Position numbers and translations under genes: made by a program. The notes below the pieces were generated by a model, which worked only from the letters and a program-made list of their open reading frames with translations, made no database searches and was not told the DNA's origin. Positions 1 to 42,380 of a stretch of DNA of 42,380 bases are shown here, in pieces; within the stretch, counting starts at the first letter, position 1; every line of letters starts with the position of its first letter. This DNA is from Acidobacteriaceae bacterium (GTDB lineage: Bacteria > Acidobacteriota > Terriglobia > Terriglobales > Acidobacteriaceae): the NCBI GenBank assembly GCA_003142015.1, contig PLOI01000122.1, positions 1 through 42,380 on the forward strand. The letters are read 5' to 3'.

Positions 1-97
1 GATTTGGCCTCTGAAAATCACTGAAAAATTCGTCTTTCGCCCAACTTTAGTGGCTAAGTGCCCGGTTGCGTCAAACAGCCTTTACCACTCGTCGAGC

Positions 98-1075
98 CTA
101 CCGCGCCCGAGGGTGCGTCCTATCGTAGACCTGTGTCAACTGCGCGGTGGTCAGTTGCGTGTAGCGCTGGGTGGTGGAGAGGCGCTCGTGGCCGAGCAGT
201 TCCTGGATGGCGCGCAGATCGGCGCCTTCCTCCAATAGATGAGTCCCGAAGGCGTGGCGCAGAGTATGCGGATGCACGTCGGCGGAGAGGCCGCGCAGAA
301 TGGCGATGCGCTTGACGATGCGGCCTACGCTGCGCGTGGTCAACCTGGCTTCGCCGCCGGGTTTGGCGAGTCCGCGCAGACGCAGATTAACAAAAAGCGC
401 TGGGGTTGTGTACCCTTTTGCATCGCCGGCCGCGGCCAGCCGCGCCGAACGCTCGGCCATGTAGGCACGCAACGCTACAGCCGCCGCGTCGCCCAACGGC
501 ACATAACGCTCTTTCTGACCTTTGCCGCGAATCAGGATCGCTTCGTTGGCCCAGTGAATGTCTTCGAGGTTCAGCCCGGTCAGCTCGGCGTTGCGGATGC
601 CGCAGCCGTAGAGGAGCTCGAGAATCGCCGTGTCGCGCGCCGGCCAACTGGCGGCATCTTCGCGCACCGATTCGACCACGCGGTTCATCTGCTCGATGGA
701 TGGCACACGCGGCAGATGCTTGGGCAGCCGCGGCGTAGCCACCAGCGCGGCGGCATTTTGCTCGAGGCGCCCGGTGCGCGCCAGCCACCGAAACCAACTG
801 CGAATGGCTGCCAGCGCCCGAGCCGCAGATGCTTTTGACAGGCCGCGATCATAGAGCGTGCCCAGATAGGCGCGGATGTGCGTGTGCTCGATGCGTTCCG
901 GGCCCTGATCTTTCCCATATAACGCTGCGATATAAGCAGAAAATCCGCGCAACTCGCGCTGGTAGGCCCGCAAAGTGTGCGCCGACGCGCCGCGCTCATT
1001 GGCCATTACGCGCAGATAGCCGGCTACCAGCGAATCCATTGTGCCGATGACGGCGGGCGCAGCAGGGGTGCTCAT
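98..1075 (-). CDS. xerC: Tyrosine recombinase, XerC-like
   Basis: A 325-residue site-specific tyrosine recombinase. In the family, XerC and XerD act together at dif to resolve chromosome dimers at division. The N-terminal SAM-like core-binding domain covers about residues 10-110 and the catalytic domain about 125-320. Visible catalytic residues are the first Arg in [12 protein letters not shown], the beta-hairpin Lys in [13 protein letters not shown], the HTLRH box, the GHERLSTT segment and the nucleophile Tyr in TQRYTQL. Its ATG overlaps the TGA of the upstream recombinase gene (ATGA at 1072-1075), so the two are probably translated together. Assignment to XerC rather than XerD is by general resemblance and by the partner looking more XerD-like. 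The family call is secure; the letter is less so. Confidence 0.9.
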
Positions 1076-2226
1076 GCCCGCTCCTCGCTCGTTTGGAAGA
1101 CCGATTTGCCGCCCGGTCTGGCGCTCGGAACCAGATGCAAGCCCCCGTGCGCGACCGGAAGCTCCACAACCTCAGCCCGTTGCCGCGTGGAGCGCGGATG
1201 GAACTTGCGATGCACTTCCTTCAGATGGCCGAGCGCCAGGTGGGTGTAGACCTGCGTAGTGGAGATGTCGGCGTGGCCCAGCAACAAATGCACGCTGCGC
1301 AGGTCGGCGCCGTGCTCCACCATGTGCGTGGCGCAGCTGTGGCGCAGACGGTGCGGGCTGGCGGTCGAGTTGGCCATTTTAACAACATGCCAGACCCACT
1401 GACGAGTCAACGGCATCCCGCGCAGGGAAAGAAAAAGGCGTGTCGCGTCCTGTCCCAATTTCTGCCGTGTAGCGTCCTGACGCGTTCTATCCTGTTTCAC
1501 CGCAAGAGTCTTGCGCGCTGAACTGATGCGTGCCAGATGCGGCCTTCCCTGCCGCAGATAAATCTCCAAAGCCTCCAGTGCGGTCCGCCCCAGCGGCACA
1601 ATGCGTTCCTTGTCGCCCTTGCCGCGCACTTGCACGCGGCCCAGATCCAGCGCCAGGTCGCCTGTGGAAAGCGTGGTGACCTCGGAGACGCGCAGACCGC
1701 CCGCATAGAGCAGCTCGAGGATCGCCCGGTCGCGCAAGGCCGTGGCCCGCGCCTGGGGATGCTCGGCATTGAGGGCTGCCCGCTCCAGCATCTCCGCCAC
1801 CTCAGGCTCGGCCAGGGACTTGGGCAGCACCTTCCACGCCTTGGGCGACTCGATGTTCACAGTTGGATCGTGATGGATGCGCCTGTCGAGGAGCAGCCAT
1901 TTGTAAAAGCCGCGCAGGCAGCTCAACTTGCGCGCCGCCGAACGCTGGACGATGTCGTGGCCGCGCAGGTTTTCAAGAAAGGCCGCCACATCCTCCTGCG
2001 TTGCCGTCAACAGTACGCCATGGCGGCTCTCGATGAACTCGGCAAAGGTCTTCAGGTCGCTGTCGTAGGCCTCGCAGGTCAACGGGCGAAGCCCTTTTTC
2101 CACGCGCAGATAGGCCTGGTAGTCCTGCAACAGCGATAGATTGCGCGCGGTCTCCACACTTTTGATTATCCGCGCCTTCGACTGGCTCCGCTGCCGCCGC
2201 GCTCGCTGCCGAACCTCGTTCATCAT
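1072..2226 (-). CDS. xerD: Tyrosine recombinase, XerD-like, with an insertion
   Basis: A 384-residue tyrosine recombinase, longer than the usual Xer length of about 300. Core-binding domain at about 30-125, catalytic domain at about 140-350. Catalytic signatures are [12 protein letters not shown] (Arg), [13 protein letters not shown] (Lys), [22 protein letters not shown] (His and nucleophile Tyr). The segment [17 protein letters not shown] resembles XerD linkers. About 35-40 residues rich in Arg, Gln, Asp and Thr are inserted between the RQGRPHL helix and LFLSLRG, with a short internal repeat (RQDATRQ, GQDATR); this replaces the usual short loop. There is also an N-terminal basic extension ([14 protein letters not shown]). 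The start could be either of two adjacent ATGs; no strong ribosome site is seen. First gene of a two-gene unit with the XerC-like gene. Confidence 0.88.
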
Positions 2227-2333
2227 GAACCAACATCGGCAACAGCGAATCTCCGGCCAACCCTGAAAGGCTCCGGCCTCTGTTCGCCGCCTTCAGATGG
2301 CACACCCCCGGCCCGACGGCGTATAAAGCTCAA

Positions 2334-5030
2334 ATGGGAGCATTGGCAGGAGTGGAGCTCGACGCATGGCTGCGCGAGGGCGGCTTGGTGGTTACAGCCA
2401 GCGAACGCGCGGCGCGCGCCCTTACCTCAGCTTTCCATCGCGCTCGCCAGGCCGAGGGGCTAGCTGCGTGGCCCACGCCTAAGATTCTCGATTGGAAGAG
2501 TTTTGCCCGCGCCGCGTGGCTGGAACGCACTTCCTGCCAAGACCGCGGCAACGACACCCGCCTGCTGCTCAATCCCTCGCAGGAAGAGGCTCTCTGGGTG
2601 GGCATTGCCGGCAAAGACCAGTCTCCAGCCACACTGCTGGAAGGCCCGCGTCATCGGCTGGCGGCTCTAGCCATGGAGGCACACGAGCTGCTTTGCTCCC
2701 ATGCGCCCCGATTCTTGCAGACGAAGGCGCGAGATGGCTGGCAGCAGGACGCGGCTGCATTCAGCGGTTGGCTTGCGGCCTTTGACGAAACCTGCCGCTC
2801 CGGCAACCTGCTCAGCCCCAGCCGCCTGCTGCACGAACTGATTGCGTTGCTCAAAGCGGACCGGACCGAGCGGCCGCCGTTGCTTCTAGCTGGCTTCGAC
2901 CGCATTCTTCCCGCGCAGCGCGACCTCTTCGACGCGTGGGGCGAGTGGCATGAAGTTGCCAAGGGCGAGCAAGCCGGCGATATTCATTTTCATGCTGCAG
3001 GGGATATCCAGGTCGAACTAGCCGCTAGCGCGATCTGGTGCGGTCGCAAGCTCGCCGCGAACCCCGACATTCGTTTGCTGGTAGTCACACAGGCAGCAAG
3101 CGCGCGCCGCGGCGAAATCGAGCGCGCGTTTCTCCGCCACACCGGCTCCACGACGCTCTTCGAGTTTTCGTTGGGGGTTCAGCTCGGCCAGGTTGCGCTG
3201 GCGCGGGCCGCGCATTTTCTCCTGCGCTGGCTCGACGGCGCACTCAACGAACAGGAACTGGATTGGCTGCTTTCCACCGGCCTCGCCGCCGCCAACCCAC
3301 AGGAGTCCGCGGCGTTGCAAGCTTACATGCGCGCGTTGCGCCGGTTCAGCCTTGAACGAACGCAGTGGACATTGGCGGCCTTCATCGGGCAGCGATGCGC
3401 CGCCGAGCTACTGCCGGCTCCATGGGTCGAGCGAGTCACTCAGGCCCAGCGCACTCTTGCCGAATTTGCGCGTCGCCCGCAAAGTCCACTCGATTGGGCA
3501 GAGCTGGTTCCGCGGCTGTTGGAAGAGCTTCAGTTTACCGGTGCGCGCTCGCTCACAAGCGCCGAGTTTCAGGTCCTCCGCCGCTGGCAACTGGCTGTGG
3601 AGAGCTGCGGTTCGTTGGGTTTCGATGGACGGCGCATCAGTTGGAAGGATTTTCTATCTCAATTGGGCCGCACTCTAGATGAGACGCTCTTCGCTCCTGA
3701 GTCGCATGATGCGCCCATCCAGATCGCCGGTCCCGCCGAGTCAGCCGGTCTCAGAGCGGACGCTGTCTGGTTTTTGGGAGCCGACGAAGACGCCTGGCCT
3801 GCCGGAGGAACGACTCATCCGCTGCTCCCGGTGGAGATTCAGCGCGATGCCGGAATGCCTCACGCGACTCCGCAGCTCGATTGGGAGCTGGCCCGCTCGA
3901 TTACCACGCGGTTGCTGGAGTCGATGCGCGAGGTCCACTTCAGCTATGCAAAGCAAAACGAGACTGCCGAAGCTCGCCCTTCGAGACTGATTGTCCAGAT
4001 TGCCGGAGAGGCAAAGGAGCTAGCGCCGGATTTGGTCGCGCCAGCCTGCGAGGATCCGCTGACCGTTACGTTCCAGGACTTCAGCCGCATTCCCTTCCCT
4101 CCGGGTAAGGTCGCGGGCGGCGCTGCTGTCCTTACCGCGCAGTCGCAGTGCCCCTTCAAGGCCTTCGCCACAGCCCGCCTCGCCGCTCAGGATTGGGAGC
4201 CAGCCCAAGTCGGCCTCACACCTTCTCAGCGCGGACTGCTACTCCATTCCGTACTCCACTCCGTCTGGGCGGGACCGCCTAACGGCGTTCGCAGCCACGC
4301 CGAACTCCTGAACGTGGGCGACCGGAAAGCATTTGTCGCCGGTCACGTTCAGCACGCACTTGCGCGAGAACTGCGTCCGCATCAGCGTGAGCTCATGCCC
4401 CGCCGCTATCTGGAACTCGAAGAACTGCGCCTCACGGGCCTTATCACGGAGTGGCTGAACTACGAAGCCGCCCGGGTTGAATTCCAGGTTGCCGAGACTG
4501 AGGTGAAGCGCACGGTCCACATTGAAGGGCTCACCCTCGACCTGCGCCTGGATCGTATTGACCGGCTCAGTGACGGCTCTCAGCTGGTCGTCGATTACAA
4601 ATCCGGGAACGTCTCGCCGAGTTGCTGGGATCTACCCCGGCCCGATGATGTGCAACTGCCGCTCTATGCCGGTTTTGCGCTCGACGATGAACGCGAACGC
4701 CTGGGCGGGCTGGTCTTCGCCAAGGTTCGCGCCGGAAATCTCGCATTTGCCGGTCGCGTTCGTAGCGCCGCCGCCACGCTCTTGCCCGGCCTGAAAAGCG
4801 TGAACTCACTCGTGAAGAATCCGCTCACCGACGAGCAGCTTCTCGCCTGGCACGACTGCATCGAACAGCTTGCACAGGACTTTGTTGCCGGTCGCGCCGA
4901 GGTGGACCCGCGCGAATACCCAAAGACCTGCGAACGATGCGATTTGCAAACGCTCTGCCGCATTCAGGAGCACCGGGCGCAATTGGAAGCCGAAGATGAC
5001 TTGGAAGACGAGGGGGCCAGCGATGAGTAA
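2334..5030 (+). CDS. AddB-like PD-(D/E)XK nuclease subunit
   Basis: An 898-residue protein of the kind annotated as a probable DNA repair protein encoded beside AddA-type helicases. The N-terminal half has a UvrD-like helicase fold without a recognisable Walker A, as in AddB, where the ATPase site is inactive or altered. The C-terminal nuclease has the conserved Asp in LRLDRIDRL and the VVDYKSG motif (about residue 752). Cysteines in QSQCPFKAF (about 605) and in CERCDLQTLC (about 865-875) are placed as the four iron-sulfur cluster ligands of AddB nucleases. The stop lies just inside the next gene (TAA 5028-5030, next ATG 5023), so the pair is coupled. A TATAAA at 2322-2327 sits about 7 bases before the ATG and there is no visible Shine-Dalgarno site, so the message could be leaderless. 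Expected role: resection of double-strand breaks for RecA loading, in the cytoplasm. Confidence 0.85.
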   Translation: MGALAGVELDAWLREGGLVVTASERAARALTSAFHRARQAEGLAAWPTPKILDWKSFARAAWLERTSCQDRGNDTRLLLNPSQEEALWVGIAGKDQSPATLLEGPRHRLAALAMEAHELLCSHAPRFLQTKARDGWQQDAAAFSGWLAAFDETCRSGNLLSPSRLLHELIALLKADRTERPPLLLAGFDRILPAQRDLFDAWGEWHEVAKGEQAGDIHFHAAGDIQVELAASAIWCGRKLAANPDIRLLVVTQAASARRGEIERAFLRHTGSTTLFEFSLGVQLGQVALARAAHFLLRWLDGALNEQELDWLLSTGLAAANPQESAALQAYMRALRRFSLERTQWTLAAFIGQRCAAELLPAPWVERVTQAQRTLAEFARRPQSPLDWAELVPRLLEELQFTGARSLTSAEFQVLRRWQLAVESCGSLGFDGRRISWKDFLSQLGRTLDETLFAPESHDAPIQIAGPAESAGLRADAVWFLGADEDAWPAGGTTHPLLPVEIQRDAGMPHATPQLDWELARSITTRLLESMREVHFSYAKQNETAEARPSRLIVQIAGEAKELAPDLVAPACEDPLTVTFQDFSRIPFPPGKVAGGAAVLTAQSQCPFKAFATARLAAQDWEPAQVGLTPSQRGLLLHSVLHSVWAGPPNGVRSHAELLNVGDRKAFVAGHVQHALARELRPHQRELMPRRYLELEELRLTGLITEWLNYEAARVEFQVAETEVKRTVHIEGLTLDLRLDRIDRLSDGSQLVVDYKSGNVSPSCWDLPRPDDVQLPLYAGFALDDERERLGGLVFAKVRAGNLAFAGRVRSAAATLLPGLKSVNSLVKNPLTDEQLLAWHDCIEQLAQDFVAGRAEVDPREYPKTCERCDLQTLCRIQEHRAQLEAEDDLEDEGASDE

Positions 5031-8000
5031 GCCTTCCGTCCAAACCGCTCCTCCCGACAAGGCACAGCGCGAGCAGGCTCTAGATGCGGCCCGCTCGATT
5101 CTGGTGCAAGCCCCTGCCGGCTCGGGAAAGACCGACCTGCTCACACGGCGGTTTCTGCGCCTGCTTGGCGAGGTGGACGCGCCCGGCCAGATTGTCGCCA
5201 TTACCTTCACTAACGCCGCCGCCGCCGAGATGCGCCACCGCATTCTCGGAGAACTGCAAAAGGCCTCTGCGAACCTCGCTCCGCAGGCGGACGAGTTATT
5301 GATGGACTCGCTCGCCCATCGCGCCCTGTTGCACTCCCAGGCCTTTGGCTGGAATCTGCTCGACCTGCCCGCCCAGCTTCGCATCTCGACGATTGATTCA
5401 TTTTGCCGCGACCTGGCCCTGCAGCAGCCGCTGCTCTCCGGCTTCGGCGGAGGCCTGGAGATCGCCGAGCAGCCGGACGAACTCTATCGCCGCGCCGCTC
5501 GCGAAACCCTCAGGAAAATCGACCAGATCGGCTCGGCGCTCGGCGCGGCCATCGAAGAACTGCTGCTGTGGCGCGACAACGGCTGGCAGGAGATGGAAGA
5601 GCTGCTGGTCGAAATGCTCAAGAGCCGCGACCGCTGGATGCACGACTTTGTGTTGGAGCGTGAGCCGGATTGGGATGCGCTCCGCGAACGTCTGGAGCGC
5701 CCGTTTGCAAATGGAGTGCGCACCACACTCATCAGGCTGAGCCAGCTTCTCGACCAGGTTCCGGGAGCGCGTAACGAAGCGCTGGAACTGGCTCGGTTTG
5801 CCTGCGAAGAGCCGGGAACGAGCTCGCCCTGGGGATTGGCCGAATCTGTCGAAATTCCCTCCGCGCCATTTTCGGACGGAGCCGAATCAGCTCGCGAGCT
5901 TTTTTCGTTGCTCTCTGAATTTTTGCAAACACAAAAAGGAACATGGCGTTCAGAAAGAGGCTTGAAGACTTCCGATGGCTTTCCGTCCACCCCTCGCGGC
6001 AAAGCCGGCAAAGTTCGATTCTCATCGCTGATCGCCGCGCTCGCAGCGGTACCCGGCCTCGAAGCCTCCCTGGCCACGGTTCGCGCGCTGCCCCCTACAC
6101 GCTACACCGAAGAAGACTGGCAGATCGTACGCTCCTGCTTCACGCTGCTGCGCCAGGCGGCGGGCGAATTGCAAATCGCCTTTGCCGAAGCCGGGACTGT
6201 GGACTTCATCGAGGTCGCGCAGGTTGCCCAGCGCGTGCTGCAAGGCGACGACAATCTTCCCACGGACGCGGCGATGGCCGTCTCCGACGGCATACGCCAC
6301 CTGCTCGTTGACGAGTTCCAGGACACCAGCCGTCGGCAGCACCAGTTGCTCTCCAGCCTCATCGCAGCGTGGCCAGAGCGCGCGGGACGCACCTGCTTTG
6401 TGGTTGGCGACCCCATGCAGTCGATCTACTTCTTCCGCGACGCCGACGCCGAACTCTTTCCGCGAGTCAAAGCCCTTGGCCTTGAAATCCCCAACGACGA
6501 ACCACTTCTCTTTGACTTCGTTCCTCTCAAAGCAAACTTCCGCACCGCGCCATCGCTGGTCGAACGGCTCAATCAGGCCTTCAAGCAAATTTTCACGACG
6601 GGCGACGGCAGCGGTGTTACGTTTTCCTCGGCTCAGCCGGCTCGGAAAGAGATAGAAAACGCCGGGCTGCCTTTTACGCTGCATCTCGACTTCGTTCCCA
6701 TGGCCGGGCGCGGCCAAGCTGTCGAGCCCGGAAACGAAAAAGAGACCGCCCGCATAGAGCAGATCGGCGAGATCGTCGCGCTGATTCAGCGGTACTCGAA
6801 GCGCATCAATCAGGCGAAGGTAAGCAGTGAAAAATTCCGTATTGCCGTTCTGGGCCGCGCGCGCAGTCACCTTGTTCCCATCGCCGAGGCCCTGCGCCAG
6901 GCAGGAATTCCCTTTCGCGCCGTCGAATTGGAAAAGCTCTCTGCCCGCCCCGAAGTTCTCGACGCGCTCGCCTTGGCCCGCGCCCTGCTCAATCCCCAGG
7001 ACCGCGTGGCCTGGCTGGGCGTTTTGCGCGCACCTTGGAGTGGCCTCTCGCTCGACGACCTGCACTGCCTGGCCAGCAACGACGATCCCGCGTTGCTGCT
7101 TAGGCCCTTGCCGGAGTTGATGGCCGAACGGCTTCCGCAGCTCAGCGAAGACGGGCGCAGAGCCGCCGCCCGCGCGCTCCAAACATACGCTGCGGCGAGC
7201 GCACTTCGCGCAGCCCAGCCAACGGCCTCGCTGGGAACCTGGCTGGAGAAGGTCTGGCTGCTTGTGGGCGGCGCGGCTTGCGTGGACTCGGCCGCCCGTG
7301 CCAACCTCAATCTGCTTTGGCGTTGCCTCGACCGGCTTCCCAGTGGCGAACCGGACCTGCTTGGTCCCAGTCTTGTTGCGGCGCTCGACAAGCTCACAGC
7401 CCAGCCCGCCCCCGAGGCCAGCAGCGATTGCGGCGTGCAGTTGATGACCATCCACAAATCCAAAGGCCTGGAGTTTGAGGTGGTGATTGTGCCCGAACTA
7501 CAGGCTGGCAACGGACGCGGCAAGCCTAGAATGCTCTCCTGGCTGGAGCGCGGACTGGCCGAGCCCGACGAATCTGGCGAGATTACCGAGTTTCTGATCG
7601 CGCCCTTCCAGCGCAAGGGCGCAGACCGCGGCAAGGCCAAGGAGTGGGTTGATCGCGTCTATCGCGAGCGTGAATCGCAGGAGACCCGGCGCATTCTCTA
7701 CGTCGCCGCCACACGCGCCCGTGAGGAGCTGCACCTGTTTGCCCGTCCCGCGTGCAAGGAGGAAAGCGGGGACTTCACCCTAGTGGAACCCGTAAACAGC
7801 CTCCTGGCCACAGCATGGCCGGCGCTTGAAGAGGAGGTTCGCAGGCGCTTTGAAGACTGGAAAGCCGCAAGAGCCGCTTCGGCGACCCAAGAAAGCCAGG
7901 AGATCGCGTCCATCGCCGCTTCCGGCGAGAGCAATCTGCTCGTGATGCCGTCCCCGGCTCGTGCCACACTGCTGCGCCGCCTGCCACTGGATTATCAACC

Positions 8001-8667
8001 CGCGCCAGACGAGGCCCTGGGCCATCCCGCAAAGGATTCAACCGTCATCGGATTGGGAATGGGATCCGGGATTGGCCCTCGGCGGCTCTACGCTCGCCAC
8101 GAGGGCGGTCTGCTCTCCCGCGCATTAGGCACAGCCGTTCACTCGCTGCTCGAAGAGTTGGCCCGGCTTCGCAGGGATCTTGATTGGGATGCTGCCCGTT
8201 TAGCTCTTCAGCCCTTTGAACCCGGCATTGCCGCCCAGGCGCGCGCTGTCGGCCTGGACCAGCCCCTGGCCGCGCGGATTGCCGCGGAGGCTCGCCAGCT
8301 TGCGCTCCAAGCCTCTCGTGACCCCATCGGCTCGTGGATCCTCTCACCCCACGCAGGCGCCGCCAGCGAGGCCGGCTGGACCGGCGTTGTGGCCGGCGGT
8401 CTGCGCTCAGTGCGCGTGGACCGCGTCTTCCAGGCTGGTTCAGCACCGTGCGCCGAAGGGGACGATTGCTGGTGGATCATCGACTACAAAACCGCGCACG
8501 CCGACAACATGGACCCTGCTCAGGCCCTGCCGGGACTCCGCCAGCTCTTCGCACCCCAGGTTGAGGCCTACAGCGAACTGCTGCGCAAGCTGCATGGCAC
8601 AGAAGCCCGCATCATCGCCGGCCTCTACTACCCGCGCATGTTGCTGCTGGATTGGTGGGAATTATAG
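5023..8667 (+). CDS. AddA-like UvrD-family helicase-nuclease
   Basis: A 1214-residue superfamily 1 helicase with a C-terminal nuclease. Start chosen at ATG 5023, after AGGGGG at 5011-5016, because MSKPSV runs straight into the Q-motif-like helix and the longer in-frame extension only reads the upstream gene in another frame. Motifs: Walker A APAGSGKT (about residue 30), motif II LLVDEFQDTS (about 430), motif III GDPMQSIYFFRDAD, motif IV KANFRTAP, motif V TIHKSKGLEFE (about 809), motif VI VAATRAREEL (about 894), nuclease IIDYKTA (about 1153). Family knowledge: AddA translocates 3' to 5' and, with AddB, processes broken ends. The gene directly follows and overlaps the AddB-like gene, which fits a two-subunit AddAB-type complex in place of RecBCD. 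Confidence 0.92.
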   Translation: MSKPSVQTAPPDKAQREQALDAARSILVQAPAGSGKTDLLTRRFLRLLGEVDAPGQIVAITFTNAAAAEMRHRILGELQKASANLAPQADELLMDSLAHRALLHSQAFGWNLLDLPAQLRISTIDSFCRDLALQQPLLSGFGGGLEIAEQPDELYRRAARETLRKIDQIGSALGAAIEELLLWRDNGWQEMEELLVEMLKSRDRWMHDFVLEREPDWDALRERLERPFANGVRTTLIRLSQLLDQVPGARNEALELARFACEEPGTSSPWGLAESVEIPSAPFSDGAESARELFSLLSEFLQTQKGTWRSERGLKTSDGFPSTPRGKAGKVRFSSLIAALAAVPGLEASLATVRALPPTRYTEEDWQIVRSCFTLLRQAAGELQIAFAEAGTVDFIEVAQVAQRVLQGDDNLPTDAAMAVSDGIRHLLVDEFQDTSRRQHQLLSSLIAAWPERAGRTCFVVGDPMQSIYFFRDADAELFPRVKALGLEIPNDEPLLFDFVPLKANFRTAPSLVERLNQAFKQIFTTGDGSGVTFSSAQPARKEIENAGLPFTLHLDFVPMAGRGQAVEPGNEKETARIEQIGEIVALIQRYSKRINQAKVSSEKFRIAVLGRARSHLVPIAEALRQAGIPFRAVELEKLSARPEVLDALALARALLNPQDRVAWLGVLRAPWSGLSLDDLHCLASNDDPALLLRPLPELMAERLPQLSEDGRRAAARALQTYAAASALRAAQPTASLGTWLEKVWLLVGGAACVDSAARANLNLLWRCLDRLPSGEPDLLGPSLVAALDKLTAQPAPEASSDCGVQLMTIHKSKGLEFEVVIVPELQAGNGRGKPRMLSWLERGLAEPDESGEITEFLIAPFQRKGADRGKAKEWVDRVYRERESQETRRILYVAATRAREELHLFARPACKEESGDFTLVEPVNSLLATAWPALEEEVRRRFEDWKAARAASATQESQEIASIAASGESNLLVMPSPARATLLRRLPLDYQPAPDEALGHPAKDSTVIGLGMGSGIGPRRLYARHEGGLLSRALGTAVHSLLEELARLRRDLDWDAARLALQPFEPGIAAQARAVGLDQPLAARIAAEARQLALQASRDPIGSWILSPHAGAASEAGWTGVVAGGLRSVRVDRVFQAGSAPCAEGDDCWWIIDYKTAHADNMDPAQALPGLRQLFAPQVEAYSELLRKLHGTEARIIAGLYYPRMLLLDWWEL

Positions 8668-8831
8668 GCAGCGTGAGCCTCGCGGCCTGAGGTAGATGGT
8701 GCCACTTAGCTGGCCCTCGCCTAAGACTTAATGCCGGGGCTGGAAATCCCGAATTAGCACAAGTAATTCGATTCAAAAGAATTCTTGCACGCAAAGACCC
8801 GTTCGGCTGTACAATCTCCACGAGGAGACCC

Positions 8832-9146
8832 ATGGCCGGAGATATGCAACTTACGTGCAGCGATTGCGGGCAGGACTTCACCTTCACCGCTGCTGATCAG
8901 ACGTTCTTTCAGGAACGTGGTTATTCGACCCCTAAACGTTGCAAGAATTGCCGTCAGGCAAAGAAGAACGATCAGGGAGGCTCCGGCTACCGTTCGGCTC
9001 CGGCACAGGGAACACCTGTGATTTGTTCGGGCTGCGGACAGCCTACAACAGTGCCATTTGAACCGCGTGGCGACCGCCCGGTCTTCTGCCGGGATTGCTA
9101 CCAGGCGCGCAAAGGCAGCGGCGGCGGAGGCGGACGCGGCCGGTAA
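8832..9146 (+). CDS. Small two-module zinc-ribbon protein
   Basis: A 104-residue protein with two zinc modules. The first has CSDCGQDF and CKNCRQAKK (about residues 10-40) and matches the probable zinc-ribbon (zf-trcl-type) pattern in which a QxFF..RG segment separates the CxxC pairs. The second has ICSGCGQPTTVPF and FCRDCYQARKG (about 57-95), the CxxC-x17-CxxC type. The C-terminus is a Gly/Arg tail. A strong ribosome site (GAGGAG about 8822-8827) precedes the ATG, and a TACAAT that could be a -10 box lies at 8810-8815. Proteins of this type are common in Acidobacteria and some Firmicutes/Chloroflexi; their function is not established. The Gly/Arg tail suggests nucleic-acid contact, which is inference only. 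Confidence 0.85.
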   Translation: MAGDMQLTCSDCGQDFTFTAADQTFFQERGYSTPKRCKNCRQAKKNDQGGSGYRSAPAQGTPVICSGCGQPTTVPFEPRGDRPVFCRDCYQARKGSGGGGGRGR

Positions 9147-9530
9147 ACGCGTCCAGCGGGTCCGGCGGTGGCTTTCAGCGTTTGACCCGTTCTTGTCTAA
9201 GCAAGGCAAAGCTCTACGGCGACGGCTGACTCGGCTGCGGTTGCTGATGACGAGCTTTGGCAGCGGTTACTTGTTTAATTTCCGCTGTGCAAATTTTGTT
9301 TCACAATCGAGAGGGTAGCCGCCGTTCAGGTTGCTGCCCTTTCCCTTTTTGGGCTCGCAGTATCGCCTTTGATTCACGCTGTCCTAGATCGCCGCTCGAC
9401 GATCGATGGCACGCTCGAATGAATTTCTCTCGAATTGCGAGTCATTCGATGGACACAGGGATTGCCTGCCACTAAACTGGCAATCACGAGTTCCTCGTTT
9501 AATCCGGACACCTGAGGGTTTTCCCAACGC
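9147..9530. other. Intergenic region, no gene seen
   Basis: About 380 bases between the zinc-ribbon gene and the FtsX-type permease. No convincing coding region is seen. The one structured stretch is an inverted repeat: TCGAATGA (9415-9422) pairs with TCATTCGA (9442-9449) around an inner CTCG-AATTG-CGAG hairpin, about 80 bases before the permease start. It may be an operator or part of the leader. Confidence 0.5.
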
Positions 9531-10664
9531 ATGGCCTCCCAACTCTCCTTCGCGTGGTTTGCATGGAAGAATCTCTGGCGCAGACGCCTCCGGACGGCGC
9601 TGACGCTGGGCGGGATCGCGATGGCTATCGCTGCCTTTGTGGGACTGGTGGGCTTTTCCCGCTCCTTTGAGCATGAATGGCTGCGCATGTACCTGAGCAG
9701 CGGCACCGACATTGCGGTCGTTCAGCAAACTTTTCTGAACACCTCAATGGACGAGTCGGCCGGGGCGACGCTAAAGGCATTGCCGACGGTTCGCCAGGCA
9801 ACTCCGATGATCCTTAACCTGATGGACCTGACGCCGGAGGTTAACGCTCTGGCCTACGGCTGGAAGGCTGACTCCTACGAATTTGAATCGCTCACGTTGA
9901 AGTCCGGTCGGCGCTTTCGGGACGGCCAACCGGAGGTGATGCTTGGCGATCTCCTGGCCGCAAGCCTGAAAAAAAATGCCGGCGACACGCTGGAGATTCA
10001 GGGTTCGCCGTTCACTGTGGCTGGCATTTACCACGGGGGCTCGGCACTGGAAGCTGGCGCGGTGATTATGCCGCTGGATCAGATGCAAAAGCTGGGCAGC
10101 CTGGAAGGCAAGGTAACAGCGTTTCATGTGCGGCTGTGGCCGGCTCCGATGGGCGAGGCACCCGAACACTATTTGGCGAGGGCGCAAGCTCAGATTGAGA
10201 CCGCACTGCCGGGTCTGCGCGCGGTTCCAGCGGCTGAGCGCGCCAGCAACAACCAGCTTGTGCTGCTAGCCCACGCCGCAGCATGGGGCACATCATCCAT
10301 CGCGCTGCTGATCGGCATTCTGGGCATCGCCAACACCATGGCGATGTCCGTCTTCGAGCGGACGCGCGAGATCGGCATTTTGCGCGCGCTGGGGTGGAAG
10401 CGCTGGCGGGTTCTGGTGCTGATCGAGATGGAAGCGGCTGTGCTGGGATTGGCCGGCGGAGTTCTGGGCATTGTCGTGGGGTGGGCTGCTCTGCGCCTGC
10501 TGGCCGCGCTGCCGCAGACGGCGAGCATCGTCTCCGCGTCGTTTCCGCTGCTGCTCTTGGCCGAAGCGCTGGGCATCGCCGTAGTGGCCGGACTGGCGGC
10601 CGGGTTCATTCCCGCCTGGCGCGGGGCACATCTTTCGCCGGTGGAGGCTCTGCGCCATGACTAG
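9531..10664 (+). CDS. ABC transporter permease, FtsX/MacB-like
   Basis: A 377-residue inner-membrane permease of the FtsX/MacB/LolCE class. It has one N-terminal membrane helix (about 20-45, preceded by the basic WKNLWRRRLRT), a periplasmic MacB-type core domain (about 45-235) and three C-terminal helices (about 248-275, 300-325, 345-370) in the FtsX fold. The motif FERTREIGILRALGWKR between helices is diagnostic and is the coupling region for the ATPase. The product overlaps the ATPase gene by 8 bases. Family members do not import solutes; they transmit ATPase motion to the periplasm, to extract lipoproteins, export macrolides or activate hydrolases. The LolA-like gene two genes on favours lipid or lipoprotein handling. 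No clear Shine-Dalgarno site precedes the ATG. Confidence 0.88.
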   Translation: MASQLSFAWFAWKNLWRRRLRTALTLGGIAMAIAAFVGLVGFSRSFEHEWLRMYLSSGTDIAVVQQTFLNTSMDESAGATLKALPTVRQATPMILNLMDLTPEVNALAYGWKADSYEFESLTLKSGRRFRDGQPEVMLGDLLAASLKKNAGDTLEIQGSPFTVAGIYHGGSALEAGAVIMPLDQMQKLGSLEGKVTAFHVRLWPAPMGEAPEHYLARAQAQIETALPGLRAVPAAERASNNQLVLLAHAAAWGTSSIALLIGILGIANTMAMSVFERTREIGILRALGWKRWRVLVLIEMEAAVLGLAGGVLGIVVGWAALRLLAALPQTASIVSASFPLLLLAEALGIAVVAGLAAGFIPAWRGAHLSPVEALRHD

Positions 10665-11322
10665 CCCACTGCTGCAAGTGCGCGCCTTGCGCAAGAGCTA
10701 CGACGAGGGACGGATCGAAGCCCTGCGCGGCGTTGATCTCTCCATCACTGCCGGAGAGTTCCTCGCCATCAGCGGACCGAGCGGCAGCGGCAAATCCACC
10801 TTGCTGCAACTGCTGGGCGGGCTTGACACTCCCACCAGCGGCGAGGTTCTTTTCAAGAACGCCCGGCTCGGCTCGACTATCAACCTGGATGTTTATCGGT
10901 CGCGGAATGTTGGATTCATCTTCCAGGCATTTCATCTGATGCCTACGCTGCGCGTCCTGGAAAACGTGCAGGTGCCGATGCTGGCCCTTAGCCCCTGCCC
11001 ACTGAAGCGCGCAGAACGGGCGGAGGCTTTGCTGAGCGAAATGGGCCTCGAACATCGTTTACGTCAGTATCCCAATGAACTATCTGCGGGCGAGCGGCAG
11101 CGGGTGGCGATTGCGCGGGCACTGGCCAACTCGCCGGAGATTCTATTGGCAGATGAGCCGACCGGAAATCTCGACAGCGTCAACTCTGCCCGCATCATGG
11201 ACATTCTTACCGGGATTCAAAAACAGCGCGGGATGACGCTGATTGTGGTGACGCACGAGAACGAGATTGCGCACTCGGCCGCCCGGCAGATTCGCCTGCG
11301 CGATGGAAGGATCGAGGCATGA
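10657..11322 (+). CDS. ABC transporter ATPase, LolD/MacB-type
   Basis: A 221-residue ATPase of the size and pattern of LolD/MacB/FtsE-type domains. Walker A is GPSGSGKST (about residues 40-48), Q-loop in VGFIFQAFHLMP, signature LSAGERQRVAIARAL (about 141-155; the usual SGGQQQR form is replaced by SAGERQR), Walker B LLADEPTGNLD (about 165-175), H-loop VVTHE. The start follows GGTGGAGG at 10640-10647 and lies inside the end of the permease gene. Its stop overlaps the next gene's ATG (11319-11322), so permease, ATPase and LolA-like genes form one translational unit. It powers the FtsX-type permease from the cytoplasmic face. Confidence 0.93.
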   Translation: MTSPLLQVRALRKSYDEGRIEALRGVDLSITAGEFLAISGPSGSGKSTLLQLLGGLDTPTSGEVLFKNARLGSTINLDVYRSRNVGFIFQAFHLMPTLRVLENVQVPMLALSPCPLKRAERAEALLSEMGLEHRLRQYPNELSAGERQRVAIARALANSPEILLADEPTGNLDSVNSARIMDILTGIQKQRGMTLIVVTHENEIAHSAARQIRLRDGRIEA

Positions 11323-12107
11323 GAGTCTCTTCCATTGCGGTGGCTGTCGCGTTGCTCTGCGCGACACCTTCCTACGGAGCGGATGTGAAGACGATGCTGG
11401 CGGCGCCGCGGCAACGCATCGAGATGGCAGATTACCGCGCCATCGGCCACCTTGTTCGCGTGCAGGCGAACGGCATCCGCATCAGCTATCCCATCACCAT
11501 CAAGGCCCACTGGTTTCCCGGCGTGCTGCGCGTATACATGGAGCTTGGCACGGGCTCAAAGACAGGCACGAATCCTGTGTCTAGTTTCTTCCATCTCCCT
11601 GCTCACATTCTCCTAGAGATGCGGCCCAATGGGCGAAATGTAGTCCAAATTGCACACCCAGGCGACGCAAATCCGGTTATTCTACCCTTCGATAAATGGA
11701 GCGACGGCCCGCTGGGCGCGGGATTCAGTTACGAGGATTTCCTGGAAGCGCAGTATTTCTGGCCGGGACAAACTCCGCAGGACAAGGCGATGTTTGGCGC
11801 GCGCGATTGCGACGTTGTCAAAAGTACACCTGGCGCGGTGGACAAGACACACTACACTGAGGTCACCAATTGGCTCGATCACGACATCGGCTTTCCGGTG
11901 TATGTGGAGAAGACGCTGAAAGGCGGAACGGTGAAGGAGTTTACTTACTTCGGGCTGCGCCAGAACGGCGGCGTCTGGTCGGCACACCAGGTGGAAGCGA
12001 AGATCCGTGGACAGGCTGGCTCAACTCTGCTCATCATCGACCGCGGCACGCCAAAGGCAAATCTCAGCCTGAATGACTTCAGTTCCGCGCAACTGACGCA
12101 TTTTTAG
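11319..12107 (+). CDS. LolA/TP0789-like outer-membrane lipoprotein-sorting protein
   Basis: A 262-residue exported protein. The signal peptide is MRVSSIAVAVALLCATPSYG with cleavage probably after SYGA (about residue 21). The mature part resembles the outer-membrane lipoprotein-sorting family related to LolA (TP-0789 type): a half-barrel with successive beta strands, such as YPITIKAHWFPGVLRVYMEL, an FSYEDFLEAQYFW segment, a single Cys in ARDCDVV, and the closing strands FPVYVEKTLKGG and GVWSAHQVEAKI. Such proteins are thought to bind acyl chains in the periplasm, and this family is often encoded with MacB/LolCDE-like ABC genes, as here. The ATG overlaps the ATPase stop codon. Substrate unknown; the family call rests on fold pattern plus context. 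Confidence 0.75.
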   Translation: MRVSSIAVAVALLCATPSYGADVKTMLAAPRQRIEMADYRAIGHLVRVQANGIRISYPITIKAHWFPGVLRVYMELGTGSKTGTNPVSSFFHLPAHILLEMRPNGRNVVQIAHPGDANPVILPFDKWSDGPLGAGFSYEDFLEAQYFWPGQTPQDKAMFGARDCDVVKSTPGAVDKTHYTEVTNWLDHDIGFPVYVEKTLKGGTVKEFTYFGLRQNGGVWSAHQVEAKIRGQAGSTLLIIDRGTPKANLSLNDFSSAQLTHF

Positions 12108-12115
12108 GACACGGA

Positions 12116-13144
12116 ATGGTCCTGCTTGTCTCTATATTCGGATTGGCCGCGGCTCTGGTTCTTTCGGGCATCGTGTACCAGTGCCTCGGGGCGCGTAGTG
12201 ACCGCCGACGCTACACCAGGGAAGGCCGTTGGATCGACATCGGAGGCAGGCGCAGGCTCTACCTGCTGGAAATGGGATCGGGAGACCCTACCGTACTGTT
12301 TGAGGCTGGAATTGCGGCCACCAATCTAAACTGGTTTCACATCCAGGAAGCAGTCGCGCGATTTGCTTCGACGGCATCCTATGACCGCTGTGGACTCGGC
12401 TGGAGCAGCCCCTGCCGCACGGCGCGCACGCCCGCGAATATCGCCGCTGAACTGCATCAACTGTTAGCAGGAGCTGGCATCAAGCCGCCTTACATCCTGG
12501 TGGGACATTCCTTTGGCGGGCTGGTGATGCGCCGCTTTGCCCTGAACTATCCAGGAGAAGTGATCAGCATTGTGCTGGTGGACCCCATGCGCTGCGAGGA
12601 ATGGCCGCCTCTGAACCCGAGCAAGCAATCCGAGATCGACCGTGGCAAGAAACTATTCCGTTTCGCCGTCCCGGCTGCGCGCATTGGACTTGCCCGCCTC
12701 GCTGTGACTTCGCTGTTCTTGCGCTCAGGCCGCACTGCGCAGCGGCTGGCCGGCACCGCCGGCGATGGTGGCCAGCATGTGCTCGACCGCATCAAAAACG
12801 AGGTGGGCAAGATGCCGCGGGAGGTCTGGCCCATGGTCGCCGCTCATTGGTCGCGGCCCGGCAACTTCGCCGGGATGCGCAGCCACGTCGAGGCAGTGCC
12901 CGACACCGTCCGGGAGATGCACAACGCCGAACCGATTCGGGATATCCCCGTACTGGTGTTGACCCCAGGAAAATCCACGCCGCTTTCCGACCATTGTCTT
13001 GCCCGCATAGGCTCCAGCGTACGGCAGGTGATTGCGCCCAAAAGCGCGCATTGGATTCATCTCGACCAACCGGATCTGGTGATTGATTCGATACGGGAGA
13101 TGGTGATGACCGCCGCCACGGAGACTATGGTCGCCGCCGATTGA
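12116..13144 (+). CDS. Alpha/beta hydrolase, membrane-anchored
   Basis: A 342-residue hydrolase. An N-terminal hydrophobic helix (about residues 2-24) anchors it in the membrane or exports it. The alpha/beta core starts at about 35. The nucleophile elbow is GHSFGG (about residue 128), preceded by YILV; an oxyanion-type segment FEAGIAATNLNW lies at about 60-75. Candidate acid and His are Asp in VLVDPMR or later, and His in KSAHWIHLDQPD (about 308-313). It resembles lipase/esterase-like hydrolases. It begins 8 bases after the LolA-like gene with AGGA just before its start, so it belongs to the ABC operon. A role on a lipid carried by that system is possible but not shown. Confidence 0.8.
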   Translation: MVLLVSIFGLAAALVLSGIVYQCLGARSDRRRYTREGRWIDIGGRRRLYLLEMGSGDPTVLFEAGIAATNLNWFHIQEAVARFASTASYDRCGLGWSSPCRTARTPANIAAELHQLLAGAGIKPPYILVGHSFGGLVMRRFALNYPGEVISIVLVDPMRCEEWPPLNPSKQSEIDRGKKLFRFAVPAARIGLARLAVTSLFLRSGRTAQRLAGTAGDGGQHVLDRIKNEVGKMPREVWPMVAAHWSRPGNFAGMRSHVEAVPDTVREMHNAEPIRDIPVLVLTPGKSTPLSDHCLARIGSSVRQVIAPKSAHWIHLDQPDLVIDSIREMVMTAATETMVAAD

Positions 13145-13530
13145 GGCATCCGTTCGATTGAAGCGGGCTTTCCTGCATTGTTTGCCGTGCGCGATGTACG
13201 GCGCGGCGTTCCAGCAACAAATCCAGTCAGCGCAGCGTCTATGGCATTTCCAGGATTGCTTTAACCTGAAGACAGCGCGACCAGCCAAAGCAAGCGATAT
13301 GCGTGAGAAACGCTGCCTTTCCTGCCCGAATTCTCCCTAAAAACGCGGTTTCCAGGGCTTTTTGTTTACCATTTATATAACAGGTCATTCTTCGATACCT
13401 GGCGATACTTTACTGATTCCAGATTACTTACCCTCTCAGCCGAGGCAACGATGCACTCGGATAAAGGGCGTTTTTGGAGGGAGGGGGTGGGGAGGGTGTA
13501 GGTACGGACCGGTCACATCCCGTACTCTCA
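13145..13530. other. Intergenic region with G-quadruplex-type run
   Basis: Between the 3' ends of the hydrolase (plus) and the nucleotidyltransferase-like gene (minus). No convincing gene is seen; short open frames here lack ribosome sites and family signatures. An AT-rich patch (TTTACCATTTATATAAC, about 13369-13382) stands out. At 13479-13496 four G-runs of 3-5 are separated by single bases (GGG-A-GGGGG-T-GGGG-A-GGG), a strong G-quadruplex pattern. It forms the outer edge of the dispersed repeat that follows. Confidence 0.55.
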
Positions 13531-13641
13531 CGACCTCTTTGCCCGCTCGGACCACCAATTGACATTGTACGCCGATGGAAGATAATTCTCTGCAAACGGC
13601 GCGCGAATCTCGTCGCGGATGGGAAAACGACCCTGTCGGCT
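13531..13641 (+). repeat. Dispersed repeat, copy A
   Basis: Core of 111 bases matching 29592-29702 without gaps, with 11 differences counted by eye (about 90% identity). Long shared blocks include ACCACCAATTGACATTGT and ATGGGAAAACGACCCTG. A G-rich GAGGGGGT lies about 50 bases before the core in both copies, so the full unit may be about 165-170 bases. It ends 33 bases before the stop of the minus-strand nucleotidyltransferase-like gene. Both copies contain TTGACA (here 13559-13564), a 16-base spacer and GATAAT/GATAAC (here 13581-13586), a promoter-like pair that would read antisense into the neighbouring gene. Confidence 0.85.
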
Positions 13642-13674
13642 GTCGTTTCCGGGTACAGCAATTGTGGAACCGCC

Positions 13675-15711
13675 TTAACGCTTCCTTTCCGGCTTGCGAG
13701 CGGCTTTCTTGACTGCGGGCTTAGCGGCCTTGGTCGGCTTTGGCCTCGGAGCAGGGACCGGCTTCTTCCTGGCAGGCGCGGACTTGGGAGCCGGGGCCTT
13801 GGGCATAGCTTTGACCGACGGCTTTGCAGTAACTTTGGCCTTGACCGGCGTTTTGGCGGGAGCCTTGGCTGGCAGCTTTCCTTTTGGAGCCGGCTTCCGG
13901 GTGGGAGCGGCTTGGGCCGGCGTGGGCCTGGACTTGGGTCGAGCAGCGGGCGTGGTTGGCTTGGCCGCTGTCGAGGCAGGTTTTGCCGTGCGCACAGCCA
14001 CTGGTTTAGATTCCGGCTTTGGTTGAGCCTTGGGCTTGGGAGCCGATTGGGGCTTCTTTGCCTCTTCCGGCCTGGACGCGGTCTTGGGCAACGGAGCCGG
14101 CTTGTCGGGCTTGGGTTGGGCCGGCGGCTTGGGAACCGGAACCGATTTGGGAGCCGATTTGGAAGCCGATTTGGGAGCCGGTTTCGGATGACGGTCCTCT
14201 TCCTCATCCTCGTCATCTCCTGCAGTAGCTTCCGATTCCTCGGTGAGGTCAACGTCCAAATCGACCTTGGGAAGGTGCAAATCGAGGCCAAGGTCATCGT
14301 CGTCTCCGCCGAGGTCGTCCAGATCCTCATCGACTTCCAGGTGGTCTTCGGGCTCATCGTCGAAGGAGTCCCCTTTCAGCTTGGCCTCGGTGCCGCGTTT
14401 GGCGCGCGGCCGCTTGATGGTGACCTGGGGCGGCGGTGCGGGCGGCGAATACGGCTCAAGGAAAGCTCGGGCTTCTTCCGGCGTGGCGAGTTTGCCATCG
14501 AGCAGCTCGAGGAAAACGGTCTGCACGATCTCATGATAAGCAGGCAATTCGGGGGTAATGCGCATCTCCTGCATCAGGGTGTGAGGAATGCGCTGGCGGG
14601 CTTCTGGCCAGACTTTGAGGAAGAGATTAAAGCGTTCCTTGACGACCGCATCCTTGCTGGTAAACCCAAGCCATAGAACTGCTTCTGGATCATAGCTCGT
14701 GAAGAGCTTGAAGCCGGCCGAAGGGATGGAATTGTGCTTGGAGAGCAGCGCCTTGGCAAATCCGGCAGCCAGCGCATCCAGGCTGCTCCACTCCTCGACA
14801 AAGCCGGGGCGCAGCATCTGCTTCTTGAGAGTGGCTAGTTCCCTGCCTGCCAGCTTGGCGGTCAGCAACCGCATCTGCGCCGCCGACATATCGGGATGGA
14901 CTCCTTGCAAGAGCAACTCAACGGCCAGATCGTGCAAGGCTGTCAGCCCAGCCTCGTCGGCCTTGGCGGAGGTCCAGGCGGGGAACAGCTCCTTCATCCA
15001 ACCTTCGGCCTCAAACGCGCGCAAAACCTTCAACCCCTCTTCCTCGTGGCCGATCTGCTCCAACTCCTGCCTGCGGGCCTGGGCAGAGAGGTGTTCGATG
15101 ACGCCCTCTTCTTTGGCGTTAACGTAGCGAGTGCGGGTCTTGGGGTCCATCTCCCAGCCGAGGCGCGCGAGGTAGCGCGTGGCGCGAATCAGCAGGGATG
15201 GCTCTTCAAGGAAACCGTAATTGGAGACCAAGCGAAGGGTCCGAGACTCGATGTCCGCAGCGCCGTTCATGGGGTCCATCAGCAGTCCGAACGAGCCTTC
15301 GTTGAGAGAGATCGCCATGGCGTTGACGGTGAAGTCGCGGCGGCGAAGCTCCTCCTGAATGGAAGCGGGATGATAGACCGGCTTGCCGGGCTTAGGATAC
15401 TCAACGCGGTGCGTGCTGATCAGGTCAACGCGAACCGTGCCGGGAAAACATAGATAAAGGGCGCGGCTGGCTTCGTCTTCACCCCACACTTTGCCGCCAC
15501 TCTTCTCTATTGTTTTCTTTAGCTTGAGCGCATTTCCATGCATCGCAACTTCAAGATCGCGAACGGCATGGCCGCTGGTCAGGTCGCGCACCGCGTCCCC
15601 GGTGAGAAACAGGATGGTGCCGACTTCGAGTGCTACCTCGCGCAAGTGGCGCAAGGCGCTCTGTTGGTCGGCTGACAGCCGGTTTTCCAGAAGATAGATG
15701 TAGTCGGGCAT
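13675..15711 (-). CDS. tRNA nucleotidyltransferase/poly(A) polymerase-like protein with charged tail
   Basis: A 678-residue protein. The head (about 1-430) is a class II CCA-adding/poly(A) polymerase fold: motif A LTGDAVRDLTSG with DLEVAMHG (about 35-57), RVDLIST (about 100), motif B RRDFTVNAMAI (about 124), then RATRYLARLGWEMD as in the dimer/RNA-binding part. The usual GGxVRD is GDAVRD and the usual DxD is DLE, so two key positions differ. The fold normally ends near 430-450; here an acidic stretch (about 448-506, runs of Asp/Glu) is followed by about 170 residues of Lys, Pro and Ala repeats like histone H1. The gene is alone on its strand. It may be a real nucleotidyltransferase with relaxed motifs or a diverged paralogue; a separate canonical CCA enzyme would have to lie outside this window. 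Confidence 0.82.
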   Translation of the reverse strand: MPDYIYLLENRLSADQQSALRHLREVALEVGTILFLTGDAVRDLTSGHAVRDLEVAMHGNALKLKKTIEKSGGKVWGEDEASRALYLCFPGTVRVDLISTHRVEYPKPGKPVYHPASIQEELRRRDFTVNAMAISLNEGSFGLLMDPMNGAADIESRTLRLVSNYGFLEEPSLLIRATRYLARLGWEMDPKTRTRYVNAKEEGVIEHLSAQARRQELEQIGHEEEGLKVLRAFEAEGWMKELFPAWTSAKADEAGLTALHDLAVELLLQGVHPDMSAAQMRLLTAKLAGRELATLKKQMLRPGFVEEWSSLDALAAGFAKALLSKHNSIPSAGFKLFTSYDPEAVLWLGFTSKDAVVKERFNLFLKVWPEARQRIPHTLMQEMRITPELPAYHEIVQTVFLELLDGKLATPEEARAFLEPYSPPAPPPQVTIKRPRAKRGTEAKLKGDSFDDEPEDHLEVDEDLDDLGGDDDDLGLDLHLPKVDLDVDLTEESEATAGDDEDEEEDRHPKPAPKSASKSAPKSVPVPKPPAQPKPDKPAPLPKTASRPEEAKKPQSAPKPKAQPKPESKPVAVRTAKPASTAAKPTTPAARPKSRPTPAQAAPTRKPAPKGKLPAKAPAKTPVKAKVTAKPSVKAMPKAPAPKSAPARKKPVPAPRPKPTKAAKPAVKKAARKPERKR

Positions 15712-15910
15712 TCCGTTTCCTGCTTCCGCCTTCTGATTTCCTCGGCCAAGTATCTGATGTGCTTGCTCTTACAGCAGACTCTGGCCTTGGTTTCAAACCA
15801 GTACTCTAACACAAGTCGGCCCCGTTGGCTAGACCTCAATGCACCAGATTTGCGGCTTTTTCTTCTCTCCTTACTGGCAAGGCCCTCGGTTCGTGCGACA
15901 ATGCAGAGCG

Positions 15911-16429
15911 ATGGCCTCTCAACGCAAACCAGTGATCGTACGCAAGTTCTCCAGGGAGTGGTTCGCGGGCTACGCGGAGGCCGGCTTTGGCCAGGACGCT
16001 GCCGAGTTGGAGATTCTAGACCTGACCGGCAAGGTGCTGCGCATCGGCTGGGACCAGGTGAAGTGGGTCTGCTACGTGCGCGACTTCCCTGCCCAATCCG
16101 CTGACTCGGTTAATCCGGAGCGGCTCCTTCACAAGCGGTTTGCCATCCGGCCGCGGACTCCCGGCTTGTGGCTGCGCATGACCCTGACAGACGACGAGGA
16201 ACTGGAGGGCCTGGCGGCGAATGACCGCTCTCTGGTGGAAGGCGCCGGGCTGCTGCTCACCCCGCCAGACACGCGGTCGAATACGCAGAGGATTTATGTG
16301 CCGCGCCAGGCGATTCAGACTCTGGAAGTGGTGAGCATGATTGGCGCCGCAGGCCGCAAGCGGACTGAGGCAGCCGGTCAGGCAACAGAACAGCCGGAGC
16401 TGTTTCCGCAGGAGCCGGGTGGTGCGTAA
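15911..16429 (+). CDS. Conserved hypothetical protein
   Basis: About 172 residues from ATG 15911 (MASQRKPVIVRKFSREW). A longer in-frame start at 15839 exists, but its extra residues look like translated upstream sequence. The pattern VRKFSREWFAGY, then ILDLTGKVLRIGWDQVKWVCYVRDF, then LWLRMTLTDDEELEGLA reads as two copies of a small beta-rich, Sm-like module; this kind of protein recurs in Acidobacteria without an assigned function. The C-terminal 25 residues are low-complexity. No strong ribosome site is visible. It is transcribed toward lpxD 69 bases away and may share its transcript. Confidence 0.7.
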   Translation: MASQRKPVIVRKFSREWFAGYAEAGFGQDAAELEILDLTGKVLRIGWDQVKWVCYVRDFPAQSADSVNPERLLHKRFAIRPRTPGLWLRMTLTDDEELEGLAANDRSLVEGAGLLLTPPDTRSNTQRIYVPRQAIQTLEVVSMIGAAGRKRTEAAGQATEQPELFPQEPGGA

Positions 16430-16498
16430 GGGAGCCTGTTTCGCGTCTTCCTCGTCGGCCGACGCCGCTGTCGCGCCCATTCCGCTACAATTCCATCC

Positions 16499-17542
16499 AT
16501 GAAGTTAGGCGAGTTGGCAATGAGGCTAGGTGCGGAGTTGCGCGGAAACGCGGAGCTGGAAGTAACAGGCGTGAAAGGGATTGAGGAGGCCGGGCCGACG
16601 GAGGTTACCTTCGTGGCCAATCCCAAGTATGGGGGCCTGGCGCGCAAGACCAGGGCGGCGGCCGTGCTGGTCGAGCCGGAGTTCCCGGAGATTGAAGCGG
16701 CGACGCTGCGGCTCAAAAATCCCTATCTCGCCTTCTCGCGCACGCTGGGAATCTTCTATCAGCCGCCGGTTTACGCGCCCGGCATTCATCCAACGGCGGT
16801 CATCGATCCGACGGCGGTCATCGGCACGGGGGCGCACATTGGGGCTTACGTGGTGATTGGTCCCGGAGTGAAGCTGGGCGACCATGCCACGCTGCTGCCC
16901 CACGTGGTGCTCTACCCCGGCGTGGAGGCCGGTAGCTATTTCTTCGCTCATGCTCATGCCGTGGTGCGGGAGAACTGCGTTCTCGGCGATCACGTGACGC
17001 TGGAAAATGGCGTCATCATCGGCGCGGACGGTTTTGGGTTTGCCAAGAACGAGCAAGGCCACTGGGAAAAGATTCCGCAGTCGGGGCCAGTGCGGCTGGG
17101 CAACCGGGTGGACGTGCAGGCCAACGCGTGCATCGACCGGGCGACGGTGGGAGCGACCGAGATTGGCGACGGGACCAAGGTTGACAATTTAGTTCAGATC
17201 GGACACGGCTCGCACGTTGGGGAAAATACGCTGATTTGCGGGCAGGTGGGCCTGGCCGGCTCATCGGTGGTGGGCAACAACGCCATACTGGCCGGGCAGT
17301 CCGCAGTGGCCGGGCACTGCGCGCTGGGCGATGGGGTGATTTTGACCGCGCAAAGCGGCGTGTCACACGACGTGCCGGCAGGCAAGATGGTTTCCGGGTC
17401 GCCGGCGTTTGACAATCGCGTATGGCTGCGGGCGGTGACCATCTTCCAGCGGCTGCCGGAGTTGCTGAAGCGGCTGGATAAGGTCGAAAAGAAGCTGGCG
17501 GCACAAGAAGGCACAGCGGATGCAGATGGGAGTAAGGAATGA
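16499..17542 (+). CDS. lpxD: UDP-3-O-acylglucosamine N-acyltransferase LpxD
   Basis: A 347-residue enzyme of the normal LpxD length. It transfers a 3-hydroxyacyl chain from acyl-ACP to the amino group of UDP-3-O-acyl-glucosamine, the third step of lipid A synthesis, in the cytoplasm. The N-terminal uridine-binding domain spans about 1-100 (VTFVANPKY). The left-handed beta-helix of hexapeptide repeats spans about 100-310 (PTAVIDPTAVIGTGAHIG onwards), with the conserved GADGFGFA loop and the catalytic His in VQIGHGSHVG (about 240). The C-terminal helices (RLPELLKRLDKVEKKL) close the trimer. The stop overlaps the start of the lipoprotein gene by 4 bases. Confidence 0.96.
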   Translation: MKLGELAMRLGAELRGNAELEVTGVKGIEEAGPTEVTFVANPKYGGLARKTRAAAVLVEPEFPEIEAATLRLKNPYLAFSRTLGIFYQPPVYAPGIHPTAVIDPTAVIGTGAHIGAYVVIGPGVKLGDHATLLPHVVLYPGVEAGSYFFAHAHAVVRENCVLGDHVTLENGVIIGADGFGFAKNEQGHWEKIPQSGPVRLGNRVDVQANACIDRATVGATEIGDGTKVDNLVQIGHGSHVGENTLICGQVGLAGSSVVGNNAILAGQSAVAGHCALGDGVILTAQSGVSHDVPAGKMVSGSPAFDNRVWLRAVTIFQRLPELLKRLDKVEKKLAAQEGTADADGSKE

Positions 17543-17916
17543 AGCCCTCAATGGGTGTACACAGTGGAATTCTGGCTGCAGTGCTGGCGCTGATGCTGGT
17601 TTGGGCCGCAGGGTGCCACTCGTACCACATTGATATGACGGTAGAAAACCGCACAGGCGGGGCAATTCAACTGCTGGAGGTGGATTATCCGAGCGCCAGC
17701 TTTGGAGCCGACAAACTGGCGGCGGGCGAGGTCTTCCGGTACAGCATCCAGGTGCGCGGCAGCGGGCCGTTGAAGGTGGTGTACACAGGGAGCGATGGGC
17801 GGCAGGCGCAGATGGACGGGCCCACGCTGGCCGAGCGTCAGGAGGGGCGGATTCAAATTGTACTGCTGCCCGGCGGCAAAGCGGAGTTTCATCCCCAACT
17901 GACTCCGCAGCCCTGA
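17539..17916 (+). CDS. Small putative lipoprotein
   Basis: A 125-residue protein with an N-terminal hydrophobic stretch (about 10-24) ending in the lipobox-like WAAGC, so Cys25 or thereabouts is probably lipidated. The mature part (about 100 residues) looks all-beta (IDMTVENRTGGAIQLLEVDY and later strands), an immunoglobulin-like or transthyretin-like shape without catalytic motifs. The ATG overlaps the lpxD stop (ATGA at 17539-17542), so it is cotranslated with lpxD. No family was recognised. An envelope role follows only from the lipobox and neighbour. Confidence 0.75.
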   Translation: MKPSMGVHSGILAAVLALMLVWAAGCHSYHIDMTVENRTGGAIQLLEVDYPSASFGADKLAAGEVFRYSIQVRGSGPLKVVYTGSDGRQAQMDGPTLAERQEGRIQIVLLPGGKAEFHPQLTPQP

Positions 17917-17991
17917 AAAAGCCGTTCCAATTTGCATTGAAACCATAGAAATCGCAAGTAAAACGGTTTCGCTGACTGTTCCCTCTCCAAA

Positions 17992-18014
17992 TCTCACCGA
18001 TAAGCAGGGTGAGA
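17992..18014 (+). promoter_or_regulatory. Hairpin overlapping the ribosome site of the diguanylate cyclase
   Basis: TCTCACC (17992-17998) and GGTGAGA (18008-18014) form a perfect 7-bp stem with a 9-base loop. The right arm overlaps the Shine-Dalgarno sequence GAGAGGA (18011-18017) ahead of the ATG at 18023, so folding would hide it. Regulation by this hairpin is inference. Confidence 0.4.
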
Positions 18015-18022
18015 GGACACAG

Positions 18023-19915
18023 ATGAGCGGGAGCGCTGTACCCATCACTGGCCGTCGCCAGTTTCCGTGGCTGCGGAAACATGGGCTTACCGTGCGCCTG
18101 GGAGCCTGCTTCCTCTTGATCACGTTTGTGACCGTGGTTGTGGAATCAGCCGAGAATTGGAAGCCCGAGAATAACCCCGTGTGGGTTGTCAACGGGATTC
18201 TTCTCGCATACCTGCTCCTGGCTCCGCGTTGGCGCTGGCCTGCCTACCTGCTCACCGGTTTCCTTGCTCTTTCCATTCGCAGCGTGCTCATTCACGAGCG
18301 GTGGAATGAGTTACTGTTCTATAACGTGCTGAATATCGTCGAGGTGACGACCGGCGCCCTCCTGCTGCGGCAGCGTTCTACGATGCTTCCGCGCTTCACG
18401 GAACGCGGCTACCTCATCCGGTTCTTCGGCTTTGCGGTTCTGGCCGGACCGGCGTTGGCGGGAGGCATTCATGCGCTGGCGTTTCACTTCTGGGAGCATC
18501 CGGCTCTGCAACATCCATTCCTGAGTTGGATGGCCGCCGACGGCCTGGGCATTGCCATTGCCACACCAGCCTTTGCAGCCGTCTTGAAGACACGTCTTAG
18601 AAACACAGTAGACTGGCGGCGAAATTGGTTTTATCCGGCTTTTTTGCTCGGGGTGACTTTCGCCGCATTCGCGCAGAATCGGGCGCCGTTGGTTTACTTC
18701 ATCTATCCGCTGCTGGTTTTGGTCCTGGTGCGGCTTGGCCTGGGATATGCGTCGCTGTTTGCCATTCTGGTAGCCGCCATCGCGCAGTGGCTGACAATCT
18801 GCGGTTACGGCCCGTTTGCAGCAGAGGGCTTCATCAGTCCAATACTGTCCAGTCTGCATCTACAGGCCGCGGTTGCCTCTGCAATCATGTTGATTTACGG
18901 CATCTCCGTGGTACTGGAGCGACAGAAGGCCACCGAGCGCCGGCTCCAGGAAACCGTTTCCCTGCACAAGCTGGTCACCGAAAACTCCCGCGACTTGATT
19001 ATCCTCGCCGACTTCAACGGAAACCGGTCTTACGTTTCCTCGGCCTCCGAAAGCATGGGCGGGTGGAAGCCAGAAGAAGCTTCGGCGCTCGCCGGACTTC
19101 AACTGGTGCATCCGGAAGATCAGCCCAAAGCCGAAGCAGCGATGCGCGCGTTGCGTTCGGGCAGCGAGGGCGCCATGGTTGAGTGCCGCGTCCGGAAGCG
19201 GAACGGAGAGTATCTCTGGGTGGAAGCCGCCCTCCGGGTGGTGCATGATCCGGGCGCTGGTGTGCCTTCAGGAATCCTGAACATTGTTCGCGACATCTCC
19301 GAGCGCAAACGCTCCGAGCAGCAACTACAGGATGCCTACCGCGCCGTGGAGGCACTGGCCTTGACGGATGGGCTTACCGGCCTGGCCAACCGGCGGCGCT
19401 TCGACCAGTACCTGGCCACCGAGTGGCGGCGCGGCATGCGCGCCCGCCAACCGCTCTCCCTGCTCATGCTCGATGTGGATTTGTTCAAGGCGTACAACGA
19501 CAGCTATGGGCACCAGCGAGGCGACAGTTGCCTCAAGCAGATTGCGGAGTCGTGCATGGATGTGGTCTCACGGCCCGGAGACCTGGTGGCGCGCTTCGGC
19601 GGCGAGGAGTTTGTAGTGACCATGCCCAACACGGAAAGCGAGGGAGCCATGCAGGTGGCCGAAGAGATCTGCGAGGCTCTGCGCAGCCGCCGGTTGCCGC
19701 ACAACGGCAGCCCTTTAGGGATCGTCACCACCTCGATTGGCTGCGCGACATTGGTTCCTGCGTTCGGAAAGCACGCCCCTGACCTGATCGCGATTGCGGA
19801 CTACGCGCTCTATGCCGCCAAGCACAACGGCCGTAACCAGGTGTGCCTTGGCGATGTGCCGGAGAGACGTGAGGAAGGCACGCAACTGCAGACTGTAGCA
19901 GTTACGACGGCTTGA
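18023..19915 (+). CDS. MASE1-PAS-GGDEF diguanylate cyclase
   Basis: A 630-residue membrane sensor that makes cyclic di-GMP. The N-terminal MASE1 domain (about 25-300) has about eight membrane helices. A short coil (RQKATERRLQETVSLHKL) leads to a PAS/PAC sensor (about 315-430, ending NIVRDISERKRSEQQLQ). The GGDEF domain (about 440-605) starts DGLTGLANRRRFD; the active site is GGEEF, which is functional in known cyclases, and the product-inhibition I-site RPGD lies 5 residues before it. The start follows GAGAGGA with a hairpin that may cover it. It is alone in its transcript and convergent with the next gene. The PAS ligand is unknown; no haem- or flavin-specific signature was recognised. Confidence 0.93.
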   Translation: MSGSAVPITGRRQFPWLRKHGLTVRLGACFLLITFVTVVVESAENWKPENNPVWVVNGILLAYLLLAPRWRWPAYLLTGFLALSIRSVLIHERWNELLFYNVLNIVEVTTGALLLRQRSTMLPRFTERGYLIRFFGFAVLAGPALAGGIHALAFHFWEHPALQHPFLSWMAADGLGIAIATPAFAAVLKTRLRNTVDWRRNWFYPAFLLGVTFAAFAQNRAPLVYFIYPLLVLVLVRLGLGYASLFAILVAAIAQWLTICGYGPFAAEGFISPILSSLHLQAAVASAIMLIYGISVVLERQKATERRLQETVSLHKLVTENSRDLIILADFNGNRSYVSSASESMGGWKPEEASALAGLQLVHPEDQPKAEAAMRALRSGSEGAMVECRVRKRNGEYLWVEAALRVVHDPGAGVPSGILNIVRDISERKRSEQQLQDAYRAVEALALTDGLTGLANRRRFDQYLATEWRRGMRARQPLSLLMLDVDLFKAYNDSYGHQRGDSCLKQIAESCMDVVSRPGDLVARFGGEEFVVTMPNTESEGAMQVAEEICEALRSRRLPHNGSPLGIVTTSIGCATLVPAFGKHAPDLIAIADYALYAAKHNGRNQVCLGDVPERREEGTQLQTVAVTTA

Positions 19916-19989
19916 GCCGGTTTCGCGCCTTAGCCGATTTGCAAAGAGCGCGGAAGGAATGGCGCCCTGTTCGTGCGCTGTTCGCGCCC

Positions 19990-20031
19990 CCTCCCATATC
20001 TGACGCAAAAAGCGCGCCAGATACGGGGAGG
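19990..20031. terminator. Long inverted repeat between convergent genes
   Basis: CCTCCC-A-TATCTG-A-CGC pairs across an A-rich loop (AAAAAGC) with GCG-C-CAGATA-CG-GGAGG, with only small mismatches. It sits between the 3' ends of the cyclase (plus) and the secreted hypothetical (minus). There is no long U-tract on either side, so it may be a weak bidirectional terminator or an RNA 3'-end stabiliser. Confidence 0.45.
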
Positions 20032-20057
20032 CCACATTACAGCAATTGAATAATTAT

Positions 20058-21017
20058 CTAGTGCACCATGCCCTGAAAGAGCGGGGATTGCAAGAGGCTG
20101 CTGAACTGCGCATCCGAGGTGGCGAAGTGGATCGAAAGCCGCCCTGAGTCGGAGGAGAGGCTGGTGGCGCTCAACGCCTGCTTCTCAGCGTCCGAGCCGC
20201 TCATCTTGCGCAACATCAACGCGGCCGTCAGGAGCGATGAGATGGTGGCTGCGGCAAAGCTGTCGCCGGTGGAGATCGTAAGGTCAAACTTGACGCCGTG
20301 CTGGAAGTTCATTCCGTACCAAGAGGCCTGCAAGCGCTTTTGCACAGTTTCAAAGTCGGTAAGCGAGCCGGCCTCGCCCAGCACCTGTTTCATCATGGTC
20401 TGCGTACCCTTCTGGTCCAGGATGCTCCACAGAGGCTCGGAGTCTACGGCATTCATGGCTTCCATCATGGGCCCGTTGGTCTCCAGGCTGGGCGCCATGC
20501 CGTCACGGGCATCGAGAGCTTTAGTGACCGCTTCGGCGTCGCCGAAGACCATGGTGGAGGGATCAACAAAGCAAACCACCATGCCGGTTTTTGCCAGTGG
20601 ATAGACCCTGTTGGTGCGCACTAGGGTGACCTTCAGTTTCTGTTGGCGAAAGTTGGCCAGAATCTCCTGGACGGAGAACTGGCCCTGGGCGATTCCGACG
20701 GTATCCAGTTGATCGCCTTCACTCTTGGGGCGAAAGAGGGCAAAGGCCAACTGCTCCACATCGTGGTTCTCGTTCAGCCCGGACTTGTGCAGCGCATCCT
20801 CAAAGCGCTTGAGCCCAGGCGGCATGACGCGGTCACGCAAATCCATGGCCGAGGTCGAGTTCTCCATGGCGTGGTAGTCGATGGCCACCAACTGTTGCAC
20901 ATCATGCGGAATGGCGGTGCGGGCATCGGTGGACAACTGCGCCGCCGACGCCGAAGCGGCTGCGGCAAGCAAGATAGCCGGAATTGAAACTCTCAGAAAA
21001 GCTTTCAACAAATTCAT
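20058..21017 (-). CDS. Secreted hypothetical protein
   Basis: About 319 residues from ATG 21017 (MNLLKAFLRVS). A longer start at 21086 is possible but would place charged residues before the signal peptide. GGAGG directly abuts this ATG, and a TTG codon two codons later has better spacing, so the exact start is uncertain. The signal peptide ends near ASASAAQ (about 25-27). The mature part has two similar alpha/beta halves (DVQQLVAIDYHAMENS; then the segment around TGMVVCFVDPSTMVFGDAEAV), no cysteine-rich or catalytic motif, and a basic/hydrophobic C-terminus. Not recognised; presumably periplasmic. Confidence 0.72.
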   Translation of the reverse strand: MNLLKAFLRVSIPAILLAAAASASAAQLSTDARTAIPHDVQQLVAIDYHAMENSTSAMDLRDRVMPPGLKRFEDALHKSGLNENHDVEQLAFALFRPKSEGDQLDTVGIAQGQFSVQEILANFRQQKLKVTLVRTNRVYPLAKTGMVVCFVDPSTMVFGDAEAVTKALDARDGMAPSLETNGPMMEAMNAVDSEPLWSILDQKGTQTMMKQVLGEAGSLTDFETVQKRLQASWYGMNFQHGVKFDLTISTGDSFAAATISSLLTAALMLRKMSGSDAEKQALSATSLSSDSGRLSIHFATSDAQFSSLLQSPLFQGMVH

Positions 21018-21171
21018 CCTCCACAGTAGCGGAAGCTGTTGAATCCATGGACGGAAGGCAGCTAAAAACCTGCGCTTCCATTGCATTCAATGGCGAACAA
21101 CCCCGTTCCTGTTCCACTTTCATTTTACGCGTTGGGTGCATCTGATGCACCCTTCGAGCCGGATGGGACGT

Positions 21172-22092
21172 TCATTCCTCTTCCGGCCAGGCCATTGGAG
21201 CCGCAAGTCGGCGCTCCAGAATCTTGGTCTGCGCATCGAACCCAGTCAATTGACGCATCCACTCGCTATCCCGCTCACAGGCAGTTTCGGGGAGCAATCC
21301 GATGACTTCGCCCTCGACGGGCACGGCTTTGTGGCGCACGGCCAAGGCCGAGACGGCGCGGTAGACCTGCGAGAGGGGCGTGACCTCGAGATCTGTAATG
21401 TCCATGGCAAGCTGCGCGCGACCGTGAGCCAGGACTCCCATGGCTTTGACGCCTTTGAGGCCGCCGGAAGCGGCGCGAACTCCTTTGGCAATGGCGCGCA
21501 CCATGGCGACGTCCGCTGAATCGAAGTAGATGTTGTAGGCTACCAGGAGCTTTCGGGCGCCGACTGCGCAAGCGCCTGCGGTGGGATGGAGGTTGGGGCC
21601 GCCGATGTCGGGCCGGCGGGAAGAATCCTTGGCGACGGCTTCGCGCAACCCCTCGAACTGGCCGCGGCGCACCTCTTCGACATTGGCGCGGTCGGGCCGA
21701 GCGGCCGCCGCCCCGTAAAAGAAGACCGGCACGCCGAAGCGTCGCCAGATTTCCTGTCCTGCTTGGCGGGCGAGCAGCGCGCACTGCTCCAGTTTGATGC
21801 CGGAGATGGGCACGAAGGGGATTACGTCGGCCGCGCCGATGCGGGGGTGAACCCCCTGCTGGCAGGTCAGGTTGATCAGCTCAACGGCCTTGCCCACACC
21901 GCGCACTGCGGCTTCAACCATCGCCGCGGGATCGCCGGCAAGTGTCACCAGGGAGCGGTTGTGGTCAGCGTCCATCGACCAATCGAGCAGATGCACTCCC
22001 TCGACCCGCATCGCGGCCACAATGGCCTCGACCCGCCGGGTATCCGTGCCCTCGGAGAAGTTGGGAACGCACTCGACAACCGGTCCGCTCAT
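21172..22092 (-). CDS. ftcD: Glutamate formimidoyltransferase
   Basis: A 306-residue enzyme from ATG 22092 (MSGPVVECVPNFSEG); a GTG 12 bases upstream is also possible. It transfers the formimino group from N-formimino-glutamate to tetrahydrofolate in histidine degradation. Diagnostic motifs are VECVPNFSEG at the N-terminus, DADHNRSLVTLAG, HPRIGAADVIPFVP (with the catalytic His), and the GGPNLHPTAGACAVGAR segment. This corresponds to the transferase domain only; the cyclodeaminase half found in mammalian FTCD is absent, as is common in bacteria. No other hut gene is adjacent, so the rest of the pathway lies elsewhere. Confidence 0.93.
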   Translation of the reverse strand: MSGPVVECVPNFSEGTDTRRVEAIVAAMRVEGVHLLDWSMDADHNRSLVTLAGDPAAMVEAAVRGVGKAVELINLTCQQGVHPRIGAADVIPFVPISGIKLEQCALLARQAGQEIWRRFGVPVFFYGAAAARPDRANVEEVRRGQFEGLREAVAKDSSRRPDIGGPNLHPTAGACAVGARKLLVAYNIYFDSADVAMVRAIAKGVRAASGGLKGVKAMGVLAHGRAQLAMDITDLEVTPLSQVYRAVSALAVRHKAVPVEGEVIGLLPETACERDSEWMRQLTGFDAQTKILERRLAAPMAWPEEE

Positions 22093-22195
22093 CGTCTCTT
22101 TCACCCTGGCTTTGAAAGGGCACAGCCTTGGATGCGGTCAGCGTTAAATCCCTGACCTACCAGCCGCGCCAGTCAAAGTGTCTACTTTCTCGCCA

Positions 22196-22951
22196 TCACT
22201 TCCAGAAGGTATAGCCCACCTGCACCTGGATGCTGGCATTGACGCCCGGATTGCGGTCGCCCAGCGATGCAGAGGAGATATGCACCGCGTTTACAGCCAG
22301 GTCAATCGAGCGCCTGTCGCGGGTGAAGTAGTGAATGCCCACGCCCCCTTGCGGCGAAAAATTCCAAACACTCGTCGAACCATCGACGGAGAAATTCGGA
22401 GCACTCGAATAGCTTGGCGGAAACTGGCGGGTGGTGTAGATGAGCCCGCCCGCGCCCTGAAACCATGGCTGAACGCGCCGTGATTTGGTGAGGAAATTCC
22501 AGCGGAAGATCACCGGGGTCAGGCTGACGCCACGATAAGTGCCACCGGCAACCGGCAGAGTGCAGGGCGTGGGCGTACCGCTCACAATACAGGTGTATTG
22601 CGCATAGTGCGGAGCCGGAGTATAGGCCTGCCAAAGCGGCATGATGTTGCCGCCGAACTCGAACTGACCGCTGAAAACGCCGGCATGAAGAACCGGGGTA
22701 AGAGGCTTCGCCAATTGGAATCCGGCCCAGAGGAACTTGAAATCCGAGCGATCGCCAACGCCCGTTCCCCAATTGACAAACGGGCCGTACTCCCAGCTCC
22801 TGGCGTCGCGGACGTGGGCAACGGGATTCTCTGCTACTGGCGCAGCAACTGTTGCAGTGCTGCTTGAAGTTTGGGCGGCGGCGATGTCTGTTCCTGCCGC
22901 GGCGGCCCCACTCATCAAGACGAAGACGAAAAGCTTTACGATTCGGGTCAA
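22196..22951 (-). CDS. Outer-membrane beta-barrel, PagL-like lipid A deacylase (acyloxyacyl hydrolase)
   Basis: A 251-residue exported barrel. Signal peptide at about 1-26, ending near DIAAAQ. The mature protein alternates hydrophobic beta strands and finishes VQVGYTFWK, with a terminal aromatic as in outer-membrane proteins. The segment NAVHISSASLGDRNPGVN matches the PagL active-site layout HxSxAxL...NPG, with catalytic His and Ser present; the position of the PagL Glu appears to be Asn here. PagL removes the 3-O acyl chain of lipid A. Acidobacterial proteins of this type are commonly labelled acyloxyacyl hydrolase; activity is unproven. It runs in the same direction as ftcD, with a gap of about 100 bases. 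Confidence 0.72.
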   Translation of the reverse strand: MTRIVKLFVFVLMSGAAAAGTDIAAAQTSSSTATVAAPVAENPVAHVRDARSWEYGPFVNWGTGVGDRSDFKFLWAGFQLAKPLTPVLHAGVFSGQFEFGGNIMPLWQAYTPAPHYAQYTCIVSGTPTPCTLPVAGGTYRGVSLTPVIFRWNFLTKSRRVQPWFQGAGGLIYTTRQFPPSYSSAPNFSVDGSTSVWNFSPQGGVGIHYFTRDRRSIDLAVNAVHISSASLGDRNPGVNASIQVQVGYTFWK

Positions 22952-22991
22952 CGTTCTTCCCTTCCCTTAACGAAAATTCTTGAATCTCCAC

Positions 22992-23020
22992 AAAAAGGCC
23001 GCCACAACCGGGCGGCCTTT
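22992..23020 (-). terminator. Intrinsic terminator of yebC
   Basis: Read on the minus strand: AAAGGCCGCC, a 7-base loop, GGCGGCCTTT, then a short T-run (complement of AAAAA at 22992-22996). The perfect 10-bp GC-rich stem lies 22 bases after the yebC stop codon. Confidence 0.88.
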
Positions 23021-23041
23021 CTAACGCCTCTTGGCGTCATC

Positions 23042-23788
23042 TTAACCGGCCGCCGCTTCCATTTGTTCAGCGTCCATGTCGAAGTTCGAATGGACGTTCT
23101 GCGTGTCGTCGCAGTCTTCCAGAACCTCGAGCAGACGAATCATCTGACTAGCCTCTTTGCCTTCCAGCTTAGTGTAGGTGGAGGCGACCATGGTCACCTC
23201 GCTCATCACCGTGGGGATGCCGGCAGCCTTCACGGCCGCGGCAACGGCCTCGTGATCGGCGGGATCGGAGACAATCTCCCATGTGTCGCCCTCGTCGTTC
23301 AGGTCTTCGCCGCCATGTTCGAGCACGATGTCCATCAGTTGCTCTTCCGTGGCCGCGTCCTTCTCGACGGCGATGAGCCCCTTCTTGTGGAACATGAAGC
23401 GGACCGAGCCGGATTCGCCCAGATTCCCGCCATTTTTTGCAAAGGCATGGCGGATCTCGCTCACCGCGCGGTTGCGGTTATCGGTCAGCACATCGACGAT
23501 GATGGCGACGCCGCCGGGACCGTAGCCCTCGAAGGTGATCTCTTCGTAGGTAAGGCCCTCCAACTCGCCGGTACCGCGCTGTATCGCGCGCTTGATGTTG
23601 TCCTGCGGCATATTCTCGGCTTTGGCCGCCAGAACGGCGGTTCGCAGCCGGGCGTTCGTATCGGGGTTGCCGCCGCCTTTGGCCGCCACCGCGATTTCCC
23701 TGAGGAGGCGAGTGAATATCTTGCCGCGCTTGGCATCCAGCGCGCCCTTCTTGTGCTTGATTGTGGCCCATTTGGAGTGGCCGGACAT
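23042..23788 (-). CDS. yebC: YebC/PmpR family protein
   Basis: A 248-residue protein of normal family length. It starts with the invariant MSGHSKWATIKHKKG, followed by FTRLLREIAVAAKGGG, NMPQDNIKRAIQRG and the EGYGPGGVAIIVDVLTDN core. The family was named for DNA-binding regulators; more recent work links YebC and its mitochondrial relative TACO1 to translation through polyproline or difficult stretches. It sits alone between a terminator and a divergent gene. Confidence 0.96.
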   Translation of the reverse strand: MSGHSKWATIKHKKGALDAKRGKIFTRLLREIAVAAKGGGNPDTNARLRTAVLAAKAENMPQDNIKRAIQRGTGELEGLTYEEITFEGYGPGGVAIIVDVLTDNRNRAVSEIRHAFAKNGGNLGESGSVRFMFHKKGLIAVEKDAATEEQLMDIVLEHGGEDLNDEGDTWEIVSDPADHEAVAAAVKAAGIPTVMSEVTMVASTYTKLEGKEASQMIRLLEVLEDCDDTQNVHSNFDMDAEQMEAAAG

Positions 23789-24060
23789 GTGAACCTCAGT
23801 AGTCGAGAAAATGGTGGCGCGGCACGCGCCTGACCTTGTGAGTATACCATCGGCGAGGCCGCAAATGGCTAACCCGTGGCAGCGCGGTTTTGGGGGCAGA
23901 ACAGTCGTCCAAGGGTGGCTTTACCGGCTCGCCGGCCTTTTACTTCCAGCGCGCACGGCATGAATTATGGCTAGACTGGATGTGGTGCTGGCGCTTGAAG
24001 CCGAAGATCGGATTGCTCTCCGGTACGCAGCCCAGGCGGGGAGTGGGAAGATGGTGTGGC

Positions 24061-24927
24061 GTGATTGACATCCATCAGCATCTGATCTGGGGAGTGGACG
24101 ACGGATCGCCTGACCTGGACACTTCTCTCTCCATGGCGCGCGAGGCCGCAGCCGAAGGCGTGACTCATATCGTTTGCACTCCGCACGCCAGCGAGCGCTA
24201 CCCTTACCATGCCCAGCTGATCGAAGAGCGTTACGCCGAGTTGCGCGGGCTGCTCGAGGGCCAGATGGAATTGAGCCTGGCTTGCGACTTCCACATGACC
24301 GCGGAAAATATCTATGAGGCGGTCGCCAATCCCCTGCGGTACTCGCTTGATGGCAAAGGATACCTGCTGATCGAATTCGCCAACGCCTCAATTCCCCGGC
24401 AAATCAGCGACGCCATGTTCTTGCTGCAGTCGGCTGGATATACGTTGATCATTACGCATCCGGAGCGGTATGCCGCGCTGCTGGGCCAGCCGGAGATGTT
24501 AGCGGAGTGGATGCGCCATGGCAGCTTGGTCCAGGTAACGGCCGGTTCGCTCTATGGGCGATTCGGCAAGATGGCGGAGGCCTTTTCCAACGAGCTGCTG
24601 GAGCGCAACTGGATTCACTTTCTGGCCACCGATGCGCACAACATGACCGGACGGCTGCCGCATCTAAAGAAGGGCTACAACTATGTGGCGCAACGAGCCG
24701 GCGAGGAAACAGCGCGGCGGCTGTGTGTGACCAACCCGCGGGCCGCCGTTGATGGCGCCCCATGGCCTGAGCAGCCAGAGTCTGTGGGACTTTGGGAGCG
24801 TGTGCCGCTAAAGTTCCGCGCAAAGAAATTTGCTGGCCCGTCCGGCAGGAATTCCGACGCAGACTCAGGCGACGAAGCTCCCGAGGCCCGCAAAGCCGGC
24901 TTTTTCAAGCGTCTGTTCGTGCGATAG
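24061..24927 (+). CDS. CpsB/YwqE-type PHP-fold tyrosine phosphatase
   Basis: About 288 residues from GTG 24061 (codons read VIDIHQHL); GAAG lies about 10 bases upstream. An ATG at 23890 in the same frame would add 57 residues with no family match. The PHP metal sites are visible: DIHQHLIWGVDDGSPDLD, TPHASERYPY, ITHPERYAAL, and LATDAHNMTG. Family members (CpsB, YwqE) are manganese-dependent phosphatases acting on bacterial tyrosine kinases that control capsule or exopolysaccharide export. The C-terminal 50 residues form a polar linker ending FFKRLFVR. No polysaccharide genes are adjacent, so the partner kinase is elsewhere. Confidence 0.87.
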   Translation: MIDIHQHLIWGVDDGSPDLDTSLSMAREAAAEGVTHIVCTPHASERYPYHAQLIEERYAELRGLLEGQMELSLACDFHMTAENIYEAVANPLRYSLDGKGYLLIEFANASIPRQISDAMFLLQSAGYTLIITHPERYAALLGQPEMLAEWMRHGSLVQVTAGSLYGRFGKMAEAFSNELLERNWIHFLATDAHNMTGRLPHLKKGYNYVAQRAGEETARRLCVTNPRAAVDGAPWPEQPESVGLWERVPLKFRAKKFAGPSGRNSDADSGDEAPEARKAGFFKRLFVR

Positions 24928-24958
24928 ACCAGCGTGATTTGAAACGCGAATCCAGCCT

Positions 24959-25705
24959 CTACAGCCCCAGTCCGCCATCCACGGTCAGAACCTGGCCGGT
25001 GACAAAGTGCGGCCCGGCGGCGAAGAAGAGAACCGCCTGGGCTACGTCTTCCACGTTCCCGTTGCGCCGCATGGGCGTTTTGGCGGCAAAGTGCGCCGCT
25101 TGACCGCTGCCGCGCCCGTTCTCCTCTCCGTCCAGCTCAATCCAACCCGGCGCAACGCAGTTGACGCTGACCTCTGGGGCAAAGGCTTTGGCCATGGCCT
25201 GTGTAAGCATGTGCAGCGCGGCTTTGGATGCGCAATAGTGGGCATGGCCGGCCCAGGCATGAATTCCCCCGAGGGAACCGATGTTGACGATCCGGCCTTC
25301 GGCGGCACGCAGATGGGGCAACGCCTCGCGCGCCACAAGGAAAGGCCCGCGCGCATTGGTCTCGAAGACCACATTCCACTGGTCTAATGTGAGGCTGTCG
25401 AGTGGGGCCGACTCAAAAACGGCGGCGTTGTTGACGACCAGATCGAGCCGGCCGAAGCGGCCAACTACGGCCGTGACTGCCGAGCCCACCGAAGCCTCGG
25501 AACGCACATCGCACTCGACTGCCAAGCTGCTGCGACCAAGATTTTCTATGTCTCGAACGGTTTGATCGGCTTCGGCGTGAGAGCTGCGGAAAGTGATGGC
25601 CACGTCCGCGCCGGCTTGCGCTAACGCCAGCGCGATGCCGCGGCCGATGCGCCGCGCGCCGCCCGTAACCAGTGCCGATTTGCCGCTTAGAGGTTGGTTG
25701 GTCAT
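24959..25705 (-). CDS. SDR family oxidoreductase
   Basis: A 248-residue short-chain dehydrogenase/reductase. The NAD(P) site is TGGARRIGRGIALALA (about 14-29), where the Arg after TGGA is typical of NADP-dependent pteridine reductase- and FabG-like members. Further motifs: CDVRSEA, LDLVVNNAAVFES, the catalytic Ser in IVNIGSLGG, and HYCASKAALHM with Tyr and Lys. The C-terminus TGQVLTVDGGLGL is characteristic. Substrate cannot be read from the sequence; folate/pteridine reduction is one candidate. Monocistronic or read with the following secreted gene. Confidence 0.92.
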   Translation of the reverse strand: MTNQPLSGKSALVTGGARRIGRGIALALAQAGADVAITFRSSHAEADQTVRDIENLGRSSLAVECDVRSEASVGSAVTAVVGRFGRLDLVVNNAAVFESAPLDSLTLDQWNVVFETNARGPFLVAREALPHLRAAEGRIVNIGSLGGIHAWAGHAHYCASKAALHMLTQAMAKAFAPEVSVNCVAPGWIELDGEENGRGSGQAAHFAAKTPMRRNGNVEDVAQAVLFFAAGPHFVTGQVLTVDGGLGL

Positions 25706-25766
25706 TGAAACCCATACCCCTTCAAAGCCGTGTGGATTCAGAGGCCAATGCAGCCCGATGCAACAA

Positions 25767-26312
25767 TTACTTCGGCTGGGGTTGAGTGGGCTGCGCGTCC
25801 GGCTGGGCTGCGGGCTTGTCCTTTGACGCTGGCGCGGGGGCTGGCCCTGGACTCTTGCCGCCCTCTGAGGTCTCGGGATGCTTCTTATAGATCGAGTACT
25901 GCTCGCCGGGGCGCTTCATCCGGATATCGATCGCCATCTGAGCCTGGTCGACTTTGTAGTCGTCACCAAAGGTCTGGAACCCTTTGGCGATGATTTGCAG
26001 TCGTACTGTGTCGCCGAGTGGCAACACATCGATGATGGTTTTACCATCCTCGTTGGTTTTCAACTCCATGTTGCCTTTGTCCTTCTCGCCCTCCATGGGG
26101 TGGAAGATGACTGCGGCATTTTCAATGGGTTTGCCAGTGGAGTCCCGCACCACGGTGACCTCAATGCGCGCGGTGGGTGGGGGCGTCTTGTACTTGCGGC
26201 CGCGCTTGGAGGTGTTTTGCTGAGCGCTCACAGCGAGCGACGAGAAGATCAGGCCGAACGAGGCCACGACAATACAGAGACGAAAAGGAAAACGGCGAAC
26301 CATGGTCCCCAT
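25767..26312 (-). CDS. Secreted protein with carboxypeptidase-regulatory-like domain
   Basis: About 181 residues from ATG 26312 (MGTMVRRFPFRL); ATG 26303 is an equally possible start. The longer in-frame reading upstream overlaps the groES regulatory area and has no signal peptide. Signal peptide about 1-29, ending LAVSAQQ. The single beta-sandwich domain (about 45-130) begins RIEVTVVRDSTGKPIENAAVIFHP, the pattern of CarboxypepD_reg/transthyretin-like domains. The tail is low-complexity Pro, Ala, Lys and Gln. It probably binds or spaces something at the cell surface or periplasm. No catalytic residues are seen. Confidence 0.75.
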   Translation of the reverse strand: MGTMVRRFPFRLCIVVASFGLIFSSLAVSAQQNTSKRGRKYKTPPPTARIEVTVVRDSTGKPIENAAVIFHPMEGEKDKGNMELKTNEDGKTIIDVLPLGDTVRLQIIAKGFQTFGDDYKVDQAQMAIDIRMKRPGEQYSIYKKHPETSEGGKSPGPAPAPASKDKPAAQPDAQPTQPQPK

Positions 26313-26551
26313 TGTAAATGGTCTCAGGTAAGGGGCCGATGCGCTGCCGGTCGAAGGCGCAGGTTTGACGAGCGAGAAGGAGCCTTTTGCATCAAAGACG
26401 TATCGATATTGCACCGTTGAGATGCATCCACGAAATAGTGCATTTTGAGCGTCGCATTGATCGCGTGGAGCTACAAAGGAGCCTTCGACCCGGCCTGCGG
26501 AGAGCAATCACGCTATCTGAGCGCAACCCACTCATATTTCCAAGACAACAC

Positions 26552-26580
26552 TTGACAAGGTTGCTTCACTTGCCTATCGT
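26552..26580 (+). promoter_or_regulatory. groESL sigma70-type promoter
   Basis: TTGACA (26552-26557, perfect -35), a 17-base spacer and TATCGT (26575-26580, 4 of 6 for -10). The -10 box abuts the CIRCE operator, which would cover the transcription start. Confidence 0.75.
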
Positions 26581-26606
26581 TAGCACTTGGAAGGTGAGAG
26601 TGCTAG
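26580..26606 (+). promoter_or_regulatory. CIRCE operator (HrcA site)
   Basis: TTAGCACTT, 9 bases, GAGTGCTAG: the inverted repeat of the CIRCE element, with one mismatch in each arm from TTAGCACTC-N9-GAGTGCTAA. In many bacteria HrcA binds here and represses groESL until heat stress. It lies 145 bases before groES; hrcA itself is not in this window. Confidence 0.94.
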
Positions 26607-26751
26607 CATATGGCTGGCTGAACTGCTCAACAGGTTTGCGGTTCTGCTCTTCTAGGCTGCAACCTCAACATTCCACAGTGTTTTCTTAATAACCACTCAA
26701 GTACCGCGGCGGGGCTCACCCCTGCTCCGCGTGTGAAGGAGAAGCGAAGCA

Positions 26752-27063
26752 ATGGCATCAACATCCGTAGCGACAACGTTCACCCCGCTTCATGACCGCA
26801 TCCTCGTCCGCCGTCTGGAAGAGGGCGAAACCATTCGCGGGGGCATCATCATCCCCGACAGCGCCAAGGAAAAGCCCCAGGAAGGCGAAGTCATCGCCGT
26901 CGGTAAGGGCAAGTCCAACGACGAAGGCAAGGTCTTCCCTCTCGACGTGAAGGCGGGCGACAAGATTCTCTTCGGCAAATACTCCGGCACCGAGATCAAG
27001 ATTGACGGCGAGGAGTTTCTGATCATGCGCGAGGAAGAAGTCCTCGGCATCGTCAAGAAGTAA
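26752..27063 (+). CDS. groES: Co-chaperonin GroES
   Basis: A 103-residue GroES, the lid of the GroEL folding chamber. The family pattern is complete: [17 protein letters not shown] at the start, the mobile loop [22 protein letters not shown], the roof region, and the closing [17 protein letters not shown] (about 26736-26741) precedes the ATG. First gene of the groES-groEL operon under the CIRCE promoter. Confidence 0.98.
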
Positions 27064-27115
27064 GCGCCGCGCGCTGGAGCGGAGTTAGCGTGGCTGGCGG
27101 AATTAGTGAGCTGAC

Positions 27116-28830
<1,715 letters not shown>

Positions 28831-28854
28831 ACCAACTGCGCACCCGCATAGAAC

Positions 28855-28890
28855 AAAGGCCTCCGGCTTCGGCTGGAGGCCTTTTCTTTT
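28855..28890 (+). terminator. Intrinsic terminator of groESL
   Basis: AAAGGCCTCC and GGAGGCCTTT form a perfect 10-bp stem whose loop contains TTCG, followed by TTCTTTT. It lies 24 bases after the groEL stop. Confidence 0.93.
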
Positions 28891-28996
28891 GCTCGATAGC
28901 CCGGTCAAGAGGCGCTGATCGCGCAAGTAAGCGCAGGTCAACTCATGTGGCTGCGGCAACCGGCATTCGCGGCCCGGCGAAACGCCTTTCTAGCCA

Positions 28997-29257
28997 CTAG
29001 GACGCAGGTACGGCTACGTTCGCGGAGACGATGGATGGCGCCGTCGGGGCAGGCTGCGTTCTCAACGACCGCAGCCATCCGGCAGAGAGCCAGGAGCGCG
29101 GAATCGAGAACTCAGACCAGCCGCAATCGAGGCAAACCTGGACGTCGGGCGAAGGCGTCATGGGCGGATGGCTCAGTGTGCGGTGGCAATTGCGGTAGAG
29201 CCGGATTTCGGCGGGAATGATGGATACGGACGAAGACTGGCACTTCGGACAGAGCAT
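28997..29257 (-). CDS. Small zinc-ribbon protein
   Basis: An 86-residue protein. It starts MLCPKCQSSS and continues, after about 35 residues, with VCLDCGWSEFSIPRSWL. The two CxxC pairs and the CLDCG-x-(S/T)EF-x-IP pattern match a family of short zinc-ribbon proteins frequent in Acidobacteria and other soil bacteria, usually about 60-80 residues. The ribosome site AGAGGTG (29263-29269 on the complement) is placed 5 bases before the ATG, which supports a real gene although it is small. It reads toward the groEL terminator. Function unknown; nucleic-acid or protein contact is typical of such ribbons. Confidence 0.72.
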   Translation of the reverse strand: MLCPKCQSSSVSIIPAEIRLYRNCHRTLSHPPMTPSPDVQVCLDCGWSEFSIPRSWLSAGWLRSLRTQPAPTAPSIVSANVAVPAS

Positions 29258-29269
29258 GGGCCCACCTCT

Positions 29270-29591
29270 GCAACAAGAAAATCAAAAAACGCAAACCACA
29301 AAACTGGGAAGTGAGTCAACTCTACTTTGCTCACTATCAGTTTTTCAACGGCAATTGTGTAAAGATGGAACAGCCCGCCTCAAATTTATCAATTCCCAAG
29401 AAAATAATGTTTACTATATCAAATATGTTTTAAGCGGGTTGTAGGCGATTTTTCTCCATCCTAATGCGGTACCTAGGCAGGCCGGGACTAAACAGGCTTT
29501 GGAGCTCACAGTTTCACAGCTTCACGGCTTATAGGGGGAGGGGGTAGCCTTTCCGTTCCCTCACGACCTCTTTCGCCACTCGAACTCTGTT
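29270..29591. other. Intergenic, AT-rich patch
   Basis: About 320 bases upstream of the zinc-ribbon gene and downstream of the TonB receptor. The stretch 29384-29440 is markedly AT-rich against the GC-rich surroundings and may hold a minus-strand promoter for the zinc-ribbon gene, although no convincing pair of boxes was found. A G-rich GAGGGGGT at 29538-29545 marks the edge of the dispersed repeat. A second, partial CGACCTCTTT of the repeat occurs at about 29564-29573. Confidence 0.45.
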
Positions 29592-29702
29592 CGACCTCTT
29601 TGCCCGCACGAACCACCAATTGACATTGTGCGCCGGTGGACGATAACTCTCTGCAAACCGGGCGCGAATCCCGCCGCGGATGGGAAAACGACCCTGACGG
29701 CT
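29592..29702 (+). repeat. Dispersed repeat, copy B
   Basis: The partner of 13531-13641 in the same orientation, with 11 differences in 111 bases by eye. It keeps TTGACA (29620-29625), a 16-base spacer and GATAAC (29642-29647). Like copy A it lies just 3' of a minus-strand gene, here the TonB receptor, but beyond that gene's terminator hairpin. It differs from A by an extra partial duplication of its left end. Confidence 0.85.
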
Positions 29703-29740
29703 CAGGATCACAGCATTTGTGAGGCTGCGATGGGCAAAGA

Positions 29741-29768
29741 AAACGCGGCGGCCGAAGCCGCCGCGTTT
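29741..29768 (-). terminator. Intrinsic terminator of the Oar-like receptor gene
   Basis: A perfect 12-bp stem AAACGCGGCGGC/GCCGCCGCGTTT. On the minus strand the loop reads TTCG, giving an extra-stable tetraloop, followed by TTTCTTT. It begins 17 bases after the stop codon of the receptor. Confidence 0.93.
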
Positions 29769-29784
29769 CATGGGTTAAGCCGCC

Positions 29785-32700
29785 TTAGAAATTAAAGCGG
29801 GCTGCAATTTCAACTTGCCGCGGTGTGTAAAGCCAGCTGCTGTTGTTTGAGCTGTTGACCACTCCGAAGCCGGAGTTGGTAGTTCCAGGCTGCCCCTGGA
29901 ACGTCGCAGTGGTTCCCTTAAATATGTATGCAGTGGTGGTCGTATAACCATCGACGTTCTGGTGGTTGGCAACGTTGAAAGCGTTGAGCATGAGTTGCAC
30001 GCTGCGGCCCTTCTCGAAGGAGATCCTCTTCTGAAGGCGCGCGTCGTCGACCATCTTGCGCGGATACCTCATCGTATTCCGCCCGATCATAGGAATGACA
30101 GAGGAGCCTCCAGCGCCATTCCAGTCAGTGAATTTCGAGTTAGAAATATCCCCGCTAACGCCTGCTGTCCAAGGCAACCCGTTCTGCGCCTGGAAGCTGT
30201 CGTTCAGGCTCCAGTCGTTGACCAGGATCCGTGAGACCCAATTGTTTGAGTGGATGTTTGGGAGGTTATAGAGCGCATAGGCCACGAACCTGTTAGGAAC
30301 GTTGTAGGCGGAGTCGCCGTAGTTGACGCGGGGATTCGCGTAAGGATCGTACCAACTGTTCACCGCGCCCTGTGTGGTGGCGTTCTGCGAGAAATCCAGT
30401 GCGTGTGACCATGTGTAGCTGGCGTCGAACTGAATGCTCTTGAGTGAGCGATTGAGAACCTCGACCACACCGGCATTGTAGTTCGAATTAATATTGCTGA
30501 CTACCTCGGTAATAGACTGGTAGTCCGTGGCCACAGAGCCTAAAAGGTTCGTGTTGCCAAATTTTGTATAGATTGAAGTCGGGTAGGTCGTTCCCGTCGC
30601 CCCAAGAGGTCCCTTTCCGGAAGCATCAGAGATGGTAATCGTCTCCGCCGCCTTGGTGGTGGGATCGAGGTTGACGTCGAGGTAGTTGGGCAATTCGCGG
30701 CCCAAGGCTCCCAGGTAGCTCAACTGAACGAAGGTGCCCTTGCCAATTCCCTGCTGCACCATCAGGTCGTACTCCTGCACGTCGGGGTTGCGCAGTGAGG
30801 GAGACAGGAAGTAAGAGGTTGGCACAATGGGGGTGGTGCTTCCCGACACGATATTCGGGAACTGCGGAGCGCCAGCGGTGGTTGATGTCCAAGACGGGGA
30901 GATTTGCCCGAGAGGACTGCCGGTGCCGAGCCGCGCCTGGAGCAGGTTTCCGTTGGTGATGCGGCCGTAATAAATACCATAGCCGCCGCGCACAACCGTA
31001 TTGCCCTTGCCGGTGACATCATAGGAAAATCCGATGCGCGGCCCGAAGTTCGTTTTGTCGGTGGGGCTGTTATTCAGGCCGGGGTAGGGGACAAAGGTGA
31101 TGCCGTCCGCGGTAGCGGCGGTAGTGAGCGCGGAAACGGGACCGGGCAGAGCCTCATAGTCCCAGCGTAGGCCGAGTTCCATGGTCAGGCGTGGAGTCAC
31201 CTTCCAGTTATCTTGGACAAAGAGTCCAGTGTCCATCGTGGAAATGGAAAAGGTCGGAGTACCAAATCCCTGACCGAAACTGTAGTAACAGGGATCGGGT
31301 CCAAGCGTCCCGGTGCCATTCTCGTATCCGCCCGCGCTACAGCCGAGCTTTTTGGCGGTCACCTGAGCAGGGGTCAGGCCGTTCTTGAAGTTGAGTTCAT
31401 CGTTCATGTAGTTGCCGAGGTAGTTATAGGAGTAAGCGCCGTTGCTCTCGTAGAGATCGTTCTGGAAATCGTAGTTGTGAACCATGTCCACGCCCATCTT
31501 CAGGCTGTGATTGCCGTGGTTCCAATAGAGGACGTCGCCGACTTGCCACTTATTCTCGAGAGGATAAGCAACTCGGAAAGAGTAATAGGGCGCGCCGGCT
31601 CCAAAGCCGTCATAATATGACGTCGAGTTCTGCACAATGTTTCCGTTGGTCGCCAGGTCAGCCAGGGTATAGGGAGTGGGCTGCTGTAAAGTGTCGGCAT
31701 TCAGCTCGCGGCCATACTGGTAGAGCAGCTCATTGCCGATGTTCGAGGTAATGAGGCTGGTGAGCTTGATCACGCCGTAGTCCAGCTTGACGTAATCGTT
31801 GCCCTGATAATCCTTCGCATCTTCGTCCACCGGGTTGGTTTGTGTGCCGCCGGGCGAGTCCCAACGCATGCGATTGTAGAGAACGCTCAGATGCTGCTTG
31901 GAGTTGACCTGCCAGTCCAGCTTGGGCAGGTTGATCTCCTGGAATCCCTTGCGCCCGACTTGCCCAATGTCCGAGTCCATACCCAGATCGCTGATTGGGG
32001 CTATTCCCGTGCCCGCTGTGACATTGGCGCTGCCTTGCATCATGGCGGTCCAGTCGTAAGCCGCCTGGTTGTAGGACACCGCCTGGCGAGCGGCCAGTGT
32101 GCAGGTGTCGGCATCGTTCAAGCTGCCTGCGGTTGTACCCGGTGTTAACGTAAGAATGCCAGTCGTCGCGTTGCAGGATTCTCCTGCGGGCATCAAGGCA
32201 GTCGTTGCAGTCGGCAGAGTGTAGAAGACCGGCAGATTGTACGGAACGCCATCTACCGGGAAGATGTGGGTCTGTTGATCATAGGTATAGATCCAGAAGA
32301 GCTTGTCTTTGACCAGCGCGCCGCCGACGGTGAAGCCGTAGATCTTGCGTATGTCCTCCGGCTTGAATTTGACACTGGTACTGACACCGTTAGCGAGCAC
32401 CGGCTCGGTGTAGTAATCGTTCATGGCGTTCCAGTTGCTTTCGCGATCCCAGAAGTAGGCCTCGCCATGAAGCTGGTTGGTGCCGCTCTTGGTGACGGAA
32501 GTGATGACGCCGCCAGCGGCACGGCCATACTGAGCCGAATAGACGCCGGTGTTGACGGCAAATTCGCGAACCGCGCCTCCCGAAGTAGAATAGGCAACGC
32601 GGCTGCGCCCGCGCTCTTCAGAAAACATGGCTTGGTTGTCGTCGGCGCCGTCAATCTCGACGTTGTTGAGCAGCGGGCTGATGCCACGGACAGCGACGAG

Positions 32701-33234
32701 ACCGTAGCCGCTGGCGTCCGATACAACGCCCGGTGTGGTCATGGCCAGACTGGACCAGCGGCGGTTGTTGATGGGGATCTCTTGCAGCGCTCTGGCATTC
32801 AACGACTCGCTGAAGTCCGGCGACTCGAGATTCACCACGGGCGCCTGCTCGATAACCTCGACGGAGGACGAGGACGCGCCGACCGTGAGGCGCGGCAGAA
32901 GACTGGAAACCTGGCCGACCTGAACAATCACGTTATCGGCGTGATAGGTGGAAAAGCCGGGCGCGGAAAACGTGACCCTGTATGTGCCGGGCTCGAGCAA
33001 GGGAGCCTTGAAAAAGCCGCTGGCGTCGCTGGTCAGCTTGATTTCGGCGTTGGTTCCCATGTTGTGGATGGTGACGGCCGCGCCACTGACTACGGCCCCG
33101 GAGGGATCAGTAACTGTCCCAGCGATGGAACCTTCGGTGGAGGTCTGCGCGTGCAGGGCAACCGTGCCCAGGCACACGAAGAGGGTGAGGATCATCAGGC
33201 AGAAAATGCTCTGACGTATTCGTTTGATCGTCAT
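29785..33234 (-). CDS. TonB-dependent receptor, Oar-like
   Basis: A 1149-residue outer-membrane receptor. Signal peptide about 1-29 (cleavage after TVALHAQ). CarboxypepD_reg-like domain about 33-120 (GSIAGTVTDPSGAVVSGA). Plug about 125-250 with RRWSSLAMTTPGVV and the NVEIDGADDNQ stretch. A large barrel follows, with FGPRIGFSYDVTGKGNTVVRGG typical of Oar-like receptors, ending EIAARFNF with a terminal Phe. The ribosome site GGAGAG precedes the ATG. A sigma70-like promoter is seen about 200 bases upstream. In Acidobacteria this family is very large and is thought to take up plant polymers or other large substrates; the ligand here is unknown. Confidence 0.93.
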   Translation of the reverse strand: MTIKRIRQSIFCLMILTLFVCLGTVALHAQTSTEGSIAGTVTDPSGAVVSGAAVTIHNMGTNAEIKLTSDASGFFKAPLLEPGTYRVTFSAPGFSTYHADNVIVQVGQVSSLLPRLTVGASSSSVEVIEQAPVVNLESPDFSESLNARALQEIPINNRRWSSLAMTTPGVVSDASGYGLVAVRGISPLLNNVEIDGADDNQAMFSEERGRSRVAYSTSGGAVREFAVNTGVYSAQYGRAAGGVITSVTKSGTNQLHGEAYFWDRESNWNAMNDYYTEPVLANGVSTSVKFKPEDIRKIYGFTVGGALVKDKLFWIYTYDQQTHIFPVDGVPYNLPVFYTLPTATTALMPAGESCNATTGILTLTPGTTAGSLNDADTCTLAARQAVSYNQAAYDWTAMMQGSANVTAGTGIAPISDLGMDSDIGQVGRKGFQEINLPKLDWQVNSKQHLSVLYNRMRWDSPGGTQTNPVDEDAKDYQGNDYVKLDYGVIKLTSLITSNIGNELLYQYGRELNADTLQQPTPYTLADLATNGNIVQNSTSYYDGFGAGAPYYSFRVAYPLENKWQVGDVLYWNHGNHSLKMGVDMVHNYDFQNDLYESNGAYSYNYLGNYMNDELNFKNGLTPAQVTAKKLGCSAGGYENGTGTLGPDPCYYSFGQGFGTPTFSISTMDTGLFVQDNWKVTPRLTMELGLRWDYEALPGPVSALTTAATADGITFVPYPGLNNSPTDKTNFGPRIGFSYDVTGKGNTVVRGGYGIYYGRITNGNLLQARLGTGSPLGQISPSWTSTTAGAPQFPNIVSGSTTPIVPTSYFLSPSLRNPDVQEYDLMVQQGIGKGTFVQLSYLGALGRELPNYLDVNLDPTTKAAETITISDASGKGPLGATGTTYPTSIYTKFGNTNLLGSVATDYQSITEVVSNINSNYNAGVVEVLNRSLKSIQFDASYTWSHALDFSQNATTQGAVNSWYDPYANPRVNYGDSAYNVPNRFVAYALYNLPNIHSNNWVSRILVNDWSLNDSFQAQNGLPWTAGVSGDISNSKFTDWNGAGGSSVIPMIGRNTMRYPRKMVDDARLQKRISFEKGRSVQLMLNAFNVANHQNVDGYTTTTAYIFKGTTATFQGQPGTTNSGFGVVNSSNNSSWLYTPRQVEIAARFNF

Positions 33235-33799
33235 AATGGCTCTCCAAAATGCAACTGGTGTTGAGAATGCGCTGGGTTAGTAGTCGGCAGCGCCCCTTTG
33301 TGAGTGTTTTGCGCAACGCGTAGCGCGCTGGGCGAACTGAACTCCTAGCACCTCTGGTTCTCACATCTCTCGCGGGTGCTTGGCTGCTTGTGGGGTCGCC
33401 GCTGATTCAGGTTTCCCCATGGAGAAAAATATACTAAACCGAAATGAATGTCTTGTAAACGGGCTGAATTTGCCGCCACAACGAACAGCGCGGCGGTAAT
33501 CGACCCCACGAGCGTCTGGCTGTGTGAGCAGTCGCCCAACAATCACTTCTCCTTCGACCTGCAGCCAAGCCGCAAGCCGCCCCCTGTCTCAGCTTCGTCG
33601 GACTTCCCGCTCCTCAGACACGAACAGATATGGATTGATTCGTGCAACGACACCTTTTTTGCCGAGGGAACAGTAGTGTACCCCCGGCCCTTTACGCACG
33701 CAACTCAAAAAGAAATAAATCAATGTGGATAACGCGTCCGCAATTCTGGTCCGCCGCGCTCATCGCGAATACCGGATCGAGGAATGTGAGGAGAATCTC
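33235..33799. other. Intergenic region between two TonB receptor genes
   Basis: About 565 bases without a convincing gene; the short open frames lack ribosome sites or family features. It holds the minus-strand promoter of the Oar-like gene (33431-33459) and its leader of about 190 bases. No strong terminator for the cobalamin-type receptor gene ending at 33800 was found. Confidence 0.5.
33431..33459 (-). promoter_or_regulatory. Promoter of the Oar-like receptor gene
   Basis: On the minus strand: TTTACA, a 17-base spacer and TAGTAT, in an AT-rich stretch about 200 bases before the start codon. 5 of 6 and 4 of 6 matches to sigma70 boxes. Confidence 0.6.
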
Positions 33800-36385
33800 T
33801 CATTGGCCGGCCGTCTTGGTCCACTGAATGCGCAGGCCGGCCCGGAAGTTGAAGGGCAGGCTGGGATAGCCGATGGGGGAGATGTGCCGGTTGTTGGTGA
33901 GGTTTTCCGCCTGGCCGAAGATGGCGAGCCATGAGAGCAGTTTGTAGCTTGCGCCCAGGTCCAGCTTGGCGTAGCCCCAGTCGAGGTTGCGGTTGGGCAG
34001 GAGGAGGCTGTCGCCGCCGATATCCCCGTAGGCGTCAACAATAGTCGCATCGGCGTTCTCCAGGTAGGTTGAATCGTCGCTGCGGCTGGCAAAGGCTGAT
34101 GTGAAGCTGGCCGTGAGCTTCTTTTGCGCGAAGTTGGCGGTGAAGAAGCCTGAATGCGGCGCGCGGCGGAAGGGTCGCGCGCCCACCAGTGGCGTGTATG
34201 CCCCGATGCGGATACAGTTTGCCGTGCCAAGGGAACAACCGTAGGGGTAGGTGGGCGCATAGCCGCCCATCAGCGCCTCATTGTCGCTATCAAAGGAGCG
34301 CTGCACCACGGCATCAAGATAGGTATAGCCGCCGCGGAAGAAGAGGTATTTGCCGATGCCGCTCTCGACGGTCGTCTCGATGCCCTGTGCACGGAAGGCT
34401 CCGGTGTTGACATAGAGGCCGGAGTCGTACTGAAAGTAGGAGCCGAGGTCGGTAATTAGCTCCTGTTTTTCGGCGGGCGTCAGATTGGGAATCAGATTGG
34501 GCAGCAGAGTCGCGCCGACCGATTCAATCTCTTTGCCGAACTGATTGTGAAAATAGCTGGTGCGGAATATGATTCGCTCTCCCCAGAAGGATTGCTCCAC
34601 GCCGCCCTCGTAGGTTCTTGTCGCGGGAGCAGCCAACGGGCCGATATGCAATTGCTGGGCATTGGATTGAAAACCGTTGGTTACCAGGAATTGGTAGAGC
34701 GAACCAAATTGTTCGAGAAGTTTTGGCTCTCGCACGCCATCGCCATAGTTGAACAGGATGCGGGTTCCGCTGAAAATGCCTTTGCGCGGACGGAACGCAT
34801 AGTACGAAACTCCCGCACGTGGCGAAGTCTGGGTTCCGAAGAGCGAGTAGCGCTCCAGGCTTCCGCCCAGCGTATAAAAGAACCTGCCTTTGAAGTCGCC
34901 ATGCACGCTTGCCAGATAGTCGTAGTTGGTGCGTTCGGTGACTTCGTCCGTGTAATAGGCGGGATAGACATACGACCCGCGCTCATCTTCATAATGGAAG
35001 CCGATCAACGCCGTTAGATGGGGCGTAAATTTATAATCGCCCTGGTAGACGAGCTGGTCGCGATTGGAGTCAAGCTGATCCCCGCTCGGATAAGTGCCAG
35101 CACAATCCAGCGCGGCTTGCCCGGTAGCAGAGTAGCCATTCGCGCCAGTGATGGTAACCGTATTGCCAAAGTAAGCCGGAGAGTAGCAGTAATAACTGAA
35201 GGCCGAGTTGTAAGTTCCCGAAGGCTGCCAAATCGTGTATTGCTCGCGCTTACGGATCAGGCCATACCGAACCGAGTTATGGAAGTCTGGAGTGGTCTGG
35301 TTGTCGATGGAGGCGCTGAGTAAGAGATCCTGATCTTTCTGCGTAGCGTTGTCGGCGACGTGATAAAAGTCCCATGCATTAGGAACGCCGGTGGCATCCA
35401 CGCCATAGTGCACAGTGCCGCGAATCTGCGTGGACCCGTTGGGTTGCCAGCCGAGGTTGGCAGCCGATGTAGCTACGTGGTACTCGTCATTGGGCAGATC
35501 GTTGGCAGTCTGGAGCCAACTGAAGGCGCCCAGGTAATCCAGCCTGTTGTACGCCCCGGCCACTTCCAGTTCCTCGTGAGAGGTGGAGAGGTTGCCAGCG
35601 TCGCCTTGGAAGAGAATCGACGGAAAGCTCGTGGTGCCGCGCGGGGTGGTCAGGCTAATCACTCCGTTACCTGCGCCGGCGCCATAAAGGCTGGAGTCGG
35701 GTCCGCGAAGGACCTCGGCGCTCTCGACTGCGGTGGTGGAGAGTGGCCCGAAATCGAATTGATTGCCCAAATCGCCGGCATCGACGCCGTCGAAGAGAAT
35801 CTTGTTGGCGTCTGGATTGCCGCCGCGAATGAATAGCGAGGCCTGTGCGCCCATCTGGCCGATCTGCACCACCATCGTGCCGGGCATCAGCCGCAACGCA
35901 CTCACGAGGTCGTCGCGTAGCGCCAGATCAAGCGGTCCGAGGACGCTGGTGGCCTCGCTGGTCTGTGGCTGAGGCGTGGGAGTTCCGGTGGCCGTGACCA
36001 CAATGGATTGGCGCACCCACTCGGGTTCGAGAACAATGTTGCGCTCGACTGAATCCAGCCGGCCGGCGTAGAAGCTGGGCGTCTCCAACTGGCGGAAGCT
36101 TTTGGCGGAGACCATGAGGAAGAAGCGGCCCTGGACCCCTGTAAGAATCTGAAAGCTGCCGTCAGCGGTGGAGATGGCGGCGCCGACGGCCTTGCCGCCG
36201 CTGATCAGAACCACGTTGGCGCCGGTGACCTTGGCGCCGGAGGCATCTGTGACTACACCGCGGATGGACGCGGCATGACAGAGGACGGAAACAGTAGCGA
36301 ACATAAATAGCGCGATGACGCGGGGCAGCATGCGCGTCAGTTGAGCATGGAAATTGCGAGAGAATGATTGCGCGGAAACAGGCAT
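33800..36385 (-). CDS. TonB-dependent receptor under a cobalamin riboswitch (BtuB-like)
   Basis: An 861-residue receptor from ATG 36385, chosen because the ribosome site GAAGGAG (36390-36396) is 4 bases upstream; an earlier in-frame start at 36466 would run through the riboswitch. Signal peptide ends near LCHAAS. CarboxypepD_reg-like domain about 35-115 (IRGVVTDASGAKVTGA), plug about 140-250 (LRLMPGTMVVQIGQMG, then LFDGVDAGDL), and a barrel with TonB-type strands to the C-terminus (NFRAGLRIQW). The cobalamin riboswitch directly upstream makes corrinoid uptake the likely role, although the receptor is larger than E. coli BtuB (about 614) and carries the extra N-terminal domain. No btuCDF or cobalamin-synthesis gene is next to it. 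Confidence 0.88.
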   Translation of the reverse strand: MPVSAQSFSRNFHAQLTRMLPRVIALFMFATVSVLCHAASIRGVVTDASGAKVTGANVVLISGGKAVGAAISTADGSFQILTGVQGRFFLMVSAKSFRQLETPSFYAGRLDSVERNIVLEPEWVRQSIVVTATGTPTPQPQTSEATSVLGPLDLALRDDLVSALRLMPGTMVVQIGQMGAQASLFIRGGNPDANKILFDGVDAGDLGNQFDFGPLSTTAVESAEVLRGPDSSLYGAGAGNGVISLTTPRGTTSFPSILFQGDAGNLSTSHEELEVAGAYNRLDYLGAFSWLQTANDLPNDEYHVATSAANLGWQPNGSTQIRGTVHYGVDATGVPNAWDFYHVADNATQKDQDLLLSASIDNQTTPDFHNSVRYGLIRKREQYTIWQPSGTYNSAFSYYCYSPAYFGNTVTITGANGYSATGQAALDCAGTYPSGDQLDSNRDQLVYQGDYKFTPHLTALIGFHYEDERGSYVYPAYYTDEVTERTNYDYLASVHGDFKGRFFYTLGGSLERYSLFGTQTSPRAGVSYYAFRPRKGIFSGTRILFNYGDGVREPKLLEQFGSLYQFLVTNGFQSNAQQLHIGPLAAPATRTYEGGVEQSFWGERIIFRTSYFHNQFGKEIESVGATLLPNLIPNLTPAEKQELITDLGSYFQYDSGLYVNTGAFRAQGIETTVESGIGKYLFFRGGYTYLDAVVQRSFDSDNEALMGGYAPTYPYGCSLGTANCIRIGAYTPLVGARPFRRAPHSGFFTANFAQKKLTASFTSAFASRSDDSTYLENADATIVDAYGDIGGDSLLLPNRNLDWGYAKLDLGASYKLLSWLAIFGQAENLTNNRHISPIGYPSLPFNFRAGLRIQWTKTAGQ

Positions 36386-36424
36386 GAGGCTCCTTCGTTC
36401 CCCTCGGAACGCAAGCGGGTTGAG

Positions 36425-36675
36425 GGCGCGAGGACCGGTCTCCTGACTTGCGCCTTTCCCAGCCACCTTCCCACAGGCGCGCGCAAAGGCTCGTCCTGCA
36501 GTGGTTAACTAAGGGCTTCCGCCAATGGCGAAAATACCCTGGCTGGTTCCCTGCCCTGACCAATAGAACGGCCTGTTGGGCAGGGGCGCTCACAGTTGCG
36601 GGGCAGTGGCGGAGTTTCACCGCCTTCCCGAGCATCCTGGCGATTGCCGTGATGAATTGGCTGACCTTTGCGGGG
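36425..36675 (-). ncRNA. Cobalamin riboswitch
   Basis: Read on the minus strand the aptamer landmarks appear in order: GGGAAGGCGGTGAAACTCCG, the core CCACTGCCCCGCAACTGTGAG, then GGGAAGGTGGC, and the B12 box AAGTCAGGAGACCGGTC at 36433-36449. The B12 box ends about 48 bases before the start codon, and a GTTCC/GGAAC hairpin (36397-36410) sits between it and the Shine-Dalgarno site, so control of translation is plausible. The family represses uptake or synthesis genes when adenosylcobalamin or a related corrinoid is abundant. Outer boundaries are approximate. Confidence 0.95.
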
Positions 36676-36845
36676 ACAGCCGCTATGGCATGGAACGAAT
36701 TTCCACACCATGAACATTTATAGACGGAGCGGTACGCGATGTCAAAGCGTGGAAATCTCTGGCGCGTGAGCTGCATTTCTCTGGACCGGGTTCAGCGGGG
36801 TCCGCGCACAGCAGATTTGGGGGAGAGGACAATTCTTGAGAATGA

Positions 36846-36922
36846 TGGTGACCCCGGGAAGACTCGAACTTCCGACACGCAGTTTAGGAAACTGCTGCTC
36901 TATCCACCTGAGCTACGGGGCC
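36846..36922 (-). tRNA. tRNA-Arg (anticodon CCU)
   Basis: A complete cloverleaf on the minus strand: acceptor GGCCCCG/CGGGGTC, D-arm with AGCTCAGGTGGATAGAGC, anticodon stem GCAGT/ACTGC with loop TTCCTAA (anticodon CCT), T-arm with GTTCGAGTC, and an encoded CCA end at 36846-36848. The integrase gene begins about 110 bases from its 5' end. Confidence 0.96.
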
Positions 36923-37029
36923 ACGTTTAGACTCAATAACTTACAAAACTAGTCTCACCCACAATCCCCACAGAACGTGTAATCGCTTCATTCGGGCTGT
37001 ACGCAGTGTGGGTTAAAGTGAGGTACGGC

Positions 37030-38145
37030 ATGTCTCCAAGATACCAGCGTGGGAGCCTCCGGCGCGAGAAGCGGAGCGGGAAAAGTGACGTTTGGGTGTG
37101 GCGGTACCGGCTCAACGGAACCATGAAGCAAGAGACCTACAAGGCCGCCGATTACAAGACGAAGACGGCCATGTGGCAGTACTTGGAGCCGGCGGTAAGG
37201 GTCCTCAATAACCAGTCCGCGGAGCCGGTGCACGTGGCACCGACTCTGGGCGACGTGATCAAGAGGTACATCGAACAGAAACTGCCCCAGCTGGCAAAGT
37301 CGACCCAGAATGTCCAGAACGGGCAGCTTCGTATTCACATCGAGCCAAAGTGGGGCGCGATGATTCTCACGGAGATTCAACCAGGCGACGTCCAAGAGTG
37401 GATCGAGACCGTGAAATTGTCACAGGTGTCCAAGGGCCATGTGATGGTGTTGATGAGGCGACTTTACAAACTGGCCATGCTTTGGAAAATGTATCCGGTC
37501 GCGTTCAATCCACTCGCTCTGGTGGAGGTCAAGGGAGCGACAACGCGCGAAGAGGAACCGATTATCCTGACTCCCGCCCAGGTGACGAAGCTGATCGATG
37601 AGCTGGGCCCTCCGTACGACCTGATGGTCTTGACCACCGGCAGCCTTGGCCTCCGGGTATCGGAAACATTGGCCTTGCGCTGGGAAGACTTCAACTTCCA
37701 GGAGAGGACGCTGAAGGTGCGGCGCGCGTACACGCACCAGGAGTTGAAAGATACCAAGTCGGCTTCCTCGAAGGCGACTGTGCCTGTGCCGGCCGCCCTG
37801 CTCGAGGCGCTGAAAGAAGCGCGCGGCAACCAGGAGACGGGGTGGGTTTTCCCTTCCCCGGTTACCGGCCGACCGTATGCTGCTGGGATGATTCTCCAGG
37901 ACCACATCAAGCCCGCCGCAAAGAAGCTGGGTTTTAGGAACGTTGGATGGCATGACCTGAGACACAGCTTCAGGCCGTGGATTAGTTCCAAGGCGCCGAC
38001 TACGGTCCAGAAAGACATGATGAGACACGCTCAATTGTCGACGACTGCGAACATATATGGCCGCACCCCCGTGAAGGAGATGCGGCCAGTTGCCGAGAAG
38101 GCAACGAAGGGGCTGAGAGCTAAGCGGCCATCAACCACTCGCTGA
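37030..38145 (+). CDS. Phage-type site-specific tyrosine integrase
   Basis: About 371 residues from ATG 37030 (MSPRYQRGSLRR), chosen over the GTG at 37006 because GTGAGG lies 6 bases before it. An N-terminal arm-binding-type basic region (about 1-50; KSDVWVWRYRLNG) is followed by a core-binding domain (about 75-160) and a catalytic domain (about 175-350). Catalytic residues: Arg in GLRVSETLALRWED, Lys in the following hairpin (TKSASSKATVPV), HDLRHSF, MRHAQLSTTANIY with the nucleophile Tyr. It resembles integrases of genomic islands rather than Xer. Its 3' end overlaps the convergent excisionase-like gene by 26 bases. The first Arg of the catalytic set and the HxxR box are intact, so the enzyme could be active. 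Confidence 0.92.
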   Translation: MSPRYQRGSLRREKRSGKSDVWVWRYRLNGTMKQETYKAADYKTKTAMWQYLEPAVRVLNNQSAEPVHVAPTLGDVIKRYIEQKLPQLAKSTQNVQNGQLRIHIEPKWGAMILTEIQPGDVQEWIETVKLSQVSKGHVMVLMRRLYKLAMLWKMYPVAFNPLALVEVKGATTREEEPIILTPAQVTKLIDELGPPYDLMVLTTGSLGLRVSETLALRWEDFNFQERTLKVRRAYTHQELKDTKSASSKATVPVPAALLEALKEARGNQETGWVFPSPVTGRPYAAGMILQDHIKPAAKKLGFRNVGWHDLRHSFRPWISSKAPTTVQKDMMRHAQLSTTANIYGRTPVKEMRPVAEKATKGLRAKRPSTTR

Positions 38146-38413
38146 TGCGAGTTCTGCTGAACCGCCAGCGATTGCCAAGTTGCCTGCCGGGGATTTCCCC
38201 GGACGCGGCTTTCAATCTAACAGTGACGGGATGAATGCGTAAGATCTTGCCGAGTTCCACTGCGGTGAGAACCTCTCGTTGGTCTTGAATGCCAAGATGA
38301 GGATCGTCAGCCAGATGGTCGTTGGCTCTTGGGGTTATTGTCGTGCCATCCGCTGTTCTGGTGGCGGCGGTTTTACTGGCGCTGTTTTTGCGTAGTCCGT
38401 TTTGTGTTGACAT
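38120..38413 (-). CDS. Excisionase-like helix-turn-helix protein
   Basis: About 97 residues from ATG 38413. Longer in-frame starts (38449, 38503) would translate the remains of otsB in a wrong frame, so they are disfavoured, but no clear ribosome site marks the true start. The C-terminal 50 residues are a winged helix-turn-helix of the excisionase/MerR class: VLTAVELGKILRIHPVTVR, then GEIPGRQLGNRWRFSRTRIS. The N-terminal half is Thr/Ala-rich and unstructured. Such small proteins direct excision by the neighbouring integrase or act as its regulator. Convergent and overlapping with the integrase. Confidence 0.72.
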   Translation of the reverse strand: MSTQNGLRKNSASKTAATRTADGTTITPRANDHLADDPHLGIQDQREVLTAVELGKILRIHPVTVRLKAASGEIPGRQLGNRWRFSRTRISEWLMAA

Positions 38414-38429
38414 TGTTAGCGACGTGAGT

Positions 38430-39067
38430 TTATTTTGGCGCGCAGCCATCCGTACGCTCGTCGCCCAGATAAGCAACAGGCGCGCCAGGACTGGCCTCTT
38501 CAAGGATCGCCTCCACTGCGCCTCCCTTGTCGCGGCCTATGCGCAGTTCCACGTCAGCCTCGAACTCCAGCAGTTACAGCCCGTCGGTCCCCGCCAGGGG
38601 CTCGAAAAGTGCCCTTGTCCTCTGCTCAATGAGCGGTGCCTTGCGCACAGAAGCGCCACGTCAATGCAGGACCGCTGCATTCGCCTTGTTCTCAAAGAGC
38701 CCGCCGAAACTGTCGCGTTTGAGCAACGCACGCAGCATCTCCAATTTCTCGCGGGCGGCTGCCGGCGCCGGTTGCAGCTCACGTCGACCATTGGGGAAGA
38801 GGCGCTCGGCTCCGTGCAAACCCCAGACTTCAAGGGTGGGTCAATGCCCAGCAGCGGTCGAATCTCGTGCGCGGAGCGGCCAGAGATGATTGCCATGCGC
38901 GTTCTCCCCTGCTGCTGGATGCGCGTCAACAACTCACGCACCCCGGCCCAGGGCCTCGCCAGAAAGCGATCCACGCGAAACGGCGCCAGCGTGCCATCGT
39001 AATCCAGCAGCAAAAGCGGAGTGACTTTGCCGGCAAAGCCAGCGAAGAACGTTCTTATCTTTTCCAC
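38430..39067 (-). pseudogene. otsB: Decayed trehalose-6-phosphate phosphatase (otsB)
   Basis: A HAD-family trehalose phosphatase reading frame broken several times. Intact N-terminus: LLLLDYDGTLAPF (nucleophile Asp), then AIISGRSAHEIRPLLGI. A one-base deletion near 38831-38834 shifts the frame; in the other frame the conserved WGLHGAERLFPNGRRE follows. TGA at 38661-38663 replaces the Trp of LHWRGAS, and TAA at 38574-38576 follows. The same frame then continues with GRDKGGAVEAILEE and YLGDERTDG, the HAD acid motif, and ends at TAA 38430-38432 just where the family would continue. It follows otsA by about 50 bases, the normal operon order. The two nonsense codons make a simple sequencing error unlikely as the only cause. 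Confidence 0.85.
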
Positions 39068-39117
39068 CGCCGCGACTGTCCCAGGATGCCCGCTTCCTGC
39101 ATCCGCTCGGTATCCGG

Positions 39118-41412
39118 CTACTCTGTTGGCGCAGAAGACAGCGGCTGGGCGTGGATTGGATCGGTTGTGCCCGAGCTTTCCATGCGCAATTCACGCAGGT
39201 CGCCCAGGATGCTTGCCGCCCAGCGATAGATGTTGTGGTCCATCACATGATGGCGCATCCGCTGCATCCTCTTGCGGCGCTCGTCAAGGTCCATCTCCAG
39301 GGCCTGATGAATGGCCTCGGCCACGCCTTCAATGTCATACGGGTTGACGATCAATGCGTCCAAAAGCTCGGTGGCGGCGCCGGTGAATTTGCTCAACACC
39401 AGCACTCCGTCTTCGTCGTCGTGCGCGGCTACATATTCCTTTGCTACCAGGTTCATTCCATCGTGCAGAGAAGTCACCAGGCACACCGACGCGGCGCGGT
39501 ACCAGAGATCCACCTCCGCGTGGCTGCACTGCCGCTCGATCAGCAGGATGGGCTTCCATTGTGCCGTCTGGTAGCGCTGGTTGATACGCTCCACAGTCTC
39601 CTTCACCTTGCGATTCAGCTCGATATAACTGGGAATCCGCGAGCGGCTGGGGGCGGCAATCTGCACCATGGTCAGCCGCTCCAGGTAATAGGGATGCTCC
39701 TCGATCAGTTTCTCGACGGCCATCAGCCGCTCGATGATTCCCTTGGTGTAGTCCATGCGATCCACACCCACGATCAGAGTTTCACAGCGCAATCCGAACT
39801 CTTTCAGCAATTCGTCGCGCGAAGGGGCTGGTGTCTTTCGCTCTGGCTTGCTGCCATCGAACGCCACGCTGACCGGATAGGGACGCACGGCGCTGGTGTG
39901 GCCATCGCGGCGCGCGGTCATGTGTTCGCGATCGGTACGCGCCTCCAGCACTCGATCCACGGTGGAAAGAAAATTATTGCAGTGCAGCGGAATGTGAAAT
40001 CCGATCAGGTCGGCGCCCAGCAATCCATCCAGCAGCCTGGCCTGCCACGGACAAATGCCGAAGGCTTCCGCGTTGGGCCACGGGATGTGCCAGAAGATGG
40101 CCACGCGCGCGTCCGGACGCGCCGCCTTGATGAGACGCGGCACCAGCGCAAAGTGGTAATCCTGCACAAAGACAATGGGATGGGCGCTGCCCTCCATTTC
40201 CTCCAGCAGAGCGGCGGCAAACTTCTCATTGACGCGCTGGTACCATTCCCAATCCGAAGCGCGAAAGATGGGCCGGGTGTGCGCAATGTGACAGAGCGGC
40301 CACAGTCCTTCGTTGGCAAAGCCGTCATAGTAGCCGGCCTCCTCCTCTTTGGAGAGCCACACCCGGCGCAGGGTGTAGCGTGGATCGTCGGGCGGCACGC
40401 GCAGCCGATCGAACTTGTCAACGTTCAGAGCATCTTCGCTGCCGCTGCCGTGCGCCACCCACACGCCATCGCAAGCCCGCAACACCGGCTCGAGCGCCGT
40501 CACCAGCCCGCTGGGAGGAACCATGCACACGGTCTCCTTGCCCTGGAGCACATGCATATAAGGCTCGCGATTCGACAACAGAAAGATGCGGCTGGAGCCA
40601 AAGCGTTCGCGAATGTTTGCGGCCAGCCGCTCGGCGGTCCACTGGTGTTCGCCGGCGTCCCGCAGCCTTGCTTCGCTCTCTGCGGCGGCGCGCGCCAGTA
40701 TCAGGCTTTCAGCCATCGATTCGACCTCGCGGGCCAGCGGAGCAAAAAGACTCATCCCTTCCAGGTTGTCGTCCGCATCCTCAGCGGGTTGCCCCATGCG
40801 CAACCGGCGCAGCCGATCCGTTACCACCATCATGGGCCGCATCAGGAACCAGCGCACCATCGACAGCGTCACGCAGACGATCAGCAGAACAAAAGCAGCA
40901 GTATGCCAGAAGCTATGCCACCAGAGCACAACGCCCTCGGCGTGAATGGCGTTGGCATCCTCCAGAATTACCATTGCTCCGGCCATGCGCCCGTCTGCAT
41001 AGAGAGGAGTCACCTCTTCCAGCCATTGCTGATTGTCCTGTTGCCCAAAGATGGATGAATCGGCGCCTTGCTGGAGGGCCTTGTCCATCGGGCCGCGCGG
41101 CAGTGTTCCGAAAATCCCAGCAGGTCCAGCGGCAGTCACCAACTTTCCTTGCAGATCATAGACCGCCAGGCCCAATGCCTCATTTTGAGCGCGCAGTCGC
41201 ACAGCTTCTGCGACCGTGTCGGCAGCCTGGCCTGCAGCCAGAGACTTTTCCATGGCTATTTGCAGGCTCTTGCTCTGCCATGCGGTTCTGCGCTTCAGTT
41301 CCTGGCGCAGGACGTACGTGTGCGCCAACACCTCAATATAGGTCGAGGCAACTGAGACCAGAGTGACTCCCACCACCAGTGCAAGAATCAACCGGATACG
41401 AAAGAAGTGCAT
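39118..41412 (-). CDS. otsA: Membrane-anchored trehalose-6-phosphate synthase (GT20) with HAMP
   Basis: A 764-residue protein with an unusual layout. TM helix about 6-28, extracytoplasmic domain about 29-162, second TM helix about 163-186, HAMP-like linker about 187-245 with a helix ([19 protein letters not shown]), then a complete GT20 glucosyltransferase (about 272-745). Active-site motifs: [62 protein letters not shown]20 joins UDP-glucose (or another NDP-glucose) and glucose-6-phosphate to form trehalose-6-phosphate. The N-terminal half has the topology of a sensor kinase input, which suggests synthesis gated by an external signal. The partner otsB just downstream is a pseudogene, so dephosphorylation must be done elsewhere or is lost. 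Confidence 0.93.
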
Positions 41413-41515
41413 GTCACCCCTCTTTGTTCTCTTCTATACAGGTATTTCCATTTTTCCTGTGTCATTTGGAACAGTCCGCAAATCAACGACGCCATCCTCC
41501 GCGGTGCGGAAATAC

Positions 41516-42319
41516 TCAGAAATGCCGGATGGAATCGTCTGGGCTGGTGGTTGAAGGTGCGGCGCTGCTATCGCTGGAATGTTCAGCGTGGCTTTCGAGC
41601 GAGCGGCTGACGAGGTCGCGTGAACCAAGGCCAATGGCGAGAGCGAGTGTGAGGACGATGCCGCCGAAGAGGATGCCAAAGGCTAGCTCAACGACGTTGC
41701 CGCCGATCTGGAGGTGGTCCAGGACCATGGCGGCGGTAAGGACGAGCACCAGCCACTTGATGCCGAGCGACAGGAACCGCGCGTATCGGAGCTGCGTATT
41801 GACGGCCCCAATGAGGACCGAACGTGCCAGGAAACGCGCGATGAGAGTGCCGGCGATGAGCAGGAAGGCAGCGCCAACGACACGGGTAAGGTAAGGCAGC
41901 AGCGAGCTTGGCGGCGTTGCGGCCGTTGCGTAAGCTGCGTCGAAAGCCGAGACGCCGATGATAAGTCCGAGCAGGACACAGGCCCAGAAGGAGGCCCGGG
42001 CGATCAGCGCGGTGGGGGATGTCGATGGCGCCCAGTCAACGTTGCCGCTGCCTCGGGCCAGGCGATCATCAAACTTGGCCGCAGTGAGCCCACGCCGCAG
42101 CAGAGCGGAAAGAGCCATGCCGATGAGGGTGAAGACAGCCAGGGCCATCATGAAGGCCAGGATGCCTGGCAGGATGGAGATGAGCACCGAGAGGACGCGG
42201 TCGATCGACTGATGGAGCGCATCGGACATATGGCGCCAAATTGAGGAGTTGCCTGCGTCCAAGGGCGGCAAAGTCTGATTTGGGTCTGGCTGGAGCATCA
42301 TGACAAGAATGGTTTGCAT
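41516..42319 (-). CDS. CmpX-like TM-helix mechanosensitive channel family protein
   Basis: A 267-residue membrane protein from ATG 42319, chosen because AAGGAG (42328-42333) is 8 bases upstream; a GTG at 42328 overlaps that site. Helices at about 45-75, 105-130, 145-170, 180-205 and 215-240. The repeated pattern ILPGILAFMMALAVF and GNVVELAFGILFGGIVLTLALAIGLGSRDL corresponds to the conserved TM_helix repeats of the CmpX/YnaI-like group. These are small-conductance channel relatives lacking the large cytoplasmic MscS beta domain. Expected at the inner membrane in osmotic or envelope stress. It is upstream of otsA, with a gap of about 100 bases in the same direction, consistent with an osmotic-stress neighbourhood. 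Confidence 0.82.
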   Translation of the reverse strand: MQTILVMMLQPDPNQTLPPLDAGNSSIWRHMSDALHQSIDRVLSVLISILPGILAFMMALAVFTLIGMALSALLRRGLTAAKFDDRLARGSGNVDWAPSTSPTALIARASFWACVLLGLIIGVSAFDAAYATAATPPSSLLPYLTRVVGAAFLLIAGTLIARFLARSVLIGAVNTQLRYARFLSLGIKWLVLVLTAAMVLDHLQIGGNVVELAFGILFGGIVLTLALAIGLGSRDLVSRSLESHAEHSSDSSAAPSTTSPDDSIRHF

Positions 42320-42380
42320 AGGACTCACTCCTTAAATCGACTCTCTTGCTTCGTACAGGAAACGGGTTTGATTCGGGGGG

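Follow-up and report, generated by a model that had tools for sequence, protein, structure and literature searches.

The 33-bp site carried by two repeat copies in the window (the whole analysed stretch of 42,380 nucleotides from an Acidobacteriaceae bacterium) is, on sequence comparison, a member of a genus-wide family of short, intergenic sites in soil Acidobacteria. We consider that the site probably, by a slight balance of the evidence, represents a promoter class specific to the Terracidiphilus-type Acidobacteriaceae and directed leftward, i.e., along the minus strand of the window, with both transcription and its direction being part of this proposal. Few groups of bacteria are as common in soil as the Acidobacteria, and the site supplies a concrete handle on their transcription; at stake is whether it constitutes a new promoter class with hidden small RNAs or a chromosomal protein-binding site. 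Within the part of the matching literature that was screened, we found no study of Acidobacteria transcription starts, promoter motifs or small RNAs, which does not exclude one elsewhere.

The two copies of the repeat in the window run in the same direction and align without gaps over 111 nt, with 11 differences (90% identity), as first claimed from inspection and confirmed here by a recount and by BLAST (E = 1.3e-37 between the two). Each copy indeed follows the 3' end of an unrelated minus-strand gene, a PolyA_pol-domain protein (13675-15711) for copy 1 and an outer-membrane beta-barrel/TonB-type protein (29785-33234) for copy 2; an alpha/beta hydrolase and a GroEL-type chaperonin, respectively, are the other neighbours, and both copies are situated between convergent genes. 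No gene was called inside the repeat in the window by our own simple gene-calling script. Between the two copies the core is no better kept than the remainder (4 differences in 33 positions versus 7 in 78), and a further repeat layer (13520-13552 and 29553-29585, 82%) overlaps the 111-bp pair. By comparison across the wider family, through which alone it can be defined, the preserved unit is the 33-bp core and not the 111 bp. The coordinates of these features are collected in the table. The window additionally contains a cobalamin riboswitch (36415-36655, minus strand) and a nearby tRNA-Arg(cct) gene (36846-36922, minus strand), and searches against plasmid DNA and phage proteins returned no match.

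Table. Positions of the repeat copies, cores, boxes and associated features in the window
Feature	Position	Strand	Basis
111-bp repeat copy 1 (local duplicate bearing the core)	13531..13641		11 differences to copy 2
111-bp repeat copy 2	29592..29702		pairwise match to copy 1
33-bp core copy 1, TTTGCAGAGAATTATCTTCCATCGGCGTACAAT	13564..13596	-	family profile; model E=1.6e-8
33-bp core copy 2, TTTGCAGAGAGTTATCGTCCACCGGCGCACAAT	29625..29657	-	family profile; model E=4.9e-8
Box 1 copy 1 (TTTGCAGAGAATTA)	13583..13596	-	two-box pattern, 1 mismatch over both boxes
Box 2 copy 1, -10-like (TACAAT)	13564..13569	-	two-box pattern
Box 1 copy 2 (TTTGCAGAGAGTTA)	29644..29657	-	two-box pattern, 1 mismatch over both boxes
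Box 2 copy 2, -10-like (CACAAT)	29625..29630	-	two-box pattern
Predicted transcription start copy 1, 7 nt past core; T where the family prefers A	13557	-	predicted from +7 base bias
Predicted transcription start copy 2, also T	29618	-	predicted from +7 base bias
G-rich run copy 1 (C-rich on leftward strand)	13476..13498	+	sequence; family C-run statistic
G-rich run copy 2 (C-rich on leftward strand)	29534..29545	+	sequence; family C-run statistic

An alignment of 78 distinct sites reveals the 33-bp site (plus strand ATTGTGCGCCnnnGGaGGgTAATTnTCtGCAA(a)) as a sharply bounded block set in near-random flanks. The sites were first obtained with a pattern and then with a model built on 64/75 distinct cores, which biases the columns of the pattern but not columns 25-32; the GCAA columns at the core end are kept in 75-78 of the 78 sites though absent from the search pattern. 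With up to two mismatches the core pattern matched 26 of 59 genus genomes and its reversed version none, and the sequence-only model found matches in 32 of 36 genus genomes as against 2 of 24 more distant ones, both of the latter at E 0.03-0.05. Searched strictly in a collection of 84,980 species, the pattern yielded 55 stretches, all from records titled Terracidiphilus (placed by NCBI under Occallatibacter), Acidobacteriaceae or Acidobacteria. Referring to genomes and loci by our own G and L numbers, the model recovers 42-46 copies in the genome of the window (G000) and 87-91 in a relative (G021), while the two-box search described below recovers 40 in G000, where BLAST also returns further partial matches of 33-66 nt with E below 1e-4. 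The further copies anticipated in the original prediction are thus numerous in both the genome and the genus, and the window pair does not stand alone. With a single mismatch each to the two-box pattern, the window copies are ordinary members of the family. Folding of 64 cores gave a consensus energy of -0.06 kcal/mol with three pairs and no compensatory change, and no Rfam match was obtained at the element, either in the window at the gathering threshold or at 38 loci (20 + 18) at lax thresholds. No description of the element was found in the part of the matching papers screened, nor, by title and among part of the matches, did a search with the site letters TTGTGCGCC return a bacterial intergenic repeat.

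The sites avoid genes. Among 170 distinct sites none overlaps a predicted gene, versus 78% of 10,500 random 33-bp windows drawn from the window and 20 pieces of G002, the gene calls coming from the same simple script; this extends to the family the absence of an ORF first remarked on for the window repeat. Likewise, 52 of 53 distinct two-box sites lie outside predicted genes and one overlaps a gene (53 being a recount that removes a duplicate entry, L429/L465). Read leftward, the site has a co-directional upstream gene in 92 of 157 and 36 of 53 cases, i.e., 128/210 (p=0.0018), with a few sites possibly in both sets. Sites therefore prefer to follow a gene end, modestly; the proposed preference for gene 3' ends is real in this limited degree, and placement is other than random. 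Gene strands around the sites are balanced in a check of replication polarity, and the GC skew of G002 over 20 sampled 20-kb pieces was too noisy for use.

Read on the minus strand, the core resolves into Box 1 (TTTGCAGAtAATTA) and, 14 nt on, Box 2 (CACAAT). With this gap the two-box pattern has 123 matches in nine genomes (G000 40, G002 20, G017 17, G005 13, G020 13, G010 9, G004 8, G001 3, G008 0), as compared with one for the reversed control and five for the same pattern with a 15-nt gap. Neither the model nor the two-box search finds a site in G008, and in G001 the model finds none and the three two-box matches have two mismatches. A gap of 14 is seen in 60 of 64 near-matches at stand-alone sites, these loci having mostly been chosen with that gap. 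The boxes exist in species-specific versions, such as TTGCACAAAATTA...GCCACACT in G005 and TTGCAAAGAATTA...ATATGCCACACT in G020. CACAAT retains the second A and the last T of a -10 element, and the distance from TTGCAG to CACAAT, at 19-20 nt, is too long for an ordinary sigma-70 promoter. Separately, in some copies of the own genome (L072, L159, L181) a second TTGCAG.TAATTA-like motif, resembling Box 1 and unaccompanied by Box 2, occurs beyond the C-rich run described below.

As expected of a promoter, the two boxes precede genes at a constrained spacing, and the genes concerned are a restricted set encoding small proteins. All nine sites with a gene start within 83 nt leftward precede either ribbon-helix-helix-like (RHH-like) genes (five) or members of a family here termed FIACA (four). 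From Box 2 to the gene start, the distance at FIACA and RHH-like genes is 16-88 nt, which leaves little room for another promoter. FIACA is a small helical protein family of the genus (L228-L257, L424, L459), many members of which have the two-box site upstream. A homology search over 41 genomes listed 40 matches, and the two boxes (up to two mismatches, within 450 nt upstream) are present at 16 of the 30 loci examined versus none of 150 shuffled upstream regions, with the gap being 14 in 11, 13 in four and 12 in one; this test used the gene strand only and measured distances to the start of the homology match and not to the start codon. The 14 loci devoid of boxes are mostly weaker homologues. 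A scan of both strands upstream of FIACA genes recovers the site in the orientation of a leftward promoter, and in these upstream regions the ends of the site (TTTGCAGAtAATTA, gap, CACAAT) are kept and the middle is free.

FIACA has no match in Pfam, NCBIfam, PHROG or PADLOC and no sequence relative in the PDB. Its predicted structure comprises four helices (pLDDT 81), for which Foldseek returned no match better than E 0.6, while the best hit of a second structural comparison (VIA; Z 6.4, rmsd 6.2, 88 aligned) says little for a helical bundle. In three of the four RHH-like proteins scanned the DUF6364/RHH matches fall below the curated cut-offs, and L057 was assigned by eye only. Farther off, a third family (CRH), whose N-terminus is rich in Cys and His (CRHILP...CYFH) and which also has a conserved LLYALQIAS stretch, starts 196-395 nt from the site at five loci (L087, L088, L089, L103, L368), with relatives lacking the Cys/His N-terminus at L376 (326 nt) and L182 (257 nt from the site). 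CRH has no match in Pfam, NCBIfam or PADLOC and an insignificant one in PHROG (E 0.23), and its structure model (pLDDT 42) is too poor for use. A common origin of FIACA and CRH is weakly hinted at by profile comparison (hhalign probability 16%, E 0.0017).

A further indication comes from the bases that follow Box 2. Reading leftward, the seventh base after the core is A at a frequency of 0.68 (0.55 without G021), and an ATG begins at this position in 60 of 195 sites (31 of 137 without G021) versus 0-6 sites at each of 15 other offsets; copies within one genome are related and hence not independent in this statistic. The few +7 ATG frames read by eye are short. A start six nt past the -10 element is the usual promoter geometry, and the excess of A and ATG at +7 is supportive of a start there while falling short of proof. 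Since the 12 bases that follow the core show bias at further positions as well, the A at +7 may belong to a longer site. Both window copies may be weak or decayed as starts, because they carry T at the predicted position.

Two species, G005 and G020, have a short A-rich leader after the site and then, about 16 nt on, a GC-rich hairpin with a T-run. A terminator-like hairpin within 110 nt on the Box 2 side is present at 9 of 12 G005 sites and 6 of 9 G020 sites (shuffle means 0.04 and 0.08), and none is present on the Box 1 side in these two sets. Across the 17 aligned sequences, out of 21 from both genomes (L432, L452, L458 and L437, which show no clear hairpin, were omitted), 8 of the 11 stem pairs change on both sides. 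Folding z-scores for the first 60 nt average -4.2 and -4.3 in G005 and G020, as against -0.9 to +0.8 in nine other sets. The opposite strand is also terminator-like (9/12 in G005 and 8/9 in G020; z-scores -3.4 and -4.2) because an A-run precedes the hairpin. With tails on both strands, the hairpin marks the Box 2 side and not the direction of transcription, which reduced our confidence in a leftward promoter from reasonably good to only just favourable. At the G005 FIACA gene L459 the start codon is separated from the boxes by the hairpin, a placement resembling that of an attenuator, and the hairpin is likewise placed, by eye, at L424, a G005 FIACA locus with a stop codon within the match. 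Elsewhere such hairpins are scarce: with strict criteria no leftward terminator is found within 350 nt at any of 191 sites in G000, G021 and relatives, laxer criteria give 8 of 191 within 110 nt, and the counts are 0/17 in G002 and 2/12 in G017. The hairpin sequence is not conserved between species. As an aside, positions 155-265 of L455 contain two tandem matches to the nadA riboswitch.

Several other species show a C-rich run on the leftward strand, which occurs within 250 nt of the core at 67 of 191 sites (53 of these at 44-96 nt) versus 16 of 191 on the other strand, and is common in G000 (24/35) and rare in G021 (3/58). This run is the complement of the G-rich tract noted from the window alone, where GAGGGGGT does begin 50 and 54 bases before the two copies (at 13481 and 29538).

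These features can be accommodated in a scheme in which Box 1 would lie over the -35 region, followed after a gap of 14 nt (13 or 14 at genes) by Box 2 as a -10-like element (CACAAT/CACACT), with transcription predicted to begin about 7 nt beyond it. The long TTGCAG-CACAAT distance, the breadth of Box 1 and the near-fixed gap suggest that the site could be recognised by an alternative sigma factor or, over the -35 region, by an activator. A minority of copies would drive small genes, namely those for the RHH-like and FIACA proteins and, farther off, CRH. Most stand-alone sites have no recognisable driven gene; at these intergenic copies a short RNA might end at the hairpin some 45-50 nt on in the two hairpin-bearing species, and in several others might run into the C-rich stretch. 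In the window, transcription would proceed leftward from about 13557 and 29618. More speculatively, each genome might possess tens to about 90 orphan intergenic short-RNA units under one promoter class that drifts by species together with its recognition factor, with small-protein families co-driven and an attenuator-like hairpin in at least one species; we regard this fuller picture as possible but rather doubtful.

The leading alternative is that the site is bound by a genus-specific protein, as an operator, a gene-end mark or a chromosome-organising site, which regulates a few small genes, initiates no transcription at the stand-alone copies and is coupled in G005 and G020 to a two-way terminator. 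Unlikely as an account of the whole, it is a serious rival where the stand-alone copies are concerned. Such a protein could explain the long, asymmetric core devoid of RNA structure, and its footprint would suit the near-fixed 14-nt gap of the stand-alone copies equally well, but a gap of 13 besides 14 at FIACA genes fits it less readily. The persistence of sites beside the same gene across species (see below), the species-specific box versions and a hairpin serving both strands are all compatible with binding, whereas the A and ATG excess at +7 and the position of the boxes 16-88 nt before the FIACA and RHH-like start codons point to initiation.

The distribution of sites across genomes bears on a second alternative, a non-autonomous mobile repeat of the MITE or REP type, with the core as its recognition end and the promoter features incidental. 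In nine groups, sites from different genomes share a neighbouring gene as well as their side of it and their orientation, window copy 1 and a G035 site, which both adjoin a PolyA_pol gene, being an example; 3 of the 8 G035 sites match G000 sites, with a rough probability of 5e-4 if about 3,400 genes are assumed. In 7 of the 10 cross-genome pairs compared, the flanks resemble each other little or no more than those of unrelated pairs, and the cores of orthologous pairs (24-32 of 33 identical) are about as similar as any two cores (78%), such that the informative part is the shared gene neighbour only, and independent arrival beside the same gene is conceivable. Four further pairs (L055/L058, L103/L129, L166/L183, L223/L054) share a neighbouring gene but differ in the orientation of the site or in the side of the gene on which it lies. 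Two cores from one genome resemble each other more than two from different genomes do (mid-site 0.71 versus 0.58), and in G021 a stretch of 323 nt around the core can be aligned over 56 copies. The shared-gene groups, the flipped pairs, the G021 alignment and the within-genome likeness together suggest that a site can keep its gene neighbour over long periods, and that sites have also spread or been homogenised within lineages.

Mobility would readily explain the last three of these observations, as well as the mosaic flanks and the occurrence of several sites at contig ends, but it fits poorly with the nine groups of fixed side and orientation, with a common part of only 33 bp in near-random flanks, with a core that forms no hairpin and with RAYT genes that show no clear association; accordingly we hold it to be quite improbable. 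Some loci are more elaborate: L225 (G031:C2, 18247-18665) has three tandem cores spaced at about 190 bp next to an RHH-like gene, and the 3.5 kb around them also include a RAYT gene. The hypervariable spacer 5' of the core contains heptad repeats (e.g., GGGAATAGGGAATAG and CAGTGGTCAGT; L003, L005, L159 and others), which we take to resemble the heptameric repeats of cyanobacteria.

Overall, the interpretation in the original prediction is partly supported. It posited a rightward promoter (TTGACA, 16 bases, then GATAAT or GATAAC) reading into the minus-strand neighbour as antisense RNA. Those letters are present in copies 1 and 2, and a promoter is likely in kind, but TTGACA falls in the near-random flank columns of the 78 aligned sites and GATAAT falls within a box whose better reading is on the opposite strand. 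Transcription in the favoured leftward direction would lead away from that minus-strand gene and hence yield no antisense RNA to it. A rightward sigma-70 promoter is thus highly implausible, given that a promoter scan scored copy 1 at 11/12 but gave copy 2 no score, that TTGACA is missing from the family profile and that no columns are conserved past the core rightward. An insertion sequence was rejected for want of a transposase ORF in the gene-free window repeat or at any of the 170 sites.

Returning to the leftward promoter, comparison with known systems helps to place the site. The available text of a comparative genomics paper on Acidobacteria (PMC5900883) contains neither "intergenic" nor "sigma factor" and has "repeat" once. 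The Correia/NEMIS elements of Neisseria are reported to be short dispersed repeats with putative promoters, about 105-155 bp long with 24-bp terminal inverted repeats, the longer form having an IHF site and being almost only intergenic (PMC2229807). On that description, the present sites are comparably short, dispersed, promoter-like and intergenic, but differ in sharing 33 bp only, in having no terminal repeat that we could see and in their same-gene neighbours across species. As regards a MITE, for which terminal inverted repeats and a target-site duplication would be expected, conservation in the profile stops abruptly at the 33-bp core and no inverted counterpart occurs.

REPs have been listed for Granulicella and two other Acidobacteriota (PMC12306157). 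The REP/RAYT (TnpA-REP) systems and the present family both consist of dispersed, extragenic short sites, but the core here has no palindrome (64 cores). Among the 41 genomes searched, a set without G031, G000 has 10 Y1_Tnp matches, one of them within 1 kb of a core (about 0.3 expected by our own arithmetic); a motif scan places Y1_Tnp genes near the core at L165 (G000) and L225 (G031), and RAYT genes also occur in genomes in which the model has no match. The RAYT/REP link was dropped as unproven.

Intrinsic terminators, attenuators and small RNAs share with the G005 and G020 sites, the FIACA locus L459 included, the GC-rich hairpin after the site, but the tails on both strands, the lack of hairpin conservation between species and the lack of an Rfam match set the latter apart. 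To our knowledge the boxes are unlike the ECF or sigma-54 consensus. Although most of the sites, unlike alternative-sigma promoters, have no close downstream gene, they resemble ECF-type and activator-dependent promoters in the constrained gap between two boxes, in the defined gene set that these precede and in having versions specific to each species.
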